Origin: an uncultured Bacteroidales bacterium
Lineage (GTDB): Bacteria > Bacteroidota > Bacteroidia > Bacteroidales > UBA11471
Direction of reading: 5' to 3'
DNA length: 64,000 nt
Assembly: GCA_947593515.1 (NCBI GenBank)
Contig: CANQDQ010000011.1
Coordinates: 1 to 64,000, forward strand
Shown here: one piece after another, positions 1-64,000 of the stretch
Numbering within the stretch: the first letter of the stretch is position 1
Layout: every line of letters begins with the position of its first letter
The notes under the pieces: model-generated
The model's input: only the letters and a program-made list of their open reading frames with translations
Databases searched by the model: none
What the model was told of the DNA's origin: nothing
Position numbers and translations under genes: made by a program

Positions 1-27
1 CCTTTTGTCATATTAATGCTTATAGAT

Positions 28-900
28 TTACTCTTCTTGCTCATAGTAATAAGAATAATCTATACCTTTCATAAAGGTTTCACGATCATTAATTTTATCC
101 GTTAATCCCGATTGCAGAAGGTCCTTAATGTTAGATGCATTGACTACACTGAGTTGCATGGCATTCAGATACTCTTTTTTGTTAATAAGGCTCCAATCGA
201 TACATTTTTTTAGCCGCTTTTTGAGGATTAAATCGAGCCAAATGCGAGTAGATCTTCCGTTTCCTTCGCGGAAAGGATGGGCAATATTCATCTCGACATA
301 TTTGTCCACAATTTGTTCGAATGTGTCCTCCGGCATTTGCTCGATAGAAGAAAGTGTTTGTGGCAGGTATTGGGCCATTGCAAATTGAAATCCTCCTTTT
401 GCCAAATTAACTGAACGAATCTGTCCGGCAAAATCATACAAACCTCCGAATAAATAGGCGTGTATTTGTTGCAATCCTTTTACTGTTCCGACTTCAATGT
501 TATCGATTAGATTGCTTCCAAAAAGTGCATACGCTTTCGATTTGCTCTTGCCGTCGATTGTTTCATCACTGTTGGTAAACCACTCGACAAATCTTGCTGC
601 CTTCGTATTCGGAAACGCCTTTGCCAATAGTATAACGCCGTTAAAGTCAAGAGTATCAGATAACCGCTGCTTGCCATCTGGAGCAGTAAGTTTTAACTGG
701 TTAGTAACACTAACCAGTTCAGCATTTTCTTTTTTGAGCTTGTTTTTTAGATATTTCCAATAATTGCGATTCTTTTGATAGTCGTCCTGATTATTCAAAA
801 CGCCTATAATATCCAGCACAGAGAACCACCATTTAGAATGTTCCTCGTCCCATATAGCCCGTACTTCTCGGTCATTATAAAATCGAATGGATATTTTCAT
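28..900 (-). CDS. Fic family protein (AMPylase-type) with N-terminal BRO-N-like domain
   Basis: Fic motif [37 protein letters not shown] core resembles class III Fic (NmFic-like); C-term SYYYEQ; N-term [26 protein letters not shown] is BRO-N-like. Confidence 0.85.
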
Positions 901-1165
901 ACTGATTATTTGATTTCATTATCAAGTTTCATCAACATACCTGCAAAATGTAATTTCCTTATAGCCTCCGGTCTTGATATTAATTACTGTTTTTCCCATA
1001 AAAATTTTCGATACTTCTACAAAGGTAATATAAAATGTGGAAAAGATAAGGGGCGGGGAAGAAATATTATGTATGAATGTAAAACCATTCACGAGATGTT
1101 TGACAGGTTTATAGGCGGTGCTGAAATTCGAGTGAGGCGGTGTGCGGAAAGTCGGCGGGAATTAC

Positions 1166-1173
1166 TATCTTTG
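1166..1173 (+). promoter_or_regulatory. Bacteroidota -7 element TATCTTTG upstream of the ABC importer operon
   Basis: Matches TAnnTTTG; lies 16 nt before the ATG at 1189, supporting that start over the long upstream ORF extension. Confidence 0.5.
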
Positions 1174-1188
1174 AGCGGGAAATTTTTC

Positions 1189-2337
1189 ATGCCGATGAAA
1201 ATTTATCGAACGACATTTGCAGTGATTCTTCTTGCCTTGTTGGCGACGGCGTGCGGCAACCGCACGGCGGCGACTCTCGACGAATTTACGGAAACGGTTT
1301 ATTCGCCCCGATATGCCTCCGGTTTTTCCATCAAAGGCATCGAGGGAAAGGAGAGCGTGCTGATTACGGTTTCCAATCCGTGGCAGAATGCCGACGGGGT
1401 GGTTGCGCGTCTTTTCATTGCCCGCAATGAGGAGCCGGTGCCCGCCGGATTCACGGGGCAGGTGTTGCGGGGGGCGGCGTCCCGCATCGTTGCCATGTCG
1501 GCTACCCATGTCGCCATGCTGGCTGCCGTCGGTGCCGACGACCATGTGGTCGGCGTGTCGTGTATCGACTATATTTCAAATGAATATGTCGCCTCGCATC
1601 GCGACAGTATCGGCGATGTGGGGTACGAGGGGAATATCGATTACGAACTGTTGCTGTCGCTCCGTCCCGACCTCGTGCTGCTTTACGGCATCAACGGTGC
1701 CAATCCGATGGTGGGCAAACTCTCGGAACTGGGCATTCCGTATATGTATGTCGGCGATTATCTCGAAGAGTCTCCGCTCGGAAAAGCGGAGTGGCTGGTT
1801 GCCGTCGGCGAGACGGTGGGGCGGCGTGTCGAAGCCGTCCGGCACTTCGACCCGATAGCCGAGCGCTACAACGCCTTGAAAGAACGGGTAGCTGCGACGG
1901 CATTCGATGCCCCTTCGGTCATGCTCAATGCTCCCTACGGCGATTCTTGGTTCATGCCATCGACGGGGAGTTATTTAGTGCAGTTGATTGCCGATGCCGG
2001 CGGCGATTACATTTACAAGGAGAATGCGGGCAATGCCTCGCTGCCCATCGACCTCGAAGAAGCTTATCTGCTGGTCGCCGGCGCCGATATGTGGCTCCAT
2101 ACCGGCTCGGCAAATACCCTCGACGAGTTGAGAGCCGCCTGCCCGAAATTCACCGACACCCGCTGTTTCAGAAACGGCAGTGTATATAACAATACCCGTC
2201 GGGTCAATGCTGCCGGCGGCAATGACTTTTTCGAGTCGGCGGTCGTCAATCCCGATATTCTTTTGCGAGACCTTGTGAAAATATTTCACCCCGAAATGGT
2301 GAAGGAAGATTTAGTATATTACAAAAAATTGCGATAG
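1189..2337 (+). CDS. ABC transporter substrate-binding lipoprotein (FecB/BtuF family)
   Basis: Lipobox LLALLATACG; SRIVAMSATHVAMLAAVGADDHVVGVS and LLLSLRPDLVLLYG typical of periplasmic binding protein family; followed by permease and ATPase; start trimmed from ORF 775. Confidence 0.85.
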   Translation: MPMKIYRTTFAVILLALLATACGNRTAATLDEFTETVYSPRYASGFSIKGIEGKESVLITVSNPWQNADGVVARLFIARNEEPVPAGFTGQVLRGAASRIVAMSATHVAMLAAVGADDHVVGVSCIDYISNEYVASHRDSIGDVGYEGNIDYELLLSLRPDLVLLYGINGANPMVGKLSELGIPYMYVGDYLEESPLGKAEWLVAVGETVGRRVEAVRHFDPIAERYNALKERVAATAFDAPSVMLNAPYGDSWFMPSTGSYLVQLIADAGGDYIYKENAGNASLPIDLEEAYLLVAGADMWLHTGSANTLDELRAACPKFTDTRCFRNGSVYNNTRRVNAAGGNDFFESAVVNPDILLRDLVKIFHPEMVKEDLVYYKKLR

Positions 2338-3327
2338 ATGCGTTCCCGTGCCTCCCAGCTGTTTATTCTGTTGATTGCCTTGACGATCGTTCTTTTTCTG
2401 TTCGACTTGGCAGTGGGGAGTGTCGCTCTGCCGCTGCGCGATGTCTGGAAGGCATTGACCGGAGGCGACTGTCCGGAGGCGACAGCAAAAATCGTTTTGA
2501 ATATCCGCCTGTTGAAAGCCGTCGTGGCGCTGTTTGCCGGCGCGGCGCTGTCGGTAAGCGGATTGCAGATGCAGACCCTTTTCCGCAACCCGTTGGCAGG
2601 ACCTTACATGCTGGGTATCAGTTCGGGCGCAAGCCTCGGCGTGGCGCTGTTCATACTCGGAGCGCCGCTGCTCGGGCTGCCTGCGACTGTTCTCTCTTTC
2701 GGCATTGCCGGTGCGGCGTGGGCTGGCGCCGCACTCGTCTTGACAATTGTCGTTGCGGCGAGCCGCCGTATCAAAGACATCATGGTCATTCTCATTCTCG
2801 GCATGATGTTTTCGTCGGGGGCGGGAGCTGTCGTGCAGATACTGCAATACCTCAGCAAAGAGGAGGCATTGAAATCCTTTGTCATTTGGACGATGGGCTC
2901 GCTCGGCGACGTTACCGCTCCGCAGCTCTCCATTCTCATACCCGCCGTTTTGGTCGGATTGTTGCTGGCGGTGGTTACGATAAAGCCGCTCAACCTGCTC
3001 CTTTTCGGTGAAGAATATGCCATTACCATGGGCTTGAATCTGCGCCGCACCCGCAATCTCTTGTTTCTCTCCACCACCTTCCTTGCCGGTACGGTTACTG
3101 CCTTTTGCGGACCTATCGGGTTCATCGGGCTGGCGATGCCGCATATTACGAGGTGGCTGTTCGACGAGAGCGACCACCGCATACTTCTCCCGGGCACGAT
3201 ATTCACGGGCGCTTCCGTGCTGCTTTTGTGCGATATCGTTTCCAAAATATTTGTTTTACCGGTAAACGCCATCACCTCCCTGTTGGGTATTCCCGTCGTG
3301 GTGTGGGTGGTGCTGCGCCATAAATGA
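2338..3327 (+). CDS. FecCD/BtuC family iron/cobalamin ABC transporter permease
   Basis: LSVSGLQMQTLFRNPLAGPYMLGISSGASLG and FCGPIGFIGLAMPHITRWL motifs. Confidence 0.93.
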   Translation: MRSRASQLFILLIALTIVLFLFDLAVGSVALPLRDVWKALTGGDCPEATAKIVLNIRLLKAVVALFAGAALSVSGLQMQTLFRNPLAGPYMLGISSGASLGVALFILGAPLLGLPATVLSFGIAGAAWAGAALVLTIVVAASRRIKDIMVILILGMMFSSGAGAVVQILQYLSKEEALKSFVIWTMGSLGDVTAPQLSILIPAVLVGLLLAVVTIKPLNLLLFGEEYAITMGLNLRRTRNLLFLSTTFLAGTVTAFCGPIGFIGLAMPHITRWLFDESDHRILLPGTIFTGASVLLLCDIVSKIFVLPVNAITSLLGIPVVVWVVLRHK

Positions 3328-4097
3328 TTTCCCGTATGATACAGCTCGACGATTTTTCTATCGGATACGGTTCGCGCCTGCTGCTCGACCATGCAGAGGC
3401 AGCGTTTGCCGGCGGTCGGCTTACGGCGCTGATAGGACGCAACGGTACGGGCAAATCGACCCTCCTCCGCGCCATTGCCGGACTCAACCGCCGCTATTCC
3501 GGCGACCTGTTTTTAGCAGGGAAACGGGTGCGTGATTTGTCGCCGCAGGAGTCGGCGAGGGTGCTCGCATTCGTAACGACCGAACGCACGCGCATTCCCA
3601 GCCTCCGTTGCGAAGATGTCGTGTCGCTCGGGCGTGCTCCCTATACCAACTGGATAGGCAGCCTGCAAGCCGTCGATCGCGAGATTGTGCGGAATGCATT
3701 GGTGTCGGTGGGCATGGAGCAGTATGCCCTCCGCACCATGGATACGATGAGCGACGGCGAGTGCCAGCGCATCATGATTGCCCGCGCGCTGGCGCAGCAG
3801 ACGCCGGTTATTCTGCTCGACGAGCCGACCTCGTTTCTCGACCTTCCGAACCGTTACGAACTTTGCGCCCTGCTGGCTCGGCTGGCGCACGATGAAGGCA
3901 AATGCATTCTCTTTTCCACCCACGAACTCGATGTTGCCATTCAGACGTGCGACGGCATCGCCCTCATCGACGACGGCAAAATCTGTCATCTTCCCGTCGA
4001 AGAAATGATAGCGAGCGGACACATACAACGCTTGTTCAAGATTCCGAACGTGCCTGTCGGCATCTCTGTCCGTCCGGATATTCACGAAGAAAAATAA
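3324..4097 (+). CDS. ABC transporter ATP-binding protein (FecE/BtuD type)
   Basis: Walker A GRNGTGKST, signature SDGECQR, Walker B ILLDEPTSFLD. Confidence 0.93.
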   Translation: MISRMIQLDDFSIGYGSRLLLDHAEAAFAGGRLTALIGRNGTGKSTLLRAIAGLNRRYSGDLFLAGKRVRDLSPQESARVLAFVTTERTRIPSLRCEDVVSLGRAPYTNWIGSLQAVDREIVRNALVSVGMEQYALRTMDTMSDGECQRIMIARALAQQTPVILLDEPTSFLDLPNRYELCALLARLAHDEGKCILFSTHELDVAIQTCDGIALIDDGKICHLPVEEMIASGHIQRLFKIPNVPVGISVRPDIHEEK

Positions 4098-4148
4098 GCT
4101 GTTTCCGATTCAAAAAACGCGGATTCATCGAAAAAAGTCGTCCTCGTT

Positions 4149-5057
4149 TCACTCTTTGCGGTTGCGGGGGTGGTGGGTGAGAATTTCGTTTCGGAGATAT
4201 TCTTTGTCGAGGTGTACGTATATCTCGGTGGTGGTGATGCTTTCATGCCCCAACATCTGTTGTATCGCCCGCAGGTTGGCGCCCCCTTCGAGCAAGTGGG
4301 TGGCGAAGCTGTGGCGCAGCGTGTGCGGACTGATGTTTTTCTGTATGCCGCACGCCTCGCACCGCTCTTTGATGATATAGAATATCATAACCCGACTCAG
4401 CCGACCGCCGCGACGGTTGAGAAAAAGTATGTCTTCATCGCCTTTTTTCGGGGTGATATGGGCGCGGTCTTGCCGGTAGAGGCTTATTTCGTGCAGTGCC
4501 GACGGCGATATGGGGACGAGCCGCTGCTTGCTCCCTTTCCCTTCGACGATGATGTATTCGTCTTGCGGATAAATCTGCGATATGCGCAGCCCCACCAGCT
4601 CCGACACCCGTAGCCCGCAGCTGTACATCGTTTCGATAATGGCTTTGTTGCGCTGGCTTTCGGGCAGCGACATATCGAACGAGCCGAGTATCCGGTCTAT
4701 CTCTTCGACGGTCAGTATTTCGGGCAGCTTTCGTCCGAGCTTTGGACCCTCGATAAGCTCCATCGGGTCGTTTTCGATATACCCTTCCAAGCGCAGAAAT
4801 GTGTAGAAAGATTTCAACCCCGAGAGAATGCGGGCTTGCGAGCGGGGCTGTATGCCCATATCTTGCAGCCGGCAGATGAAATTCGTGATGTCGGCTTCGG
4901 CAAGCTGCTCGGCGGTAGGTTCTCCCTCCGGCGTGAGGTATTGAAAGAGTTTGAGTACGTCGTGCAGATAGCCGTCGAGCGTGTTTGCCGACATGCCTTT
5001 TTCGAGTTTCAGATATTGGGAAAAAGATTTTAGCAGTCCCGATTTACCAACAATCAT
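4149..5057 (-). CDS. xerD: Site-specific tyrosine recombinase XerD
   Basis: SCGLRVSELVGL, PHTLRHSFATHLLEGGANLRAIQQMLGHESITTTEIYVHLD; start trimmed to MIVGKSG. Confidence 0.93.
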   Translation of the reverse strand: MIVGKSGLLKSFSQYLKLEKGMSANTLDGYLHDVLKLFQYLTPEGEPTAEQLAEADITNFICRLQDMGIQPRSQARILSGLKSFYTFLRLEGYIENDPMELIEGPKLGRKLPEILTVEEIDRILGSFDMSLPESQRNKAIIETMYSCGLRVSELVGLRISQIYPQDEYIIVEGKGSKQRLVPISPSALHEISLYRQDRAHITPKKGDEDILFLNRRGGRLSRVMIFYIIKERCEACGIQKNISPHTLRHSFATHLLEGGANLRAIQQMLGHESITTTEIYVHLDKEYLRNEILTHHPRNRKE

Positions 5058-5178
5058 GCGCCGATGGTGAAATATTCCACAATATTTTGTACTTTTGTCG
5101 AAAATTTCCGGCGGAAAGTTTTTCCCTTTTCCGGAAAATGTTTTCAATTCGGTACAAAGATATAAAATCTTTCGGTTT

Positions 5179-5607
5179 ATGGATATATGGATTATCAACG
5201 GACCCAATCTCAACTTGTTGGGCAAGCGTGAAAAGAGTGTGTATGGAGATGCCTCGTTCGAGAGCTATCTGGAAACGTTGCGCGGTCGTTATCCGCAGCA
5301 TACGATACACTATTATCAATCGAATATCGAAGGCGAGTTGATAAACAAAATTCACGAACAAGGGTTTTCACCGGTGGGAATCGTACTCAACGCCGGAGCC
5401 TATACGCACACCTCCATTGCGCTCTCCGATGCCATACGGGCGATTACCGCACCGGTGGTGGAGGTACATATCTCCAATATCCATGCACGGGAGGAGTATC
5501 GGCATACCTCGAAAATCGCAGCGGCGTGTCGGGGCTCTATTATCGGATTCGGACTCGACTCCTATCGCTTGGCGGTGGAAGCTCTTATAGAAAATAATAA
5601 TCGGTAA
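5179..5607 (+). CDS. aroQ: Type II 3-dehydroquinate dehydratase
   Basis: WIINGPNLNLLGKRE, LNAGAYTHTSIALSDAI, EVHISNIHAREEYRHTS. Confidence 0.95.
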   Translation: MDIWIINGPNLNLLGKREKSVYGDASFESYLETLRGRYPQHTIHYYQSNIEGELINKIHEQGFSPVGIVLNAGAYTHTSIALSDAIRAITAPVVEVHISNIHAREEYRHTSKIAAACRGSIIGFGLDSYRLAVEALIENNNR

Positions 5608-5611
5608 AATT

Positions 5612-7078
5612 ATGGTATCGAAACAGACAAAAATAGTGGCCACCGTATCGGACAAACGTTGTGAAGTCGATTTTGTCCGCGCCCTTTTCGAGAACGGAAT
5701 GAATGTTGTGCGCATGAACTCGGCGCACCTCAACAACGAAGGTTTCGACCGTATCATCAACAATGTGCGGGCGGTTTCCGATACCATTGCCATACTGTTG
5801 GACACCAAAGGTCCGGAAGTGCGCACTACGTTTATCGAGAACGATGTGAACATAACATTTACCGCCGGCGACATCGTGCGTATGAAAGGCTGCCCCGACG
5901 CCTATACCACGCAGCAGCAAATCAACGTGTCGTATGTCGATTTTGCCAAAGACCTTTCGGTAGGCAGCATCGTACTGATCGACGACGGCGAATTGGAGTT
6001 CCGCGTATTGGAGAAGCACGACGATTACCTGTTGTGCGTGGCGCAGAATGCCGGCGAACTCGGCTCGCGCAAGAGTGTGAACGTGCCGGGCGTGCGCATA
6101 AACCTGCCTGCCCTTACCGAGAAAGACCGCCGGAACATTCTTTACGCTATCGACAAAAACATCGATTTCATCGCCCACTCTTTCGTGCGCAGCAAGCAGG
6201 ACGTGCTGGCGATACAGGAGATACTCGATGCCCACAACAGCAAGATAAAGATTATCGCCAAAATCGAAAATCAGGAAGGCGTCGATAACATCGACGAAAT
6301 ACTCGAAGTGGCTTACGGCGTCATGGTGGCGCGCGGCGACCTCGGCATCGAAGTGGCGCAGGAGAAGATTCCCGGCATACAGCGTCGCCTGATAAAGAAA
6401 TGCGTGCAGGCAAAGAAGCCGGTTATCGTCGCAACGCAGATGCTTCACTCGATGATAAAAAATCCCCGCCCCACTCGTGCCGAAGTAACCGATGTGGCGA
6501 ATGCCATATACTACCGTACCGACGCGCTGATGTTGAGCGGCGAAACCGCTTACGGACAATATCCCGTCGAGGCGATAGCCACCATGTCGCGTATTGCCAG
6601 AGAGGCGGAAGAAACGAAACTTTCGGACAACGATATACAGGTAAATATCGAGGGCGAGGTTTTCGATACCACCTCTTTCTTGGCGAAATCGGCAGTCGAT
6701 TCGTCCGACAAATTGGGCGTGAAAGCCATCGTTACCGACGGCTATACGGGACGAACAGCGCGCAATCTGGCGGCATATCGAGGAAAAGACCCCGTCCTTG
6801 CAATCTGTTACAGCGAACGCACCATGCGCGAGCTGGCGCTCTCTTACGGGGTCATTGCTCTTTACCAGCCGGAGGCAGCGACCTCGCGCAGATATCTCTA
6901 TCACGGACTCTCTGCACTTATCGGCGCCGGCATTATCAAGGAAGAGGACTTGATAGCCTACATCGGCGGGGCATTCGGTGAAGACAGCGGAAGCACGTTC
7001 CTCGAAATCAACAAAGCCGGGTTCATATTGAAAGATTACGACCGCTACGTACTGCCCAATCTCGACGAGGCGCATTGA
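5612..7078 (+). CDS. pyk: Pyruvate kinase
   Basis: TKIVATVSDK, MNSAHLN, LDTKGPEVRT, MVARGDLGIEV, VIVATQMLHSM, LSGETAYGQYPVEA. Confidence 0.96.
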   Translation: MVSKQTKIVATVSDKRCEVDFVRALFENGMNVVRMNSAHLNNEGFDRIINNVRAVSDTIAILLDTKGPEVRTTFIENDVNITFTAGDIVRMKGCPDAYTTQQQINVSYVDFAKDLSVGSIVLIDDGELEFRVLEKHDDYLLCVAQNAGELGSRKSVNVPGVRINLPALTEKDRRNILYAIDKNIDFIAHSFVRSKQDVLAIQEILDAHNSKIKIIAKIENQEGVDNIDEILEVAYGVMVARGDLGIEVAQEKIPGIQRRLIKKCVQAKKPVIVATQMLHSMIKNPRPTRAEVTDVANAIYYRTDALMLSGETAYGQYPVEAIATMSRIAREAEETKLSDNDIQVNIEGEVFDTTSFLAKSAVDSSDKLGVKAIVTDGYTGRTARNLAAYRGKDPVLAICYSERTMRELALSYGVIALYQPEAATSRRYLYHGLSALIGAGIIKEEDLIAYIGGAFGEDSGSTFLEINKAGFILKDYDRYVLPNLDEAH

Positions 7079-7079
7079 T

Positions 7080-7703
7080 ATGGAGCTTGACGAGTACATT
7101 CTCTCGCACATCGATGCGGAAGGGGCGTTGTTGGCGCAGCTCAGTCGCGACACCCATGTTCACACGCTGCGTCCGCGCATGATGTCGGGGCACTTGCAGG
7201 GTCGCATTCTCAAAATGTTTTGTCGAATGCAGCGTCCGAAGCGCATTTTGGAAATCGGCACTTTTACCGGATATTCCACCCTTTGCCTCGCCGAAGGTAT
7301 GCCCGACGATGCCGAGTTGCATACGGTGGAGATAGACGACGAAATAGAAGAGTTCACGCGCAAGTATCTCGCGCAGTCGCCGGCAGCCGCACGCATACAG
7401 TTGCACATCGGCGATGCGCTGGCGGTCGTGCCGCAGCTCGGCGGTACGTTCGATATGGTGTTTATCGATGCCGACAAACGCCACTATTGCGACTATTACG
7501 ATATGGTTTTCGACCGCGTGGTCGCCGGCGGTGTGATACTCGCCGACAATACCCTGTGGGACAGCAAGGTATATGACGGGCATTCGCACGATACGCAGAC
7601 CGAAGCCGTCAAGGCTTTCAACGACAAAATCGCAGCCGATACGCGGGTGGAAAAAGTGATTCTGCCTCTGCGCGACGGACTTACCGTTATTTGGAAAAAA
7701 TAA
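7080..7703 (+). CDS. O-methyltransferase (class I SAM-dependent)
   Basis: ILEIGTFTGYSTLCLAEG, FDMVFIDADKRHYCDYYD. Confidence 0.92.
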   Translation: MELDEYILSHIDAEGALLAQLSRDTHVHTLRPRMMSGHLQGRILKMFCRMQRPKRILEIGTFTGYSTLCLAEGMPDDAELHTVEIDDEIEEFTRKYLAQSPAAARIQLHIGDALAVVPQLGGTFDMVFIDADKRHYCDYYDMVFDRVVAGGVILADNTLWDSKVYDGHSHDTQTEAVKAFNDKIAADTRVEKVILPLRDGLTVIWKK

Positions 7704-7772
7704 TTCGGCGAAAATGTTTCCCGATCTTCGGAAAAAGGATTATCTTAGACAAATTCTCTAATACGCACCGTT

Positions 7773-8108
7773 ATGGAGACAACCAGACAAAACAAAATAA
7801 GCCGCCTCATACAGAAAGAGTTGAGCGAGATTTTCTTGGTAGAAACCCGCAAAATGCCCGGTACGCTGGTATCGGTGAGCGTGGTGCGGGTAAGCCCCGA
7901 TTTGAGCGTAGCCAAAGCCTATTTGAGCATTTTCCCGTCGGAAAAGGCTGCCGAGATATTGGAGTCGGTGCGCACTAACGCCAAGACGATACGCTACGCC
8001 CTTGCCGGTCGCATACGCTTTCAGCTGCGAAAGACACCGGAGTTGATGTTTTTCATCGACGATTCGCTCGATTATATAGAAAACATAGATGCCCTGTTGA
8101 ACAAATAA
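7773..8108 (+). CDS. rbfA: Ribosome-binding factor A
   Basis: RQNKISRLIQKELSEIF, VSVVRVSPDLSVAKAYLS, ELMFFIDDSLDYIENID. Confidence 0.93.
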   Translation: METTRQNKISRLIQKELSEIFLVETRKMPGTLVSVSVVRVSPDLSVAKAYLSIFPSEKAAEILESVRTNAKTIRYALAGRIRFQLRKTPELMFFIDDSLDYIENIDALLNK

Positions 8109-8115
8109 ACCGGAT

Positions 8116-9351
8116 ATGCCGCTTTCGTTGAAAATAGCCTTGCGTTATCTTTTCTCTCCGAAATCGCATAGCGCCATCACGTTCATATCGGTCATTTCGG
8201 TGCTGGGTATGGCGGTAACGACGATGGCTATTATTTGCACGTTGTCGGTATATAACGGTTTTCAGGAGCTGATAGGCTCGCTATGTTCGCGCCTCGATCC
8301 GCAGATAAAGATACTCCCCGTGTCGGGAAAGACGCTCGACACCGAGTCGGCTGAAATAACCGATTTGTACCGTTGGAGCGAAATAGCTGAAATCATGCCT
8401 GTTGTCGAAGAGAATGCGCTCGCTGTTTTCGGCAAAAACCAGATGCCCGTACATCTCAAAGGAGTTGGCGAAAATTTCAAAGCCGTTCACAGCGACGTCG
8501 ACGACATACTTCTCGACGGGGAATTTATCCTGACCGATACCCTTGAAAATTGGGTGGCATTGGGAGCCGGCGTGGCTTCTCATCTCGAAACGGGAACGTT
8601 CTTTTCCCGTCCGCTGCGTCTGTATGCTCCGCGTCGCAAAGCCCGTGTAAATCTTGCCAATCCCTCGACCTCGTTTCGGGAAGAAAACAGCTATGTGTCG
8701 GGGGTGTTTGCCGTCGATCAGCAGGAATACGACGAATCGTGGGTCATTGCTCCGCTGGCGTTGGTGCGGCGACTCTACGACTATACGACCGAAGCCACTG
8801 CTTTGGAATTGCGCTTGCAGGAAAGCGCGGACGAAGCGGCGACAATCGCCCACCTGCAACATCGTTTGGGCGGTGGCTATCGTGTGCTGAACCGCCTGCA
8901 ACAACAGGCGACAACATTCAATATGATGCAGATAGAGAAATGGATTACTTTCCTGATATTGATTTTCATATTGATGATAGCCACGTTCAACGTTATCGGC
9001 TCGCTTTCGATGCTGATTATCGACAAGCGGGAAAACATACGTACCTTGCGCAGTTTGGGTGCGGACGATAGGCTGATATCCCGCATATTTCTTACCGAAG
9101 GGTGGCTTATATCGGCAATCGGTGCGGGTGGTGGATTGTTGGCGGGTATCGTGTTGTGCCGCTTACAGGAAGCATTCGGGTGGCTGCGTATGGGCGATGC
9201 CGGAGCCTTTATCGTCGATGCTTATCCCGTGCGCTTTTATTGGAGCGATGCCCTTGTGGTGCTGCTTGTTGTGGTATTGATGGGCTTGCTTGCCTCGTGG
9301 TTCCCGGTAAAATATCTGCAATCCGATCGTTTTTTCCGTGAAGAGGAATAA
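8116..9351 (+). CDS. FtsX/LolC-LolE-like ABC transporter permease
   Basis: LKIALRYLFSPKSHSAITFISVISVLGMAVTTMAI N-term and C-term FtsX-type TM helices. Confidence 0.88.
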   Translation: MPLSLKIALRYLFSPKSHSAITFISVISVLGMAVTTMAIICTLSVYNGFQELIGSLCSRLDPQIKILPVSGKTLDTESAEITDLYRWSEIAEIMPVVEENALAVFGKNQMPVHLKGVGENFKAVHSDVDDILLDGEFILTDTLENWVALGAGVASHLETGTFFSRPLRLYAPRRKARVNLANPSTSFREENSYVSGVFAVDQQEYDESWVIAPLALVRRLYDYTTEATALELRLQESADEAATIAHLQHRLGGGYRVLNRLQQQATTFNMMQIEKWITFLILIFILMIATFNVIGSLSMLIIDKRENIRTLRSLGADDRLISRIFLTEGWLISAIGAGGGLLAGIVLCRLQEAFGWLRMGDAGAFIVDAYPVRFYWSDALVVLLVVVLMGLLASWFPVKYLQSDRFFREEE

Positions 9352-9370
9352 GCGGATAGGAAAAGAAAAA

Positions 9371-9404
9371 TGCAGGGTACGAATCTTTCGATTCGTACCC
9401 TGCA
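9371..9404. terminator. Bidirectional hairpin terminator
   Basis: Perfect 14-bp stem TGCAGGGTACGAAT / ATTCGTACCCTGCA between convergent genes. Confidence 0.75.
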
Positions 9405-9426
9405 TTGCATTTTGGGGAAGGGCTAT

Positions 9427-10167
9427 TTATTGTTGTTCGTTTTTGAAACTCGTCGAAAGCGTATAAGTATATCCGCCAAATAGTTCGTCGTAATTGGGAA
9501 CAGGAGTGAATCCGGAAATGTTTATTCCTTTGAAAAGCAAGACGATACGTGTAATGTTTGACGGGTAATCCGGCAACTCGAAGGTGTACCAGCAGTCGTT
9601 CGTCTTAGCCGTTACCGCTTCGGCAGTGTAAGAAATAATAAGCGTATCGTTCGATTGACCGGTATAGTAGGCATCGGCAGGAGCGCTTTTCTGTATCAAT
9701 TTTACCGAAGAAGTCGAGGCAAACAACCGGGCATTCATGGTCAGCATATTCGGTGAAAGAGGGGTCTTATATGTGATGAAAGGTCGGGCAAGAGCTTGCA
9801 TCGTGTCGGTTTTAATAAAGGAAAAATCCGTCGGCATGGGAATGATTTTGTCGATATTCCAAGTCGATAGATTGGAAAGAGAGGCTTCGAAAATGCCGGT
9901 AGTTTGTGCATTTCCCGACTGATGGTCCCAATCGATCGTATAATTTGTCATGGCTCTGGCAATGCTGTCGGAGAGAGTGGGTACACCGTCGCCGGTAAGG
10001 CAGAGTCCGGTGTCGTCCAACCGTATGTAGGGGGTGTTGCTCAGTGAGTCGAAAAGTATCGTTCCCGTTCCATACGAAATAGTTATGTTGCCTTTGTCGC
10101 CCAAGCAGCTGTTGAACGAAAGCAATGCGACAATGGCGAAAGCCGGAAGTGAAAAGAAATGTTTCAT
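9427..10167 (-). CDS. NigD-like lipoprotein (third gene of sigma/anti-sigma operon)
   Basis: Lipobox LSFNSC; N-terminal segment ISYGTGTILFDS..YIRLDDTGLCLTGDGVPTLSDSIARAMTNYTI is NigD/OB-like; downstream of ECF sigma and beta-barrel anti-sigma. Confidence 0.55.
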   Translation of the reverse strand: MKHFFSLPAFAIVALLSFNSCLGDKGNITISYGTGTILFDSLSNTPYIRLDDTGLCLTGDGVPTLSDSIARAMTNYTIDWDHQSGNAQTTGIFEASLSNLSTWNIDKIIPMPTDFSFIKTDTMQALARPFITYKTPLSPNMLTMNARLFASTSSVKLIQKSAPADAYYTGQSNDTLIISYTAEAVTAKTNDCWYTFELPDYPSNITRIVLLFKGINISGFTPVPNYDELFGGYTYTLSTSFKNEQQ

Positions 10168-10188
10168 GTTCGTATTGTTTTTTTGTTA

Positions 10189-11412
10189 TTAAAATGCGGT
10201 TCTGAATCCGATATGGAAAGAAAATGTTACCGGGTGGTCTTTCCATAAATTGGCAATATCGCTGTTGCCGTTGTTTATGAAATAAGAAACTGCCGGTTCG
10301 GCATACAATCCGAAATGTTTCGTGATGACGTAGCTGGCGCCCAGTTTCAGATGTACCGACCACTGAATATGCTTGTCACGGATATTTTCGGTATAGGTTT
10401 CGGTGTGGAAGTTTTCTTCTGCGGAATTTGTGATCGTGGCATTGAACGCTTGATTTTCACTTTTGTCGGTACGGCGACCGTATATGTTGAAATCCATGCG
10501 TGGACCCGCCGAAACATAAAGGTTGAAATGTTTTCGGTTGAAGAAACGGTATCGTGCCGACAGCGGTATGCCTATGTAATGGAGTTCCTGCCGTCCTTCC
10601 CTGATATAGTCTCCGCTTTGGTAATCGGAGCGTAACAGAGTGTAGATGGCGCCGGTTTCTATGCCCCAATGTTTCCCGAATTGTTTTTCTACGGTCAGAC
10701 CGGCGGAGATAGGAATTTTGTGTTTGTATTTCAACGGAAGGTCGATAGATGCAATGCTGTACATCATCTGGCTGCGGGTATGGCGTGTGTCGGGAGCGTA
10801 TTCCGATGAAGCAAAGGAGTTTTCCATGACGGCGCCGAGTGCGATGCCTTTGTTCTCTCGTTTGCGGACGGAGGGTCGCGCATCGGCATAAGTCATTGCT
10901 TTTGTGACTTTTGACGGACGTTGCGGTGTCGCGTCGGTCGATTCGTTTTTGTCCGCCGGCTCGCTTTTTGTTTCTGCATTGTTTTCCGCACGGTTCGAGG
11001 CTGTCGCTGTTTCCGCTTCTGTGCTTTCTTCCGCAAGATACAAGGGTGTGTCTTGTTTGTTTTTCCGGTTTTCGGCAAGCGGAGCAGAAATCGGTGCTTC
11101 AGGATAAATTGCGGGAGTGTCGTTTGATGGCGGAAGTTGCGTTTCTGCCGTTTCTTCCGGTGCAGACAGAAGCTCCGTTTCCTGTCGGGCGACGATAGGG
11201 TCGGCGGAGGGAGAAAAAAACAGATATGCCGCAACCGACCCGATGAGCAGGGCGACCGTTGCTGCAGCATAGCGCACAAACGCCCTTTGCCGCAGCGGTA
11301 TATGCCGGTTCTCTGCCGGAAGGCGCCGTTCGATGTCTGCCCATAGCGTTTCGGGTACATCGTACTCGACATCTTTCAGTTTCGATTGTATCAGTTTATC
11401 GGTCTGTTTCAT
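10189..11412 (-). CDS. Outer membrane beta-barrel protein with N-terminal anti-sigma-like region (Dma-like)
   Basis: Cytosolic N-term MKQTDKLIQSKLKDVEYDVPETLWADIERRL, one TM (AAATVALLIGSVAAYLFF), long low-complexity linker, C-terminal barrel ending FRTAF; directly downstream of ECF sigma gene. Confidence 0.75.
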   Translation of the reverse strand: MKQTDKLIQSKLKDVEYDVPETLWADIERRLPAENRHIPLRQRAFVRYAAATVALLIGSVAAYLFFSPSADPIVARQETELLSAPEETAETQLPPSNDTPAIYPEAPISAPLAENRKNKQDTPLYLAEESTEAETATASNRAENNAETKSEPADKNESTDATPQRPSKVTKAMTYADARPSVRKRENKGIALGAVMENSFASSEYAPDTRHTRSQMMYSIASIDLPLKYKHKIPISAGLTVEKQFGKHWGIETGAIYTLLRSDYQSGDYIREGRQELHYIGIPLSARYRFFNRKHFNLYVSAGPRMDFNIYGRRTDKSENQAFNATITNSAEENFHTETYTENIRDKHIQWSVHLKLGASYVITKHFGLYAEPAVSYFINNGNSDIANLWKDHPVTFSFHIGFRTAF

Positions 11413-11438
11413 TTTCTTGTCTTCCGTGTCCGACGGGG

Positions 11439-11966
11439 TTATAACAATCCGTCGATGCGTTTTTGAAGCCACCGTCTTGCCCGTGCTAGTTGCGAGCGCG
11501 ATGTGCTTTCGGTGATACCCAGCATTTCGCCAATCTCCTTGTGGTTGTACCCTTCGACGCCAAAGAGGTTGAATACCGTGCGAAAGCCCTCCGGCAGTTC
11601 CGCTACGATTTCGAGCAGCTCCTTTGCAGACAGCCGTTCCAACGTCGAGTAGTCGGGTTCTTGCAGCGATTCTTCACTGTCGATGTCGGCAGTTTCTTTC
11701 AGAACGTCGGGGTGGCGGAGATGTTCGAGTGCCGTATTGATGAAAATCCGTCGTATCCAGCCTTCAAAAGAGCCTTTTCCTGCGTAGCTGCCGATAGCTG
11801 TAAAGACTTTCAAAAAGCCCTCCTGCAACAAATCTTGCGCCGTTTCGCGGTCGTGCCCGTATCGGTAGCATACTGCCATCATTTTACGGGCATAGGCGTT
11901 GTAGAGCGCGTGTTGTGCTGCGGGTTCGTGCTTTTGGCAGCGGTCTATCAACTCTTGTTCGGTCAT
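11439..11966 (-). CDS. RNA polymerase ECF sigma factor (sigma-70 family)
   Basis: YRYGHDRETAQDLLQEGFLKVF (region 2), HKEIGEMLGITESTSRSQLARARRWLQ (region 4); start trimmed to MTEQELIDRCQ. Confidence 0.92.
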   Translation of the reverse strand: MTEQELIDRCQKHEPAAQHALYNAYARKMMAVCYRYGHDRETAQDLLQEGFLKVFTAIGSYAGKGSFEGWIRRIFINTALEHLRHPDVLKETADIDSEESLQEPDYSTLERLSAKELLEIVAELPEGFRTVFNLFGVEGYNHKEIGEMLGITESTSRSQLARARRWLQKRIDGLL

Positions 11967-11991
11967 GCAGCGGGCAGGGCTTTTTGACGAA

Positions 11992-12029
11992 CAGCTATTA
12001 GTCAGATGTAAAAAACCGACTAATAGCTG
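11992..12029. repeat. 12-bp perfect inverted repeat upstream of ECF sigma gene
   Basis: CAGCTATTAGTC (11992-12003) and GACTAATAGCTG (12018-12029), 14-nt spacer. Confidence 0.8.
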
Positions 12030-12080
12030 CAATATAAATGTCGTTTTTAAGGTTTTATAACCTGTCTTGTCTTTTCGGGA

Positions 12081-13325
12081 TTATGAAAGTTTGTGTATCA
12101 CTAATCCGGAGCGCAGTTTCGGCTCGAACCATGTCGTCTTCGGCGGCATGATGTTGCCTGTGTCGGCAATGTCCATAAGCTGTTTCATCGACACGGGGTA
12201 GAGGGCGAGAGCCACCCGCATTTCGCCGCTGTCGACTCTGCGCTTCAATTCGCCGAGACCTCTGATGCCGCCGACGAAGTCGATGCGCTTGTCCGACCGC
12301 AGGTCGGTGATTCCCAGAATGTCGCGCAGTATCAGGTCGGACGATATGGTAACGTCGAGTACGCCGATGGGGTCGCTGTTGTCGTAAGTGCCTTCTTTGG
12401 CGGTGAGCGAGTACCATTCGCCGCTCAGGTAGAGCGAGAAGTTGTGCAGTGCCGTCGGGCGGTATATTTCTTTTCCTTTCTTTTCCACGATGAAATTGGC
12501 AGCGAGCTTTTGCAGGAAGGCTTCGTCGCTCAGTCCGTTCAGGTCTTTCACCACGCGGTTGTAGTCGATGATGTGCAGCTGTGAGGCGGGGAAGCACACG
12601 GCTAAGAAGTAGTTGTATTCTTCGTCGCCTCGGTGGTGCGGATTCTGTTTCGCCTTTTCCGCTCCCACTAATGCGGCGGCGGCGGTGCGGTGGTGCCCGT
12701 CGGCGATATAGAGGTAGGGAATGGCGGCGAACAGCTCGGTAATGCGCCGTATCGTGGCGGGGTTGTCGATAATCCAGAAGTGGTGCCCGAATCCGTCGGG
12801 GGCGATGAAGTCGTATTCCGGCTCGCCCTTGACGATGCTGGCAACGATGTCGTTCAGCTCTTTGTTATCGGGGTAGGCGAAAAATACCGGTTCGATGTTG
12901 GCGTTGTTGATGCGCACGTGTTTCATGCGGTCTTCCTCTTTGTCGCGGCGGGTCAGTTCGTGTTTTTTGATGACGCCGTTCAGGTAGTCGTCTACGTTGG
13001 CGCATACCACAAGACCGTACTGCGTATGTCCGTTCATCGTTTGGGCGTAGATGTAGTACCGCTCGCTTTCGTCTTGCCGCAGCCACCCTTTTTCTTGGAA
13101 CAGGTTGAATTGTTCCACCGCTTTGTCATAGACTTCGGGGGCGTGTTCGTCGGTGCCCGGCGCAAAATTTATTTCGGGTTTGATGATGTGATAAAGCGAT
13201 TTTTCGTTGCCGGCGGCTTCGGCGCGAGCTTCTTCCGAGTTCAATACGTCGTAGGGGCGCGATGCCACTTCTTCGACCAGTTCGCGGGGAGGCCTGATGC
13301 CTTTGAAAGGTTTTATTTTTGCCAT
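12081..13325 (-). CDS. DUF1015 domain-containing protein
   Basis: KIKPFKGIRPPRELVEEVASRPYDVLNSEEARAEA; YIADGHHRTAAA. Confidence 0.9.
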   Translation of the reverse strand: MAKIKPFKGIRPPRELVEEVASRPYDVLNSEEARAEAAGNEKSLYHIIKPEINFAPGTDEHAPEVYDKAVEQFNLFQEKGWLRQDESERYYIYAQTMNGHTQYGLVVCANVDDYLNGVIKKHELTRRDKEEDRMKHVRINNANIEPVFFAYPDNKELNDIVASIVKGEPEYDFIAPDGFGHHFWIIDNPATIRRITELFAAIPYLYIADGHHRTAAAALVGAEKAKQNPHHRGDEEYNYFLAVCFPASQLHIIDYNRVVKDLNGLSDEAFLQKLAANFIVEKKGKEIYRPTALHNFSLYLSGEWYSLTAKEGTYDNSDPIGVLDVTISSDLILRDILGITDLRSDKRIDFVGGIRGLGELKRRVDSGEMRVALALYPVSMKQLMDIADTGNIMPPKTTWFEPKLRSGLVIHKLS

Positions 13326-13342
13326 AAGGTTATGTTTTAACG

Positions 13343-13396
13343 ACAAAGAGGGACACGCTATTTACGCGTAACGAATAGCGCGACCCTCTTTTTGTC
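13343..13396 (-). terminator. Imperfect hairpin between serA and the DUF1015 gene
   Basis: AAAGAGGG / CCCTCTTT outer stem and CGCTATT / AATAGCG inner stem. Confidence 0.5.
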
Positions 13397-13412
13397 GGAG
13401 AGTTTTTATTGA

Positions 13413-14333
13413 TTATTTGTTCACTCTGAATCTATCGATGCCGTCTTTCAGGAATCCGACGGATTGTTTGGCGGCGGCGATGCCGGCATTGATGTTGGCT
13501 TCTGCCGTTTGTGCGCCCATTTTCTTCGGGGTGAAGAAGTAGCGACCCTCGAATTTTTCGGCGAACACCGGTGCATTCGACGGAGCGATGTCCGACACGT
13601 AGCGGAAGTCGGCGCGCTCTTCCATCAGTTTTACCAACTCCTCTTCGTCGATGACTTCTTTGCGGGCGGTGTTTATCAGCACGGCGCCTTTGGGCATCTG
13701 TTTCAGCAGGTTGTAGTTGATGGATTTTTTCGTTTCGTCGGTGGCGGGAATGTGCAGCGACACGAATTGACAGGTCTTGTACATTTCGTTGATGTCGCTT
13801 ACGGGTGTTACGCCGGCTTCGGCGATGACGTTTGCCGGGCAGTAGGGGTCGTATGCGCAGACCTCCATACCGAACCCTTTGGCAATGCGGGCGACGTTGC
13901 GTCCCACCTGCCCGAAAGCGTGGATACCGAGTTTCTTGCCTTTCAGCTCCGTGCCCGACGTACCGTTGTAGAGGTTGCGCACGATCATCACCGTCATGCC
14001 GAATACCAGCTCGGCAACGGCGTTGGAGTTTTGTCCGGGCGTGTTCATGACGCACACGTTGTGTACCGTGGCGGCAGCGAGGTCGATGTTGTCGTAGCCG
14101 GCGCCTGCGCGCACGACGATTTTCAGTTTCTTGGCGGCGTCGAACACTTCGGCGTCGATGATGTCGCTGCGCACGATCAGACCTTCAACATCTTTCACGG
14201 CGTCTATCAGTTTGGCTTTTTCTCCGTATTTTTCGAGCAGCACCAGTTCCATTCCGGCGGCTTCTATCTCTTTGCGGATACCTTCTACGGCAACGGCTGC
14301 AAAAGGTTTGTCGGTAGCAACTAATATTTTCAT
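13413..14333 (-). CDS. serA: D-3-phosphoglycerate dehydrogenase
   Basis: VVRAGAGYDNIDLAAA, LGIHAFGQVGRNVARIAKGFGM, adjacent to serC. Confidence 0.9.
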   Translation of the reverse strand: MKILVATDKPFAAVAVEGIRKEIEAAGMELVLLEKYGEKAKLIDAVKDVEGLIVRSDIIDAEVFDAAKKLKIVVRAGAGYDNIDLAAATVHNVCVMNTPGQNSNAVAELVFGMTVMIVRNLYNGTSGTELKGKKLGIHAFGQVGRNVARIAKGFGMEVCAYDPYCPANVIAEAGVTPVSDINEMYKTCQFVSLHIPATDETKKSINYNLLKQMPKGAVLINTARKEVIDEEELVKLMEERADFRYVSDIAPSNAPVFAEKFEGRYFFTPKKMGAQTAEANINAGIAAAKQSVGFLKDGIDRFRVNK

Positions 14334-14348
14334 GACGATTTGTCTCTA

Positions 14349-15416
14349 TTAATGGTTTTTCTCAAATTCCTGCATGGTGGCGATGAGAGCCTCTACGCTC
14401 GACTTGGGCATGGCGTTGTAGAGCGAAGCGCGGAATCCGCCCACCGAACGGTGTCCCTTGATGCCCACCATTCCTTTGCTCGAAGCGAATTGAGCGAATT
14501 CTTCTTCCAGCTCTTTGTATTCGTCGTTCATTACGAAACATACGTTCATGATAGAGCGGTCTTCGGGTACGACCGTGCCTCTGAACAGTTTGTTGCGGTC
14601 GATTTCGTCGTAGAGGATAGCCGCCTTTTCGAGATTCATCTTTTCGAGCACTTTCACGCCGCCCAACTCTTTGTAGTATTTGAGGGTCTGCAATGCGGCG
14701 AATACGGGCAGACAGGGAGGCGTGTTGAACATCGAACCTTTCTTGATGTGCGTGCGGTAGTCGAGCATCGTAGGTATGGCGCGTTCCACCTTACCCAGCG
14801 CATCTTCGCGCACGATGGCGATGGTTACGCCGGCAGGTGCGAGGTTTTTCTGTGCGCCGGCATAGATGATGTCGTATTTCGACACGTCGATGGGACGGGA
14901 GAAAATATCGGACGACATATCGGCTACCAAAGGCACTTTCACGTCGGGGTCGTAACGCATTTCCGTTCCGAAAATGGTATTGTTCGTGGTGATATGGAAA
15001 TAATCGGCATCGTCGGGTACGGTGTAGCCTTTGGGTATGAAAGTGAAGTTGGCGTCTTTGGAGGAAGCCACTACATCGACTTCACCGAACAGTTTGGCTT
15101 CTTTTATGGCATTTACAGCCCATGTGCCGGTTTCGAGATAAGCCGCTTTCTTTTTCAACAGGTTATACGGTACCATGCAGAATTGCAGGCTGGCGCCGCC
15201 GCCCAAATATACGACATCGTATCCGGCAGGGACGTCCAACAACTCTTTTACTAATGCGCGCGCTTCGTCCATGACGGCGGAAAATTCTTTGCTGCGGTGC
15301 GAGATTTCCAACAGGGAAAGTCCCGTTCCGGCGAAGTCCAACACGGCATCGGCTGTGTTCTTGATTGTGTACTGGCTCAAAATAGAGGGGCCTGCATAGA
15401 AATTGTGCTTCTTCAT
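14349..15416 (-). CDS. serC: 3-phosphoserine/phosphohydroxythreonine aminotransferase
   Basis: [48 protein letters not shown]. Confidence 0.95.
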
Positions 15417-15545
15417 TTTCTGTTACTATTTTGGTGTTTAATGCGGTTGCTTGAAAAAATGTTTTTTCGGAAACAAATATAGATGTTTTTTCCCATAGAA
15501 CAAAGAAAACGAGAATAAAAAGAGTTTCAGTCTGTTTTTCTCTGT

Positions 15546-15571
15546 CGGGACGGGAAATCCCTTGTCCCGAA
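15546..15571 (-). terminator. Hairpin downstream of lytic transglycosylase gene
   Basis: TCGGGAC / GTCCCGA stem with nested GGGA/TCCC. Confidence 0.5.
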
Positions 15572-15582
15572 AATTCCTGTGA

Positions 15583-17160
15583 TTACGGTATGCGGAGTAT
15601 TTGTCCTTGTTTGAGATTGTCGGAGGTCAAACCGTTTTCCGATTTGAGTTTCTGTACGGTAAGACCCGGAAAGCGGCGAGAGATTTCCCAAAGGCTGTCC
15701 CCCGATTTCACCTTGTAATAGCGGACGCCGTTTTCCACCCATGTATTGGCGCTGCCTGTCGTTTGTTTCGTCGCGGCGGGTTTTCGGCTTGGGGCTGCCG
15801 ACGCGGTAACGGCAAGGCGCATACCGGGATAGATGTTGTTGCTTTTGAGATTGTTCCATTTCCGCAGGTTGGACACGCTGGTGTGGTACCGATGGGCGAT
15901 GACCGAAAGGTTTTCGCCCGAACGCACTTTGTGAATGCCTTGTACCGGCGTGCGTGCCGCAGCCGCCAGTTCGGCAGTGATGCGACGCGCGTAGAGGTCG
16001 GCTTGGTAACGGGCGATGGAATCTTCATTTTCGACGAACGCCAAAGCCTGCTCTTCGGGTAATACCAATGCGTAATTCTTTTGCGGAGAGGCAGGTATGA
16101 CGTCGCGCCGGTATTGGGGATTCAGCCGTCGCAGTTCCTCTATATCGAGTTGCAGAACGTCGGCTATCTGTTTGAAATGCAGTCTTTCGGAGATGTGTAT
16201 CGTGTCCGTTTCCGTCGGGAGTTCGAGTTCTCCGGTCTGTATGTTATGTTCGGGGTAATAATTCATGACGTAGTTTGCCGCGATGAAAGCCGGAATGTAT
16301 CCGCGCGTTTCGCGGGGAAGATAGGGATATATGTCCCAATAGTCGCATTTTCCTCCGGCGCGCCGTATCGCTTTCCGCACATTTCCCGGACCGCAGTTGT
16401 AAGCGGCGATGGCAAGCGTCCAGTCGCCGAAAGAGTTGTACAGTTGTTGCAGATAACGCAATGCCTTTGCTGTCGATATTACGGGGTCGCGCCGTTCATC
16501 GACCACGCTGTTCACTTCGAGCCCCATGTTTTTTGCCGTGCCTATCATGAATTGCCACAGTCCGGTGGCGCCGACCCGCGAAACGGCATTCGGTCGCAAC
16601 GCCGATTCTATGATAGGCATATACTTCAATTCCAGCGGCATGCCCGTTTTGTCGATTTCTGCTTCAAAAATCGGTTCGTAGTAGCGGTTGAGGGCAAGAA
16701 GTTTTTCCACCAACTCCCGCCGCTTTTGGGTATAGAGAATGATATACTCTTTGACCACACGGTTGAAAGGCAGCTCTATGACGGTAGGCAATTGGCTGAG
16801 TCGCTCGATATATACCGAATCGGGGTAGTCGATGTTTTCGCCGTTTCGGTCGGAAGGCGGTTGCAGGCCGGGTTCTTCTTCCACAATCAGACTGTCGGCA
16901 GCGGAGTCGAGCCCTTCTGGCACCACGATGTCGTTGTCGCTTATCGTGTCTTTGGCGGTGAGTTTGTGCGGTTCGGTTTGGCGGGCAAAGGTCGTCGTGT
17001 CGTTTGCTTTCGGCGGCATGTTTGCCGAAAGGTCGGACAGCGAATCGGCAGGGGTTATGATGTTGGCGGTTCTCTTGTTTTTTTTCTCTTTTTTGATAGT
17101 CGAAGCGGAAACAGGGCAGAGAAGAATGAAAGACAGAAAAAATAATATGATGGTTTTCAT
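15583..17160 (-). CDS. Lytic transglycosylase with C-terminal LysM repeats (MltD-like)
   Basis: ESALRPNAVSRVGATGLWQFMIGTAKNMGLEVNSVVDERRDP, AIAAYNCGPGNV; two LysM modules (VRSGENLSVIAHRY, VKSGDSLWEISRRF). Confidence 0.93.
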   Translation of the reverse strand: MKTIILFFLSFILLCPVSASTIKKEKKNKRTANIITPADSLSDLSANMPPKANDTTTFARQTEPHKLTAKDTISDNDIVVPEGLDSAADSLIVEEEPGLQPPSDRNGENIDYPDSVYIERLSQLPTVIELPFNRVVKEYIILYTQKRRELVEKLLALNRYYEPIFEAEIDKTGMPLELKYMPIIESALRPNAVSRVGATGLWQFMIGTAKNMGLEVNSVVDERRDPVISTAKALRYLQQLYNSFGDWTLAIAAYNCGPGNVRKAIRRAGGKCDYWDIYPYLPRETRGYIPAFIAANYVMNYYPEHNIQTGELELPTETDTIHISERLHFKQIADVLQLDIEELRRLNPQYRRDVIPASPQKNYALVLPEEQALAFVENEDSIARYQADLYARRITAELAAAARTPVQGIHKVRSGENLSVIAHRYHTSVSNLRKWNNLKSNNIYPGMRLAVTASAAPSRKPAATKQTTGSANTWVENGVRYYKVKSGDSLWEISRRFPGLTVQKLKSENGLTSDNLKQGQILRIP

Positions 17161-17170
17161 TGTGTTCGGA

Positions 17171-17875
17171 TTAAAATGTTATGGCGCACTGAAAGCCTAC
17201 GGCTGCCATCGTGTTGCGTTCCTGCTCGATGACCGTTGGGGCGACTTTCATCGAAAGGTTGTCGGAAATATCGAAATTATAAAGATGCGCATCGACGTAT
17301 GCTTCTATCATGGCGACGAAATAGACACCCACCATGGATATGATACATAAGTCGCGGTAGCGGCGGTACGAATCTTTTTTCTTTTTCATGGCGCTTTGCA
17401 GCCATTCCATGTTGGCGGCTATCCATTCGTCGTCGTGCCGTCGGTTGTATGAAAGGAAGTTTTTGTAACTTTCGGTATTCGGGTCGTTGTCCATGGCATC
17501 GCGGTAAGCGATGGAATAGTCGTTGTAGTAGCGGGCATTCCAGTTGGTCGCATAGATGAGAGCCATATAGCCGCCGACGAGGATAGGCAGTTTCCAGTAG
17601 CTCCGGTTGTAGATTTGCCCCAATCCCGGACAGAGCGCCGAGTACCACACGGCTTTGACGGGGTCGGGCGAAAAGGCGGTGCTGTCGATTACGTTCACCC
17701 CCTCGACCACTTCCACGTTTTCTATTTGAACGTTGGGCGAGATGAATATGCCCGTGCTGTCGTCTTTCGTTATGCCGTCGGAATAGACGGTTTGTCCCCG
17801 CACGACGGGGGCAAAGAAAATAAATGCCGACAGCATAAGGGCATTCCGGAATAATATGCGGCGAATACGGTTCAA
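17171..17875 (-). CDS. DUF5683 domain-containing protein
   Basis: KAVWYSALCPGLGQIYNRSYWKLPILVGGYMALIYA, upstream of lytic transglycosylase and downstream of parB. Confidence 0.8.
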   Translation of the reverse strand: MNRIRRILFRNALMLSAFIFFAPVVRGQTVYSDGITKDDSTGIFISPNVQIENVEVVEGVNVIDSTAFSPDPVKAVWYSALCPGLGQIYNRSYWKLPILVGGYMALIYATNWNARYYNDYSIAYRDAMDNDPNTESYKNFLSYNRRHDDEWIAANMEWLQSAMKKKKDSYRRYRDLCIISMVGVYFVAMIEAYVDAHLYNFDISDNLSMKVAPTVIEQERNTMAAVGFQCAITF

Positions 17876-17879
17876 GCGG

Positions 17880-18752
17880 TTATTTCAATTTGTCGAAAAG
17901 TGCGATAAGCCGTTCCAGCTCCTCTTCGTTGTGGAAAGGAATGGAAATTTTCCCTTTCCCTGCCGCGTTGCAGGAGAATTGCACCGGCGTTTTGAAAAAT
18001 TCGGAAAGGTGGTTGCGCAGAATATCGTAATCTCCTGCCGTCCCGTTCCGTTTTCCTTTTTTCTCCGGCGTCGAAGTTTCGGAGAGTTTTTTTGCCAATT
18101 CTTCCACTTTCCGCACCGAATAGGCGTGTTCGTGTATCTGTTCGTAGAGTTGGAGTTGCAGCACCGGATTGTCGACCGAGAGCAACGCGCGGGCGTGTCC
18201 CATGTCGAGGGTTTTGTTTTTCAGCCCGAGCTGTATTTCCGCCGGTAATTTCAGCAGCCGCAGGTAGTTGGCTATCGTGGCGCGCTTCTTTCCCACCCGC
18301 TCGCTGAGGCGGTCTTGGGTCAGGTCGTATTGTTCCAAAAGTTTTTGGAAAGTGAGGGCTATTTCGATGGGGTTGAGGTCTTCGCGCTGTATGTTTTCGA
18401 TAAGTGCCATTTCCATGACGGTCTCGTCTTCGACAGTGCGGATATAGGCGGGAATCGTTTCCAGACCGGCTTGCAGAGCAGCCCGATAGCGGCGCTCGCC
18501 GGAGATGATTTGGTAGCTGCCGTCGCGCATTTGCCGCAGCGTAATGGGCTGTATGATACCCAATTCGCGGATAGAGGCTGCCAATTCGTTCAGCGATTCG
18601 GCGTCGAACTCCTGACGGGGTTGGTCGGGGTTCGGTTTGATGAGAGAGAGTTTTATCTCGTTAATGGAAGAAGACCCGCCGGTTTTCAGCTCGTCGATGG
18701 AAATCAAGGCGTCGAGTCCGCGACCGAGTGCATTTCGTTTGTTCGTGGGCAT
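17880..18752 (-). CDS. parB: ParB/RepB/Spo0J partition protein
   Basis: LGRGLDALI, IKPNPDQPRQEFD, IISGERRYRAALQAG, IENIQREDLNPIE. Confidence 0.95.
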   Translation of the reverse strand: MPTNKRNALGRGLDALISIDELKTGGSSSINEIKLSLIKPNPDQPRQEFDAESLNELAASIRELGIIQPITLRQMRDGSYQIISGERRYRAALQAGLETIPAYIRTVEDETVMEMALIENIQREDLNPIEIALTFQKLLEQYDLTQDRLSERVGKKRATIANYLRLLKLPAEIQLGLKNKTLDMGHARALLSVDNPVLQLQLYEQIHEHAYSVRKVEELAKKLSETSTPEKKGKRNGTAGDYDILRNHLSEFFKTPVQFSCNAAGKGKISIPFHNEEELERLIALFDKLK

Positions 18753-18755
18753 ATG

Positions 18756-19529
18756 TTATTTGCTTCGTTTTTCTCTGTTTATCAATTCTTTGGCGAGGTG
18801 CATATGGCTTATGGCGCCTTTCGATGTCGGGTCGTACATCAGTACAGGAATGCCGTGGCTCGGAGCTTCGCTCAGGCGGGTGTTGCGCGGAATCACCGTG
18901 TCGAATACCAATTCGCGGAAGTGGCTTTTCAGCTCTTCGTAAATCTGGTTGCCGAGCCGCAGGCGGGCGTCGTACATGGTGAGCAGGAAGCCTTCGATGT
19001 CGAGCGACGGGTTCAACCGCGATTTGATGAGTTTTATGGTATTGAGCAATTTGCTGATTCCCTCCAACGCGAAGTATTCGGCTTGCACGGGTATGATGAC
19101 GGAGTCGGTAGCCGTCAGCGAATTGACGGTGATAAGTCCCAACGACGGCGAACAGTCGATGAGTATGTAGTCGTATTCCCCTTTTATTTCTTCGATAAGG
19201 TGTTGCAGCACCCGCTCCCGATTGGGGGTGTTCAACAGTTCGAGTTCGGCGCCTACGAGGTCGATGTGCGAGCATACGATGTCCAGCCCCGATACGCAGG
19301 AGGTTTCGATGGCTTCCCGCAAAGAAACTTCCCCGATGAGGCAGTCGTAAATGGAGTATTTTGCTTGCGATATATCCACCCCCAAGCCCGACGATGCGTT
19401 GGCTTGCGGGTCGGCGTCGATGAGCAGCACTTTCCGGTCTTGTGCCGCCAGCGAGGCTGCCAGATTTATGGCTGTCGTGGTTTTTCCTACGCCGCCTTTT
19501 TGGTTGGCTATGGCGATGATTTTACCCAT
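18756..19529 (-). CDS. parA: ParA/Soj family chromosome partitioning ATPase
   Basis: MGKIIAIANQKGGVGKTTTAINLAASLA; start trimmed. Confidence 0.95.
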   Translation of the reverse strand: MGKIIAIANQKGGVGKTTTAINLAASLAAQDRKVLLIDADPQANASSGLGVDISQAKYSIYDCLIGEVSLREAIETSCVSGLDIVCSHIDLVGAELELLNTPNRERVLQHLIEEIKGEYDYILIDCSPSLGLITVNSLTATDSVIIPVQAEYFALEGISKLLNTIKLIKSRLNPSLDIEGFLLTMYDARLRLGNQIYEELKSHFRELVFDTVIPRNTRLSEAPSHGIPVLMYDPTSKGAISHMHLAKELINREKRSK

Positions 19530-19808
19530 GATTCTTTTTTTTAACAAAGTAAAGGCAAACCCGTCGGATTTTACCTCGTTTCGGAAGCGAATTTGTCGGC
19601 ATTGTTGATAAATTGTTTCCGATGTTGAAAAAGCGAGCCTGCTTTTTTCCGTCAAAGAATCGGCGCTCTTTCTTTCAAGTTTGCTACAAAGATACGATTT
19701 TAGTGTGAAAACGGAAGCGCTTTTGACTTACTTTTGCAATTGAAAGCCTTGTGAAAACGTTCATTTGCCGATTGTTTGTCGAAAATTTGCATAACAGGCA
19801 GATAAAAA

Positions 19809-19839
19809 TTTGATATTGCGCTTATTTCTTTTATCTTTG
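19809..19839 (+). promoter_or_regulatory. Bacteroidota sigma-ABfr-type promoter of pectinesterase gene
   Basis: TTTG (19809-19812), 19-nt spacer, TATCTTTG (19832-19839). Confidence 0.6.
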
Positions 19840-19860
19840 TCCCACAAAATACCAACGACC

Positions 19861-20847
19861 ATGAAACACCTTTTTCAATTTGTCGTGATGCTGCTGTTTT
19901 CAGCATCGCTCTCGGCTGCCGGTGCGCCGCAGCGTCTTCTTGTCGTCGCCCAAGACGGTACGGGCGATTACACGTCCATACAGGAAGCCATTTATGCCAT
20001 ACGCGATTATACGCCCGTTCCCGTTACCGTTTTCATCAAAAACGGCGTCTATCGCGAGAAACTCATCATTCCGTCGTGGAAGTGCGATATTACCTTGCAG
20101 GGCGAGAGCGCCGAAAATACGATTATCACGTACGATGATTATGCCGGAAAAATGCTGGTGTATTTCGGCGCGATGATTGAGAAAATGGGAACGTTCCGCT
20201 CGCATACGCTGCTGGTGGCGGGGCATCGCATCACGCTGGAAAATCTTACGATTGAAAATACCGCCGGCAGGGTAGGACAGGCTGTTGCGCTGCATACTGA
20301 AGGCGATGGCATCATCGTGCGCAACTGCCGCCTGAAAGGCAATCAGGACACCGTCTTTACCGGCGACGAAAAGAGTCATGTCTATTTTGTGAATTGTTAT
20401 ATCGAAGGAACGACCGATTTTATTTTCGGTCCGGCGACTTGCTGGTTCGAGAGGTGTGAAATACACAGCCTTCAAAATTCGTATGTTACCGCCGCTTCGA
20501 CACCGGAAGAGCACCCATTCGGCTATGTGTTCCACAACTGCTGGCTGACAGCTGCCGACGGTGTCAATAAAGTCTATCTCGGACGTCCGTGGCGCGCCCA
20601 CGCTGCTGTCGCTTTCATCGATTGCAAGTTGGGCGGGCATATCCGCGCCGAAGGCTGGGAAAACTGGCGGAATCCGGAAAATGAAAAGACTGCCCGATAT
20701 AGCGAATACAACTGCTCGGGTGAGGGCGCTTCCACCGACAAACGCGTGAATTGGTGCCGCCAACTCTCCAAACGGGAGGTGAAAAAATATACCCGTGAAA
20801 AAGTTTTGAACGGGACGTGGTGGAAAGACACACCAGAAAACGAATAA
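19861..20847 (+). CDS. Pectinesterase (CE8 family), secreted
   Basis: VVAQDGTGDYTSIQEAIYAI, NQDTVFTGDEKSHVYFVNCYIEGTTDFIFGPATCWFERCEIHS, YLGRPW; N-terminal signal peptide. Confidence 0.93.
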   Translation: MKHLFQFVVMLLFSASLSAAGAPQRLLVVAQDGTGDYTSIQEAIYAIRDYTPVPVTVFIKNGVYREKLIIPSWKCDITLQGESAENTIITYDDYAGKMLVYFGAMIEKMGTFRSHTLLVAGHRITLENLTIENTAGRVGQAVALHTEGDGIIVRNCRLKGNQDTVFTGDEKSHVYFVNCYIEGTTDFIFGPATCWFERCEIHSLQNSYVTAASTPEEHPFGYVFHNCWLTAADGVNKVYLGRPWRAHAAVAFIDCKLGGHIRAEGWENWRNPENEKTARYSEYNCSGEGASTDKRVNWCRQLSKREVKKYTREKVLNGTWWKDTPENE

Positions 20848-20867
20848 AAACCTGTAAATATAAATCC

Positions 20868-22538
20868 ATGAAAAAGAGTAACATCATTGTTTTGTTTCTG
20901 TTGCTTGCCGGCGCGTTGTCGGCTCAACAGGTATCGGAAGTATGGGCGCCCGATCTCGGGAACGGCAAGTACAAAAACCCGATTATCGACGCCGACTATT
21001 CCGACCCCGACGTCTGCCGCGTGGGCGACGATTACTACATGACTTCTTCGAGTTTCAACTGCATTCCGGCTTTGCAAATACTTCATTCCAAAGATTTGGT
21101 AAACTGGACGATTATCGGCTGCGCTGCCGAACGGCTTGCACCCGAAGAAGATTTCTCGAAACCGCAGCATGGCAACGGCGTATGGGCGCCGAGCATCCGT
21201 TACCATGACGGCGAATTTTATGTTTGCTACGGCGACCCCGACAGAGGTATTTATATGATTAAAACAAAAGACCCTGCCGGTCGCTGGGACGAGCCGATAC
21301 TTATTCGTCCGGCAGTGGGACTTATCGACCCGTGTCCTTTTTGGGACGAAGACGGTCGCGCCTATGTCGCACACGGATATGCCGGCAGTCGGGCTGGCGT
21401 GAAAAGCATTCTCGGTATGTTCGAAATGACACCCGACGGCACGGCGAGCATCGGAGCCGACCGTGTCGTTTACGACGGACATATCGACAACGAAACCATC
21501 GAAGGAGCGAAAATGTACAAACGCGGCGACTACTATTACATCTTTTCTCCCGCCGGCGGTGTGGCTACCGGCTGGCAGGTCGTACTCCGCTCCAAAAATG
21601 TATGGGGTCCCTACGAAACCCGTACAGTCATGGCGCAGGGAAGTACCGATGTCAATGGCCCTCACCAAGGTGCGTGGGTCGATACGCCCGACGGACAGGA
21701 ACACTGGTTCCTCCATTTCCAAGACAAAGGGGCTTACGGTCGGGTAGTACATCTGCAACCGATGGAATGGCTCGAAAATGGTTGGCCTGTTATCGGCGTC
21801 GATAAAGACGGCGACGGCTGCGGCGAACCGGTTGCCACTTACCGCAAACCCAATGTGGGCAAGAGTTATCCCAAAGCTACGCCCGCCGATACCGACGAAT
21901 TCGACGGCACGGAACTCGGGCTGCAATGGCAGTGGCACGGCAATCCCAATGCACTGTGGTATTTCTGCGATGCCGCTTCTTCGACGCTGCGCCTTTTCTC
22001 GCACCACACGCCCGACATGAAAAGTCTGTACGACGTGCCTAACCTGCTTCTGCAAAAATTCCCGACCGAAAATTTCACCGCGACGACGAAAGTGAAATTC
22101 GCTCCGCGCGAGAGAAACGGCAAGCGGGAGTCGGGCGAACGCGCCGGTCTTGTGATTATGGGGCTCGACTATGCCGTACTCGCTTTGGAGAGCCGCCCCG
22201 ACGGAATCTATCTGGTGCAGGCGGATTGCAAGAAAGCCGATAAAGGCGCGGTGGAAAAAGAGAATGCCGCTCTGAAACTCGATGGCAGCGAAATATACTT
22301 GCAAGTGAAAGTGAAACAAGCCGGCGCCAAAAAAACGAAAGCCAAAGGCGATTACCGCTGCGAATGCACTTTCCTGTACAGCCTCGACGGAAACAAATAC
22401 ATACCGTTCGGCGAAACGTTTGTCGCCAGAGAAGGGCAGTGGATAGGCGCGAAAACCGGACTCTTCTGCACCCGCACGTGGAAAAGCAACGACAGCGGCT
22501 GGCTGGATGTCGATTGGTTCCGCTTCACGAAAAAATAA
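20868..22538 (+). CDS. Glycoside hydrolase family 43 protein
   Basis: YKNPIIDADYSDPDVCRVGDDYYMTSSSFNCIPALQILHSKDLVNWTIIG; GVWAPSIRYHDGEFYVCYG. Confidence 0.93.
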   Translation: MKKSNIIVLFLLLAGALSAQQVSEVWAPDLGNGKYKNPIIDADYSDPDVCRVGDDYYMTSSSFNCIPALQILHSKDLVNWTIIGCAAERLAPEEDFSKPQHGNGVWAPSIRYHDGEFYVCYGDPDRGIYMIKTKDPAGRWDEPILIRPAVGLIDPCPFWDEDGRAYVAHGYAGSRAGVKSILGMFEMTPDGTASIGADRVVYDGHIDNETIEGAKMYKRGDYYYIFSPAGGVATGWQVVLRSKNVWGPYETRTVMAQGSTDVNGPHQGAWVDTPDGQEHWFLHFQDKGAYGRVVHLQPMEWLENGWPVIGVDKDGDGCGEPVATYRKPNVGKSYPKATPADTDEFDGTELGLQWQWHGNPNALWYFCDAASSTLRLFSHHTPDMKSLYDVPNLLLQKFPTENFTATTKVKFAPRERNGKRESGERAGLVIMGLDYAVLALESRPDGIYLVQADCKKADKGAVEKENAALKLDGSEIYLQVKVKQAGAKKTKAKGDYRCECTFLYSLDGNKYIPFGETFVAREGQWIGAKTGLFCTRTWKSNDSGWLDVDWFRFTKK

Positions 22539-22553
22539 AAATTTTCGATAGAA

Positions 22554-22580
22554 ATCCGGCGGGAATATTCCCCGCCGGAT
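22554..22580 (+). terminator. Hairpin downstream of GH43 gene
   Basis: ATCCGGCGGG / CCCGCCGGAT perfect 10-bp stem. Confidence 0.55.
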
Positions 22581-22603
22581 AACATTTATATAAAAATCTT
22601 GCT

Positions 22604-23794
22604 ATGACAAAAATCGGAACAGCCCTGTCAAAAGTCGGGACAAAAGTCGTGCTGTGCGGCTCCGGCGAACTCGGTAAGGAAGTTACCATCGAATTGCAGC
22701 GTTATGGCGTCGAAGTCGTTGCGCTCGACAAATATCCCAATGCCCCCGCCATGCAGGTGGCGCATCGCTCCTATGTACTGTCGATGCTCGACGGCGCCAA
22801 GTTGCGCGAAATCATCGAGAAAGAGAAGCCCGACCATATCATTCCCGAAGTGGAGGCTATCGCTACGCCCACCCTTGTGGAGCTTGAAAAGGAAGGCTAT
22901 CATGTAACTCCCACCGCCAAAGCGACTTTCCTGACCATGAATCGTGAGGGCATACGCCGTCTTGCCGCTGAGGAGCTGGGGCTGAAAACGTCGCCCTACC
23001 GCTTTGCTTCGACGCGCGAGGAGTTCGAGGCTGCCGTGCGTGAAATCGGTATGCCGTGCGTCGTGAAGCCCATTATGAGTTCGTCGGGACACGGACAGAG
23101 CGTCATTCGTTCCGAAGCCGATATAGAACATTCGTGGAAATATGCGCAGGAGGGCGGTCGCGCCGGTGCCGGTCGCGTCATCGTCGAGGGCTTCATCGAC
23201 TTCGACTATGAAATTACTCTCCTTACCGTGCGTCATATCGGGGGCACTACGTTCCTTAAACCTATCGGACACCATCAGGTCGATGGCGACTATCGGGAGT
23301 CGTGGCAGCCGCAAGCCATGAGCGAGAAGGCGCTGAAAGCCGCCGAAGAAATTGCCCGTAAAATCACCGATGCGCTCGGAGGTTGGGGCATCTTCGGCGT
23401 GGAGATGTTCATCAAAGGCGATGACGTGATTTTCAGCGAAGTGTCGCCCCGTCCGCACGATACCGGTATGGTAACGATGATTTCGCAGGATTTGTCGGAA
23501 TTTGCGCTGCACGCCCGTGCCGTGTTGGGCTTGCCCGTGCCGGGTATTCGCTTCCATGCTCCGTCGGCGTCGAAAGCCATTGTCGTCGAGGGCGATACCG
23601 ATAAAGTCGAGTTCGACAACCTCGAAGCCGTGTTGGGTGAACCCGATGTGCAGCTGCGCATATTCGGGAAAGCCGAAGTGAACGGGCATCGCCGTCTCGG
23701 CGTGCTTCTTGCCTGCGCCGATACGGTGGAGGAGGCGCTCGCCAAAGTGGAGCGGGCTTATGCCAAATTGAAAATCAACGTTCTGCCCCGATAG
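22604..23794 (+). CDS. purT: Formate-dependent phosphoribosylglycinamide formyltransferase
   Basis: [56 protein letters not shown]. Confidence 0.95.
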
Positions 23795-23812
23795 ATTGTC
23801 GGACGTTTTAAT

Positions 23813-23850
23813 AAGAAAAGAGCCGTTACCTGCGTAACGGCTCTTTTCTT
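23813..23850. terminator. Bidirectional terminator between purT and mrp
   Basis: Perfect 17-bp stem AAGAAAAGAGCCGTTAC / GTAACGGCTCTTTTCTT, 4-nt loop. Confidence 0.9.
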
Positions 23851-24955
23851 ATTTCTGCGTCTCGACGACGCGGGTAGGCGGCTGCGTGTCGTTGCGGCGC
23901 TGCACGGCTTCCACGACCTGCTGCGCCAAGTCGGCGAAAGCCTGTCCGGTGAGCGTGTGCTCGTCGAGGGCGACCGGCCGTCCGCCGTCGCCGCCGTCGC
24001 AAATGCTCTGCACAATGGGAATCTGCCCCAGCAGCGGGACGTTCATCTCTTCCGCCAACCGTTTCACACCCTCTTTTCCGAACAGGTAGTAACGGTTCTG
24101 CGGCAGCTCCGCCGGAGTGAACCATGCCATGTTCTCCACCAGTCCGAGCACGGGCACGTTCACTTTGTCGTTGGTAAACAGGTCGATGCCTTTGCGCGCA
24201 TCTGCCAGAGCCACCTGCTGCGGGGTCGATACCACGATGGCGCCGGTAATGGCAAGCGTCTGAATGAGGGTGAGGTGTATATCGCTCGTGCCGGGCGGGA
24301 GGTCTAAGACGAAATAATCGAGTTCGCCCCAATCGGCGTCGGCAATCAGTTGTTTCAGGGCGTTGCTTGCCATGCCGCCGCGCCATACGACCGCGCTGTC
24401 GGCATTGACGAAAAAGCCTATGGAGAGCAGCTTCACGCCGTATTTTTCAATCGGGATTATCAGTTCGCGACCCTCCACTTCCTCTGCGTAGGGGCGGGCA
24501 TCTTCCACCCCGAACATTTTGGGCATCGAGGGTCCGAAAATATCGGCATCGAGCAATCCCACTTTATAACCCTCTTTTGCCAGCGCCACCGCCAGATTCG
24601 CCGCTACGGTCGATTTGCCTACGCCGCCTTTCCCCGACGATACGGCGATGATGTTTTTCACCTGCGGCAGCAGTTTGTCGGGGGCGGGAGCCTGTTGTTT
24701 CCGGAACTGTTCGCGGATATTTCCTTTTATATCCACGTCGGCGCCCACGTAGGTGAGAATGGCGGTTTCCGCCGCTTTCACCACCGACTTGCGGAACGGG
24801 TCGTTCTCCCGCTCGAAGATGAGAGAAAACGAAACTTTGTTCCCGTCGATGCGTATATCTTCACCCACCATGCCTGCGGCAACGAGGTCTTTCCCGCTGC
24901 CCGGATAACGCACCGTTGCCAGTGCGTCGAGAATCAATTTGGGATAAATCGTCAT
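23849..24955 (-). CDS. Mrp/NBP35 family Fe-S cluster carrier ATPase
   Basis: IIAVSSGKGGVGKSTVAANLAVALA, DADIFGPSMPKMFG, LPPGTSDIHLTL. Confidence 0.94.
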   Translation of the reverse strand: MTIYPKLILDALATVRYPGSGKDLVAAGMVGEDIRIDGNKVSFSLIFERENDPFRKSVVKAAETAILTYVGADVDIKGNIREQFRKQQAPAPDKLLPQVKNIIAVSSGKGGVGKSTVAANLAVALAKEGYKVGLLDADIFGPSMPKMFGVEDARPYAEEVEGRELIIPIEKYGVKLLSIGFFVNADSAVVWRGGMASNALKQLIADADWGELDYFVLDLPPGTSDIHLTLIQTLAITGAIVVSTPQQVALADARKGIDLFTNDKVNVPVLGLVENMAWFTPAELPQNRYYLFGKEGVKRLAEEMNVPLLGQIPIVQSICDGGDGGRPVALDEHTLTGQAFADLAQQVVEAVQRRNDTQPPTRVVETQK

Positions 24956-24982
24956 TTTATTTGTCGTTTGTTGAAAGTGTCG

Positions 24983-25741
24983 TTATTTTCCGCTTGCCGC
25001 TGCGCTGCGTTTGCTGCGGTTGAAGCTGCGGTAGGTGTCGTATTCGATTTCCGTGTCCGGCTCCGTCCATACTTCGCGGGGTTCGCATACGAATTGCAGG
25101 TATTTTATCGTCATGCCGCGCTCGAGCCACTGCTGTTCGTAGAAAGTGCGTATCGACAATATTTCGTCGTCGATGCCCGAATGGTAAAGGTCGTCCGTCT
25201 GCATCTTTACGGGCAGCCTGTTGGCTTTCACCATTTCGCAGGTGTAGGTGTAGAGGAAAGGGCTGTCGCATTTGAGATGTATCACGCCGTCGGGACGCAG
25301 TACGCGGCGATACAGTTCCATGAAGCGGGTCGAGGTAAGCCGTTTCCGCACTTTTTTCATCTGCGGGTCGGGAAAGGTAATCCATATCTCCGACACTTCG
25401 TCGGGGGCGAAAAAACGGTCAAGCAGCTCTATCGAGGTGCGCAGAAAAGCGACGTTCTTCAACCCCTCTTGCAGCGAGGCTTTTGCGCCCGTCCACATAC
25501 GCGCCCCCTTTATATCGATACCGATGAAATTCTTTTGCGGGTATTTGCGTGCCAGCCCTACGGCGTATTCGCCTTTGCCGCAGCCCAATTCGAGTACGAT
25601 AGGAGCGTCGTTCCCGAAAAAGTCGGCATTCCAGTGCCCCCGCATGGCAAAACCTTTTTCCTGCAAGGCGGCAAACGGATATTGGAATACGTGCGGGTAT
25701 CCGTTCATGTCGTCGAATTTTTGTAATTTGTTCTTTCCCAT
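24983..25741 (-). CDS. trmB: tRNA (guanosine(46)-N7)-methyltransferase
   Basis: [48 protein letters not shown]. Confidence 0.94.
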
Positions 25742-25751
25742 GCGTGTAGGT

Positions 25752-26438
25752 TTACATACGGCTGTCGAAGCGGATAATGTGCTCGACGACGAACAGGTCT
25801 TTTATCTCGCTTTTGCGTATCTCTATGTCGTCGTATTCCGTGTTGGCGCTCCGCAGAATCACCATCGACGGGTCGGTGTGCTTGCGTATATATTTCACCA
25901 TGCGGTAGTCTTCGAGCAGTATCACGTAGATTTGCCCCCAAAATATCAGGTCGGCGTTGCGCACTTCGCGTATCGCCACCATATCGCCGTTGCAGATGAC
26001 CGGCTGCATACTGTCGCCGCTTACCCGCACCACGCTGCAATCGGGGCTGATGAAAGGCACGTCGATGACTCCTATCAGCCGGTCGTTGGAAAACATCATG
26101 CTGCGCCCCATGCTGCCGGCGGTTACGTCTACATCATAGACTTTCGCTCCGGCCGCGGCGTCGCGCCGTATGGCAGATGCGGGCAGCGACAGCGCCGAAC
26201 TGTGTTGCGGCGGCATCATGTAGAATATGTTGCCCGTGCCGTTGAGCAGCCATTCTTTGGAGACGCCCAACCCCACGACGATTTTATTGATGAGCGAATC
26301 GTTGATAGGTAGTTTTCCGTTTATGTGTTTGGAAAAGTTGGAACGGTCGGTTTTGATGCGGTCGGCAAATTCGTTTTGCGTAACTTGCAGAATGCGAATA
26401 AGTTCGCGAATGCGACCGATAAGCACTTCATTTGTCAT
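25752..26438 (-). CDS. XRE-family HTH regulator with S24 (LexA/CI-like) peptidase domain
   Basis: [53 protein letters not shown] and MVKYIRKH Ser/Lys dyad. Confidence 0.88.
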
Positions 26439-26629
26439 GGCAATTTTTTTGAGAGGTTGTGCCGTTTTGATAAATATCGCACGAAGAAGTGGGTATATTA
26501 CCATAGCTTTGTGTTGCAAAGATAGAAAAACTATTTCAAATATCCTATTATTTTAGGAATATTTTGTATTTAAGATTCTTTCGTTTGCAATTTGTAGTAT
26601 GGTTTTATACCAATCGAATTTTTGACAAG

Positions 26630-26708
26630 GGGAGTACGGCGCTGTTTGTTTTGGTTGATAATAGGAGGAGATTGAGAGGCTCCGGAGTTCGTGTTGCGCC
26701 GTACTCCC
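26630..26708. repeat. 13-bp perfect inverted repeat, 53-nt spacer
   Basis: GGGAGTACGGCGC (26630-26642) / GCGCCGTACTCCC (26696-26708). Confidence 0.85.
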
Positions 26709-26735
26709 TTCGAAGAAAGAAAGGAGGAAAATACG

Positions 26736-27071
26736 ATGTTGGAATTATATGCCCGACACCTTACCTTGCTGTGTGTCGGGCAGTTCATAGCCCATTTCGA
26801 TTACGACGACCTGACGTGCCGCCGCTATCGGAGCGAATACGAAACGACGCTTGCCGGTACGCCCTTGCTGCTCTACTGTCGGGCGGATTTCGACGACAAA
26901 GGCGAGGACATTCGGAATTTCGATTTCGAGGTGGAGGCAGCCGACGACACGCCGCTGCGCATCGTCGGCTCTATGCGGCGTGCCGGCGAAAAGGCGAAGC
27001 AGTGGATCAATGCCTATCTGAAAAATTACCGTGCCTGCTTTCCGCAGAAAACCGATGACGACGATGCGTAA
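26736..27071 (+). CDS. Hypothetical small protein
   Basis: ORF with AAGGAGG-like RBS just upstream of ATG 26736; encodes MLELYARHLTLLCVGQF... Confidence 0.55.
   Translation: MLELYARHLTLLCVGQFIAHFDYDDLTCRRYRSEYETTLAGTPLLLYCRADFDDKGEDIRNFDFEVEAADDTPLRIVGSMRRAGEKAKQWINAYLKNYRACFPQKTDDDDA
26750..26782. repeat. 10-bp perfect inverted repeat at the 5-prime end of the 26736 ORF
   Basis: TGCCCGACAC (26750-26759) / GTGTCGGGCA (26773-26782). Confidence 0.8.
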
Positions 27072-27122
27072 CAGCCTGCTGCCTTTTTGTTTGGCGTATG
27101 AAATTATTGTTCTCCAGGACTC

Positions 27123-28325
27123 TTACATAGAGATAGCGCAACGCAGCGACTCCAAGATTCCCCTGTTCGCATTGTCTATCACCGAATTTTCCAACAGGGT
27201 CAGATAAATCTGCGTCGTCCGTTCCGACGTATGCCCCATGCCGGCACTGATGACCGACACGGGTACCTGATGGTCCCGTGCCGCCGTCGCCCAGCTGTGG
27301 CGCGCCGTGTAGAACGACAGCCGCTGCACCACGCCCGCCATATCGCACAATCGTTTCAACAGTCGGTTGTAGTAGGAAACGGCAACACGGTATTCCGCAT
27401 ACGTTTTTTCGAGATTTTCATCTTTCAGAATCGGAAATACATACGGACGCTCCCCGTCGGCATACCGTTCGATGATGCGCTGTATCTCCGGTTCCACACG
27501 AATCATGATTTCCTGTCCCGTCTTGCGGCGGACGTAGTGAATCATGCCGTCGCAGATATTCTCGCGCCGCAGGTAGACCATATCGACGAAAGCCATACCT
27601 CGCGTATAAAACGAGAACAGGAACAAATCCCTTGTCAACGCCAGCGGAGACGGCTGCGGAATGTGCAGCCCGACGAATCGTGCGATGACGCGCTCGCCGA
27701 CCGCCCGCTTGCGGGTGCGGTCGATACCCGTATATACATTCTTGAAAGGAGATTTCTGTTCTGCCAGCCCTTGGCACACCGCCTTGTTATAGACGGAGCG
27801 CAAGATGCGCATATAGAACGAAACGGTGTTGCGCACCATGCCGTGTTGCGACAGCTCGGCATTGAACCGCTCGATGAGCGGCTCCGTAACCGCCGCTATG
27901 GGAATGTCCCCGCCGAGGAACCGTGCGAAACGGTGCATGGTATATTCGTAATTTGAGGCGGTGCCCAAGCGGTTGCACAGGCGCAGCAGGTCGATTTGTT
28001 TCTGCATGAAAGTCAGAATCGTTGCGGTGCGGTCGGATTTGCGGAAGCGTCGGACAATCTCCTCTGCCGTATAAGGCTCTCCCGACGCATCGAGTTCCTT
28101 GATAACTCTCCGCAGCAGGGTCATGTCGCCCTGTATGCGGCTTTGGAGTGTGGCGTCCGCCTCCGGCTGTTTGAAACATTGCCTCTCCTTGTTCCAATCT
28201 TCCGGCAAAATATGAATATTTGTCGTGATTTGCCGAATGACACGCTTGTGCGTTACCTGATAATAAATTGTTCCCGCTTTACCAGCGATGCTCGAAGCAC
28301 GTAGTTTTACTTTAATCGTTGCCAT
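27123..28325 (-). CDS. Site-specific tyrosine recombinase/integrase, Bacteroidota type (orphan)
   Basis: MATIKVKLRASSIAGKAGTIYYQVTHKR N-term; TRGMAFVDMVYL, RRKTGQ, TARHSWATAA, MGHTSERTTQIYL catalytic motifs. Confidence 0.9.
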   Translation of the reverse strand: MATIKVKLRASSIAGKAGTIYYQVTHKRVIRQITTNIHILPEDWNKERQCFKQPEADATLQSRIQGDMTLLRRVIKELDASGEPYTAEEIVRRFRKSDRTATILTFMQKQIDLLRLCNRLGTASNYEYTMHRFARFLGGDIPIAAVTEPLIERFNAELSQHGMVRNTVSFYMRILRSVYNKAVCQGLAEQKSPFKNVYTGIDRTRKRAVGERVIARFVGLHIPQPSPLALTRDLFLFSFYTRGMAFVDMVYLRRENICDGMIHYVRRKTGQEIMIRVEPEIQRIIERYADGERPYVFPILKDENLEKTYAEYRVAVSYYNRLLKRLCDMAGVVQRLSFYTARHSWATAARDHQVPVSVISAGMGHTSERTTQIYLTLLENSVIDNANRGILESLRCAISM

Positions 28326-28491
28326 AATCTTTCTTGTTTTGGTTAAGGGGCGCAAGATATTTTTATACCTCGCTCGCTGAGGCAAATTGTGGCTTTTTAT
28401 TTTGATGAAATGGGCGCGGGCGGCAGCGTGGTGATTTTTTATCGCCCTTGCCGCCGTTTCAAGTAATCAGACGTGCCGGCAAAAAAATACC

Positions 28492-28520
28492 GGCTGTCCT
28501 TGCGGAGCAGCCGGTACACA
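28492..28520 (-). terminator. Terminator downstream of gapA
   Basis: TACCGGCTG / CAGCCGGTA stem; on the minus strand followed by a U-run. Confidence 0.75.
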
Positions 28521-28537
28521 TATATAAAAAATAACTA

Positions 28538-29581
<1,044 letters not shown>

Positions 29582-29857
29582 CTATTTTCCTTTGTTCGTA
29601 TAAAGAGATTTCTTCGGATTTTCGAGTGCAAAGGTAGTTATTTTATCTTTTCTTTTATACTTTTTCAGAGAAAATAAGTGCTAAAAATTTTCTATTTCAT
29701 TGAATTTTTTTGGATTATATGTTATTTTGACAGGTGCACTTTGCAAAACGACCGCTATTTGCTTGCATGTAGGGAGGGAAAAAAGCTCCGATAAAAATAA
29801 TCGGCGGATTTTCACCAAAATTAAAGGCGGAAATTTTTTCAGAAAAGAAAAGGATTA

Positions 29858-29865
29858 TATCTTTG
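29858..29865 (+). promoter_or_regulatory. -7 element TATCTTTG upstream of mdh
   Basis: TAnnTTTG match 50 nt upstream of mdh start; no clear -33 TTTG. Confidence 0.45.
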
Positions 29866-29914
29866 CAGATGATTTTTTAGGAAAAGAGATTGTATAACAT
29901 TTAATTTGTGAATT

Positions 29915-30844
29915 ATGACGAAAATTACAGTCGTAGGTGCCGGCAATGTAGGCGCCACGTGCGCCAATGTTTTGGCTTTCAAAGAAGTTGCCGACGAAAT
30001 CGTATTGCTGGATATTAAAGAAGGTGTTTCCGAAGGCAAGGCGCTCGATATGACGCAGACGACCACGCTGCTCGGATTCGATTCCCGCATCAGCGGCATA
30101 ACCAATGATTATACCAAAACCGCAGGTTCCGATGTCGTTGTCATTACTTCGGGCATTCCCCGCAAGCCGGGCATGACGCGCGAAGAGCTTATCGGCGTGA
30201 ATGCCGGTATCGTGAAGTCGGTAACCGAAAGCGTTTTGGCACATTCGCCCAACGCCATCATCGTTTGCGTCAGCAACCCGATGGATACGATGACCTATCT
30301 GATACAAAAGGTAAGCGGACTTCCCAAAAATCGTGTTATCGGTATGGGCGGCGCGCTCGACAGCTCGCGCTTCAAATGCTACCTGAGCAAAGCCCTCAAT
30401 GCCAACCCCAATGAAATAGAGGGCATCGTGATAGGCGGACACGGCGATACGACCATGATACCGCTTACCCGTCTGGCATCTTATAAAGGTGTACCCGTTA
30501 CCGAACTGCTCGACAAAGAGACGCTCGACAAAGTGGTTGCCGACACGATGGTCGGCGGTGCAACGCTCACCAAGCTGCTCGGTACATCGGCATGGTATGC
30601 TCCGGGTGCCGCTACGGCATACGTGGTAGAGTCGATTATTCACGACCAGAAGAAAGTCGTTTCTTGCAGCGTTTATCTCGAAGGCGAATACGGCGAGAGC
30701 GACATCTGCGTCGGCGTACCTGTCGTGCTGGGTCGTACCGGTTGGGAGAAAGTTGTGGATTTCAGACTCAACGATGCCGAAAAAGCGCTCTTCAAGGCAA
30801 GCGCCGCTGCTGTGCGTAAAACTAACGGCGCCCTCAATCTTTGA
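29915..30844 (+). CDS. mdh: Malate dehydrogenase
   Basis: ITVVGAGNVGATCANVLA, VVITSGIPRKPGMTREELI, CVSNPMDTMTYL. Confidence 0.95.
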   Translation: MTKITVVGAGNVGATCANVLAFKEVADEIVLLDIKEGVSEGKALDMTQTTTLLGFDSRISGITNDYTKTAGSDVVVITSGIPRKPGMTREELIGVNAGIVKSVTESVLAHSPNAIIVCVSNPMDTMTYLIQKVSGLPKNRVIGMGGALDSSRFKCYLSKALNANPNEIEGIVIGGHGDTTMIPLTRLASYKGVPVTELLDKETLDKVVADTMVGGATLTKLLGTSAWYAPGAATAYVVESIIHDQKKVVSCSVYLEGEYGESDICVGVPVVLGRTGWEKVVDFRLNDAEKALFKASAAAVRKTNGALNL

Positions 30845-30870
30845 TTTTTTCAGAGACGAAAATAATTCGA

Positions 30871-30894
30871 CGGCTGCACCCTGCGGTGCAGCCG
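30871..30894 (+). terminator. Terminator downstream of mdh
   Basis: CGGCTGCACC / GGTGCAGCCG stem followed by TTTTTC run. Confidence 0.85.
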
Positions 30895-30939
30895 TTTTTC
30901 TTTTGATATCGTTTTTTGTTTGTAAAGGGGGCGGGACGG

Positions 30940-31554
30940 TTATTTTGCCGGTTCGCTTTCGACGAAGCGGAGCGATTCCACCTTGCCGAGCCGCTCTTGC
31001 AGGTGCGGCATTTGCGAGCGGCGTATGCGCAGCGTCATGGAGCAGTCGAGCATGAAATCCTGCGTGGCGACCGTCGCTCCGGAGTCTTTGACCACGCGCA
31101 TGACATCGTTCATAAAAGGATATTCAAACGCTATCTGCACACTCTCCTCGACAAGACGCTCGACAATTTCGCCGGCGCGTATCGCTTCGGCTGCCGCTGT
31201 GCGGTAAGCCTCTATCAGCCCGCTCGTGCCGAGCTTTATGCCGCCGAAGTATCGCACGACGATGATGAGTATATCCGTCAGCCCGAAAGAGTTGATTTGT
31301 CCCAGAATCGGTTTCCCCGCCGTACCCGAAGGCTCGCCGTTGTCGTTTGCGCGAAATTCGGTGCGGGCAGCCCCCACCATGTATGCCCAGCATACGTGGC
31401 GGGCGTCGTAGTATTGTTTTTGATAGGCGGCAACGACCTGCTTCGCCTCCTCCGCCGAAGATACCGGCACGGCAAAGGCGAGGAATTTGCTCATCTTCTC
31501 TTTGTACGACCCTTCGGCGGGTCGGGCTAAGGTGAGGTAGGTGTCGTCGGGCAT
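30940..31554 (-). CDS. YigZ/IMPACT family protein
   Basis: EPSGTAGKPILGQINSFGLTDILIIVVRYFGGIKLGTSGLIEAYR. Confidence 0.92.
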   Translation of the reverse strand: MPDDTYLTLARPAEGSYKEKMSKFLAFAVPVSSAEEAKQVVAAYQKQYYDARHVCWAYMVGAARTEFRANDNGEPSGTAGKPILGQINSFGLTDILIIVVRYFGGIKLGTSGLIEAYRTAAAEAIRAGEIVERLVEESVQIAFEYPFMNDVMRVVKDSGATVATQDFMLDCSMTLRIRRSQMPHLQERLGKVESLRFVESEPAK

Positions 31555-31563
31555 GGGCAGGTG

Positions 31564-32412
31564 TCAGCAGGCTTTGAAACTCATATCGAGACCTTTCACC
31601 GAGTGCGTGAGCGCACCCACCGAAATATAATCGACGCCGCATTCGGCATAGTCGCGCAGCGTGTCGAGGGTGATGCCTCCCGACGATTCCGTTTCGTAGC
31701 GGCCGCCGATGCGCTCCACCGCCGCACGGGTGAGTTCGGGAGTGAAGTTGTCGAGCATGATGCGGTCTACTCCGCCTACGCGCAGCACTTCGTCGAGTTC
31801 CTGCATATTGCGCACTTCGATTTCTATTTTCAGCTTTTTCCCTTTTTCGGCGAGATAGGCATGGCAGCGGGTTATGGCGGCTTCGATGCCTCCTGCAAAA
31901 TCGATGTGGTTGTCTTTGAGCAGTATCATGTCGAACAGCCCTATCCGGTGATTGACGCCGCCGCCGATGCGCACCGCCTCTTTTTCGAGCATACGCAGAC
32001 CCGGCGTCGTTTTGCGGGTGTCGAGTACTTTGGTATGGAGGCCTTCCAGTCGGTCGGCATATTTGCGGGTAATGGTGGCGATGCCACTCATGCGCTGCAT
32101 GATGTTGAGCATGAGGCGTTCGGTTTGCAGCAGCGAACGCACCTTGCCGCTGACCACGAAAGCCACGTCGCCCGGCATCACGTGGGTGCCGTCTTCGAGG
32201 AATACGTCCATTTGCAATTCGGGGTCGAATGCGGCGAACACGCGCCGTGCCATATTCACGCCCGCCAAAATGCCCTCCTCTTTTATAAGGAGTTTGGAGC
32301 GTCCCGTTTCCGTTTCGGGTATGCAACAGAGGGTGGTGTGGTCGCCGTCGCCGATGTCTTCGGCAAAAGCCAGCTCGATAAGAGCGTCGATAAGTTGGTC
32401 GGGTGTTTTCAT
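31564..32412 (-). CDS. nadC: Nicotinate-nucleotide pyrophosphorylase (carboxylating)
   Basis: LAEDIGDGDHTT, RTERLMLNIMQRMSGIATITRKY-like motif, DTRKTTPGLRMLEKEAVRIGGGVNHRIGLFDMILLKDNH. Confidence 0.95.
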   Translation of the reverse strand: MKTPDQLIDALIELAFAEDIGDGDHTTLCCIPETETGRSKLLIKEEGILAGVNMARRVFAAFDPELQMDVFLEDGTHVMPGDVAFVVSGKVRSLLQTERLMLNIMQRMSGIATITRKYADRLEGLHTKVLDTRKTTPGLRMLEKEAVRIGGGVNHRIGLFDMILLKDNHIDFAGGIEAAITRCHAYLAEKGKKLKIEIEVRNMQELDEVLRVGGVDRIMLDNFTPELTRAAVERIGGRYETESSGGITLDTLRDYAECGVDYISVGALTHSVKGLDMSFKAC

Positions 32413-32493
32413 AAACGTCGTTTTTTGTCGGTAAACGTGCCGACCGATGATTCGGTTTTCGGTCAGCGGCTTGAATATAAGGGGAAAAAGTAA

Positions 32494-32501
32494 TATCTTT
32501 G
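32494..32501 (+). promoter_or_regulatory. -7 element TATCTTTG upstream of rlmH
   Basis: TAnnTTTG match 47 nt upstream of rlmH. Confidence 0.45.
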
Positions 32502-32547
32502 TCCGCGAAACAGAAGCAAAGATAATAAATAAGATAGAAACATCGGC

Positions 32548-33021
32548 ATGAAAATCGTTTTTTTAGTAACCGGCAAGACGGCGCGTTCGGGATTTTCCGA
32601 CGGCATCGGCGAGTATTGCGAGCGATTGAAACACTATGCCGATTTTGAAATGACGGTGATTCCCGACCTGAAAAACGCAAAAAGTTTGAGCACGGAACAG
32701 CAGAAAGAACGGGAAGGCGAGGCGATATTGAAGTCGCTGGGCGAGGGCGACGCCGTAGTGCTGCTCGACGAGCACGGGCGCGAATACACCTCGATGCAGT
32801 TTGCCGATTACATTTCCAAGAAAATGCTTGCCGCCCCGCGCCGGCTCGTCTTCGTGGCAGGCGGTGCCTACGGCTTTTCGGAGCGGGTGTATAAAGCGGC
32901 GCAGGAAAAAATATCTCTCTCCAAAATGACTTTCTCGCACCAGATGGTACGCCTTATCTTTACGGAGCAGCTCTATCGGGCTATGACCATTCTCAACAAC
33001 GAACCCTATCATCACGAATAA
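32548..33021 (+). CDS. rlmH: 23S rRNA (pseudouridine(1915)-N(3))-methyltransferase
   Basis: MKIVFLVTGKT, LLDEHGREYTSMQFADYI, FVAGGAYGFSERVYKAAQEKISLSKMTFSHQMVRLIFTEQLYRA. Confidence 0.95.
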   Translation: MKIVFLVTGKTARSGFSDGIGEYCERLKHYADFEMTVIPDLKNAKSLSTEQQKEREGEAILKSLGEGDAVVLLDEHGREYTSMQFADYISKKMLAAPRRLVFVAGGAYGFSERVYKAAQEKISLSKMTFSHQMVRLIFTEQLYRAMTILNNEPYHHE

Positions 33022-33030
33022 CTTCGCATT

Positions 33031-33702
33031 ATGAAAACACTGAAATTTTCGGGCGCGTTTTTTCTTGTGGCTTTTTTGTTAGGCACGATGTCGGCAAAAG
33101 CAAAAGATTATCTGTATGATTTCGATTACGGGCTTTTGCTCAATGCCGGTATGGAGAAAACGCTCGTTTCGCGGCTCGACCTTTCCCTACAAGCCGAATT
33201 GTGGACGAACGACAATTTTGCGGGTTACGAACGCATCATGCCGTCGGTGTCGCTCACCTATACCGTGATACCGAAATATTTCAAGGCGATGGCGTATTAT
33301 GCTTTTATCAATCAAAAGAATCACACCAACAGGCACCGGTATCAAATAGGCCTTGTCGGAAGCTATGCCGTGCCGCATCTCTCCCTGTCGCTCACGACGA
33401 AATTCGAGCAGACTTGGACAAAAGGAACGCCGAACAACAAATGGCGCACACAACTGAAAGCCGTCGGCATCATCTCGCCCTCGTGCCGCTGGAAACCCTT
33501 TGTTTCGATGGAAATATTCGAGTCGATGAACGGGCACAATGCCACCGGCACGACAGGTTTGGAACGCATTCGTTACGAAGCGGGAACCACGTTTGCCGCC
33601 GGCAAGCGGGTGTCGCTCGAAATGAAATGGCGCTCCGAGCGGCTTACGCAGAAAAAACTGCTCTATTCGTCGATAGGGTTAGGCGTGAAATTCAAACTAT
33701 AA
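33031..33702 (+). CDS. DUF2490 domain-containing protein
   Basis: Signal peptide; LQAELWTNDNFAGYERIMPSVSLTYTVIPKYFKAMAYYAF, C-term beta-strands. Confidence 0.75.
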   Translation: MKTLKFSGAFFLVAFLLGTMSAKAKDYLYDFDYGLLLNAGMEKTLVSRLDLSLQAELWTNDNFAGYERIMPSVSLTYTVIPKYFKAMAYYAFINQKNHTNRHRYQIGLVGSYAVPHLSLSLTTKFEQTWTKGTPNNKWRTQLKAVGIISPSCRWKPFVSMEIFESMNGHNATGTTGLERIRYEAGTTFAAGKRVSLEMKWRSERLTQKKLLYSSIGLGVKFKL

Positions 33703-33715
33703 GATCGGGTCGGTA

Positions 33716-34846
33716 TCAGCCGACGTAGAGCAGGTCTGCCATGATGCCATCGGAAACGAACAACCCTTTCGGCGTGATGCGGAGCCGGTTGTCGCGGCAT
33801 TCGCACAATCCGGCTTGCAGATGCGGCGCCGCCATACGCAGGCAGTAAGCCCGCCGCTCTTCGCCGAAGTCGGCAGCCACGCCGTCGAGGTCGAGCCCCC
33901 ACATGGTGCGCAAGGCGGTGATGATGAGGTCGTTGTAGCGCGTATCGGCATCGAGCCGTTCTTCCTCGTAACACGTTTCTCCCGCTTCTATTCCGGCAAT
34001 ATAGCGATGCAGGTCGGCAATGTTGCGGCGGCGGCATTTGCGGTCGTAGCTGTGTGCTGCCGCACCGAGTCCGAGATAGGGTACGTCCTGCCAGTAAGAT
34101 GTGTTGTGCAGGGCATACGCTCCGCTGCGGGCAAAATTGGAAATTTCGTATTGTTCATATCCGGCAGCAGTGAGTGTGTCGCGCAGCTGCTCGAACAGCC
34201 GCAGCGAAAGTGTGTCGTTGCATTCCTGTACTTCACCCGCGCGCCGCAGTCGGTCGAGCGGCGTCCCTTCCTCATAAATAAGATTATAGGCAGAGAGGTG
34301 CGGCAGGTCGAGCGCAAGCGCCTGCCGCAGGTTGGCGTCCCACGAGGCGGGCGTTTGGTGCGGAAGCCCGTATATGAGGTCGATGCTGATGCGTCCGAAT
34401 CCCGCGCGGCGGCAGCACTCTACCGCCTCAATGGCTTGCGCTGCCATGTGGCGCCGTCGCAAGAAACGCAAATCGTCGTCGGAAAAACTCTGCACCCCCA
34501 TGCTGATGCGGTCGATGGGCAGCGATGCCAGCGCCTCTGCGTAGGCGGCGGTCATATCGTCGGGGTTGGCTTCAAAGGTGATTTCGCGACAGGCGGCGTA
34601 ATCGATGTCGCGACCTAATCCGTCGAAAAGCCGGTGCAGCCATGCCGGCGACAGTTGCGACGGCGTGCCGCCGCCGAGATATATCGTATCCACCGTTTCG
34701 CCTGCCAGTTCGTCGTGCCGCAGCTCCCATTCCCGCAGTAGCGCATCGACGTACCGCTCCTGCACCGCCTCTCCGACGGTGGAGTAGAAATCGCAGTAAA
34801 TGCAGCGCGTGCGGCAAAAAGGAATATGCAGATAGAGTCCCGCCAT
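33716..34846 (-). CDS. hemW: Radical SAM family heme chaperone HemW
   Basis: LYLHIPFCRTRCIYCDFYS, YLGGGTPS, RISMGVQSF, DLIYGLPHQT; start trimmed. Confidence 0.93.
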   Translation of the reverse strand: MAGLYLHIPFCRTRCIYCDFYSTVGEAVQERYVDALLREWELRHDELAGETVDTIYLGGGTPSQLSPAWLHRLFDGLGRDIDYAACREITFEANPDDMTAAYAEALASLPIDRISMGVQSFSDDDLRFLRRRHMAAQAIEAVECCRRAGFGRISIDLIYGLPHQTPASWDANLRQALALDLPHLSAYNLIYEEGTPLDRLRRAGEVQECNDTLSLRLFEQLRDTLTAAGYEQYEISNFARSGAYALHNTSYWQDVPYLGLGAAAHSYDRKCRRRNIADLHRYIAGIEAGETCYEEERLDADTRYNDLIITALRTMWGLDLDGVAADFGEERRAYCLRMAAPHLQAGLCECRDNRLRITPKGLFVSDGIMADLLYVG

Positions 34847-35076
34847 GAATTTTTGCGTATGAACAGGTGCAAATATAAGGATTCGGAACGGCATGAACGG
34901 CTATTTTTGCCTGAACTTTCGCTCTCGTTGCAAAAGAGATTTCAAAAAACTGCTCTTTAACACATATAAAGAATTGTTTTTATCAAAAAAAATTTCTACT
35001 TTGCGAACGTTTGTTTCGGGCGAGTGTTTGTCTTGAAACGAATGACCATGAAAAATACAATTAAAAAAAGATATTC

Positions 35077-37233
35077 ATGAAAACGTATCAATCACACGAA
35101 ATCAAGAACATCGCCCTCTTGGGCAGTAAAGGTTCAGGCAAAACCACCCTCGCAGAAGCCATGCTTTTCGAGTGTGGGGTTATAAAACGCAGAGGTTCTG
35201 TCGAAGCGCAGAACACGGTTACCGACTATTTTCCGGTGGAGAAAGAGTATGGCTACTCGGTTTTCTCTACCGTTTTTTATGCGGAGTTTCTCAATAAGAA
35301 ACTCAATGTCATCGACTGTCCGGGTTCCGACGACTTTGTGGGCAGCGCCCTTACGGCGTTGAACGTTACCGATACGGGCGTTATCGTCATCGACTCGCAG
35401 TACGGCGTGGAGGTAGGTACGCAAAATATCTTCCGCTATGCCGAAGAGATGAAAAAACCCGTCATCTTCGCCATGAACCAACTCGACGGCGAAAAAGCGG
35501 AATACGACGCTGTCATCGAGCAGTTGCACGAACATTTCGGTCCCAAAGTCGTACCCATACAATACCCTATTGTATGCGGTCCGAATTTCAACGCCATGAT
35601 CGACGTGCTGCTGATGAAAATGTACAGCTGGGGGCCCGAAGGTGGAACGCCTACCATTTCGGAAATTCCTGCCGACCAGAAAGAGAAAGCGCTTGAATTG
35701 CATAAGAAATTGGTGGAAGCCGCTGCCGAAAACGACGAAGCCCTGATGGAAAAATTCTTCGAGCAGGAATCTCTCACCGAAGACGAGATGCGCGAAGGCA
35801 TACGCAAGGGTCTTATCACCCGCGATATTTTCCCTGTATTCTGCGTCAGCGCACTGCGCGATATGGGCGTGCGCCGCATGATGGAATTTTTGGGCAACGT
35901 AGTGCCTTTTGTAGATGATATGCCCAAACACATCACCACCGACGGAACGGAAGTGGCTCCCGATGCCGACGGTCCCGCCAGCCTCTATTTCTTCAAAACG
36001 ACGGTGGAGCCGCATATCGGCGAAGTATCCTACTTCAAAGTCATGTCGGGCAAGGTGCACGAAGGCGACGATATGCAGAACAAGAATCGCGGCAGCAAGG
36101 AGCGCATCGCCCAACTGTTCTGCGTATGCGGACAGATACGCACCAAAGTCGAAGAACTCGTGGCAGGCGATATAGGCGCTACGGTGAAGTTGAAAGATGT
36201 GCGCACCGGAAACACCCTCAACGCCAAAGGGTGCGAATATGAATTTGAGTTGATGAAATTTCCCGACTCCAAATACCAGCGCGCCATAAAACCGGAAAAT
36301 GAAGCCGACGCCGAAAAGTTGAACGAAATTCTCGTGCGTATGCACGAAGAAGACCCGACGTGGATTATCGAACAGTCGAAAGAGCTGAAACAGACCATCG
36401 TATCGGGACAGGGCGAATTCCACCTGCGCACGCTGAAATGGCGCATCGAAAACAACGAAAAGCTGCAAGTGGAATTTATGGAGCCGCGCATTCCCTATCG
36501 CGAGACCATCACCAAAGCCGCCCGTGCCGACTACCGCCACAAAAAACAGTCGGGCGGCGCCGGTCAGTTCGGAGAAGTGCATCTTATCATCGAACCTTAT
36601 TACGAGGGTATGCCTGCTCCCGATACCTACAAATTCGGTAATCAGGAGTATCGCATGAACGTGCGCGACACCCAGACCATCGACCTCGAATGGGGCGGTA
36701 AATTAGTGTTTGTGAACTGCATCGTCGGCGGCGCTATCGACGCCCGATTCCTTCCCGCCATACTCAAAGGTTTGATGGACCGCATGGAGCAAGGTCCGTT
36801 GACAGGCTCCTATGCCCGCGACGTGCGTGTGTGCGTGTATGACGGCAAGATGCACCCGGTGGATTCGAACGAAATTTCTTTCCGCCTTGCCGGTCGCAAC
36901 GCATTCAGCGAAGCCTTCAAAAACGCCGGTCCCAAAATCCTCGAACCGGTATATGATGTGGAAGTACTCGTTCCGAGCGACAAAATGGGCGATGTGATGA
37001 GCGACTTGCAAGGTCGTCGCGCCATCATCATGGGTATGGAAAGCGTCAAAGGCTTTGAGAAAATCGTTGCCAAAGTACCCCTTAAAGAAATGGCATCGTA
37101 CTCTACTTCTCTCAGTTCCATTACCGGCGGACGCTCCTCGTTCAGCATGAAGTTTGCTTCATACGAGCTTGTGCCGGGCGATGTACAGGAAAAACTGTTG
37201 AAGGAATACGAAGCTACCCAGACCGACGAATAG
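35077..37233 (+). CDS. Elongation factor G paralog with degenerate GTPase motifs (EF-G2-like)
   Basis: Full EF-G length and domain IV/V; P-loop GSKGSGKTT kept, but DCPGSDDF replaces DTPGHVDF and NQLD replaces NKxD. Confidence 0.9.
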   Translation: MKTYQSHEIKNIALLGSKGSGKTTLAEAMLFECGVIKRRGSVEAQNTVTDYFPVEKEYGYSVFSTVFYAEFLNKKLNVIDCPGSDDFVGSALTALNVTDTGVIVIDSQYGVEVGTQNIFRYAEEMKKPVIFAMNQLDGEKAEYDAVIEQLHEHFGPKVVPIQYPIVCGPNFNAMIDVLLMKMYSWGPEGGTPTISEIPADQKEKALELHKKLVEAAAENDEALMEKFFEQESLTEDEMREGIRKGLITRDIFPVFCVSALRDMGVRRMMEFLGNVVPFVDDMPKHITTDGTEVAPDADGPASLYFFKTTVEPHIGEVSYFKVMSGKVHEGDDMQNKNRGSKERIAQLFCVCGQIRTKVEELVAGDIGATVKLKDVRTGNTLNAKGCEYEFELMKFPDSKYQRAIKPENEADAEKLNEILVRMHEEDPTWIIEQSKELKQTIVSGQGEFHLRTLKWRIENNEKLQVEFMEPRIPYRETITKAARADYRHKKQSGGAGQFGEVHLIIEPYYEGMPAPDTYKFGNQEYRMNVRDTQTIDLEWGGKLVFVNCIVGGAIDARFLPAILKGLMDRMEQGPLTGSYARDVRVCVYDGKMHPVDSNEISFRLAGRNAFSEAFKNAGPKILEPVYDVEVLVPSDKMGDVMSDLQGRRAIIMGMESVKGFEKIVAKVPLKEMASYSTSLSSITGGRSSFSMKFASYELVPGDVQEKLLKEYEATQTDE

Positions 37234-37275
37234 TTGCCGTTTTCTCCAAGAGATATTATAGCGACAACTATATTA

Positions 37276-37420
37276 GTTAAATTAATATAAAAACCGCCCC
37301 TTAACGGGCGGTTTTTTTGTAATTAAACAATTGTTTGTTAAATTAGCGGCGAATTGTTAAACGATAAGAGTCTGAAAAAGATTTTTATTCTGTTAAACAA
37401 AAGGGGATTCCGTTTGTTTA
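37276..37420. promoter_or_regulatory. Cluster of GTTAAA(C)/TAAACAA motifs upstream of histidine kinase gene
   Basis: GTTAAA at 37276, 37337, 37356, 37392; palindrome AAACAATTGTTT (37325-37336); IR TAAACAAA-11-TTTGTTTA (37394-37420). Confidence 0.45.
37290..37319 (+). terminator. Terminator downstream of the EF-G paralog
   Basis: AAAACCGCCC / GGGCGGTTTT stem then T-run. Confidence 0.9.
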
Positions 37421-37497
37421 TCAAATAAAAATACTGAAAAAGGGGAGAAATTTTAAGATTTCTCCGAAGAAAAAAGAAGAAAGGTTACACAGGCGAT

Positions 37498-39018
37498 ATG
37501 AAAAAATCGACGATTTGGCTGCTTGCCATCATTATGGCGCTGACGTTCTCGATTTTGCTCTATATGCAGATTTCCTATATAGAAAATATGGTGAAGATGC
37601 GTAACGAGCAATTTTCGGAGGCAGTGCGGCGTAGCCTTTATTCGGTTTCTACCCAACTCGAACAAGATGAAACCAAACGCTATCTTGCCGAAGATATAGA
37701 GGAGAATCAGAAGCGGCTGCTTTCCATCGAACTGGGCGTCGGCACCTCCGTCAATCAGCGGTGGTCGTTTGTCGCTCCCGACGGCACGGTAAGCTCGTTC
37801 AATCTGCAACAATACTCTTTCACCGTACCGTCGCAGTCGGCACAGGCGGGGAGCGGCTCGATAACCGATACCTATAAAAATATGCAGGAGGTACTCAAAA
37901 ATCAGTATCTCTATCAAAAGGGATTGTTGGAAAACGTCATACTCAACATACTTGCCACTGCCAGCAACCGCCCCATCATGGAGCGGGTCGATACCGAACT
38001 GCTGACGCGCTATCTGAAATCGGAGTTGCGGAACAACGGGCTGAATATCCCCTTTAAGTACGCCATACTCAACCCGAAAAACAAAATCATGTACAAGTCG
38101 CCCGGTTACGACACCGAGAAAAAGGCGACACGCTACACGATAAGGCTTTTCCCGAACGATCCGATTAAGAAACAAAATCAGTTGATGGTCTATTTCCCCA
38201 CCAAGCAGGATTACATTTTCAGCTCGATACAGTTCAGCATTCCGTCGTTCGCATTCACGTTCGTGCTGTTGATAACGTTCATTTTCACCATAGCCAAACT
38301 CTTCCGGCAAAAGAAACTGACGGAAATGAAAAACGATTTTATCAACAACATGACGCATGAATTTAAGACGCCCATATCCACCATTTCGCTGGCGGCGCAG
38401 ATGCTGAACGACCCGTCGGTGTCGAAGAGTGAAGAGATGTTCCGCCACATTTCCACCGTCATTAATGACGAGACGAAACGGCTGCGCTTTCAAGTCGAGA
38501 AGGTATTGCAGATGTCGATGTTCGAACGGCAGAAGACGATGCTGAAACTCACGCTGCTTGATGTCAATGATTTGATAGCCGGCGTGTTGAGTACGTTCAA
38601 ACTGAAAGTCGAACAGTATGGCGGAACGATAGAGGCAGACCTCGCTGCCGACGATGCATGGGTGGAGGTCGATGAAATGCACTTCACCAATGTCATATTC
38701 AACCTGCTCGACAATGCCGTAAAGTATGCCAAAGAAGATGTCCCTTTGCAGCTCCACGTGCGCACCGCTGTCGAGGGCGAGAAGGTAATCATCGCCATAC
38801 AGGACAACGGAATCGGCATCAAAAAAGACGACTTGAAAAAAATATTTGAAAAATTTTATCGCGTATCAACCGGTAATGTGCACAATGTCAAAGGATTCGG
38901 ATTGGGTCTTGCCTACGTGCACAAAATCGTTACCGACCTCAAAGGTACGATACGCGCTGAAAGCGAATTAAATATAGGAACAACATTTATTATTACATTA
39001 CCCCTTAAAAACAAATGA
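37498..39018 (+). CDS. rprX: Sensor histidine kinase (RprX-like)
   Basis: MTHEFKTPISTISLAAQML H-box; NVIFNLLDNAVKYA; GFGLGLAYV; paired with RprY-like regulator. Confidence 0.85.
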   Translation: MKKSTIWLLAIIMALTFSILLYMQISYIENMVKMRNEQFSEAVRRSLYSVSTQLEQDETKRYLAEDIEENQKRLLSIELGVGTSVNQRWSFVAPDGTVSSFNLQQYSFTVPSQSAQAGSGSITDTYKNMQEVLKNQYLYQKGLLENVILNILATASNRPIMERVDTELLTRYLKSELRNNGLNIPFKYAILNPKNKIMYKSPGYDTEKKATRYTIRLFPNDPIKKQNQLMVYFPTKQDYIFSSIQFSIPSFAFTFVLLITFIFTIAKLFRQKKLTEMKNDFINNMTHEFKTPISTISLAAQMLNDPSVSKSEEMFRHISTVINDETKRLRFQVEKVLQMSMFERQKTMLKLTLLDVNDLIAGVLSTFKLKVEQYGGTIEADLAADDAWVEVDEMHFTNVIFNLLDNAVKYAKEDVPLQLHVRTAVEGEKVIIAIQDNGIGIKKDDLKKIFEKFYRVSTGNVHNVKGFGLGLAYVHKIVTDLKGTIRAESELNIGTTFIITLPLKNK

Positions 39019-39731
39019 TTATGGAAGAAAAGTTGCGCATCTTACTTTGTGAAGATGATGAAAATCTGGGTATGCTGTTGAGAGAATTTTTGCAGGCAAA
39101 AGGCTATGCCGCAGACCTTTTCTCCGACGGAGAAAGCGGCTACAAGGCTTTCCTGAAAGGAAAATACGATTTATGCGTACTCGATGTGATGATGCCTAAA
39201 AAAGACGGATTCACGTTGGCACAGGAAATTCGTACCGTCAATGGCGAAGTACCTATCATTTTCCTCACTGCCAAATCGTTGAAAGAGGATATTCTCGAAG
39301 GTTTCAAAATCGGAGCCGACGATTACATCACCAAACCTTTCAGCATGGAAGAGTTGGTATTCAGAATCGAAGCTATCTTGCGCCGCGTCAAAGGCAAAAG
39401 AGGTAAGGAGGTTACGACCTATAAAATCGGAAACTTTACGTTCGACACGCAGAAGCAGGTTCTCTCTATCGGCGAGAAAAACACCAAACTTACGACGAAG
39501 GAGTCGGAGCTGCTCAGCCTGCTGTGCGCTCACGTAAATGAAATTTTGGAACGGAATTTTGCTCTGAAAACCATTTGGATTGATGACAATTATTTCAATG
39601 CCAGAAGCATGGACGTCTATATCACCAAGCTGCGCAAGCACCTCAAAGACGATCCATCCATTGAAATCATCAACATTCACGGTAAGGGCTACAAGCTCAT
39701 CGCTCCCGAAATAGAAGTACAAATGAAATAG
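39015..39731 (+). CDS. rprY: Response regulator, OmpR/PhoB family (RprY-like)
   Basis: ILLCEDDENLGMLLREFLQAKGY, CVLDVMMPKKDGFTLAQEI, Trans_Reg_C winged helix. Confidence 0.87.
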   Translation: MIMEEKLRILLCEDDENLGMLLREFLQAKGYAADLFSDGESGYKAFLKGKYDLCVLDVMMPKKDGFTLAQEIRTVNGEVPIIFLTAKSLKEDILEGFKIGADDYITKPFSMEELVFRIEAILRRVKGKRGKEVTTYKIGNFTFDTQKQVLSIGEKNTKLTTKESELLSLLCAHVNEILERNFALKTIWIDDNYFNARSMDVYITKLRKHLKDDPSIEIINIHGKGYKLIAPEIEVQMK

Positions 39732-39749
39732 ATGGATTCTGTTTTATGG

Positions 39750-39779
39750 AAACGGGCGTTCGATATCGAACGCCCGTTT
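39750..39779. terminator. Bidirectional terminator, 30-nt perfect palindrome
   Basis: AAACGGGCGTTCGAT/ATCGAACGCCCGTTT followed by T-run, between convergent rprY and rimM. Confidence 0.9.
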
Positions 39780-39798
39780 GTTTTTTTTGTCTTACTGT

Positions 39799-40323
39799 TC
39801 AGAGGTTTAACAGTCCGTCGGGAATACGTGTCGTTACGGTTTTTGCAGTTTCATCGACGGAAAGCACGAAATCTTCGCTGGCGGGAATAAGCAGTTCTTT
39901 CCCGTCCGTACTTTCGAGAACGAAAAGGACGTTAAGGGTCGAATCGTCGATGCCGGTTATTTTGCCCAAGTTGCCGTGCTGTTTGTCGACTACGGTGAAA
40001 CCGATGAAATAATCGCTCGGTGTCGTGCGCGTTTCGTCATCTGCCGGCAGCCGTTTTTTCGGGAAATAGACGTCGAGCCCCGTGAACATACGGGCGTCGT
40101 CAGTCGTATCGACATCTTCTAATTTCATCAATGCCTGCGCCGCGCCGCGAAAGCGGTACTCCTCGATGAAGAACGGGACGAATATCCCGTCGATTTCGCA
40201 CACGATGTAGGGGCAGTCGCTGCGGTCGAAAACGTCGTCGGTAAAAGTAAACGACAATTCTCCGCCCACGCCGTGCGGTTTGTTGAACACGCCGATTTTT
40301 ATCAATTCGTCCCGTGTAATCAT
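39799..40323 (-). CDS. rimM: Ribosome maturation factor RimM
   Basis: LIKIGVFNKPHGVGGELSF; DYFIGFTVVDKQHGNLGKITGIDDST; start trimmed to MITRDEL. Confidence 0.9.
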   Translation of the reverse strand: MITRDELIKIGVFNKPHGVGGELSFTFTDDVFDRSDCPYIVCEIDGIFVPFFIEEYRFRGAAQALMKLEDVDTTDDARMFTGLDVYFPKKRLPADDETRTTPSDYFIGFTVVDKQHGNLGKITGIDDSTLNVLFVLESTDGKELLIPASEDFVLSVDETAKTVTTRIPDGLLNL

Positions 40324-41624
40324 TTTCGTATGATGGAGGCGCCGATAGCGTTGAGGCGTTGGTCTATGTGTTGGTAGCCGCGATCTATCTGGTCGATGTT
40401 GTGTATCGTGCTGGTGCCTTCTGCCGACAGGGCGGCGATGAGCAGGGCGATGCCCGCGCGTATGTCGGGCGATACCATGGAGGCGGCGCGCAGGGGGTAG
40501 GCTTTGGCTTGCCCGATGACTGCTGCACGGTGCGGGTCGCAAAGAATGATTTGCGCACCCATATCGATAAGTTTATCGACGAAGAAGAGGCGGCTTTCGA
40601 ACATCTTTTGGTGTATCAGCACGCTGCCTTTGGCTTGGGTGGCGACGACGAGAAAGACGCTCAGCAGGTCGGGCGTCAGTCCGGGCCACGGGGCGTCGGC
40701 AAAAGTCATGATGGAACCGTCGATGAAAGTTTCTATTTCATATCCGGCTTGCGTGGGGATATGCAGGTCGTCGCCTTCCTGTTCCACGATGATACCCATG
40801 CGCCGGAAACTGTCGGGTATGATGCCCAAATCTTTGTATGACACGTTTTTGAGGCGAATGTCGGAGCTTGTCATGGCTGCCATACCGATGAAGCTGCCCA
40901 CCTCTATCATGTCGGGCAGAATGGTGTGGGTGCACCCGCCCAAAGAGGTTACGCCGTCGATTTCGAGGAGGTTGGAGCCGATACCCGAAATGCGTGCCCC
41001 CATGGCATTGAGCATCTTGCAGAGTTGTTGCAGGTAAGGTTCGCACGCGGCGTTGTAGATGGTCGTATGCCCTTTTGCCAGCACGGCAGCCATCAGTATG
41101 TTGGCGGTACCGGTTACGGAGGCTTCGTCGAGGAGCATATAGGTGCCTTTCAATTCTTTGGCGGAGATTTCATACACTTGCTGGTCGGGGACGTAGGTAA
41201 ATTCGGCGCCGAGTTTCTGTATGCCGATGAAGTGGGTGTCGAGGCGGCGGCGACCGATTTTATCGCCGCCCGGTTTCGGGATAATCGCTTTTCCGAATCG
41301 GGCGACTAACGGTCCCACCAACATGACGGAGCCGCGCAGCGATGCGCTTTGCCGCAGAAATTCCGGCGTGTCGAGAAAATCGAGATTCAGACGGTCGGCT
41401 TTGAAACGATAAGAGCCTTCACCCATACGGGTAATTTCCACTCCGAAATTTTCCAGCAGCCGGATAAGGTTGTTTACGTCGAGAATGTCGGGCAGGTTGT
41501 GTACTTCCACCGTTTCAGAGGTAAGCAGGGTGGCGCAGAGTATCTGCAATGCTTCGTTTTTTGCGCCCTGCGGGGTGAGTGTTCCCTGCATTCGGCGTCC
41601 GCCTTCGATGATAAAAGATGCCAT
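40320..41624 (-). CDS. murA: UDP-N-acetylglucosamine 1-carboxyvinyltransferase
   Basis: GTLTPQGAKNEALQILCATLLT, RQSASLRGSVMLVGPLVARFG, PGGDKIGRRRLDTH. Confidence 0.95.
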   Translation of the reverse strand: MASFIIEGGRRMQGTLTPQGAKNEALQILCATLLTSETVEVHNLPDILDVNNLIRLLENFGVEITRMGEGSYRFKADRLNLDFLDTPEFLRQSASLRGSVMLVGPLVARFGKAIIPKPGGDKIGRRRLDTHFIGIQKLGAEFTYVPDQQVYEISAKELKGTYMLLDEASVTGTANILMAAVLAKGHTTIYNAACEPYLQQLCKMLNAMGARISGIGSNLLEIDGVTSLGGCTHTILPDMIEVGSFIGMAAMTSSDIRLKNVSYKDLGIIPDSFRRMGIIVEQEGDDLHIPTQAGYEIETFIDGSIMTFADAPWPGLTPDLLSVFLVVATQAKGSVLIHQKMFESRLFFVDKLIDMGAQIILCDPHRAAVIGQAKAYPLRAASMVSPDIRAGIALLIAALSAEGTSTIHNIDQIDRGYQHIDQRLNAIGASIIRK

Positions 41625-41659
41625 AGCTGTAATTTTGCGGGAAGATACGAAAAAAGCGG

Positions 41660-42277
41660 TTATCGTCCCGCTTTTTTCCCATTATTTTTCTTGCGCTGTA
41701 TGTTATTGTTTTCTTTCGGCAAGTCTCGCAATCGCAGTTGTTCGAGGGTAAGGGGCATTTTGTGTTCGGTATATTCGAGCAGGTCTTTGTATATTTTCTC
41801 GTCCTCGACGGCTTCTTTGTTCCATGAAGCAAGCGATTTTTTCATGTGGTTCGCCAGATAGACGAGCAGCTGGTCGCGTTCTTCGCCTTCGGGCATTTCT
41901 TCGCTTTTTTGCAACATTTTTTCGAGCAGCTTGCCGTAATGGCGGTAGCGAATGCTTCCGCTCGCATACGGTACATGGGCGGGCTTGTCGTCGAGTTTCT
42001 CTTTGCGTATCACTTCGTAGGGATAGTCTATATCCAGACGGAAATCCGACATGATAGCCAGATGGTCCCATAATTTGTGGCGGAAGTCGTCGATGTCGCG
42101 CAGGTGCGGAAAGAGATTGCCCATGATATTGACGATGGCGTTGGCGCATCGGGTGCGTTCAGCCCGGTCTTCGATGCTTAGGCAATAGTCTATCATACGG
42201 TGTATGTTTCGACCGTATTCGGGCAAGATGAGTTTCTTTTTCTGTGTATTGTAAGCCAGCAGATTTTCTTGTTCCAT
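41660..42277 (-). CDS. DUF4290 domain-containing protein
   Basis: LAYNTQKKKLILPEYGRNIHRMIDYCLSIEDRAERTRCANAIVNIMGNLFPHLRD. Confidence 0.88.
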   Translation of the reverse strand: MEQENLLAYNTQKKKLILPEYGRNIHRMIDYCLSIEDRAERTRCANAIVNIMGNLFPHLRDIDDFRHKLWDHLAIMSDFRLDIDYPYEVIRKEKLDDKPAHVPYASGSIRYRHYGKLLEKMLQKSEEMPEGEERDQLLVYLANHMKKSLASWNKEAVEDEKIYKDLLEYTEHKMPLTLEQLRLRDLPKENNNIQRKKNNGKKAGR

Positions 42278-42288
42278 ATCGTTTCGGA

Positions 42289-42984
42289 TTAATTGAATAC
42301 TTTGTTTTTGGGAACTGTCGCCACGAACTCTTTCAGGTAGAAAGGTACGAAGTAGGCGAGGTTTTCAAACGCCCCGGCGCGGAATGCCTGTTCCGCCAGT
42401 GCCGTCATGTCGGCGGCCTGCGGGTATATGTCGTCAATGAACGAGGCGTTCGGGTGTGTTATCACGGTGCGGCATTTTTCCGCCCCGTTTCCGAAAAAGA
42501 GTATTTTCCGCGTTTCAAGTATCGGGGCGAAAGCGTTTTCGTCGATGATTTCGGCGGCAACCGGTTTTACAGGCGTGAGCGAGCGGTCGTAAATCGCCGT
42601 ATATACCTCCATGCGCCGTGCATCGATCATGGGGCAGAGCAGCGCGCTCTCGTCGATGCCGTCGCGAAACATCGCCGAGCACGCCATCACGGCGAGGGTA
42701 TCGACTGCAATCAAGGGAATGTCGAGCCCGAAGCACAGTCCTTTGGCTTCGGACACGCCGATGCGCAAGCCGGTGTATGAGCCGGGTCCGCGACTTACGG
42801 CAACGGCGTCGGGCGACAACTGCCGTCCCCGTGCCGTTTCCAAGGCTTCCTGCACATATCCTGCCAGCGAGGTGGTATGCGACATGGGCGTGCGGTTTTC
42901 CCGTCGAAATACGACGCTGCCGTCGCACGACAGCGCGACGGAACACACTTCGGTCGAGGTCTCGATGTGCAGTATGGTCGGCAT
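42289..42984 (-). CDS. tsaB: tRNA threonylcarbamoyladenosine biosynthesis protein TsaB
   Basis: ILHIETSTEVCSVALS, VAVSRGPGSYTGLRIGVSEAKGLCFG; start trimmed to MPTILHIE. Confidence 0.93.
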   Translation of the reverse strand: MPTILHIETSTEVCSVALSCDGSVVFRRENRTPMSHTTSLAGYVQEALETARGRQLSPDAVAVSRGPGSYTGLRIGVSEAKGLCFGLDIPLIAVDTLAVMACSAMFRDGIDESALLCPMIDARRMEVYTAIYDRSLTPVKPVAAEIIDENAFAPILETRKILFFGNGAEKCRTVITHPNASFIDDIYPQAADMTALAEQAFRAGAFENLAYFVPFYLKEFVATVPKNKVFN

Positions 42985-43208
42985 GAAATTTTGTTTGTTT
43001 CGGCAAAAGTAATGTTTTTTTCTGAGATTTTGTGCTTGGCTCCTCTTTTTAAGAAAATGGAGCTGTTCCGAACAGCTCTTTTCCGTCATCGGTGGAAATA
43101 CCGGAAACGACCTGTGGTGTGTTTGTGAATGCATGCGGATATAAATTTTGCGCTTTTCGGGATATTTTTCAAAAACGATTCGTACATTTGCGAAAAATAC
43201 CTGAACCC

Positions 43209-44405
43209 ATGCTATCTCTCGACAAAATCTATCATGCATCTTTCGTATTGAAAGAGGTGATACGGTGTACCGACCTTATTGCCGCTCCGCAAATCAACCC
43301 CGACAGCAAGATATACCTGAAAACGGAGAACCTGCAAATCACAGGTTCGTTCAAGGTGCGGGGCGCCTATTACAAAATATCGCAGCTTTCCGACGAGGAA
43401 AAGGCGCGCGGCGTCATTGCCTGCTCGGCAGGAAATCACGCGCAAGGCGTGGCGTTGGGGGCTACGAAAAACGGTATTAAATCGTTGATATGCCTCCCTG
43501 CCGGCGCACCCATTTCCAAAGTGGAGGCAACGAAGCGGCTGGGTGCGGAAGTGTGTCTGGTCGATGGGGTATATGACGATGCCTATCAAAAGGCTTTGCA
43601 GCTGAAAGAGGAGAAGGGCTATACGTTTGTCCACCCGTTCGACGACGAGAATGTGATAGCCGGTCAGGGCTCGATAGGGCTCGAATTGCTCGAACAGCTC
43701 CCCGATGCCGAAGCGGTCATCGTGCCGGTGGGCGGCGGCGGACTTATTTCGGGGGTGGCTTTTGCGCTCAAGACGCTGCGTCCGAACATAAAGGTATATG
43801 GCGTGCAGGCGGCAGGTGCGCCGAGTATGGTGCAGTCGGTGGCGCACGGCAGTATCGAGCGGCTTCCTTCTGTATCGACCATTGCCGACGGCATCGCCGT
43901 GAAAGAGCCCGGAAAAAATACATTCGAATACTGCAAAAAATATGTCGATGATATCGTAACCGTTACCGACGACGAAATATCCACCGCGATACTTTCGCTC
44001 ATCGAGCGGCAGAAGCTGGTGGCGGAGGGTGCCGGTGCGGTGGCGGTGGCGGCAGCCATGTTCGACAAGGTGCCGATTGCCGAAAAGAAGACGATATGCC
44101 TCGTATCGGGCGGAAATATCGACGTTACGATACTTTCGCGCGTCATCAATCGGGGTTTGGTGAAGTCGGGACGCTCTTACGTATTGACGGTGGAGTTGGC
44201 AGACCGTCCGGGCGAACTGGTGGGCGTAACGAGCATTCTTGCCCGCACGGGTGCCAACATCATTTCTGTACACCACGAGCGCGCCGGAAAAACGCACGAC
44301 ATCAACGCCTGCTATCTGCAAGTGGTGTTGGAAACCCGTAATCAGGAGCATATCGACAGCATACGGGAAGAATTGACGACTGCCGGTTATTCCGTTATAT
44401 CTTAA
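43209..44405 (+). CDS. ilvA: Threonine ammonia-lyase with C-terminal ACT domain
   Basis: KTENLQITGSFKVRGAYYKI, SAGNHAQGVALGA, PVGGGGLISGVA; C-term DRPGELVGVTSILARTGANI. Confidence 0.93.
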   Translation: MLSLDKIYHASFVLKEVIRCTDLIAAPQINPDSKIYLKTENLQITGSFKVRGAYYKISQLSDEEKARGVIACSAGNHAQGVALGATKNGIKSLICLPAGAPISKVEATKRLGAEVCLVDGVYDDAYQKALQLKEEKGYTFVHPFDDENVIAGQGSIGLELLEQLPDAEAVIVPVGGGGLISGVAFALKTLRPNIKVYGVQAAGAPSMVQSVAHGSIERLPSVSTIADGIAVKEPGKNTFEYCKKYVDDIVTVTDDEISTAILSLIERQKLVAEGAGAVAVAAAMFDKVPIAEKKTICLVSGGNIDVTILSRVINRGLVKSGRSYVLTVELADRPGELVGVTSILARTGANIISVHHERAGKTHDINACYLQVVLETRNQEHIDSIREELTTAGYSVIS

Positions 44406-44440
44406 TGAGTTGCTGCGTCAGAATGGCGTTTCCCGAAAAT

Positions 44441-45439
44441 TCAGGAATGATAGGTGTGATGCCCTTTCACGAAGTAGTCGATGATGATGTTTCGGCGACC
44501 TTCGGGCATCGTTTTCAATAGATTGACCTGTGGCTGCTTGTCATAGCGGTTTCGCTCTTTGCGGAAATGATTATGGGCTTGCCACACAGCGCGGGCGTGT
44601 TTCCATTCTCCTCCGGCGACAAAGCGGGCGAAAGCGATGGCATCGAGAAGCCGGCGCCGGAAAATGATTTTTTTCCCCTCCCTGCGCGGCAGGTTTTTGT
44701 AGAGCATGAACAGGTTGTTGCGGAAATTGAGATAGGTTTTTCGCGGCTCGGTCGAAGCCAGCGTTGCGCCGCCGAGATGATATACCTTGCTGTCGGGTAC
44801 GACCATGATTTTGTACCCTGCTAATTTTACGCGCCAGCAGAGGTCGATTTCCTCCATGTGGGCGAAAAATTTTTCATCGAGACCGCCCGCTTTCAAATAC
44901 ACTTCTCTCCGGATAAATAGACACGCGCCCGTCGCCCAGAATATTTCGGCGGGAGTATCGTATTGCCCCTCGTCGTTTTCGACGGTGGAGAAGATGCGCC
45001 CCCGACAGTAGGGATAGCCGTATTTATCGAGAAAACCGCCGCCGGCTCCGGCATACTCGAATGCTTTTTTGTTGCGGTAGGAGAGCAGTTTGGGCTGGCA
45101 GGCGCCCACGTCGGCGCGGTTCTCGCAGAAGTCGAGCAGCGGCGGCAGCCACCCTTCCGGCGTTTCTACGTCGGAGTTGAGCAGCACCACGTAGGGATAT
45201 TCCAGCTCTTTCACGGCTGAATTGTACCCGCCGGCATATCCGTAGTTTTTCGGTAGGCGCATGATGCGCACTTGCGGAAATGCTTTTTCCACCCACGCTA
45301 AGGAATCGTCGGTCGATCCGTTGTCGGCGACCACCACGTCGGCGAGTTCTTCCGGCGTGTGGGCGCATACCGACGGGAGAAACTCCCGCAGCAGGGCGGC
45401 TCCGTTCCAGTTCAAGATGATGACGGCTACTTTTTTCAT
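44441..45439 (-). CDS. Glycosyltransferase family 2
   Basis: VAVIILNWNGAALLREFLPSV, VVADNGSTDDSLAWV, NYGYAGGYNSAV. Confidence 0.93.
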   Translation of the reverse strand: MKKVAVIILNWNGAALLREFLPSVCAHTPEELADVVVADNGSTDDSLAWVEKAFPQVRIMRLPKNYGYAGGYNSAVKELEYPYVVLLNSDVETPEGWLPPLLDFCENRADVGACQPKLLSYRNKKAFEYAGAGGGFLDKYGYPYCRGRIFSTVENDEGQYDTPAEIFWATGACLFIRREVYLKAGGLDEKFFAHMEEIDLCWRVKLAGYKIMVVPDSKVYHLGGATLASTEPRKTYLNFRNNLFMLYKNLPRREGKKIIFRRRLLDAIAFARFVAGGEWKHARAVWQAHNHFRKERNRYDKQPQVNLLKTMPEGRRNIIIDYFVKGHHTYHS

Positions 45440-45443
45440 GGGG

Positions 45444-46346
45444 CTATTCGGTTTGTCGGTTATGTTTCCATCGGTTGTGCGACCAGAGCCAGCATTCGGG
45501 CGCGCGCAGAATCGTCTGTTCCATCAGTGCGATATACCGGTCGGATATTTCATAATCGGGACATTCGCGCGGATTCATCGCGATTTCCCGTATCGTTGCC
45601 GTATAGCAGCCGCGTTTCACTTTTTCCACATCGAAGTACATCACGGCGAAATCGAGCTTTTTGGCGATGGTTTCGCCTCCGGTGAGTATCGGCGTATCTT
45701 GGTGCAGGAACGTTGTCCGATGGTGAATGTTGGCGGGCGAGGGCGTTTGGTCGGCGATGAATCCCGTGCCCGACACCCGACCGGCGGCACGGGTGGTGAG
45801 CAGCACCCGCAGGGTATCGTTTTTGGAAATGTTGGCGAGACCGAAGCGGGAGCGTATTTTCAGGAACAGTCGGTCAGCCCACGCATTTTTCAGCGGGCGG
45901 TATATCTGTCCGAGGTCGGTGTTGGTTACGTGCAGCCAAAGCGAAATCGACGAGATGTACTCCCAGTTGCCGTAGTGCCCCAGCATCATGATGACCGAGC
46001 GTCCGCTGTTGAGGGTGTTTTCTATGCGTTCGGCGTGAATGAATTTCATGCGGCGACGCATTTCGTCGTCGGATATGTGCAGCAGCTTGACGGTCTCGAA
46101 AAAGTAGTCGCAGAAGTGGCGATAGAAGCGGTGTTCGATACGGCGAATCTCTTTCGCACTCTTTTCGGGAAAAGAGTTTCGCAGATTCTTGCGAACGATT
46201 TTCCGCCGGTATCTTACGATGTGATATACGAAAGGAGCGAGCAGATCGGAGAGAACGAAGAGCGCCCGCAGCGGCAGAAACGCCAACAGTCGCAACAGCC
46301 AACCGACCGGCGCCAACAAAATCGTATATACCGTTTCTTTCTTCAT
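45444..46346 (-). CDS. Lysophospholipid/lipid A acyltransferase (LpxL/HtrB family)
   Basis: VIMMLGHYGNWEYISSISLWL, GTGFIADQTPSPANIHHRTTFLHQDTPILTGGETIAKKL. Confidence 0.9.
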   Translation of the reverse strand: MKKETVYTILLAPVGWLLRLLAFLPLRALFVLSDLLAPFVYHIVRYRRKIVRKNLRNSFPEKSAKEIRRIEHRFYRHFCDYFFETVKLLHISDDEMRRRMKFIHAERIENTLNSGRSVIMMLGHYGNWEYISSISLWLHVTNTDLGQIYRPLKNAWADRLFLKIRSRFGLANISKNDTLRVLLTTRAAGRVSGTGFIADQTPSPANIHHRTTFLHQDTPILTGGETIAKKLDFAVMYFDVEKVKRGCYTATIREIAMNPRECPDYEISDRYIALMEQTILRAPECWLWSHNRWKHNRQTE

Positions 46347-47728
46347 ATCGCGAGAGTTGCTTGCAGAGTCGGAATGTCATTTTTTTCGATGAATCCGCCG
46401 ATTTTTACGTCGCAGACGGTATTGACGAGCGACTTGTCGAACGGCAGTTCCACCCGCACGTAGTTGTCGGTGAAGCCGTGCATCGGCGCGCCTTTGGCGG
46501 GGTGCTCGAAGAGTACGGGGCGCGTTTTCCCCATTTGCGAAGAGTAGAAGCGGCGAAGTTTTTTATCGGATATTTCGAGCATTCGCCGACAGCGTTCGTG
46601 CCGCACCTCTTGCGGGACGACGGGGGTGATGCGCAGCGCTTGCGTGCCCGGTCGTTCGGAGTAGGTGAACACGTGCAGTTGCGAGAGGTCGAGATTCTCG
46701 ACGAAAGTGGCGGATTCATCGAAAAAAGTGTCGGTTTCGCCGCGCATACCTACGATTAAATCCACGCCGATGAATGCGTCGGGCATGACTCGCCGGATAT
46801 GCGCGATTTTATCGGCAAAAAGCGCTGTGTCGTACCGGCGACGCATCAGGCGCAGCACTTCGTCGCTGCCCGATTGCAGCGGAATGTGGAAGTGCGGAGC
46901 AAATCGTTGCGATGCCGCCACGAAGTCGATGAGTTCGTCGGTGAGCAAATCCGGTTCCAGCGACGAGATGCGGTAGCGGGCGATGCCCTCCACGCGGTCG
47001 AGTGCGCCGACGAGGTCGTAAAACGATTCACCTGTCGAACGTCCGAAGTCGCCGATGTTCACGCCCGTCAGTACGATTTCGCGTCCCCCTTCTTCGGCGA
47101 CGCCCTCCGCCTGCCTCACGAGGTCGGCAATCGAGCCGTTGCGGCTGCGTCCGCGTGCGAAAGGTATGGTGCAGTACGAGCAGAAGTAGTCGCAGCCGTC
47201 CTGCACTTTCAGAAAGTAGCGAGTGCGGTCGCCGCGCGAGCACGAGGGGGCAAAGCGGCGTATCTCCTTGCTCGGGGTGGTGGCGATGTCGCCTGCGCCC
47301 TGTCGTTTGTGCAGCCGGTCGAGAAACTCCGTTATCTTTCCTTTCTCTTCCGCGCCCAAGACCAAATCCACCCCTTCGATATGCGCCACATCGCCGGGTT
47401 TCAGTTGGGCGTAGCAGCCCGTAACGATAACGGCTGCGCCCGGGTGGCGGCGTATGATGCGGCGTATGGTTTGGCGGCATTTCTTGTCAGCGAGCTCAGT
47501 AACGGAACAGGTATTGATGATGCAGAGGTCGGCAGCCTCGCCGTTGGCGGCGCGATGTATGCCCCGTTCTTCCAAGAGGCGACCGATGGTCGAGGTCTCG
47601 GCGAAGTTGAGTTTGCAGCCCAACGTGTAGTAGGCTGCCCGCTGCGGTTGGAGAGTTCGGCTGTCGCTCACGTGCTGAAATATTTTGAGATACTCCGCAA
47701 AAGTAATTATTTTGCGGCAAATCCGCAT
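46343..47728 (-). CDS. mtaB: tRNA (N(6)-L-threonylcarbamoyladenosine(37)-C(2))-methylthiotransferase
   Basis: YYTLGCKLNFAETS, INTCSVTELADKKCRQ, VQDGCDYFCSYCTIPFARGRSRN; start may be an internal GTG near 47671. Confidence 0.9.
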   Translation of the reverse strand: MRICRKIITFAEYLKIFQHVSDSRTLQPQRAAYYTLGCKLNFAETSTIGRLLEERGIHRAANGEAADLCIINTCSVTELADKKCRQTIRRIIRRHPGAAVIVTGCYAQLKPGDVAHIEGVDLVLGAEEKGKITEFLDRLHKRQGAGDIATTPSKEIRRFAPSCSRGDRTRYFLKVQDGCDYFCSYCTIPFARGRSRNGSIADLVRQAEGVAEEGGREIVLTGVNIGDFGRSTGESFYDLVGALDRVEGIARYRISSLEPDLLTDELIDFVAASQRFAPHFHIPLQSGSDEVLRLMRRRYDTALFADKIAHIRRVMPDAFIGVDLIVGMRGETDTFFDESATFVENLDLSQLHVFTYSERPGTQALRITPVVPQEVRHERCRRMLEISDKKLRRFYSSQMGKTRPVLFEHPAKGAPMHGFTDNYVRVELPFDKSLVNTVCDVKIGGFIEKNDIPTLQATLAI

Positions 47729-47746
47729 TTCCTTTCCCGCTCTTTT

Positions 47747-50700
47747 TTATTTGCCCGTCGGCAGACGGCGGTACAGGAGAAATATTTTTCCGACGATGCC
47801 GGAAGGTTGTAACGTATCATCGGGTGTAACAATTGGCGGCAGGGCGCACGTTATCCGCTTGCTCTCCGGCAGGGAGGCATCGCCTATCATGCGATTCATC
47901 AGCGAGTTGGCGACAAATATTTTCAACGTGTCTTTCCCGTTTCTTGCTACATCGGTCAGGTCGGCTTCGTAAGGCGCACACCATACGGTGGCGACGGTAT
48001 CGCTTCCGAGTACGACGCGGGCAATGTCGTGCAGCGCCTTGAATTGCAGGTACACCCGCTCGTCCGAAGTTTGTTTTTTTATCTGTATTTCTTTTGTATA
48101 AACGGCTGTTCCCGAATAGTATTTGATGCGCGGGTCGTCGCTGTCGCGCCAGTCGGTGAGCGTGTCGAATATCGTTTCTCCGCAGCCGCCCGATTTTTCG
48201 GAAAAACAGACGCTCCATTTTCCGGCGATTTCTTCGCGCCGTTCCGTCATCGTGCTCGGTGGGCAGGGCAAGTCGCCCGACGGCTGGTCTGTCCATACAA
48301 TGAAGAACGATTCTTTTGCCGCGAGTTGCAAAGGCACGGACGCAAAGCCTTTGGGCGATGCCTCTGCCGATAGTCGGTAGCGCTGCCCTGTAACCGGATT
48401 CCACAACTCTGCCGTCGTCCGGTCGCAACGGAATGTGAATGTATCGTTCATTGGGGTGTCGGCATGATTGGCGATGAAATAGAGGTCGGCATCGGCAAGT
48501 CGGCGGTGGGCGAAATATATCGAATCTTTTTTCACGCTGCCGTGAACGAGAGCGAGGTCGGGCGCGATACCAGCCGCTTCGACCGCTTTTGCCAAAGGCA
48601 ACCCCCAATACACCGTACCTTTTCCGTATCGGCGGTGCCCCGACGGTGTCGCTTCTTCGCCCCACATTTCTGCGACCAAAGCGTTGTACTGCCGGTCATG
48701 ACTTTTGTCGCGCAGGCTTCGCGAGCCGGTAGGTCGGCTGCCGTAAACGGGTACGCCGGCTTTCACGAGCGATGCGATTTTTTGCAGCGCCTCCCACGTT
48801 ATTTCGCCGTTGCGGGGCAGCACCATCATGCGGTAACTCATGCCGTCGGGCAGGACGATGCACCCGTCGTCCGCCGACATTCTCGACAGCAACGCGTCGG
48901 TCGTGAAGGCGTCGAAGTCAAGCCCTGCCGGCACTTCGGGCAGACGGTGCGTCAATATTTTCACCGGCGCGTTTTCGCCGAGATAGATACATAGGTCGAC
49001 GACCGGCTCGCCCTGCCGCATCAGGGAAGCGCAGCGCGCCTGATAGTCCCAGAAACTGCGGCTGTATGGCCAATAGGTATTGTTCCGGTTGAGGCAGTAG
49101 TGGCGCCCGCCGCCGGTGTTGCCGGGTATCTTGTCGAGGTAAGGCTGGTAAGCCGAGGCGCAAACGGCGAACTCGTTGATGCCGAAACAGTAGGCATAGT
49201 CCGCCAGCGATTTCAAGTATGCCAATGAATGGGAAAATCGAGCATCGGTAAAGGCTTCCGCCGAAGCGATGCGCTTCCCGTACAGGTGGGCTGCCGACGA
49301 ACACTCTTTGATATCGTAGTTGCCATCGGGGTGTATCGCCCAAAATTCGCCCTGCGGTTTTTCCACCCGACCTTTGGCTTGTATGGGGTCAGCCACGATG
49401 CAGAGGGCGTTTCCCGTTGCCTGCGCTGTAAATTCCAGTCCGTTTTCCCGACACAGCCGTTGCAGCGTTCCATAATATTTTTCGGCGATGAGGTCGGCTA
49501 TCGTGCGGCGGACGTCGAACAGAAAGCGGTCTGATTCCTCGCGCGACCCCACCACGTAGCCCGCCATGGCGGGCAGGTAAGGCATCATGTCGTATCCCCG
49601 CAGGCGCAGAAACTCTTTTTCAAATCCTTTCGTCCAGTTTTGCGAGCCGGCTTCGTGGCTGTCCATCGCCACGCCCGATAGTCTGCCGCCGTGTCGTTTC
49701 AGCGAGTCGGCAATCGGTTTCAGGTAATTGTTCCAGTGCACCTCGACGGCGCGAGCCGACAGTTTGTCGCATTCCAGTCCTTTCATGTTGCTTCGTCCGT
49801 GCTTCGTCTTGCCGCCGGTGGGAACGTAAGCCAGCCGCACGATTCTCCACCGCCCTTGCGGGGCGTCCCAGCGCAGCGTGCCGCTGCTGTCGACGCGAGC
49901 CGTCAGGTCGATGATGTCTTCGCGCTGCACCGTCTCCTCCGGTGCGTAAGCCGGCGTGCGGTCTTTCTCGATGTATTCGGAGAAAAGCCCCGCTTTCTCC
50001 TCCCATTGGTCGATGCAGGCGCGCGACGACAGACACACGTCGCCGAGCCGAATGTCGGGCGCACGGTCGCTCTCCTCTCCGCCGTACAGACGGAGGCGGA
50101 AAAAGCGGGCGGTAACTGCCGGAAACGAAACCGTCTTCTGCCGCCAGTTCGAATGCGCCTTGTATATCGGCAGCAGCCGGCACACGGGGCGGTAGTCGGT
50201 GCCGTTGTCCGACGCTTCGAGGGTGCCCAAGTCGGGCAGCACCCGATAGCCCGTACCCGTGAACGTGTCCGACGGACAGCCCGGCACGTTGGTCGCACTC
50301 GTGGTCGCCTTGCCCTGCGGTGCGGCTTGGTAGGAGAGGCTGCGGGCGGTGAAGTCGCGTCCGAAGTCGAGCGTCAGGAATACCGCATTCCCGCGCTCCG
50401 GCTTCGGAATGCGCACCAATGTTTTCCCGTGTTCGAATATTTTTTCGGCATCGAGGTCTCGGATATTGCACGCGATGCGCGGGTGCAGCGAACGGCTGTC
50501 GCCGGCATCGTCGGCGACGGGAAATGCCAGCACGGCGACATCGCCGTAACAGCCGTAAGCCGATTCGGGCTTCGGCAACCGCGCTTCTATGCGGCGACCT
50601 CCCGCCAGCGTCGTATCGGCAGCGGTGAGCATCTGCATACCCGACTCGTGCGTAATCCACGGTCCGCCGGCTACGAAGCCGTTGGAGATATGCGTTTCAA

Positions 50701-51043
50701 AAGAGAGCCCTACGCGGGCAGCCTCCTGCGCAGCAAAAAACAGCATCTCCCACCATTCCGGCGAGAACGCCGCGCACGCCCCTTTTCCGTCGCCGTGCAC
50801 TTGGTCGTAATAGACGACTCCGCCCACGCCGGCGCGCCGGAACGCTTCCAAATCGGCGGTGATGCCTTCGCGGGTCGTTTCCGTTTCGCCGTGAAACCAC
50901 CACACTTTCGTCCGTGCCGTGTCTTGCGGCGTGAGAAAGCCAGCCAAAGCCTCCCGCAAAGATCCGGGCGCTTCGCCGGCGTGTCGTCCGCACCCCGTCA
51001 AGCCGAGTAGAGCCGCTAATCCCAAACAGAATATCCGATACAT
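47747..51043 (-). CDS. Glycosyl hydrolase, GH106-like alpha-L-rhamnosidase
   Basis: Lipobox LLGLTGC; VWWFHGETETTREGITADLEAFRRAGVGGVVYYDQVHG; length and C-terminal beta-sandwich; start trimmed. Confidence 0.82.
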   Translation of the reverse strand: MYRIFCLGLAALLGLTGCGRHAGEAPGSLREALAGFLTPQDTARTKVWWFHGETETTREGITADLEAFRRAGVGGVVYYDQVHGDGKGACAAFSPEWWEMLFFAAQEAARVGLSFETHISNGFVAGGPWITHESGMQMLTAADTTLAGGRRIEARLPKPESAYGCYGDVAVLAFPVADDAGDSRSLHPRIACNIRDLDAEKIFEHGKTLVRIPKPERGNAVFLTLDFGRDFTARSLSYQAAPQGKATTSATNVPGCPSDTFTGTGYRVLPDLGTLEASDNGTDYRPVCRLLPIYKAHSNWRQKTVSFPAVTARFFRLRLYGGEESDRAPDIRLGDVCLSSRACIDQWEEKAGLFSEYIEKDRTPAYAPEETVQREDIIDLTARVDSSGTLRWDAPQGRWRIVRLAYVPTGGKTKHGRSNMKGLECDKLSARAVEVHWNNYLKPIADSLKRHGGRLSGVAMDSHEAGSQNWTKGFEKEFLRLRGYDMMPYLPAMAGYVVGSREESDRFLFDVRRTIADLIAEKYYGTLQRLCRENGLEFTAQATGNALCIVADPIQAKGRVEKPQGEFWAIHPDGNYDIKECSSAAHLYGKRIASAEAFTDARFSHSLAYLKSLADYAYCFGINEFAVCASAYQPYLDKIPGNTGGGRHYCLNRNNTYWPYSRSFWDYQARCASLMRQGEPVVDLCIYLGENAPVKILTHRLPEVPAGLDFDAFTTDALLSRMSADDGCIVLPDGMSYRMMVLPRNGEITWEALQKIASLVKAGVPVYGSRPTGSRSLRDKSHDRQYNALVAEMWGEEATPSGHRRYGKGTVYWGLPLAKAVEAAGIAPDLALVHGSVKKDSIYFAHRRLADADLYFIANHADTPMNDTFTFRCDRTTAELWNPVTGQRYRLSAEASPKGFASVPLQLAAKESFFIVWTDQPSGDLPCPPSTMTERREEIAGKWSVCFSEKSGGCGETIFDTLTDWRDSDDPRIKYYSGTAVYTKEIQIKKQTSDERVYLQFKALHDIARVVLGSDTVATVWCAPYEADLTDVARNGKDTLKIFVANSLMNRMIGDASLPESKRITCALPPIVTPDDTLQPSGIVGKIFLLYRRLPTGK

Positions 51044-51103
51044 TTTTATTGTAAATCTGTTGGCGGTTATACCCAACGGATTTAATGTATTAATTAATTC
51101 CTA

Positions 51104-52174
51104 TTATTGGTATTGGGAAACAAAGTCTATCGGAATTTTGCGCTGAAAAGCAGGTGCATATTGCGCTTTTAACAACCAATATGAAGCAAATATCGGCTGT
51201 ACATTAAATTCCTCTGCTAATGATTTTGCAGACATTGCCAATCCGTTACGTTTTCGGTCAAAGACAGCTTTGCGCAAATTATCTCCATTAAACAAGTATT
51301 CATTTGCGAATTTATTAGCTTCTTTTTCCCGTTTATTCTGTTTGGCTTTCGATTCATTTATCTCTCCTTCGTAAATTTCGACATTTTTATGCTTGATGGC
51401 ATGTCCTAATTCATGAAAAAGAGTAAACCAACAAGATATAAGATCGCGTCCACGGTCTGAAATTTGGATAAGGGGTTTGTTGTCAATCCAACGTATTGCC
51501 CCATAGACTGTTTTAGGTAATGATGGAACAAATACCAATCCCACACCGAAGAGAGAAAATGTTGATGGTAAAGATTTGAAATAATCGACATCTTCAATAT
51601 GAGCTATCCATTCTCTCGATTCAATCCAGTTCATTAATCTATTTTCATCATAATCCGGAAGATTGAGAGCATGAAAATCAAGTTCCCCACGACGTAACCA
51701 AGCATGGAGATTAATAGGGTCAACCTCTATCTTATTTTGTGTGCGAAATAATGCAGCTTGTTCTTCTGATGTTTCAAAAATTTCTGCTTCTGAATCTACG
51801 CCGAAGAAATCAAAAATATCATCTAAAATATCATATCCTTCTGTAAATTCACCTCGCAACAGGGGCAAAACTTTTTTTAGCTTAGTATAAGTTTTCTTTG
51901 CATGGTTGTAATTAGCCATGTATCGTGGCTTTTCGTCCAAATACTCTTTCTGAAAATCGGATAAATACGTACATATATTGGAATCACCCAAAATTTCAGA
52001 TGCTTTTCTTAATGTTTTATCCGATAATCGGTCTTTATTTCTTAAATCTTTAATGCCGATAAGTTCCTCGAAATTCTCTATGCCGCGAGCCTCGAATATA
52101 TCAGCAAGTTCCCCGCCAACTGTATTGCGCAGTGTCAAAGGGTTTAATACAGGTATTTTTTCAAGTGCAGCCAT
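51104..52174 (-). CDS. ImmA/IrrE family metallo-endopeptidase (putative antitoxin/regulator)
   Basis: FTLFHELGHAIKHKNVEIYEGE zinc-protease motif; DPINLHAWLRRGELD, GVGLVFVPSLPKTVYGAIRWIDNKPLIQIS. Confidence 0.88.
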   Translation of the reverse strand: MAALEKIPVLNPLTLRNTVGGELADIFEARGIENFEELIGIKDLRNKDRLSDKTLRKASEILGDSNICTYLSDFQKEYLDEKPRYMANYNHAKKTYTKLKKVLPLLRGEFTEGYDILDDIFDFFGVDSEAEIFETSEEQAALFRTQNKIEVDPINLHAWLRRGELDFHALNLPDYDENRLMNWIESREWIAHIEDVDYFKSLPSTFSLFGVGLVFVPSLPKTVYGAIRWIDNKPLIQISDRGRDLISCWFTLFHELGHAIKHKNVEIYEGEINESKAKQNKREKEANKFANEYLFNGDNLRKAVFDRKRNGLAMSAKSLAEEFNVQPIFASYWLLKAQYAPAFQRKIPIDFVSQYQ

Positions 52175-52175
52175 T

Positions 52176-52580
52176 TTATATATTATTATAATCGTGATTA
52201 TTTACAGCAATAACATATATGGTCGTTATTGAGTTGAAATCTCCTTTCCAGTCTTGTGTCAGTAATAAATTCTTTTTTTCATCTATAATATGATTGAAGA
52301 ATTTTCTCGAAGATCGTCCGACACGTACTTTTAGAATTAAGGGCTCTTTTTTACTACACCCCTGTTTTATTTCTATTCTATTGTCTGTTTGTCCGAATAT
52401 GGCATTATAAGTACCGGCAGAAATATGTTTCCTCAATCGGTCATGCAATTTCTTTGCTGGTTCCATCAGATTAGCTCCAAAAGTTTTTGAAAATGCCCTT
52501 GACGCATTCCGATTATCGGGATTCAATACAAAATCGCGATAACATTCAACTTCTTTAGAACTACCATATTCAATATTCAT
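52176..52580 (-). CDS. Hypothetical protein, putative toxin partner of ImmA/IrrE protein
   Basis: 134-aa ORF whose stop is 1 nt from the downstream ATG; no recognised family by eye. Confidence 0.6.
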   Translation of the reverse strand: MNIEYGSSKEVECYRDFVLNPDNRNASRAFSKTFGANLMEPAKKLHDRLRKHISAGTYNAIFGQTDNRIEIKQGCSKKEPLILKVRVGRSSRKFFNHIIDEKKNLLLTQDWKGDFNSITTIYVIAVNNHDYNNI

Positions 52581-52747
52581 TTTTAACTCAATCGGTTATT
52601 TTGCACAAAGGTATAACTTTTCTTTCAGAAATCCATTCGTTGGCAAAAAAATTGTACTGCGGAGAAATGCGGAAGAATTTCGGACGTGGTTTTATTCGCG
52701 GAAACTCAATGGCAATCGGATAGGCGGTGTATTATGATAATATATTT

Positions 52748-52771
52748 ATTAAATATTTAACAATATTTAAT
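52748..52771. repeat. AT-rich perfect inverted repeat upstream of fimbrial locus
   Basis: ATTAAATATT-TAAC-AATATTTAAT. Confidence 0.7.
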
Positions 52772-52889
52772 GTATTCTGTATAAAAAAAGCACTACTTTC
52801 GCTGTATGTAATTTCATTGCAAAAGTAATGAAAAATGTTTCAAAAACGAGGAAACGAATTTTTTTAGGTTAAGAAAGAGAAAAAGGACG

Positions 52890-54202
52890 ATGTGCCGGAA
52901 TCTGAAATATTGGAGCAAGTGGATAGCGGTTTTCCTGTTGGGGAGCCTCTGGGCGGAGGTATCTGCCGAGAGCGCCGATTCGGTCATGACTTTCCGTTTC
53001 GCCAAGAGCATCGACATGTTCTATTCTCCGTATCTCGACAACGAGCCGGAGCTGGAACGCATGTTGTCGACGGTCGACCGCTGCCGTTCGGAGCTTTCGT
53101 CGGGACGCATGTATATATATGTATCTGCTTATTGCGGCTCCTGTGGTTCGGAGTCTGAAAATTTAGCTGTCGCCCGCGTGCGGGCAAACCGTGTCAAATC
53201 CGAGCTGATCACTCGGAAAAGATTGAAAGAAGAGAATTTCCGGACAACGGTTGCCTCCGCCTCGGACGACAGTTCCGATGTGGTCGTAGTCATTTTCCTT
53301 GCCTCCGCCCTATCGCCGGCTGCCGGCGATAGCGCCGCTGCGCAGGCTTTACCCGCCGGTACGGCGGAGCCGATGCAAGCCGACTCGACGCAGGCAACGC
53401 CTGCGGGCGATGTTGCGCTCGGCGACAGCACCGCTGCCGTAGCCTCCGCAGGGGCAGCCGACAGCACACAGATGGCTGCCGTGTCCGGGCAGCCCGACAC
53501 GATGCGGCTGCTGCCGCCCCGGAGGCGCCCGCCCTTGCCGACGGCGGGAATGCGCCGGCAGTGAACGTTTCCGGCAATGAGCCGCCCGCCGCAGCCGGCA
53601 GTGCGCCGGTGCGCCCGTCGCGGCAGGCAGGACCCAAGCCCTACGTGCTGGCGTTGAAGACCAATATGCTCTACGACGTGCTGCTCGTGCCGAACATCGG
53701 TCTGGAATTTTGCGCCGGCAAAGGCTGGTCGGTCGGCGCCAACGTGATGTATGCGTGGTGGAGCCGCGAAAAGAGCGATTTCTTCTGGCGCATATACGGC
53801 GGCGAACTCTATGCCCGCAAGTATCTCGGACGCCAAGCCGCCGCCAAGCCCTTCACGGGACACCATGTCGGCGTTTACGGAGAGATATTCGACTACGATT
53901 TCGAGCTGGGCGGTCGCGGCTACATGGGCGGCGAGCCGGGCGGCACCCTGTGGGACAAAATGAACTACGCCATGGGCGTGGAGTACGGCTATTCGCTGCC
54001 GATAACGCGCGGATTGAGCCTCGATTTCACATTAGGCATCGGCTATTGGGGCGGACAATACTGCACCTATGAGCCGCAAGACGGCGAGTACGTATGGCAG
54101 GAAACGTGGCAGCGGCACTGGTTCGGACCCACGAAAGCCGAAGTATCGCTCGTGTGGATGTTCGGAAGCGGCATCATCAAGGGAAAAGGAGGAAGACGAT
54201 GA
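52890..54202 (+). pseudogene. DUF3575 domain-containing protein, split by an apparent frameshift (ORFs 52890-53564 and 53561-54202)
   Basis: N-half has the OmpA-like FRFAKSIDMFYSPY...SESENLAVARVRANRVKSELI; C-half has LALKTNMLYDVLLVPNIGLEF; the second frame continues upstream as an Ala/Pro linker DAAAAAPEAPALADGGNAPAVNV. Confidence 0.75.
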
Positions 54203-55176
54203 AAAAGATGCTCTATATAACGGCGCTTACGAGCCTGTTCGTCGCCACATCGTGCGAGCAGAAAGAGTTGTGCATGGACCATTCGCACATCGTGTCCGTG
54301 CAGTTGGACTTCGACTGGGCGAAAGCGCCCGACGCCTCGCCCGCCACCATGTCGCTCTACCTGTTTCCGCGCGAAGGAGGTTCGCCGCTGCGCTACGATG
54401 TCGTAGGGCGCGAGGGCGGCACCATTCGCGTGCCCGCCGGCGAGTACGACGCCATCTGCCTCAACAGCGACACCGAAAACATACTCTACCGTAACACCGA
54501 GCGGCAGGAAACCTTCGAAGTCTACACCGCCACCACCGAAGCCTACCCCGACAACAACCTGCTGAGAATGCGCTCCGGCGGCGACGAGCGGGTAGCCCTC
54601 GCCCCCGACCGCCTCTGGTGCGACCATGCCGAGAGCCTCGACCTCACCGCCGACGTCGCAGCGCCTGCCATCACCCTGCACCCCAAAGAGGCGAACTACA
54701 CCTTCTCGGTGGAAATCGGGGGCGTAGAAAACCTGCACAGCGCACGCGGGTTGAGCGCCACCCTATCGGGCATGGCAGCCGGCTACCTGCCGGGCAAAGA
54801 CGAAGTATCGGTCGAGCGCGTTACCATGCCCTTCGAAATCAGCGTCTCGGGCGAACACACGCTGACGGGCAGCCTGCTCACCTTTTGGGCAGACCCGCAG
54901 AGAGAAGGCGAAGAAGGCGAGGGCGGCACCGCACCGGCACCCCAACCCGAAACCAATATCCTGACCATTTACGCCGACGTAAACGAAGACACCCCGTGGC
55001 AATACACCTACGACGTGAGCGAGCAGGTAGCCGCCTCGCAAGCGGCGCCCGAGCAGCCCATCGTCGTCGAAGAGCTGCCCCTGCCCGAACCCGTCGGCGG
55101 AGGCGAAGGCGGCGGAGGCTTCCAGCCCACCGTCGACGACTGGGGAGAGACGGTAGAAATCGTGGTGCCGATGTAA
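54199..55176 (+). CDS. DUF5119-like fimbrial-locus lipoprotein (FimB/Mfa2-like)
   Basis: Lipobox FVATSC; VSVQLDFDWAKAPDASPATMSLYLFPREGGSPLRYDVVGREGGTIRVPAGEYDAICLNSDTEN. Confidence 0.8.
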   Translation: MKKMLYITALTSLFVATSCEQKELCMDHSHIVSVQLDFDWAKAPDASPATMSLYLFPREGGSPLRYDVVGREGGTIRVPAGEYDAICLNSDTENILYRNTERQETFEVYTATTEAYPDNNLLRMRSGGDERVALAPDRLWCDHAESLDLTADVAAPAITLHPKEANYTFSVEIGGVENLHSARGLSATLSGMAAGYLPGKDEVSVERVTMPFEISVSGEHTLTGSLLTFWADPQREGEEGEGGTAPAPQPETNILTIYADVNEDTPWQYTYDVSEQVAASQAAPEQPIVVEELPLPEPVGGGEGGGGFQPTVDDWGETVEIVVPM

Positions 55177-55290
55177 CCCGCCGACCGACCGAAAAAACAA
55201 AAGCCGGAAAGCCGGAAAAACGGAAACAAAAAAACCGGAAAACCGAAAAAAACGGAAACGAAAAAAACAGAAAACAAAAAAACAAACAAA
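55175..55290 (+). other. 116-nt T-free, A-rich intercistronic leader with CCGGAAA-like repeats
   Basis: No T on the + strand between 55174 and 55291; repeated (C)CGGAAA units and A7 runs. Confidence 0.85.
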
Positions 55291-55319
55291 TAATTATTAA
55301 CCCATTAAATCTATTAAAA

Positions 55320-56523
55320 ATGAAAAAGCAACTATTTTGGATGATCGGGGCAGCACTTGCCTTGACATCATGCTCCAACGACGAGCAAGTGGCTGTGAAT
55401 CCCGTCAACGAGATTACTTTCCGCACCACTGTGCCGATGCGTACTCTTGCAAGCGATATTTATAGTAGTACGTCTTTGGATCAATTTACGGTAAATGCAT
55501 GGATTGTTAATAAGGATAATGTCGCTATCAATCATATTCAAAATGAGATATATAAAAAAGGTGAGAGTGGTGAGAGTAATGTATATACTCTAAGCGATGG
55601 AGAACCTCACTATTGGAGTGTTGACGATAAATCTATATGGGGAGAGGCATGGGCGTCAGGTTACACAGAAGAAGACAACGTAAAAGTAACTACCCCTTCT
55701 GAGGCTTCTAGTGGGAATACTGAAACGTATAGCTATGTTGTAAAGGTTGCAGACGTCATTGACAATCAAAAAGATTTTATTACCGCCCCCATTGGAACGA
55801 GCAATGTTCCCGACGGCATAGGGCTTACATTTAAGCACCAGCTTGCTAAAATAGGAATTAAAGCGAAGAATGACTCCGAATACAAAATTGAGATAAAAAA
55901 AGGTAGTACTCGGAAATGTCCAAATCGCCGGAGATAACCCTACACTTACCGTAACATTGGACAAAGATAATGGAAGGGAGTCCCTCTCAGGCTCAGATTT
56001 AGGGTGGACTGGTCTCAAGTCAGACAAGTATGAAGTAAATGTTGAGACAATAGTGTTGGATAAAGAAGAAGGCGATGGCGAAGTCTCATCAGTAAGTCTT
56101 TTGAATACGACGGATAAAGATCAACAATTTTTTATGTTGTATCCGCAAGAGATTACGGCTTGGGATAAAGAAAAAACAATTGATGATGAGTCTGATCCCG
56201 CGACGGGCGCTTATATCGCTTTGCTGGCTAAAATACAACATAACATAGAAGGAGAAGATGAGTTCACTGTTTATCCGACAGGAGATGACGTAGATCCGAC
56301 AGACGGAGAGGGTCAATATGGTTGGGTTTGTGTAGCTGTTCCCACGACAACGTGGCAAGCTAATAAGCAATATAACTACGAGCTTACTTTTGAAGACAAT
56401 GCTATCGGTTATAAAAAAGACGGTACTCCTATCGTGGGCACCAAAGAACTTAGCTTTACTGTAACAAGTGTTAATTGGGATGAGGATGTAACTCCTGACC
56501 AGCCTGTCATGGGCGGCGAATAA
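55320..56523 (+). pseudogene. Fimbrillin family lipoprotein with apparent frameshift at an A7 tract
   Basis: ORF1 55320-55937 (lipobox LALTSC); in the +1 frame after A7 at 55895-55901 the reading continues VVLGNVQIAGDNPTLTVTLDKDN to the stop at 56523. Confidence 0.8.
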
Positions 56524-56560
56524 CGCCGAAAAATAGGTCGGGCGGGGTTGGACTGCAACT

Positions 56561-56595
56561 TCCGCAACCCCCTGCATCGAGCAGGGAGTTGCGGA
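56561..56595. repeat. Strong intercistronic hairpin between fimbrillin genes
   Basis: TCCGCAAC C CCCTGC ATCGA GCAGGG A GTTGCGGA: 14 bp with one mismatch. Confidence 0.8.
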
Positions 56596-56689
56596 GAGCG
56601 GGGAGGAGGCGACCCTCCTCTGTCCCCACCCGATCACCAAAAATGCCGTGCGCCTCGGCAGTGCCGACAGCACGGAAAAACGATAACAT

Positions 56690-57580
56690 ATGAAGAAGTT
56701 TTCGATACGAACAAGCCGGCTGCTTGCCGGCGCCGCTGTGGCGGCAGCAGCCCTATTCGCCGCCTGCACGGCAGATACGGAAGACGAGCCGGTAGCAGCA
56801 GTGCCGCTGCGCTTCTCGGTGTCGATGCCGGAGAGTTGGAACACCCCCGATGCCACCCGCTCCGCCGCCGATAAAGCACTCCCCACCCGCGCCGGAGAAA
56901 CAACGCCGTTCACGGGCGATTCGTTCGGCGTATTCGCCTACGTCGAAGGGAACGAGTCGCCGTATATGGACAATGTCGAGGTAACCGTCACGGGCGACGG
57001 TTCGTGCACGTTCGAGGACGAAAAATCATATTATCTTCCCAACGGAAAATCCGTCACCTTTTATGCCTATTCCCCTTACACAGAGTGGACTTCGGCTTCA
57101 ATTTCTTATAGTGTCACCAATACCACGGAGACAGGCGAGAGTTTATTGATTGCCGGAAAAACTGTCTCTGTGACAAGCGGTTTTGACGGTAAGATAGCGT
57201 TGACATTTTCGCACGCCTTGTCTAAGGTAACCTTCACGGTGGATGACCAAACGACGAATTATGCATATACGAACCCTACGTTTACTTTGAGTAATGTTAT
57301 TACATCGGGGACGCTTAAACCGAACGTCTCGAGAGGAACTACTTCCGACCCCTTCTGGATATGGGGGGATACTACTTTGACAGAATTTGGTAAGAACGAC
57401 GTTGGCGTATATTATATGATACCCTATGACTTCTCAGGAGATGGAGAGTCTCCGAAGATAATCATTTACGGAACCAACATAGAAACCAACAAGGCGGATA
57501 TTACGGCGGCGTCGAAGGGAGACCACATCGCGAAGTGGGAAAAAAATAAAACATATACGTACGAGTTTCAAATCAAATAA
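56690..57580 (+). CDS. Fimbrillin family lipoprotein
   Basis: Lipobox ALFAAC; FGVFAYVEGNESPYMDNVEVT, LTFSHALSKVTFTVDDQT typical of Bacteroidales fimbrillins. Confidence 0.85.
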   Translation: MKKFSIRTSRLLAGAAVAAAALFAACTADTEDEPVAAVPLRFSVSMPESWNTPDATRSAADKALPTRAGETTPFTGDSFGVFAYVEGNESPYMDNVEVTVTGDGSCTFEDEKSYYLPNGKSVTFYAYSPYTEWTSASISYSVTNTTETGESLLIAGKTVSVTSGFDGKIALTFSHALSKVTFTVDDQTTNYAYTNPTFTLSNVITSGTLKPNVSRGTTSDPFWIWGDTTLTEFGKNDVGVYYMIPYDFSGDGESPKIIIYGTNIETNKADITAASKGDHIAKWEKNKTYTYEFQIK

Positions 57581-57691
57581 TCACCATAGTCCGCTTTTTC
57601 GATACGCTTTCGGCAATTTGCCGGAATTTACAATTTTTCGGTTTTATTTCGTATATTTGCAACCGAATGGCAAATATCCCCCTGAAAGCGT

Positions 57692-59389
57692 ATGATAGAG
57701 CGGAATTTCATTAAACTGTACGAAAAGAGCTTCCAAGAGAATTGGGAGCTTCCGGCATTGACCGACTACAACACGCGGGAGTCTTTTACTTACGGTGAAA
57801 TGGCGGAACAGATAGCGAGGCTGCATCTGCTGCTCAAACACTGCCGCATACGCCGCGGCGACAAAATCGCGCTGATAGGTCGGAATACGCCGCGCTGGGT
57901 CATGGCGTTTTTTGCGACGGTTACCTACGGCGCCATCATCGTGCCCATTTTGCAGGATTTCAATCCTAACGATGTACACCACATCATCAACCATTCCGAC
58001 TCGATACTGCTTTTTGCCGGCAGTCTGGCGTGGGAGCATATCGAAATGGAGAAGCTGCCTCAGATACGCGGGGTCGTTTCGCTCGACAACTACACCTGCC
58101 TCGATCAGCGCGACGGCGAAGACATCATGCAGTATTGGGCGGACGCCGATGCCCACTTCCGCAGCGCCTACCCCAAAGGTTTCTCGCGCGATGACGTGAA
58201 GTTCGCCGAGTTAGGCAACGACGAGGTGAGCCTTATCAACTACACTTCGGGCACGACGGGATTCAGCAAAGGGGTGATGCTTACGGGTAACAATCTGGCG
58301 GGCAACACCTGCTTCGGCATAGAATCGAAACTGCACTATCGCGGGAGCAAATGCCTCTCGTTCTTGCCGCTGGCACACGCCTACGGCTGCGCATTCGACC
58401 TGCTGACGCCGCTGGCGGTGGGCACGCACGTTACCCTGTTGGGAAAAATCCCTTCGCCGAAAATCCTGCTCAAAGCCTTAGAGGAGGTGAAACCCAACCT
58501 TATCATCTGCGTACCCCTGATTCTCGAAAAGATATACCGGAAACAGATACTACCTATGCTGCAAAAACGCCCGATGCGGCTGGCGCTCTCGCTCCCCCTG
58601 CTCGACACTCGCATCTACGGGCAGATATGCAAAAAGCTCATCGACGCTTTCGGCGGACGCTTCGAGCAGGTAATCGTGGGCGGCGCGCCGCTCAACGCCG
58701 AAGTGGAGCAGTTCCTCTACAAAATAAAATTCCCCTTCACGGTGGGCTACGGCATGACGGAGTGCGCTCCGCTCATCAGTTATACGCACTGGAAGAAGTT
58801 CGTGCCCCGCTCGTCGGGTCGCATTCTCGAAGGCTACATGGAGGTGAAAATCGACTCCGCCGACCCGCACGTGATTCCGGGCGAGATATGCGTGCGCGGC
58901 GAAAATGTTATGAAAGGTTATTATAAGAACGAAGAAGCCACCGCAAACGTTATAGATGCCGACGGGTGGCTGCATACCGGCGACATGGGCACGGTGGGCG
59001 ACGACGACACCATCTTCATAAAAGGCCGCTACAAGACGATGATTCTTGGTGCGAACGGGCAGAACATCTACCCCGAAGAAATCGAATCGAAACTCAACAA
59101 CATGCCGTTTGTCATGGAGAGTCTGGTCATCGAAAAAGAGGGTAAACTCGTGGCGTTGGTCTATCCCGACTTCGAGGCGGTCGATGCCTACGGTCTTTCC
59201 CTCGACGATCTGCCGGTGGCGATGGAGGAGGTGCGCCGCAACATCAACAAGGAACTGGCGGCTTACGAAAACATCGCGTATATACGTATCTATCAATCCG
59301 AGTTCGAGAAAACGCCTAAGCGCAGCATCAAACGGTATCTATATACCAACTTCGAGCCGCTTCCCGACAAGGAAAGAGCCGAAGCCTGA
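57692..59389 (+). CDS. AMP-binding long-chain acyl-CoA ligase
   Basis: [43 protein letters not shown]. Confidence 0.94.
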
Positions 59390-59435
59390 CCGGAAAAATA
59401 AAGGTAAAAAAGAAATCCATAAAAAATTTACGACA

Positions 59436-60962
59436 ATGAATAAGAAAGCATTTCTGTTGATTCTCGACGGCTGGGGCATCGGCGACCGAGCCAAAGACGA
59501 CGTCATCTATAACACCCCGACCCCGCACTGGGACAAACTGCTGGCGGAATACCCCCATTCGCAGCTGCAAGCATCGGGCGAAAATGTGGGACTGCCCGAC
59601 GGACAAATGGGCAACTCCGAAGTGGGACACCTCAATATCGGCGCCGGTCGCATTGTGTATCAGGACTTGGTGAAAATCAACCGCGCCTGTCAAGACCGCT
59701 CGATTCTCTCCAACCCCGAAATCGTGAAAGCATTTTCATACGCCCGCGACCACCGCAAGCGGGTGCACTTCATGGGGCTGGTGTCCGACGGCGGCGTACA
59801 CAGCTCGCTCGACCACCTTTTCGCCCTCTGCGACATCGCCCGTGAATACGGCATCGCCGACCATTTCGTGCATTGCTTCATGGACGGTCGCGACACCGAC
59901 CCCCGCAGCGGGAAAGGCTTCATCGCCGACCTCGAAAAACATCTTGCCGCCACCGGCGGAAAAATCGCTTCGATTGTGGGGCGTTACTATGCCATGGACC
60001 GCGACAAACGCTGGGAGCGTATCAAAGAGGCCTACGACCTCGTGGTGTCGGGCAAGGGCACGCCAGCTGCCGATATGCAGGCCGCCATGCAGGCTTCGTA
60101 CGACGCCGGCGTAACCGACGAGTTTGTAAAGCCCGTTGTTCATGTCGATGCCGCCGGAAAACCGGTCGCTGTCATCGAACCCGACGACGTGGTGATATTC
60201 TTCAACTACCGCAACGACCGCGCCAAAGAACTCACTATCGTGCTCACCCAGCAGGATATGCCCGAACTCGGCATGCACACGCTGCCGCTCTACTATTGCT
60301 GCATGACACCCTACGATGCCAAGTTTACTGGCTTGCATATTCTTTTCGATAAGGAAAATGTGGTGAATACGCTGGGCGAAGTCGTGGCGAAAGCCGGTCG
60401 CCGGCAGCTGCGCATCGCCGAAACCGAAAAATATGCCCATGTAACTTTCTTCTTCTCGGGCGGACGCGAAGCCGAATTCGAGCAAGAAGACCGCATACTC
60501 ATTCCCTCGCCCAAAGTGGCGACCTACGACCTGAAGCCCGAAATGAGCGTTTACGAAGTGAAAGAGTCGCTCAACAAGGCGCTGGCGTCGGAGAAATACG
60601 ATTTGGTGGTGTGCAACTTCGCCAACGGCGATATGGTGGGACACACCGGCGTGTACAGCGCCATAGAAAAAGCCGTCGTCGCCGTCGATGAGTGCGTCGG
60701 CTCGGTTATCGACACGGCAGTGGCTGCCGGCTACGAAGCTATCATCATCGCCGACCACGGCAACGCCGACCACGCCCTCAACGAGGACGGCACGCCCAAC
60801 ACGGCGCACTCGCTCAATCCCGTGCCTTTCGTGTACGTAACGCCGAACAGACACGCCCGCGTGGCAAACGGCATTTTGGCGGACGTCGCCCCCTCGCTCT
60901 GCCATATCATGGGCATCGCGACACCCCCCGAAATGACGGGCAAATGCCTGATTACGGATTGA
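59436..60962 (+). CDS. gpmI: 2,3-bisphosphoglycerate-independent phosphoglycerate mutase
   Basis: [58 protein letters not shown]; start trimmed. Confidence 0.96.
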
Positions 60963-60979
60963 AAGACGCCGAGACATAT

Positions 60980-61561
60980 ATGTTGCAGATAGGCGATGCC
61001 CTCGTGAGCCTCGATGTGGTGGAACGCCACTTCGTGTGCAACCTCGACGCCTGTCGCGGCGCCTGCTGCATCGAAGGCGATGCCGGCGCACCGATTACGG
61101 AGGAGGAGTACCGACAGCTGCAAGAGCTGCTGCCGCAGCTCCTCGACGACCTGACTCCCGCCGCCCGCGAAGTGATAGCGCGGCAGGGCGTGGCATACGT
61201 CGATGAGGAAGGCGATTTGGTAACCGCCATTGTCGGAGGAAAAGACTGCGTATTTACCTGCTACGGCGAAAACGGCAGGTGCATGTGCGCTATCGAGAAA
61301 GCCTTTCGGGAGGGTCGCACCGCTTTTTACAAACCCCTGTCGTGCCACCTCTATCCGATACGGATTACCCGCTATCCCGCCTTTACGGCGGTCAATTACC
61401 ATCGCTGGAAAATATGCAAGGCTGCCGAAGTGCTCGGGCGCAAAGAGAGGGTGCGGGTCTATCGCTTTTTGCGGGAGCCGCTCATACGCTGCTTCGGCGA
61501 GGCATGGTACGACGAGTTGGCGCATACCGCCGAAATTTATTTGCAGCAAAAGGAAAAATGA
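60980..61561 (+). CDS. DUF3109 family protein (Cys-rich, metal-binding)
   Basis: FVCNLDACRGACCIEGDAGAPITEEE; KDCVFTCYGENGRCMCAIEKAFREGRTAFYKPLSCHLYPIR. Confidence 0.88.
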   Translation: MLQIGDALVSLDVVERHFVCNLDACRGACCIEGDAGAPITEEEYRQLQELLPQLLDDLTPAAREVIARQGVAYVDEEGDLVTAIVGGKDCVFTCYGENGRCMCAIEKAFREGRTAFYKPLSCHLYPIRITRYPAFTAVNYHRWKICKAAEVLGRKERVRVYRFLREPLIRCFGEAWYDELAHTAEIYLQQKEK

Positions 61562-61562
61562 A

Positions 61563-61593
61563 AAAGGGGATTGACCGCCGGTCAATCCCCTTT
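61563..61593. terminator. Bidirectional terminator
   Basis: Perfect 14-bp stem AAAGGGGATTGACC / GGTCAATCCCCTTT, 3-nt loop, between convergent genes. Confidence 0.9.
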
Positions 61594-61618
61594 CGGTATT
61601 TTGTATTTTCTGTCGGAA

Positions 61619-62437
61619 TCAGTATTGCTCCGATTCGTTCGGGAAGTCGCTCGATTTCACGTCGCAGATGTACTGCTTCACGGCGTCGGTGATGACGCTG
61701 TGCAGGTCGGCATAGCGGCGCAGAAAGCGCGGCGAAAAATCTTTGTTGATGCCCAGCATATCGTGCATTACGAGCACTTGCCCGTCCACACCTCCGCCGG
61801 CGCCGATTCCGATGACGGGGATACTTACCTCCTCGGCTACGCGGGCGGCGAGCTTGGCGGGAATTTTTTCGAGCACGACGGCGAAACAGCCGAGCTGTTC
61901 GAGCAGGTGCGCATCTTTGATGAGCTGCTGCGCTTCGGCTTCTTCCTGCGCGCGCACGGCGTATGTGCCGAATTTATTGATGGATTGGGGCGTGAGTCCG
62001 AGATGCCCCATGATAGGGATTCCTGCGCTCAGTATGCGGGAAATGGATTCGCGGATTTCCTCGCCGCCTTCCAGCTTCACGGCGTCGGCGCCCGTTTCTT
62101 TCATGATGCGTATGGCGGAAGCCACCGCCTCTTTGGAGTTGCCCTGATAAGAGCCGAAAGGCATATCTATGACGACCAACGCGCGCCGTACCGCCCGCAC
62201 GACCGCCTGTCCGTGGTAAATCATCTGGTCGAGCGTCATGGGCAGTGTCGTGGCGTTTCCCGCCATGACATTCGAGGCGGAGTCGCCGACTAAAATGACG
62301 TCCATGCCGGCGCGGTCGATAAGCGTCGCCATGGAGTAGTCGTAGGCGGTAAGCATGGAAATTTTTTCACCGCGTTCTTTCATTTCGGCAAGACGGCGGG
62401 TCGTTACCTTGCGGTTGTCTTCGGTGTAGGTTGACAT
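61619..62437 (-). CDS. panB: 3-methyl-2-oxobutanoate hydroxymethyltransferase
   Basis: [48 protein letters not shown]. Confidence 0.95.
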
Positions 62438-62525
62438 AGAGATTCTGTTTAGGGGTTGAATGATTTTCGATGCAAAGGTAGAATTTTTTTTATCGAAAAA
62501 GTCAAACGTTTTTCCGAAAGAATCT

Positions 62526-63995
62526 TTATCGGTGAAATTGCGCGTCCATGGCGGCAGCTGCCCGTCGCCCGTCGCCCATGGCGAGTATCACGGTGGCGCC
62601 GCCGCGCACGATGTCGCCGCCGGCGTAGAGGTCGGGCAGGTCGCTCCGCATGGAGCTTCCATCGACGACAATGGTGCCTTTCGAGCTGATGGTCAATCCT
62701 TTGAATGTGTTTGGTATCAACGGATTGGGCGATACGCCGACGCTGACGATGACCATATCGACGTCGATTTCCACAATGGCGCCGGGTATGGGTACGGGAC
62801 TGCGGCGACCCGAAGCGTCGGGTTCGCCCAGCGTCATTTTTTGCAGACGCATACGGGTTACGTGCCCTTTCTCGTCGCCGATGTATTCGATGGGGTTGTG
62901 CAGGGTCATAAATTCGATGCCCTCTTCTTTGGCGTGTTTCACCTCTTCGATGCGGGCGGGCATCTCTTCTTCGCTGCGGCGATAGACGATAATCGCTCGT
63001 TCGGCGCCGAGCCGTCGGGCAGTGCGCACCGAGTCCATGGCGGTGTTTCCGCCGCCGATGATAGCGACTTTGCGACCCGGCAGTACCGGCGTGTCGGCTT
63101 CGGGGTCGGCTGCCCGCATCAGATTGACGCGGGTGAGGTATTCGTTGCTCGACATCACGCCGATGAGGTTTTCACCCGGAATGTTCATGAAGCGGGGCAG
63201 TCCGGCGCCGCTTGCCGCGAATATGCCTTTGAAGCCCATTTCGTGCAGGTCGTCATACGAGAGCGTTTTGCCGATGATGCAGTCGGTAACGAACTCAACG
63301 CCCATTTTCCGCAGGTTGTCGATTTCGACATCGACGATGCTGTTGGGCAGACGAAATTCGGGTATGCCGTATTTGAGTACGCCGCCGATTTCGTGCAGCG
63401 CCTCGAATACGGTTACGGCGTATCCTTTTTTTATCATGTCGCCGGCGAAAGATAGCCCGGCAGGTCCCGACCCTACTACGGCGATTTTTATGCCGTTGCG
63501 CTGCGGTATTTCGGGCACGGATATTTGTCCGCTTTCCCGTTCGTAGTCGGCGGCGAAACGTTCGAGGTAGCCGATGGCGACCGGCTCTTTTTTCAGCTTT
63601 TGCAGATAAAAACATTTCGATTCGCACTGCTTCTCCTGCGGACACACGCGCCCGCAGACGGCAGGCAGAGCGCTGGTTTCTTTCAGCGTGCGTGCGGCTT
63701 CGAGTATCTCGCCGCGCTCGATGTTCTTGATGAATTTCGGAATGTTGATGCCGACGGGGCAGCCGGTGGTGCAGAGCGGTTCCGGACAGTCGAGGCAACG
63801 GCTCGCTTCGAGCAGGGCTTGCTCCCGATTAAGACCTTGATTCACTTCCTCGTTGCACGTAATGCGGTAGTCGGGAGCGAGTTCGTTCATCGCCACGCGG
63901 GCTATGCCTATGCGGTCTTTGTTGGGTTTCGATTTCCGCAGGGCTTCGCGCCAAGACTCGGCGCGCTGTGCGTTCAGATATTCTTTGTTGTCCAT
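62526..63995 (-). CDS. NADPH-dependent glutamate synthase small subunit-like (GltD/NfnL-type)
   Basis: [78 protein letters not shown]. Confidence 0.9.
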
Positions 63996-64000
63996 GTCGA

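Follow-up and report, generated by a model that had tools for sequence, protein, structure and literature searches.

A Dma/Reo-type ECF sigma, anti-sigma and NigD-like lipoprotein operon as a probable envelope-stress switch in an uncultured Bacteroidales bacterium

Overview of the operon

We found an ECF sigma factor gene, a gene for a predicted envelope-spanning anti-sigma protein and a lipoprotein gene at 9427-11966 on the minus strand of the window, the whole 64,000-nucleotide stretch of DNA analysed from an uncultured Bacteroidales bacterium. The three-gene set belongs to a type of stress switch already described in gut Bacteroides. Judged by its genes and their arrangement as an operon, the predicted domain anatomy, the family relationship, the sigma gene present at every locus tested and the conserved upstream motif, it is very probably an envelope-stress switch of the Dma/Reo kind that amplifies itself: outer-membrane stress would release the sigma factor, which would then drive its own operon.

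The ECF sigma, anti-sigma and lipoprotein operon proposed in the earlier note was recovered: the three ORFs are real, lie head to tail in one orientation with gaps of 21-26 nt, and apparently form a single operon (Table 1). The middle protein was described there as directly following the sigma gene, and the sigma gene indeed ends 26 nt upstream of it. A serC-serA-DUF1015 block (12081-15416) lies upstream on the same strand, and 15 distinct loci of the window clade have DUF1015 ahead of the sigma gene. On the other side, within 8116-9406, a LolC/E-like permease gene points towards the operon (TIGR02212 E 8e-57, under the cut-off), and the long symmetrical hairpin between the two convergent units could terminate both.

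Table 1. Coordinates of the operon features in the window
Feature	Position	Strand	Evidence
ECF sigma factor (175 aa)	11439..11966	(-)	TIGR02937 E 1.9e-30; Sigma70_r2, r4_2; start from relatives' alignment
Dma/Reo-type anti-sigma (407 aa)	10189..11412	(-)	PF13568 E 1e-16; AF2 model; Foldseek; 308 relatives
NigD-like lipoprotein (246 aa), probable effector	9427..10167	(-)	lipobox Cys21; AF2 pLDDT 81; PDB matches
Terminator-like hairpin at operon end, 17-bp stem then TTTCTTTTCC	9369..9406	(-)	
Putative autoregulatory ECF promoter TGCAGC-N17-CATCT	12004..12031	(-)	clade-wide motif and spacing
Perfect palindrome CAGCTATTAGTC-N14-GACTAATAGCTG over promoter	11992..12029	(.)	shuffling, RNA fold, conservation

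The sigma factor and the anti-sigma protein

Profile searches assigned the first protein to the ECF sigma factors (TIGR02937, Sigma70_r2 and Sigma70_r4_2). Its gene starts at the ATG at 11966, where the alignments of its relatives begin. The earlier note had extended the sigma gene and the operon to 12029, and this boundary had to be corrected, because the longer reading treats the promoter palindrome as coding: the 66 bases preceding the ATG in the longer ORF are promoter, and the codons LQLLVGFLHLTNSC are the promoter palindrome. In the sigma tree, the window sigma fell in a 22-row clade (support 99/98) together with Coprobacter, Barnesiella and others, in agreement with the proposed position outside Bacteroides sensu stricto. 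The sigmas linked to this anti-sigma family were separate from four other ECF sigmas of the same genome (86/90).

The anti-sigma protein starts at the ATG at 11412 and was found to have the anatomy that had been read from its sequence, apart from the length of one part. A cytosolic helical N-terminus had been expected, and the AF2 model, built with 31 relatives, placed helices at residues 2-13 and 21-30. A single TM helix had been put near 45-65; there was one hydrophobic segment by hydropathy, with the best 19-residue window at 49-67, and AF2 gave a helix at 40-66. The linker was indeed rich in Ala, Glu and Pro (16%, 13% and 10% over residues 67-200); its length, taken earlier as about 150 residues, was about 123 (67-189). 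AF2 predicted near-continuous disorder from 69 to 183, with pLDDT below 50 across nearly all of it. The outer-membrane barrel ending in Phe was borne out by a C-terminal match to OMP_b-brl_2 (62 bits against a curated cut-off of 27) and by the final residue, which is Phe. The modelled barrel has eight strands within 190-406, mostly with pLDDT above 90, and matched OmpA, OmpW and Ail in Foldseek.

Conservation among 31 sequences followed the same division. The mean frequency of the commonest residue was 0.46 in the first 39 residues, 0.44 in the barrel and 0.22 in the linker, Trp24 was invariant, and the distance from the TM helix to a conserved barrel His ranged from 155 to 213 residues. A cytosolic segment and a barrel that are conserved, joined by a tether that is not, count in favour of the Dma/Reo switch. 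The Pfam search recognised no anti-sigma domain at the N-terminus, the cytosolic part of which is only about 39 residues long, and a PDB sequence search with the anti-sigma profile gave no meaningful match. By analogy with the genetically studied homologues, the protein would span both membranes in the cell and would bind the sigma factor with its cytosolic part.

The lipoprotein

The third protein carries a lipobox (...LLSFNSC) behind a hydrophobic signal, with Cys21 invariant in 21 relatives. Its description as a NigD-like lipoprotein was upheld at the level of predicted fold and failed at the Pfam and NCBIfam sequence cut-offs. All 16 PDB matches to the AF2 model below E 0.001 were NigD-like or related Bacteroidales lipoproteins, with the alignment behind this model containing Bacteroides NigD sequences. 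The match to NigD_N reached E 0.022 and 15.3 bits (cut-off 24.3) and that to NF051862 E 4.7e-5 and 23.3 bits (cut-off 60); the NigD_C profile gave no match in the window lipoprotein, which was also below the NCBIfam NigD1 and NigD2 cut-offs. We therefore call it NigD-like, as its modelled fold is, and do not place it in the NigD family.

Comparison of profiles with the signal peptides removed linked the window-type and Bacteroides-type lipoproteins over 198 columns (probability 96.8, E 2e-10; 0.2 in the reversed control). The link between the window type and the Prevotella type was weak alone (probability 11), and the two connect through the Bacteroides type.

Promoter and palindrome

Upstream of the sigma gene in the window clade, we found the pattern TGCARC, 17 bases (16 in one locus, L008), then CATCT or CGTCT, in 19 aligned loci. 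A looser form, derived from and counted on the same loci, was present in 27 of the 92 scanned loci (four duplicates among them), nearly all of the window clade. The copy before the operon is its putative autoregulatory promoter, judged from motif and spacing. The zero-mismatch motif has a single site adjoining a gene start in the genome, the operon's own. TGCARC-N16-17-CATCT occurred at 10 sites in the genome compared with 3 for the reversed control, and the scan with this strict pattern revealed no further regulon member; the non-operon sites were located in open frames, in two near-copies at a single place in C26 without a clear gene, or in a geneless intergenic stretch (L030). By eye, the Bacteroides loci instead have TGCAGTATT...GCATTT upstream, and an apparent mirror copy is turned towards the lipoprotein gene that diverges from the pair. 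For B. fragilis, a motif of EcfO has already been published, as cited in PMC7366714, and TGCARC-N17-CATCT is therefore not claimed as new.

The promoter is overlapped by a perfect inverted repeat, which was found zero times in shuffled sequence and has a predicted RNA fold of -22.1 kcal/mol (z -7.8). It also stands before the sigma gene in the related genomes G003, G006 and G034 and in Coprobacter (G158, L040), in weaker form in L039, and at a site in G244 of which the gene behind was unread. Across 393 genomes it was confined almost exclusively to the position before this sigma gene, in three families, with a likely chance match in G253, and it was kept in these families with a few compensating changes. 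In three loci (L043-L045), a different palindrome spans the promoter. A dispersed operator or mobile repeat was rejected, the palindrome being single copy in this genome, and a known RNA was rejected for want of an Rfam match.

From its sequence and position, the palindrome could be a terminator or insulator, an operator or a DNA structure. The transcript from the sigma promoter is expected to start at or before the second arm, so an RNA hairpin is possible only in read-through from DUF1015. One reading concerns the palindrome only, and we give it a little less than an even chance: the palindrome may be the end signal or insulator of the serC-serA-DUF1015 operon, blocking read-through into the sigma gene and overlapping the sigma promoter. 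DUF1015 is co-directional and ends 80-167 nt before the sigma gene in palindrome-bearing members of the clade. Two loci without the palindrome (L055 and L066) have, by eye, a G+C-rich hairpin and then a T-rich stretch upstream of the promoter, and in two other relatives without it (G004 and G005) DUF1015 and the lipoprotein gene adjoin. The variants also retain pairing, partly via G-U: 94% of the pair cells in six aligned palindromes were standard and two pairs were changed on both sides. However, the window palindrome has no T-tract behind it and two terminator scans made no call there, though the second also missed the hairpins of L055 and L066 and is thus insensitive. The covariation score (0.27 compared with 0.16 shuffled) rests on six sequences and these two double-changed pairs, and an operator for a dimeric protein would explain the palindrome equally well.

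Relatives without the sigma and anti-sigma pair

Two close relatives drop the switch yet retain the lipoprotein, which was a modest surprise. G004 (L135) and G005 (L136) share 95.5-95.8% identity with the window across the serA-DUF1015 flank but lack the part corresponding to window 10184-12081, so that sigma, anti-sigma and palindrome are all absent at the locus. About 30 bases behind DUF1015 comes the lipoprotein gene, intact at 247 or 248 codons, and from this position it would now be driven by the upstream operon. A search of the rest of these two genomes (94% and 91% complete) turned up no close sigma or anti-sigma.

Identical junctions in G004 and G005 point to a single event, and as the more distant G003 and G006 retain the full operon, loss is the simplest direction. 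Pairwise identities of 95.2-95.8% put the window, G004 and G005 at roughly the same distance from one another, which would also allow recombination or regain. The dN/dS of the lipoprotein was 0.17 compared with the window and 0.25 between G004 and G005; this purifying selection makes the protein appear useful without its regulator. We might tentatively speculate, at odds clearly below even, that the regulator is a detachable layer in this clade: the pair and the palindromic promoter can be lost as a block, the lipoprotein being kept by selection and wired behind serC-serA-DUF1015, and the palindrome acts as a second control that bars upstream transcription from the stress operon. G004 and G005 set against the window offer a natural comparison of the same lipoprotein under stress control and, probably, in an ordinary operon.

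Distribution and gene order

One conserved peptide was scanned against the genomes of 84,980 species; tblastn confirmed 308 places, and the best 80 of these were retrieved. With the loci from relatives this made 94 loci, and after removal of two with broken frames and of four duplicates, 88 distinct loci remained. The ECF sigma gene was immediately upstream of the anti-sigma gene in 88 of 88, Bacteroides fragilis included. A 14-sequence anti-sigma profile was too diverse for the contig scan and a six-sequence profile was used. The family profile matched 124 of 148 sampled Bacteroidales genomes at E 0.001, an upper bound that overstates the true members because weak partial, barrel-only matches are counted. 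The family studied in Bacteroides and Phocaeicola is thus a widespread Bacteroidales module.

A lipoprotein gene stood beside the pair in about 70 of the 88 loci by a lenient lipobox test, which admits a few false genes (e.g. L080, L100), a stricter form having missed real lipoproteins. As a new observation, this gene occupies three positions around the pair: 3' of the anti-sigma gene in the window clade, 5' of the sigma gene on the same strand in Prevotella, Muribaculaceae, Cryptobacteroides and others, and divergent in Bacteroides. The three arrangements track the sigma tree, with 16 changes compared with 48 for shuffled labels. The universal sigma neighbour and a NigD-like gene in one of three positions make the lipoprotein, itself poorly understood, the obvious output to test.

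Several loci departed from these arrangements. In Bacteroides rodentium (L105:1859-3498), the sigma is fused directly to the TM helix and tether, followed by a frame break and then a barrel ORF, which resembles the Dma3 type with a built-in sigma. Two Prevotella-type loci (L058:2-874 and L098:1-924) have a second anti-sigma-like gene shortly upstream of the pair, suggesting tandem systems. In two distant families (L011:2104-3399 and L012:2066-3358), the gene behind the anti-sigma encodes a different lipoprotein of about 430 residues that is not NigD-like.

Proposed mechanism

In the unstressed cell, the anti-sigma protein would keep the ECF sigma at the inner membrane by means of its short cytosolic helices and would itself cross the periplasm as a flexible tether, anchored by the small outer-membrane barrel. 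When the outer membrane or the assembly of barrels is disturbed, the barrel or tether may be altered and the sigma factor thereby freed. The freed sigma would transcribe its own operon from TGCAGC-N17-CATCT, raising the NigD-like surface lipoprotein as the probable effector and, as feedback, the anti-sigma itself. Survival of the lipoprotein gene in G004 and G005 without its regulator is what would be expected if the lipoprotein is the output.

A narrower role as a specific control of outer-membrane vesicle formation, exerted via the lipoprotein in the way that Dma1 works through NigD1 in B. thetaiotaomicron, is in our opinion unlikely. The window protein is of the same family with a NigD-like lipoprotein in the same operon, and dma1 and dma2 mutants of B. 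thetaiotaomicron hypervesiculate. However, Dma1 acts through nigD1 and Dma2 raises vesicles independently of nigD1, so the two affect vesicles by different routes and the vesicle link does not carry over as it stands. EcfO-Reo of P. vulgatus, moreover, was described via toxin and envelope stress, and the window lipoprotein is remote from NigD1 in sequence. It is safer to extrapolate to a general role in envelope stress.

It is very improbable that the N-terminal segment is a signal peptide and the protein an ordinary OmpA-like barrel beside a sigma gene by chance, with the sigma regulated otherwise: the barrel does resemble common outer-membrane proteins and no known anti-sigma domain was recognised, but the 39 residues before the TM helix show the same degree of conservation as the barrel and include an invariant Trp, as would not be expected of a cleaved signal peptide (the earlier note had named a signal peptidase site as refuting evidence), the sigma linkage held at all tested loci, and homologues are genetically proven anti-sigmas.

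Comparison with known systems

The Dma proteins are defined by an N-terminal domain, a TM helix, a disordered tether, a barrel and an adjacent ECF21 sigma gene (PMC13088901). Every one of these that could be tested here was found in the window (N-domain, TM helix, tether, barrel and neighbouring sigma gene), in support of the proposed Dma-type assignment; for the sigma class, the window sigma groups with barrel-linked Bacteroides sigmas, the libraries used containing no ECF21 model. By their published description, Dma1-3/Das1-2 of Bacteroides thetaiotaomicron (PMC13088901) share the cytosolic N-domain, one TM helix, long tether, barrel and adjacent ECF sigma. In contrast to them, the window system belongs to another clade and has another gene order, with the lipoprotein gene 3' in the operon, and its genome has a single such sigma/anti-sigma pair compared with three (Dma1-3) in B. 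thetaiotaomicron.

In P. vulgatus, EcfO is kept in check by Reo, drives nigD genes and responds to antibacterial toxins, and the pair is linked to envelope stress as well (PMC9308784, PMC13114119). The EcfO-Reo systems of Phocaeicola vulgatus and Bacteroides fragilis are alike in joining an envelope-spanning anti-sigma to an ECF sigma, with nigD genes in the regulon, and two B. fragilis relatives (L090, L103) match the window anti-sigma over its full length with 27% identity. They differ in that, in Bacteroides, the neighbouring lipoprotein gene runs divergently and the upstream sequence is of the TGCAGTATT...GCATTT form. Genomes with these systems carry several nigD genes each, while a PF12667 search of the window genome gave no match. 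Structurally, the lipoprotein model comes closest to the NigD-like proteins 3k6o, 4j8q, 4pqx, 3qwn and 3nqi, with E values from 2e-8 to 1e-5 and sequence identities of 11-18%.
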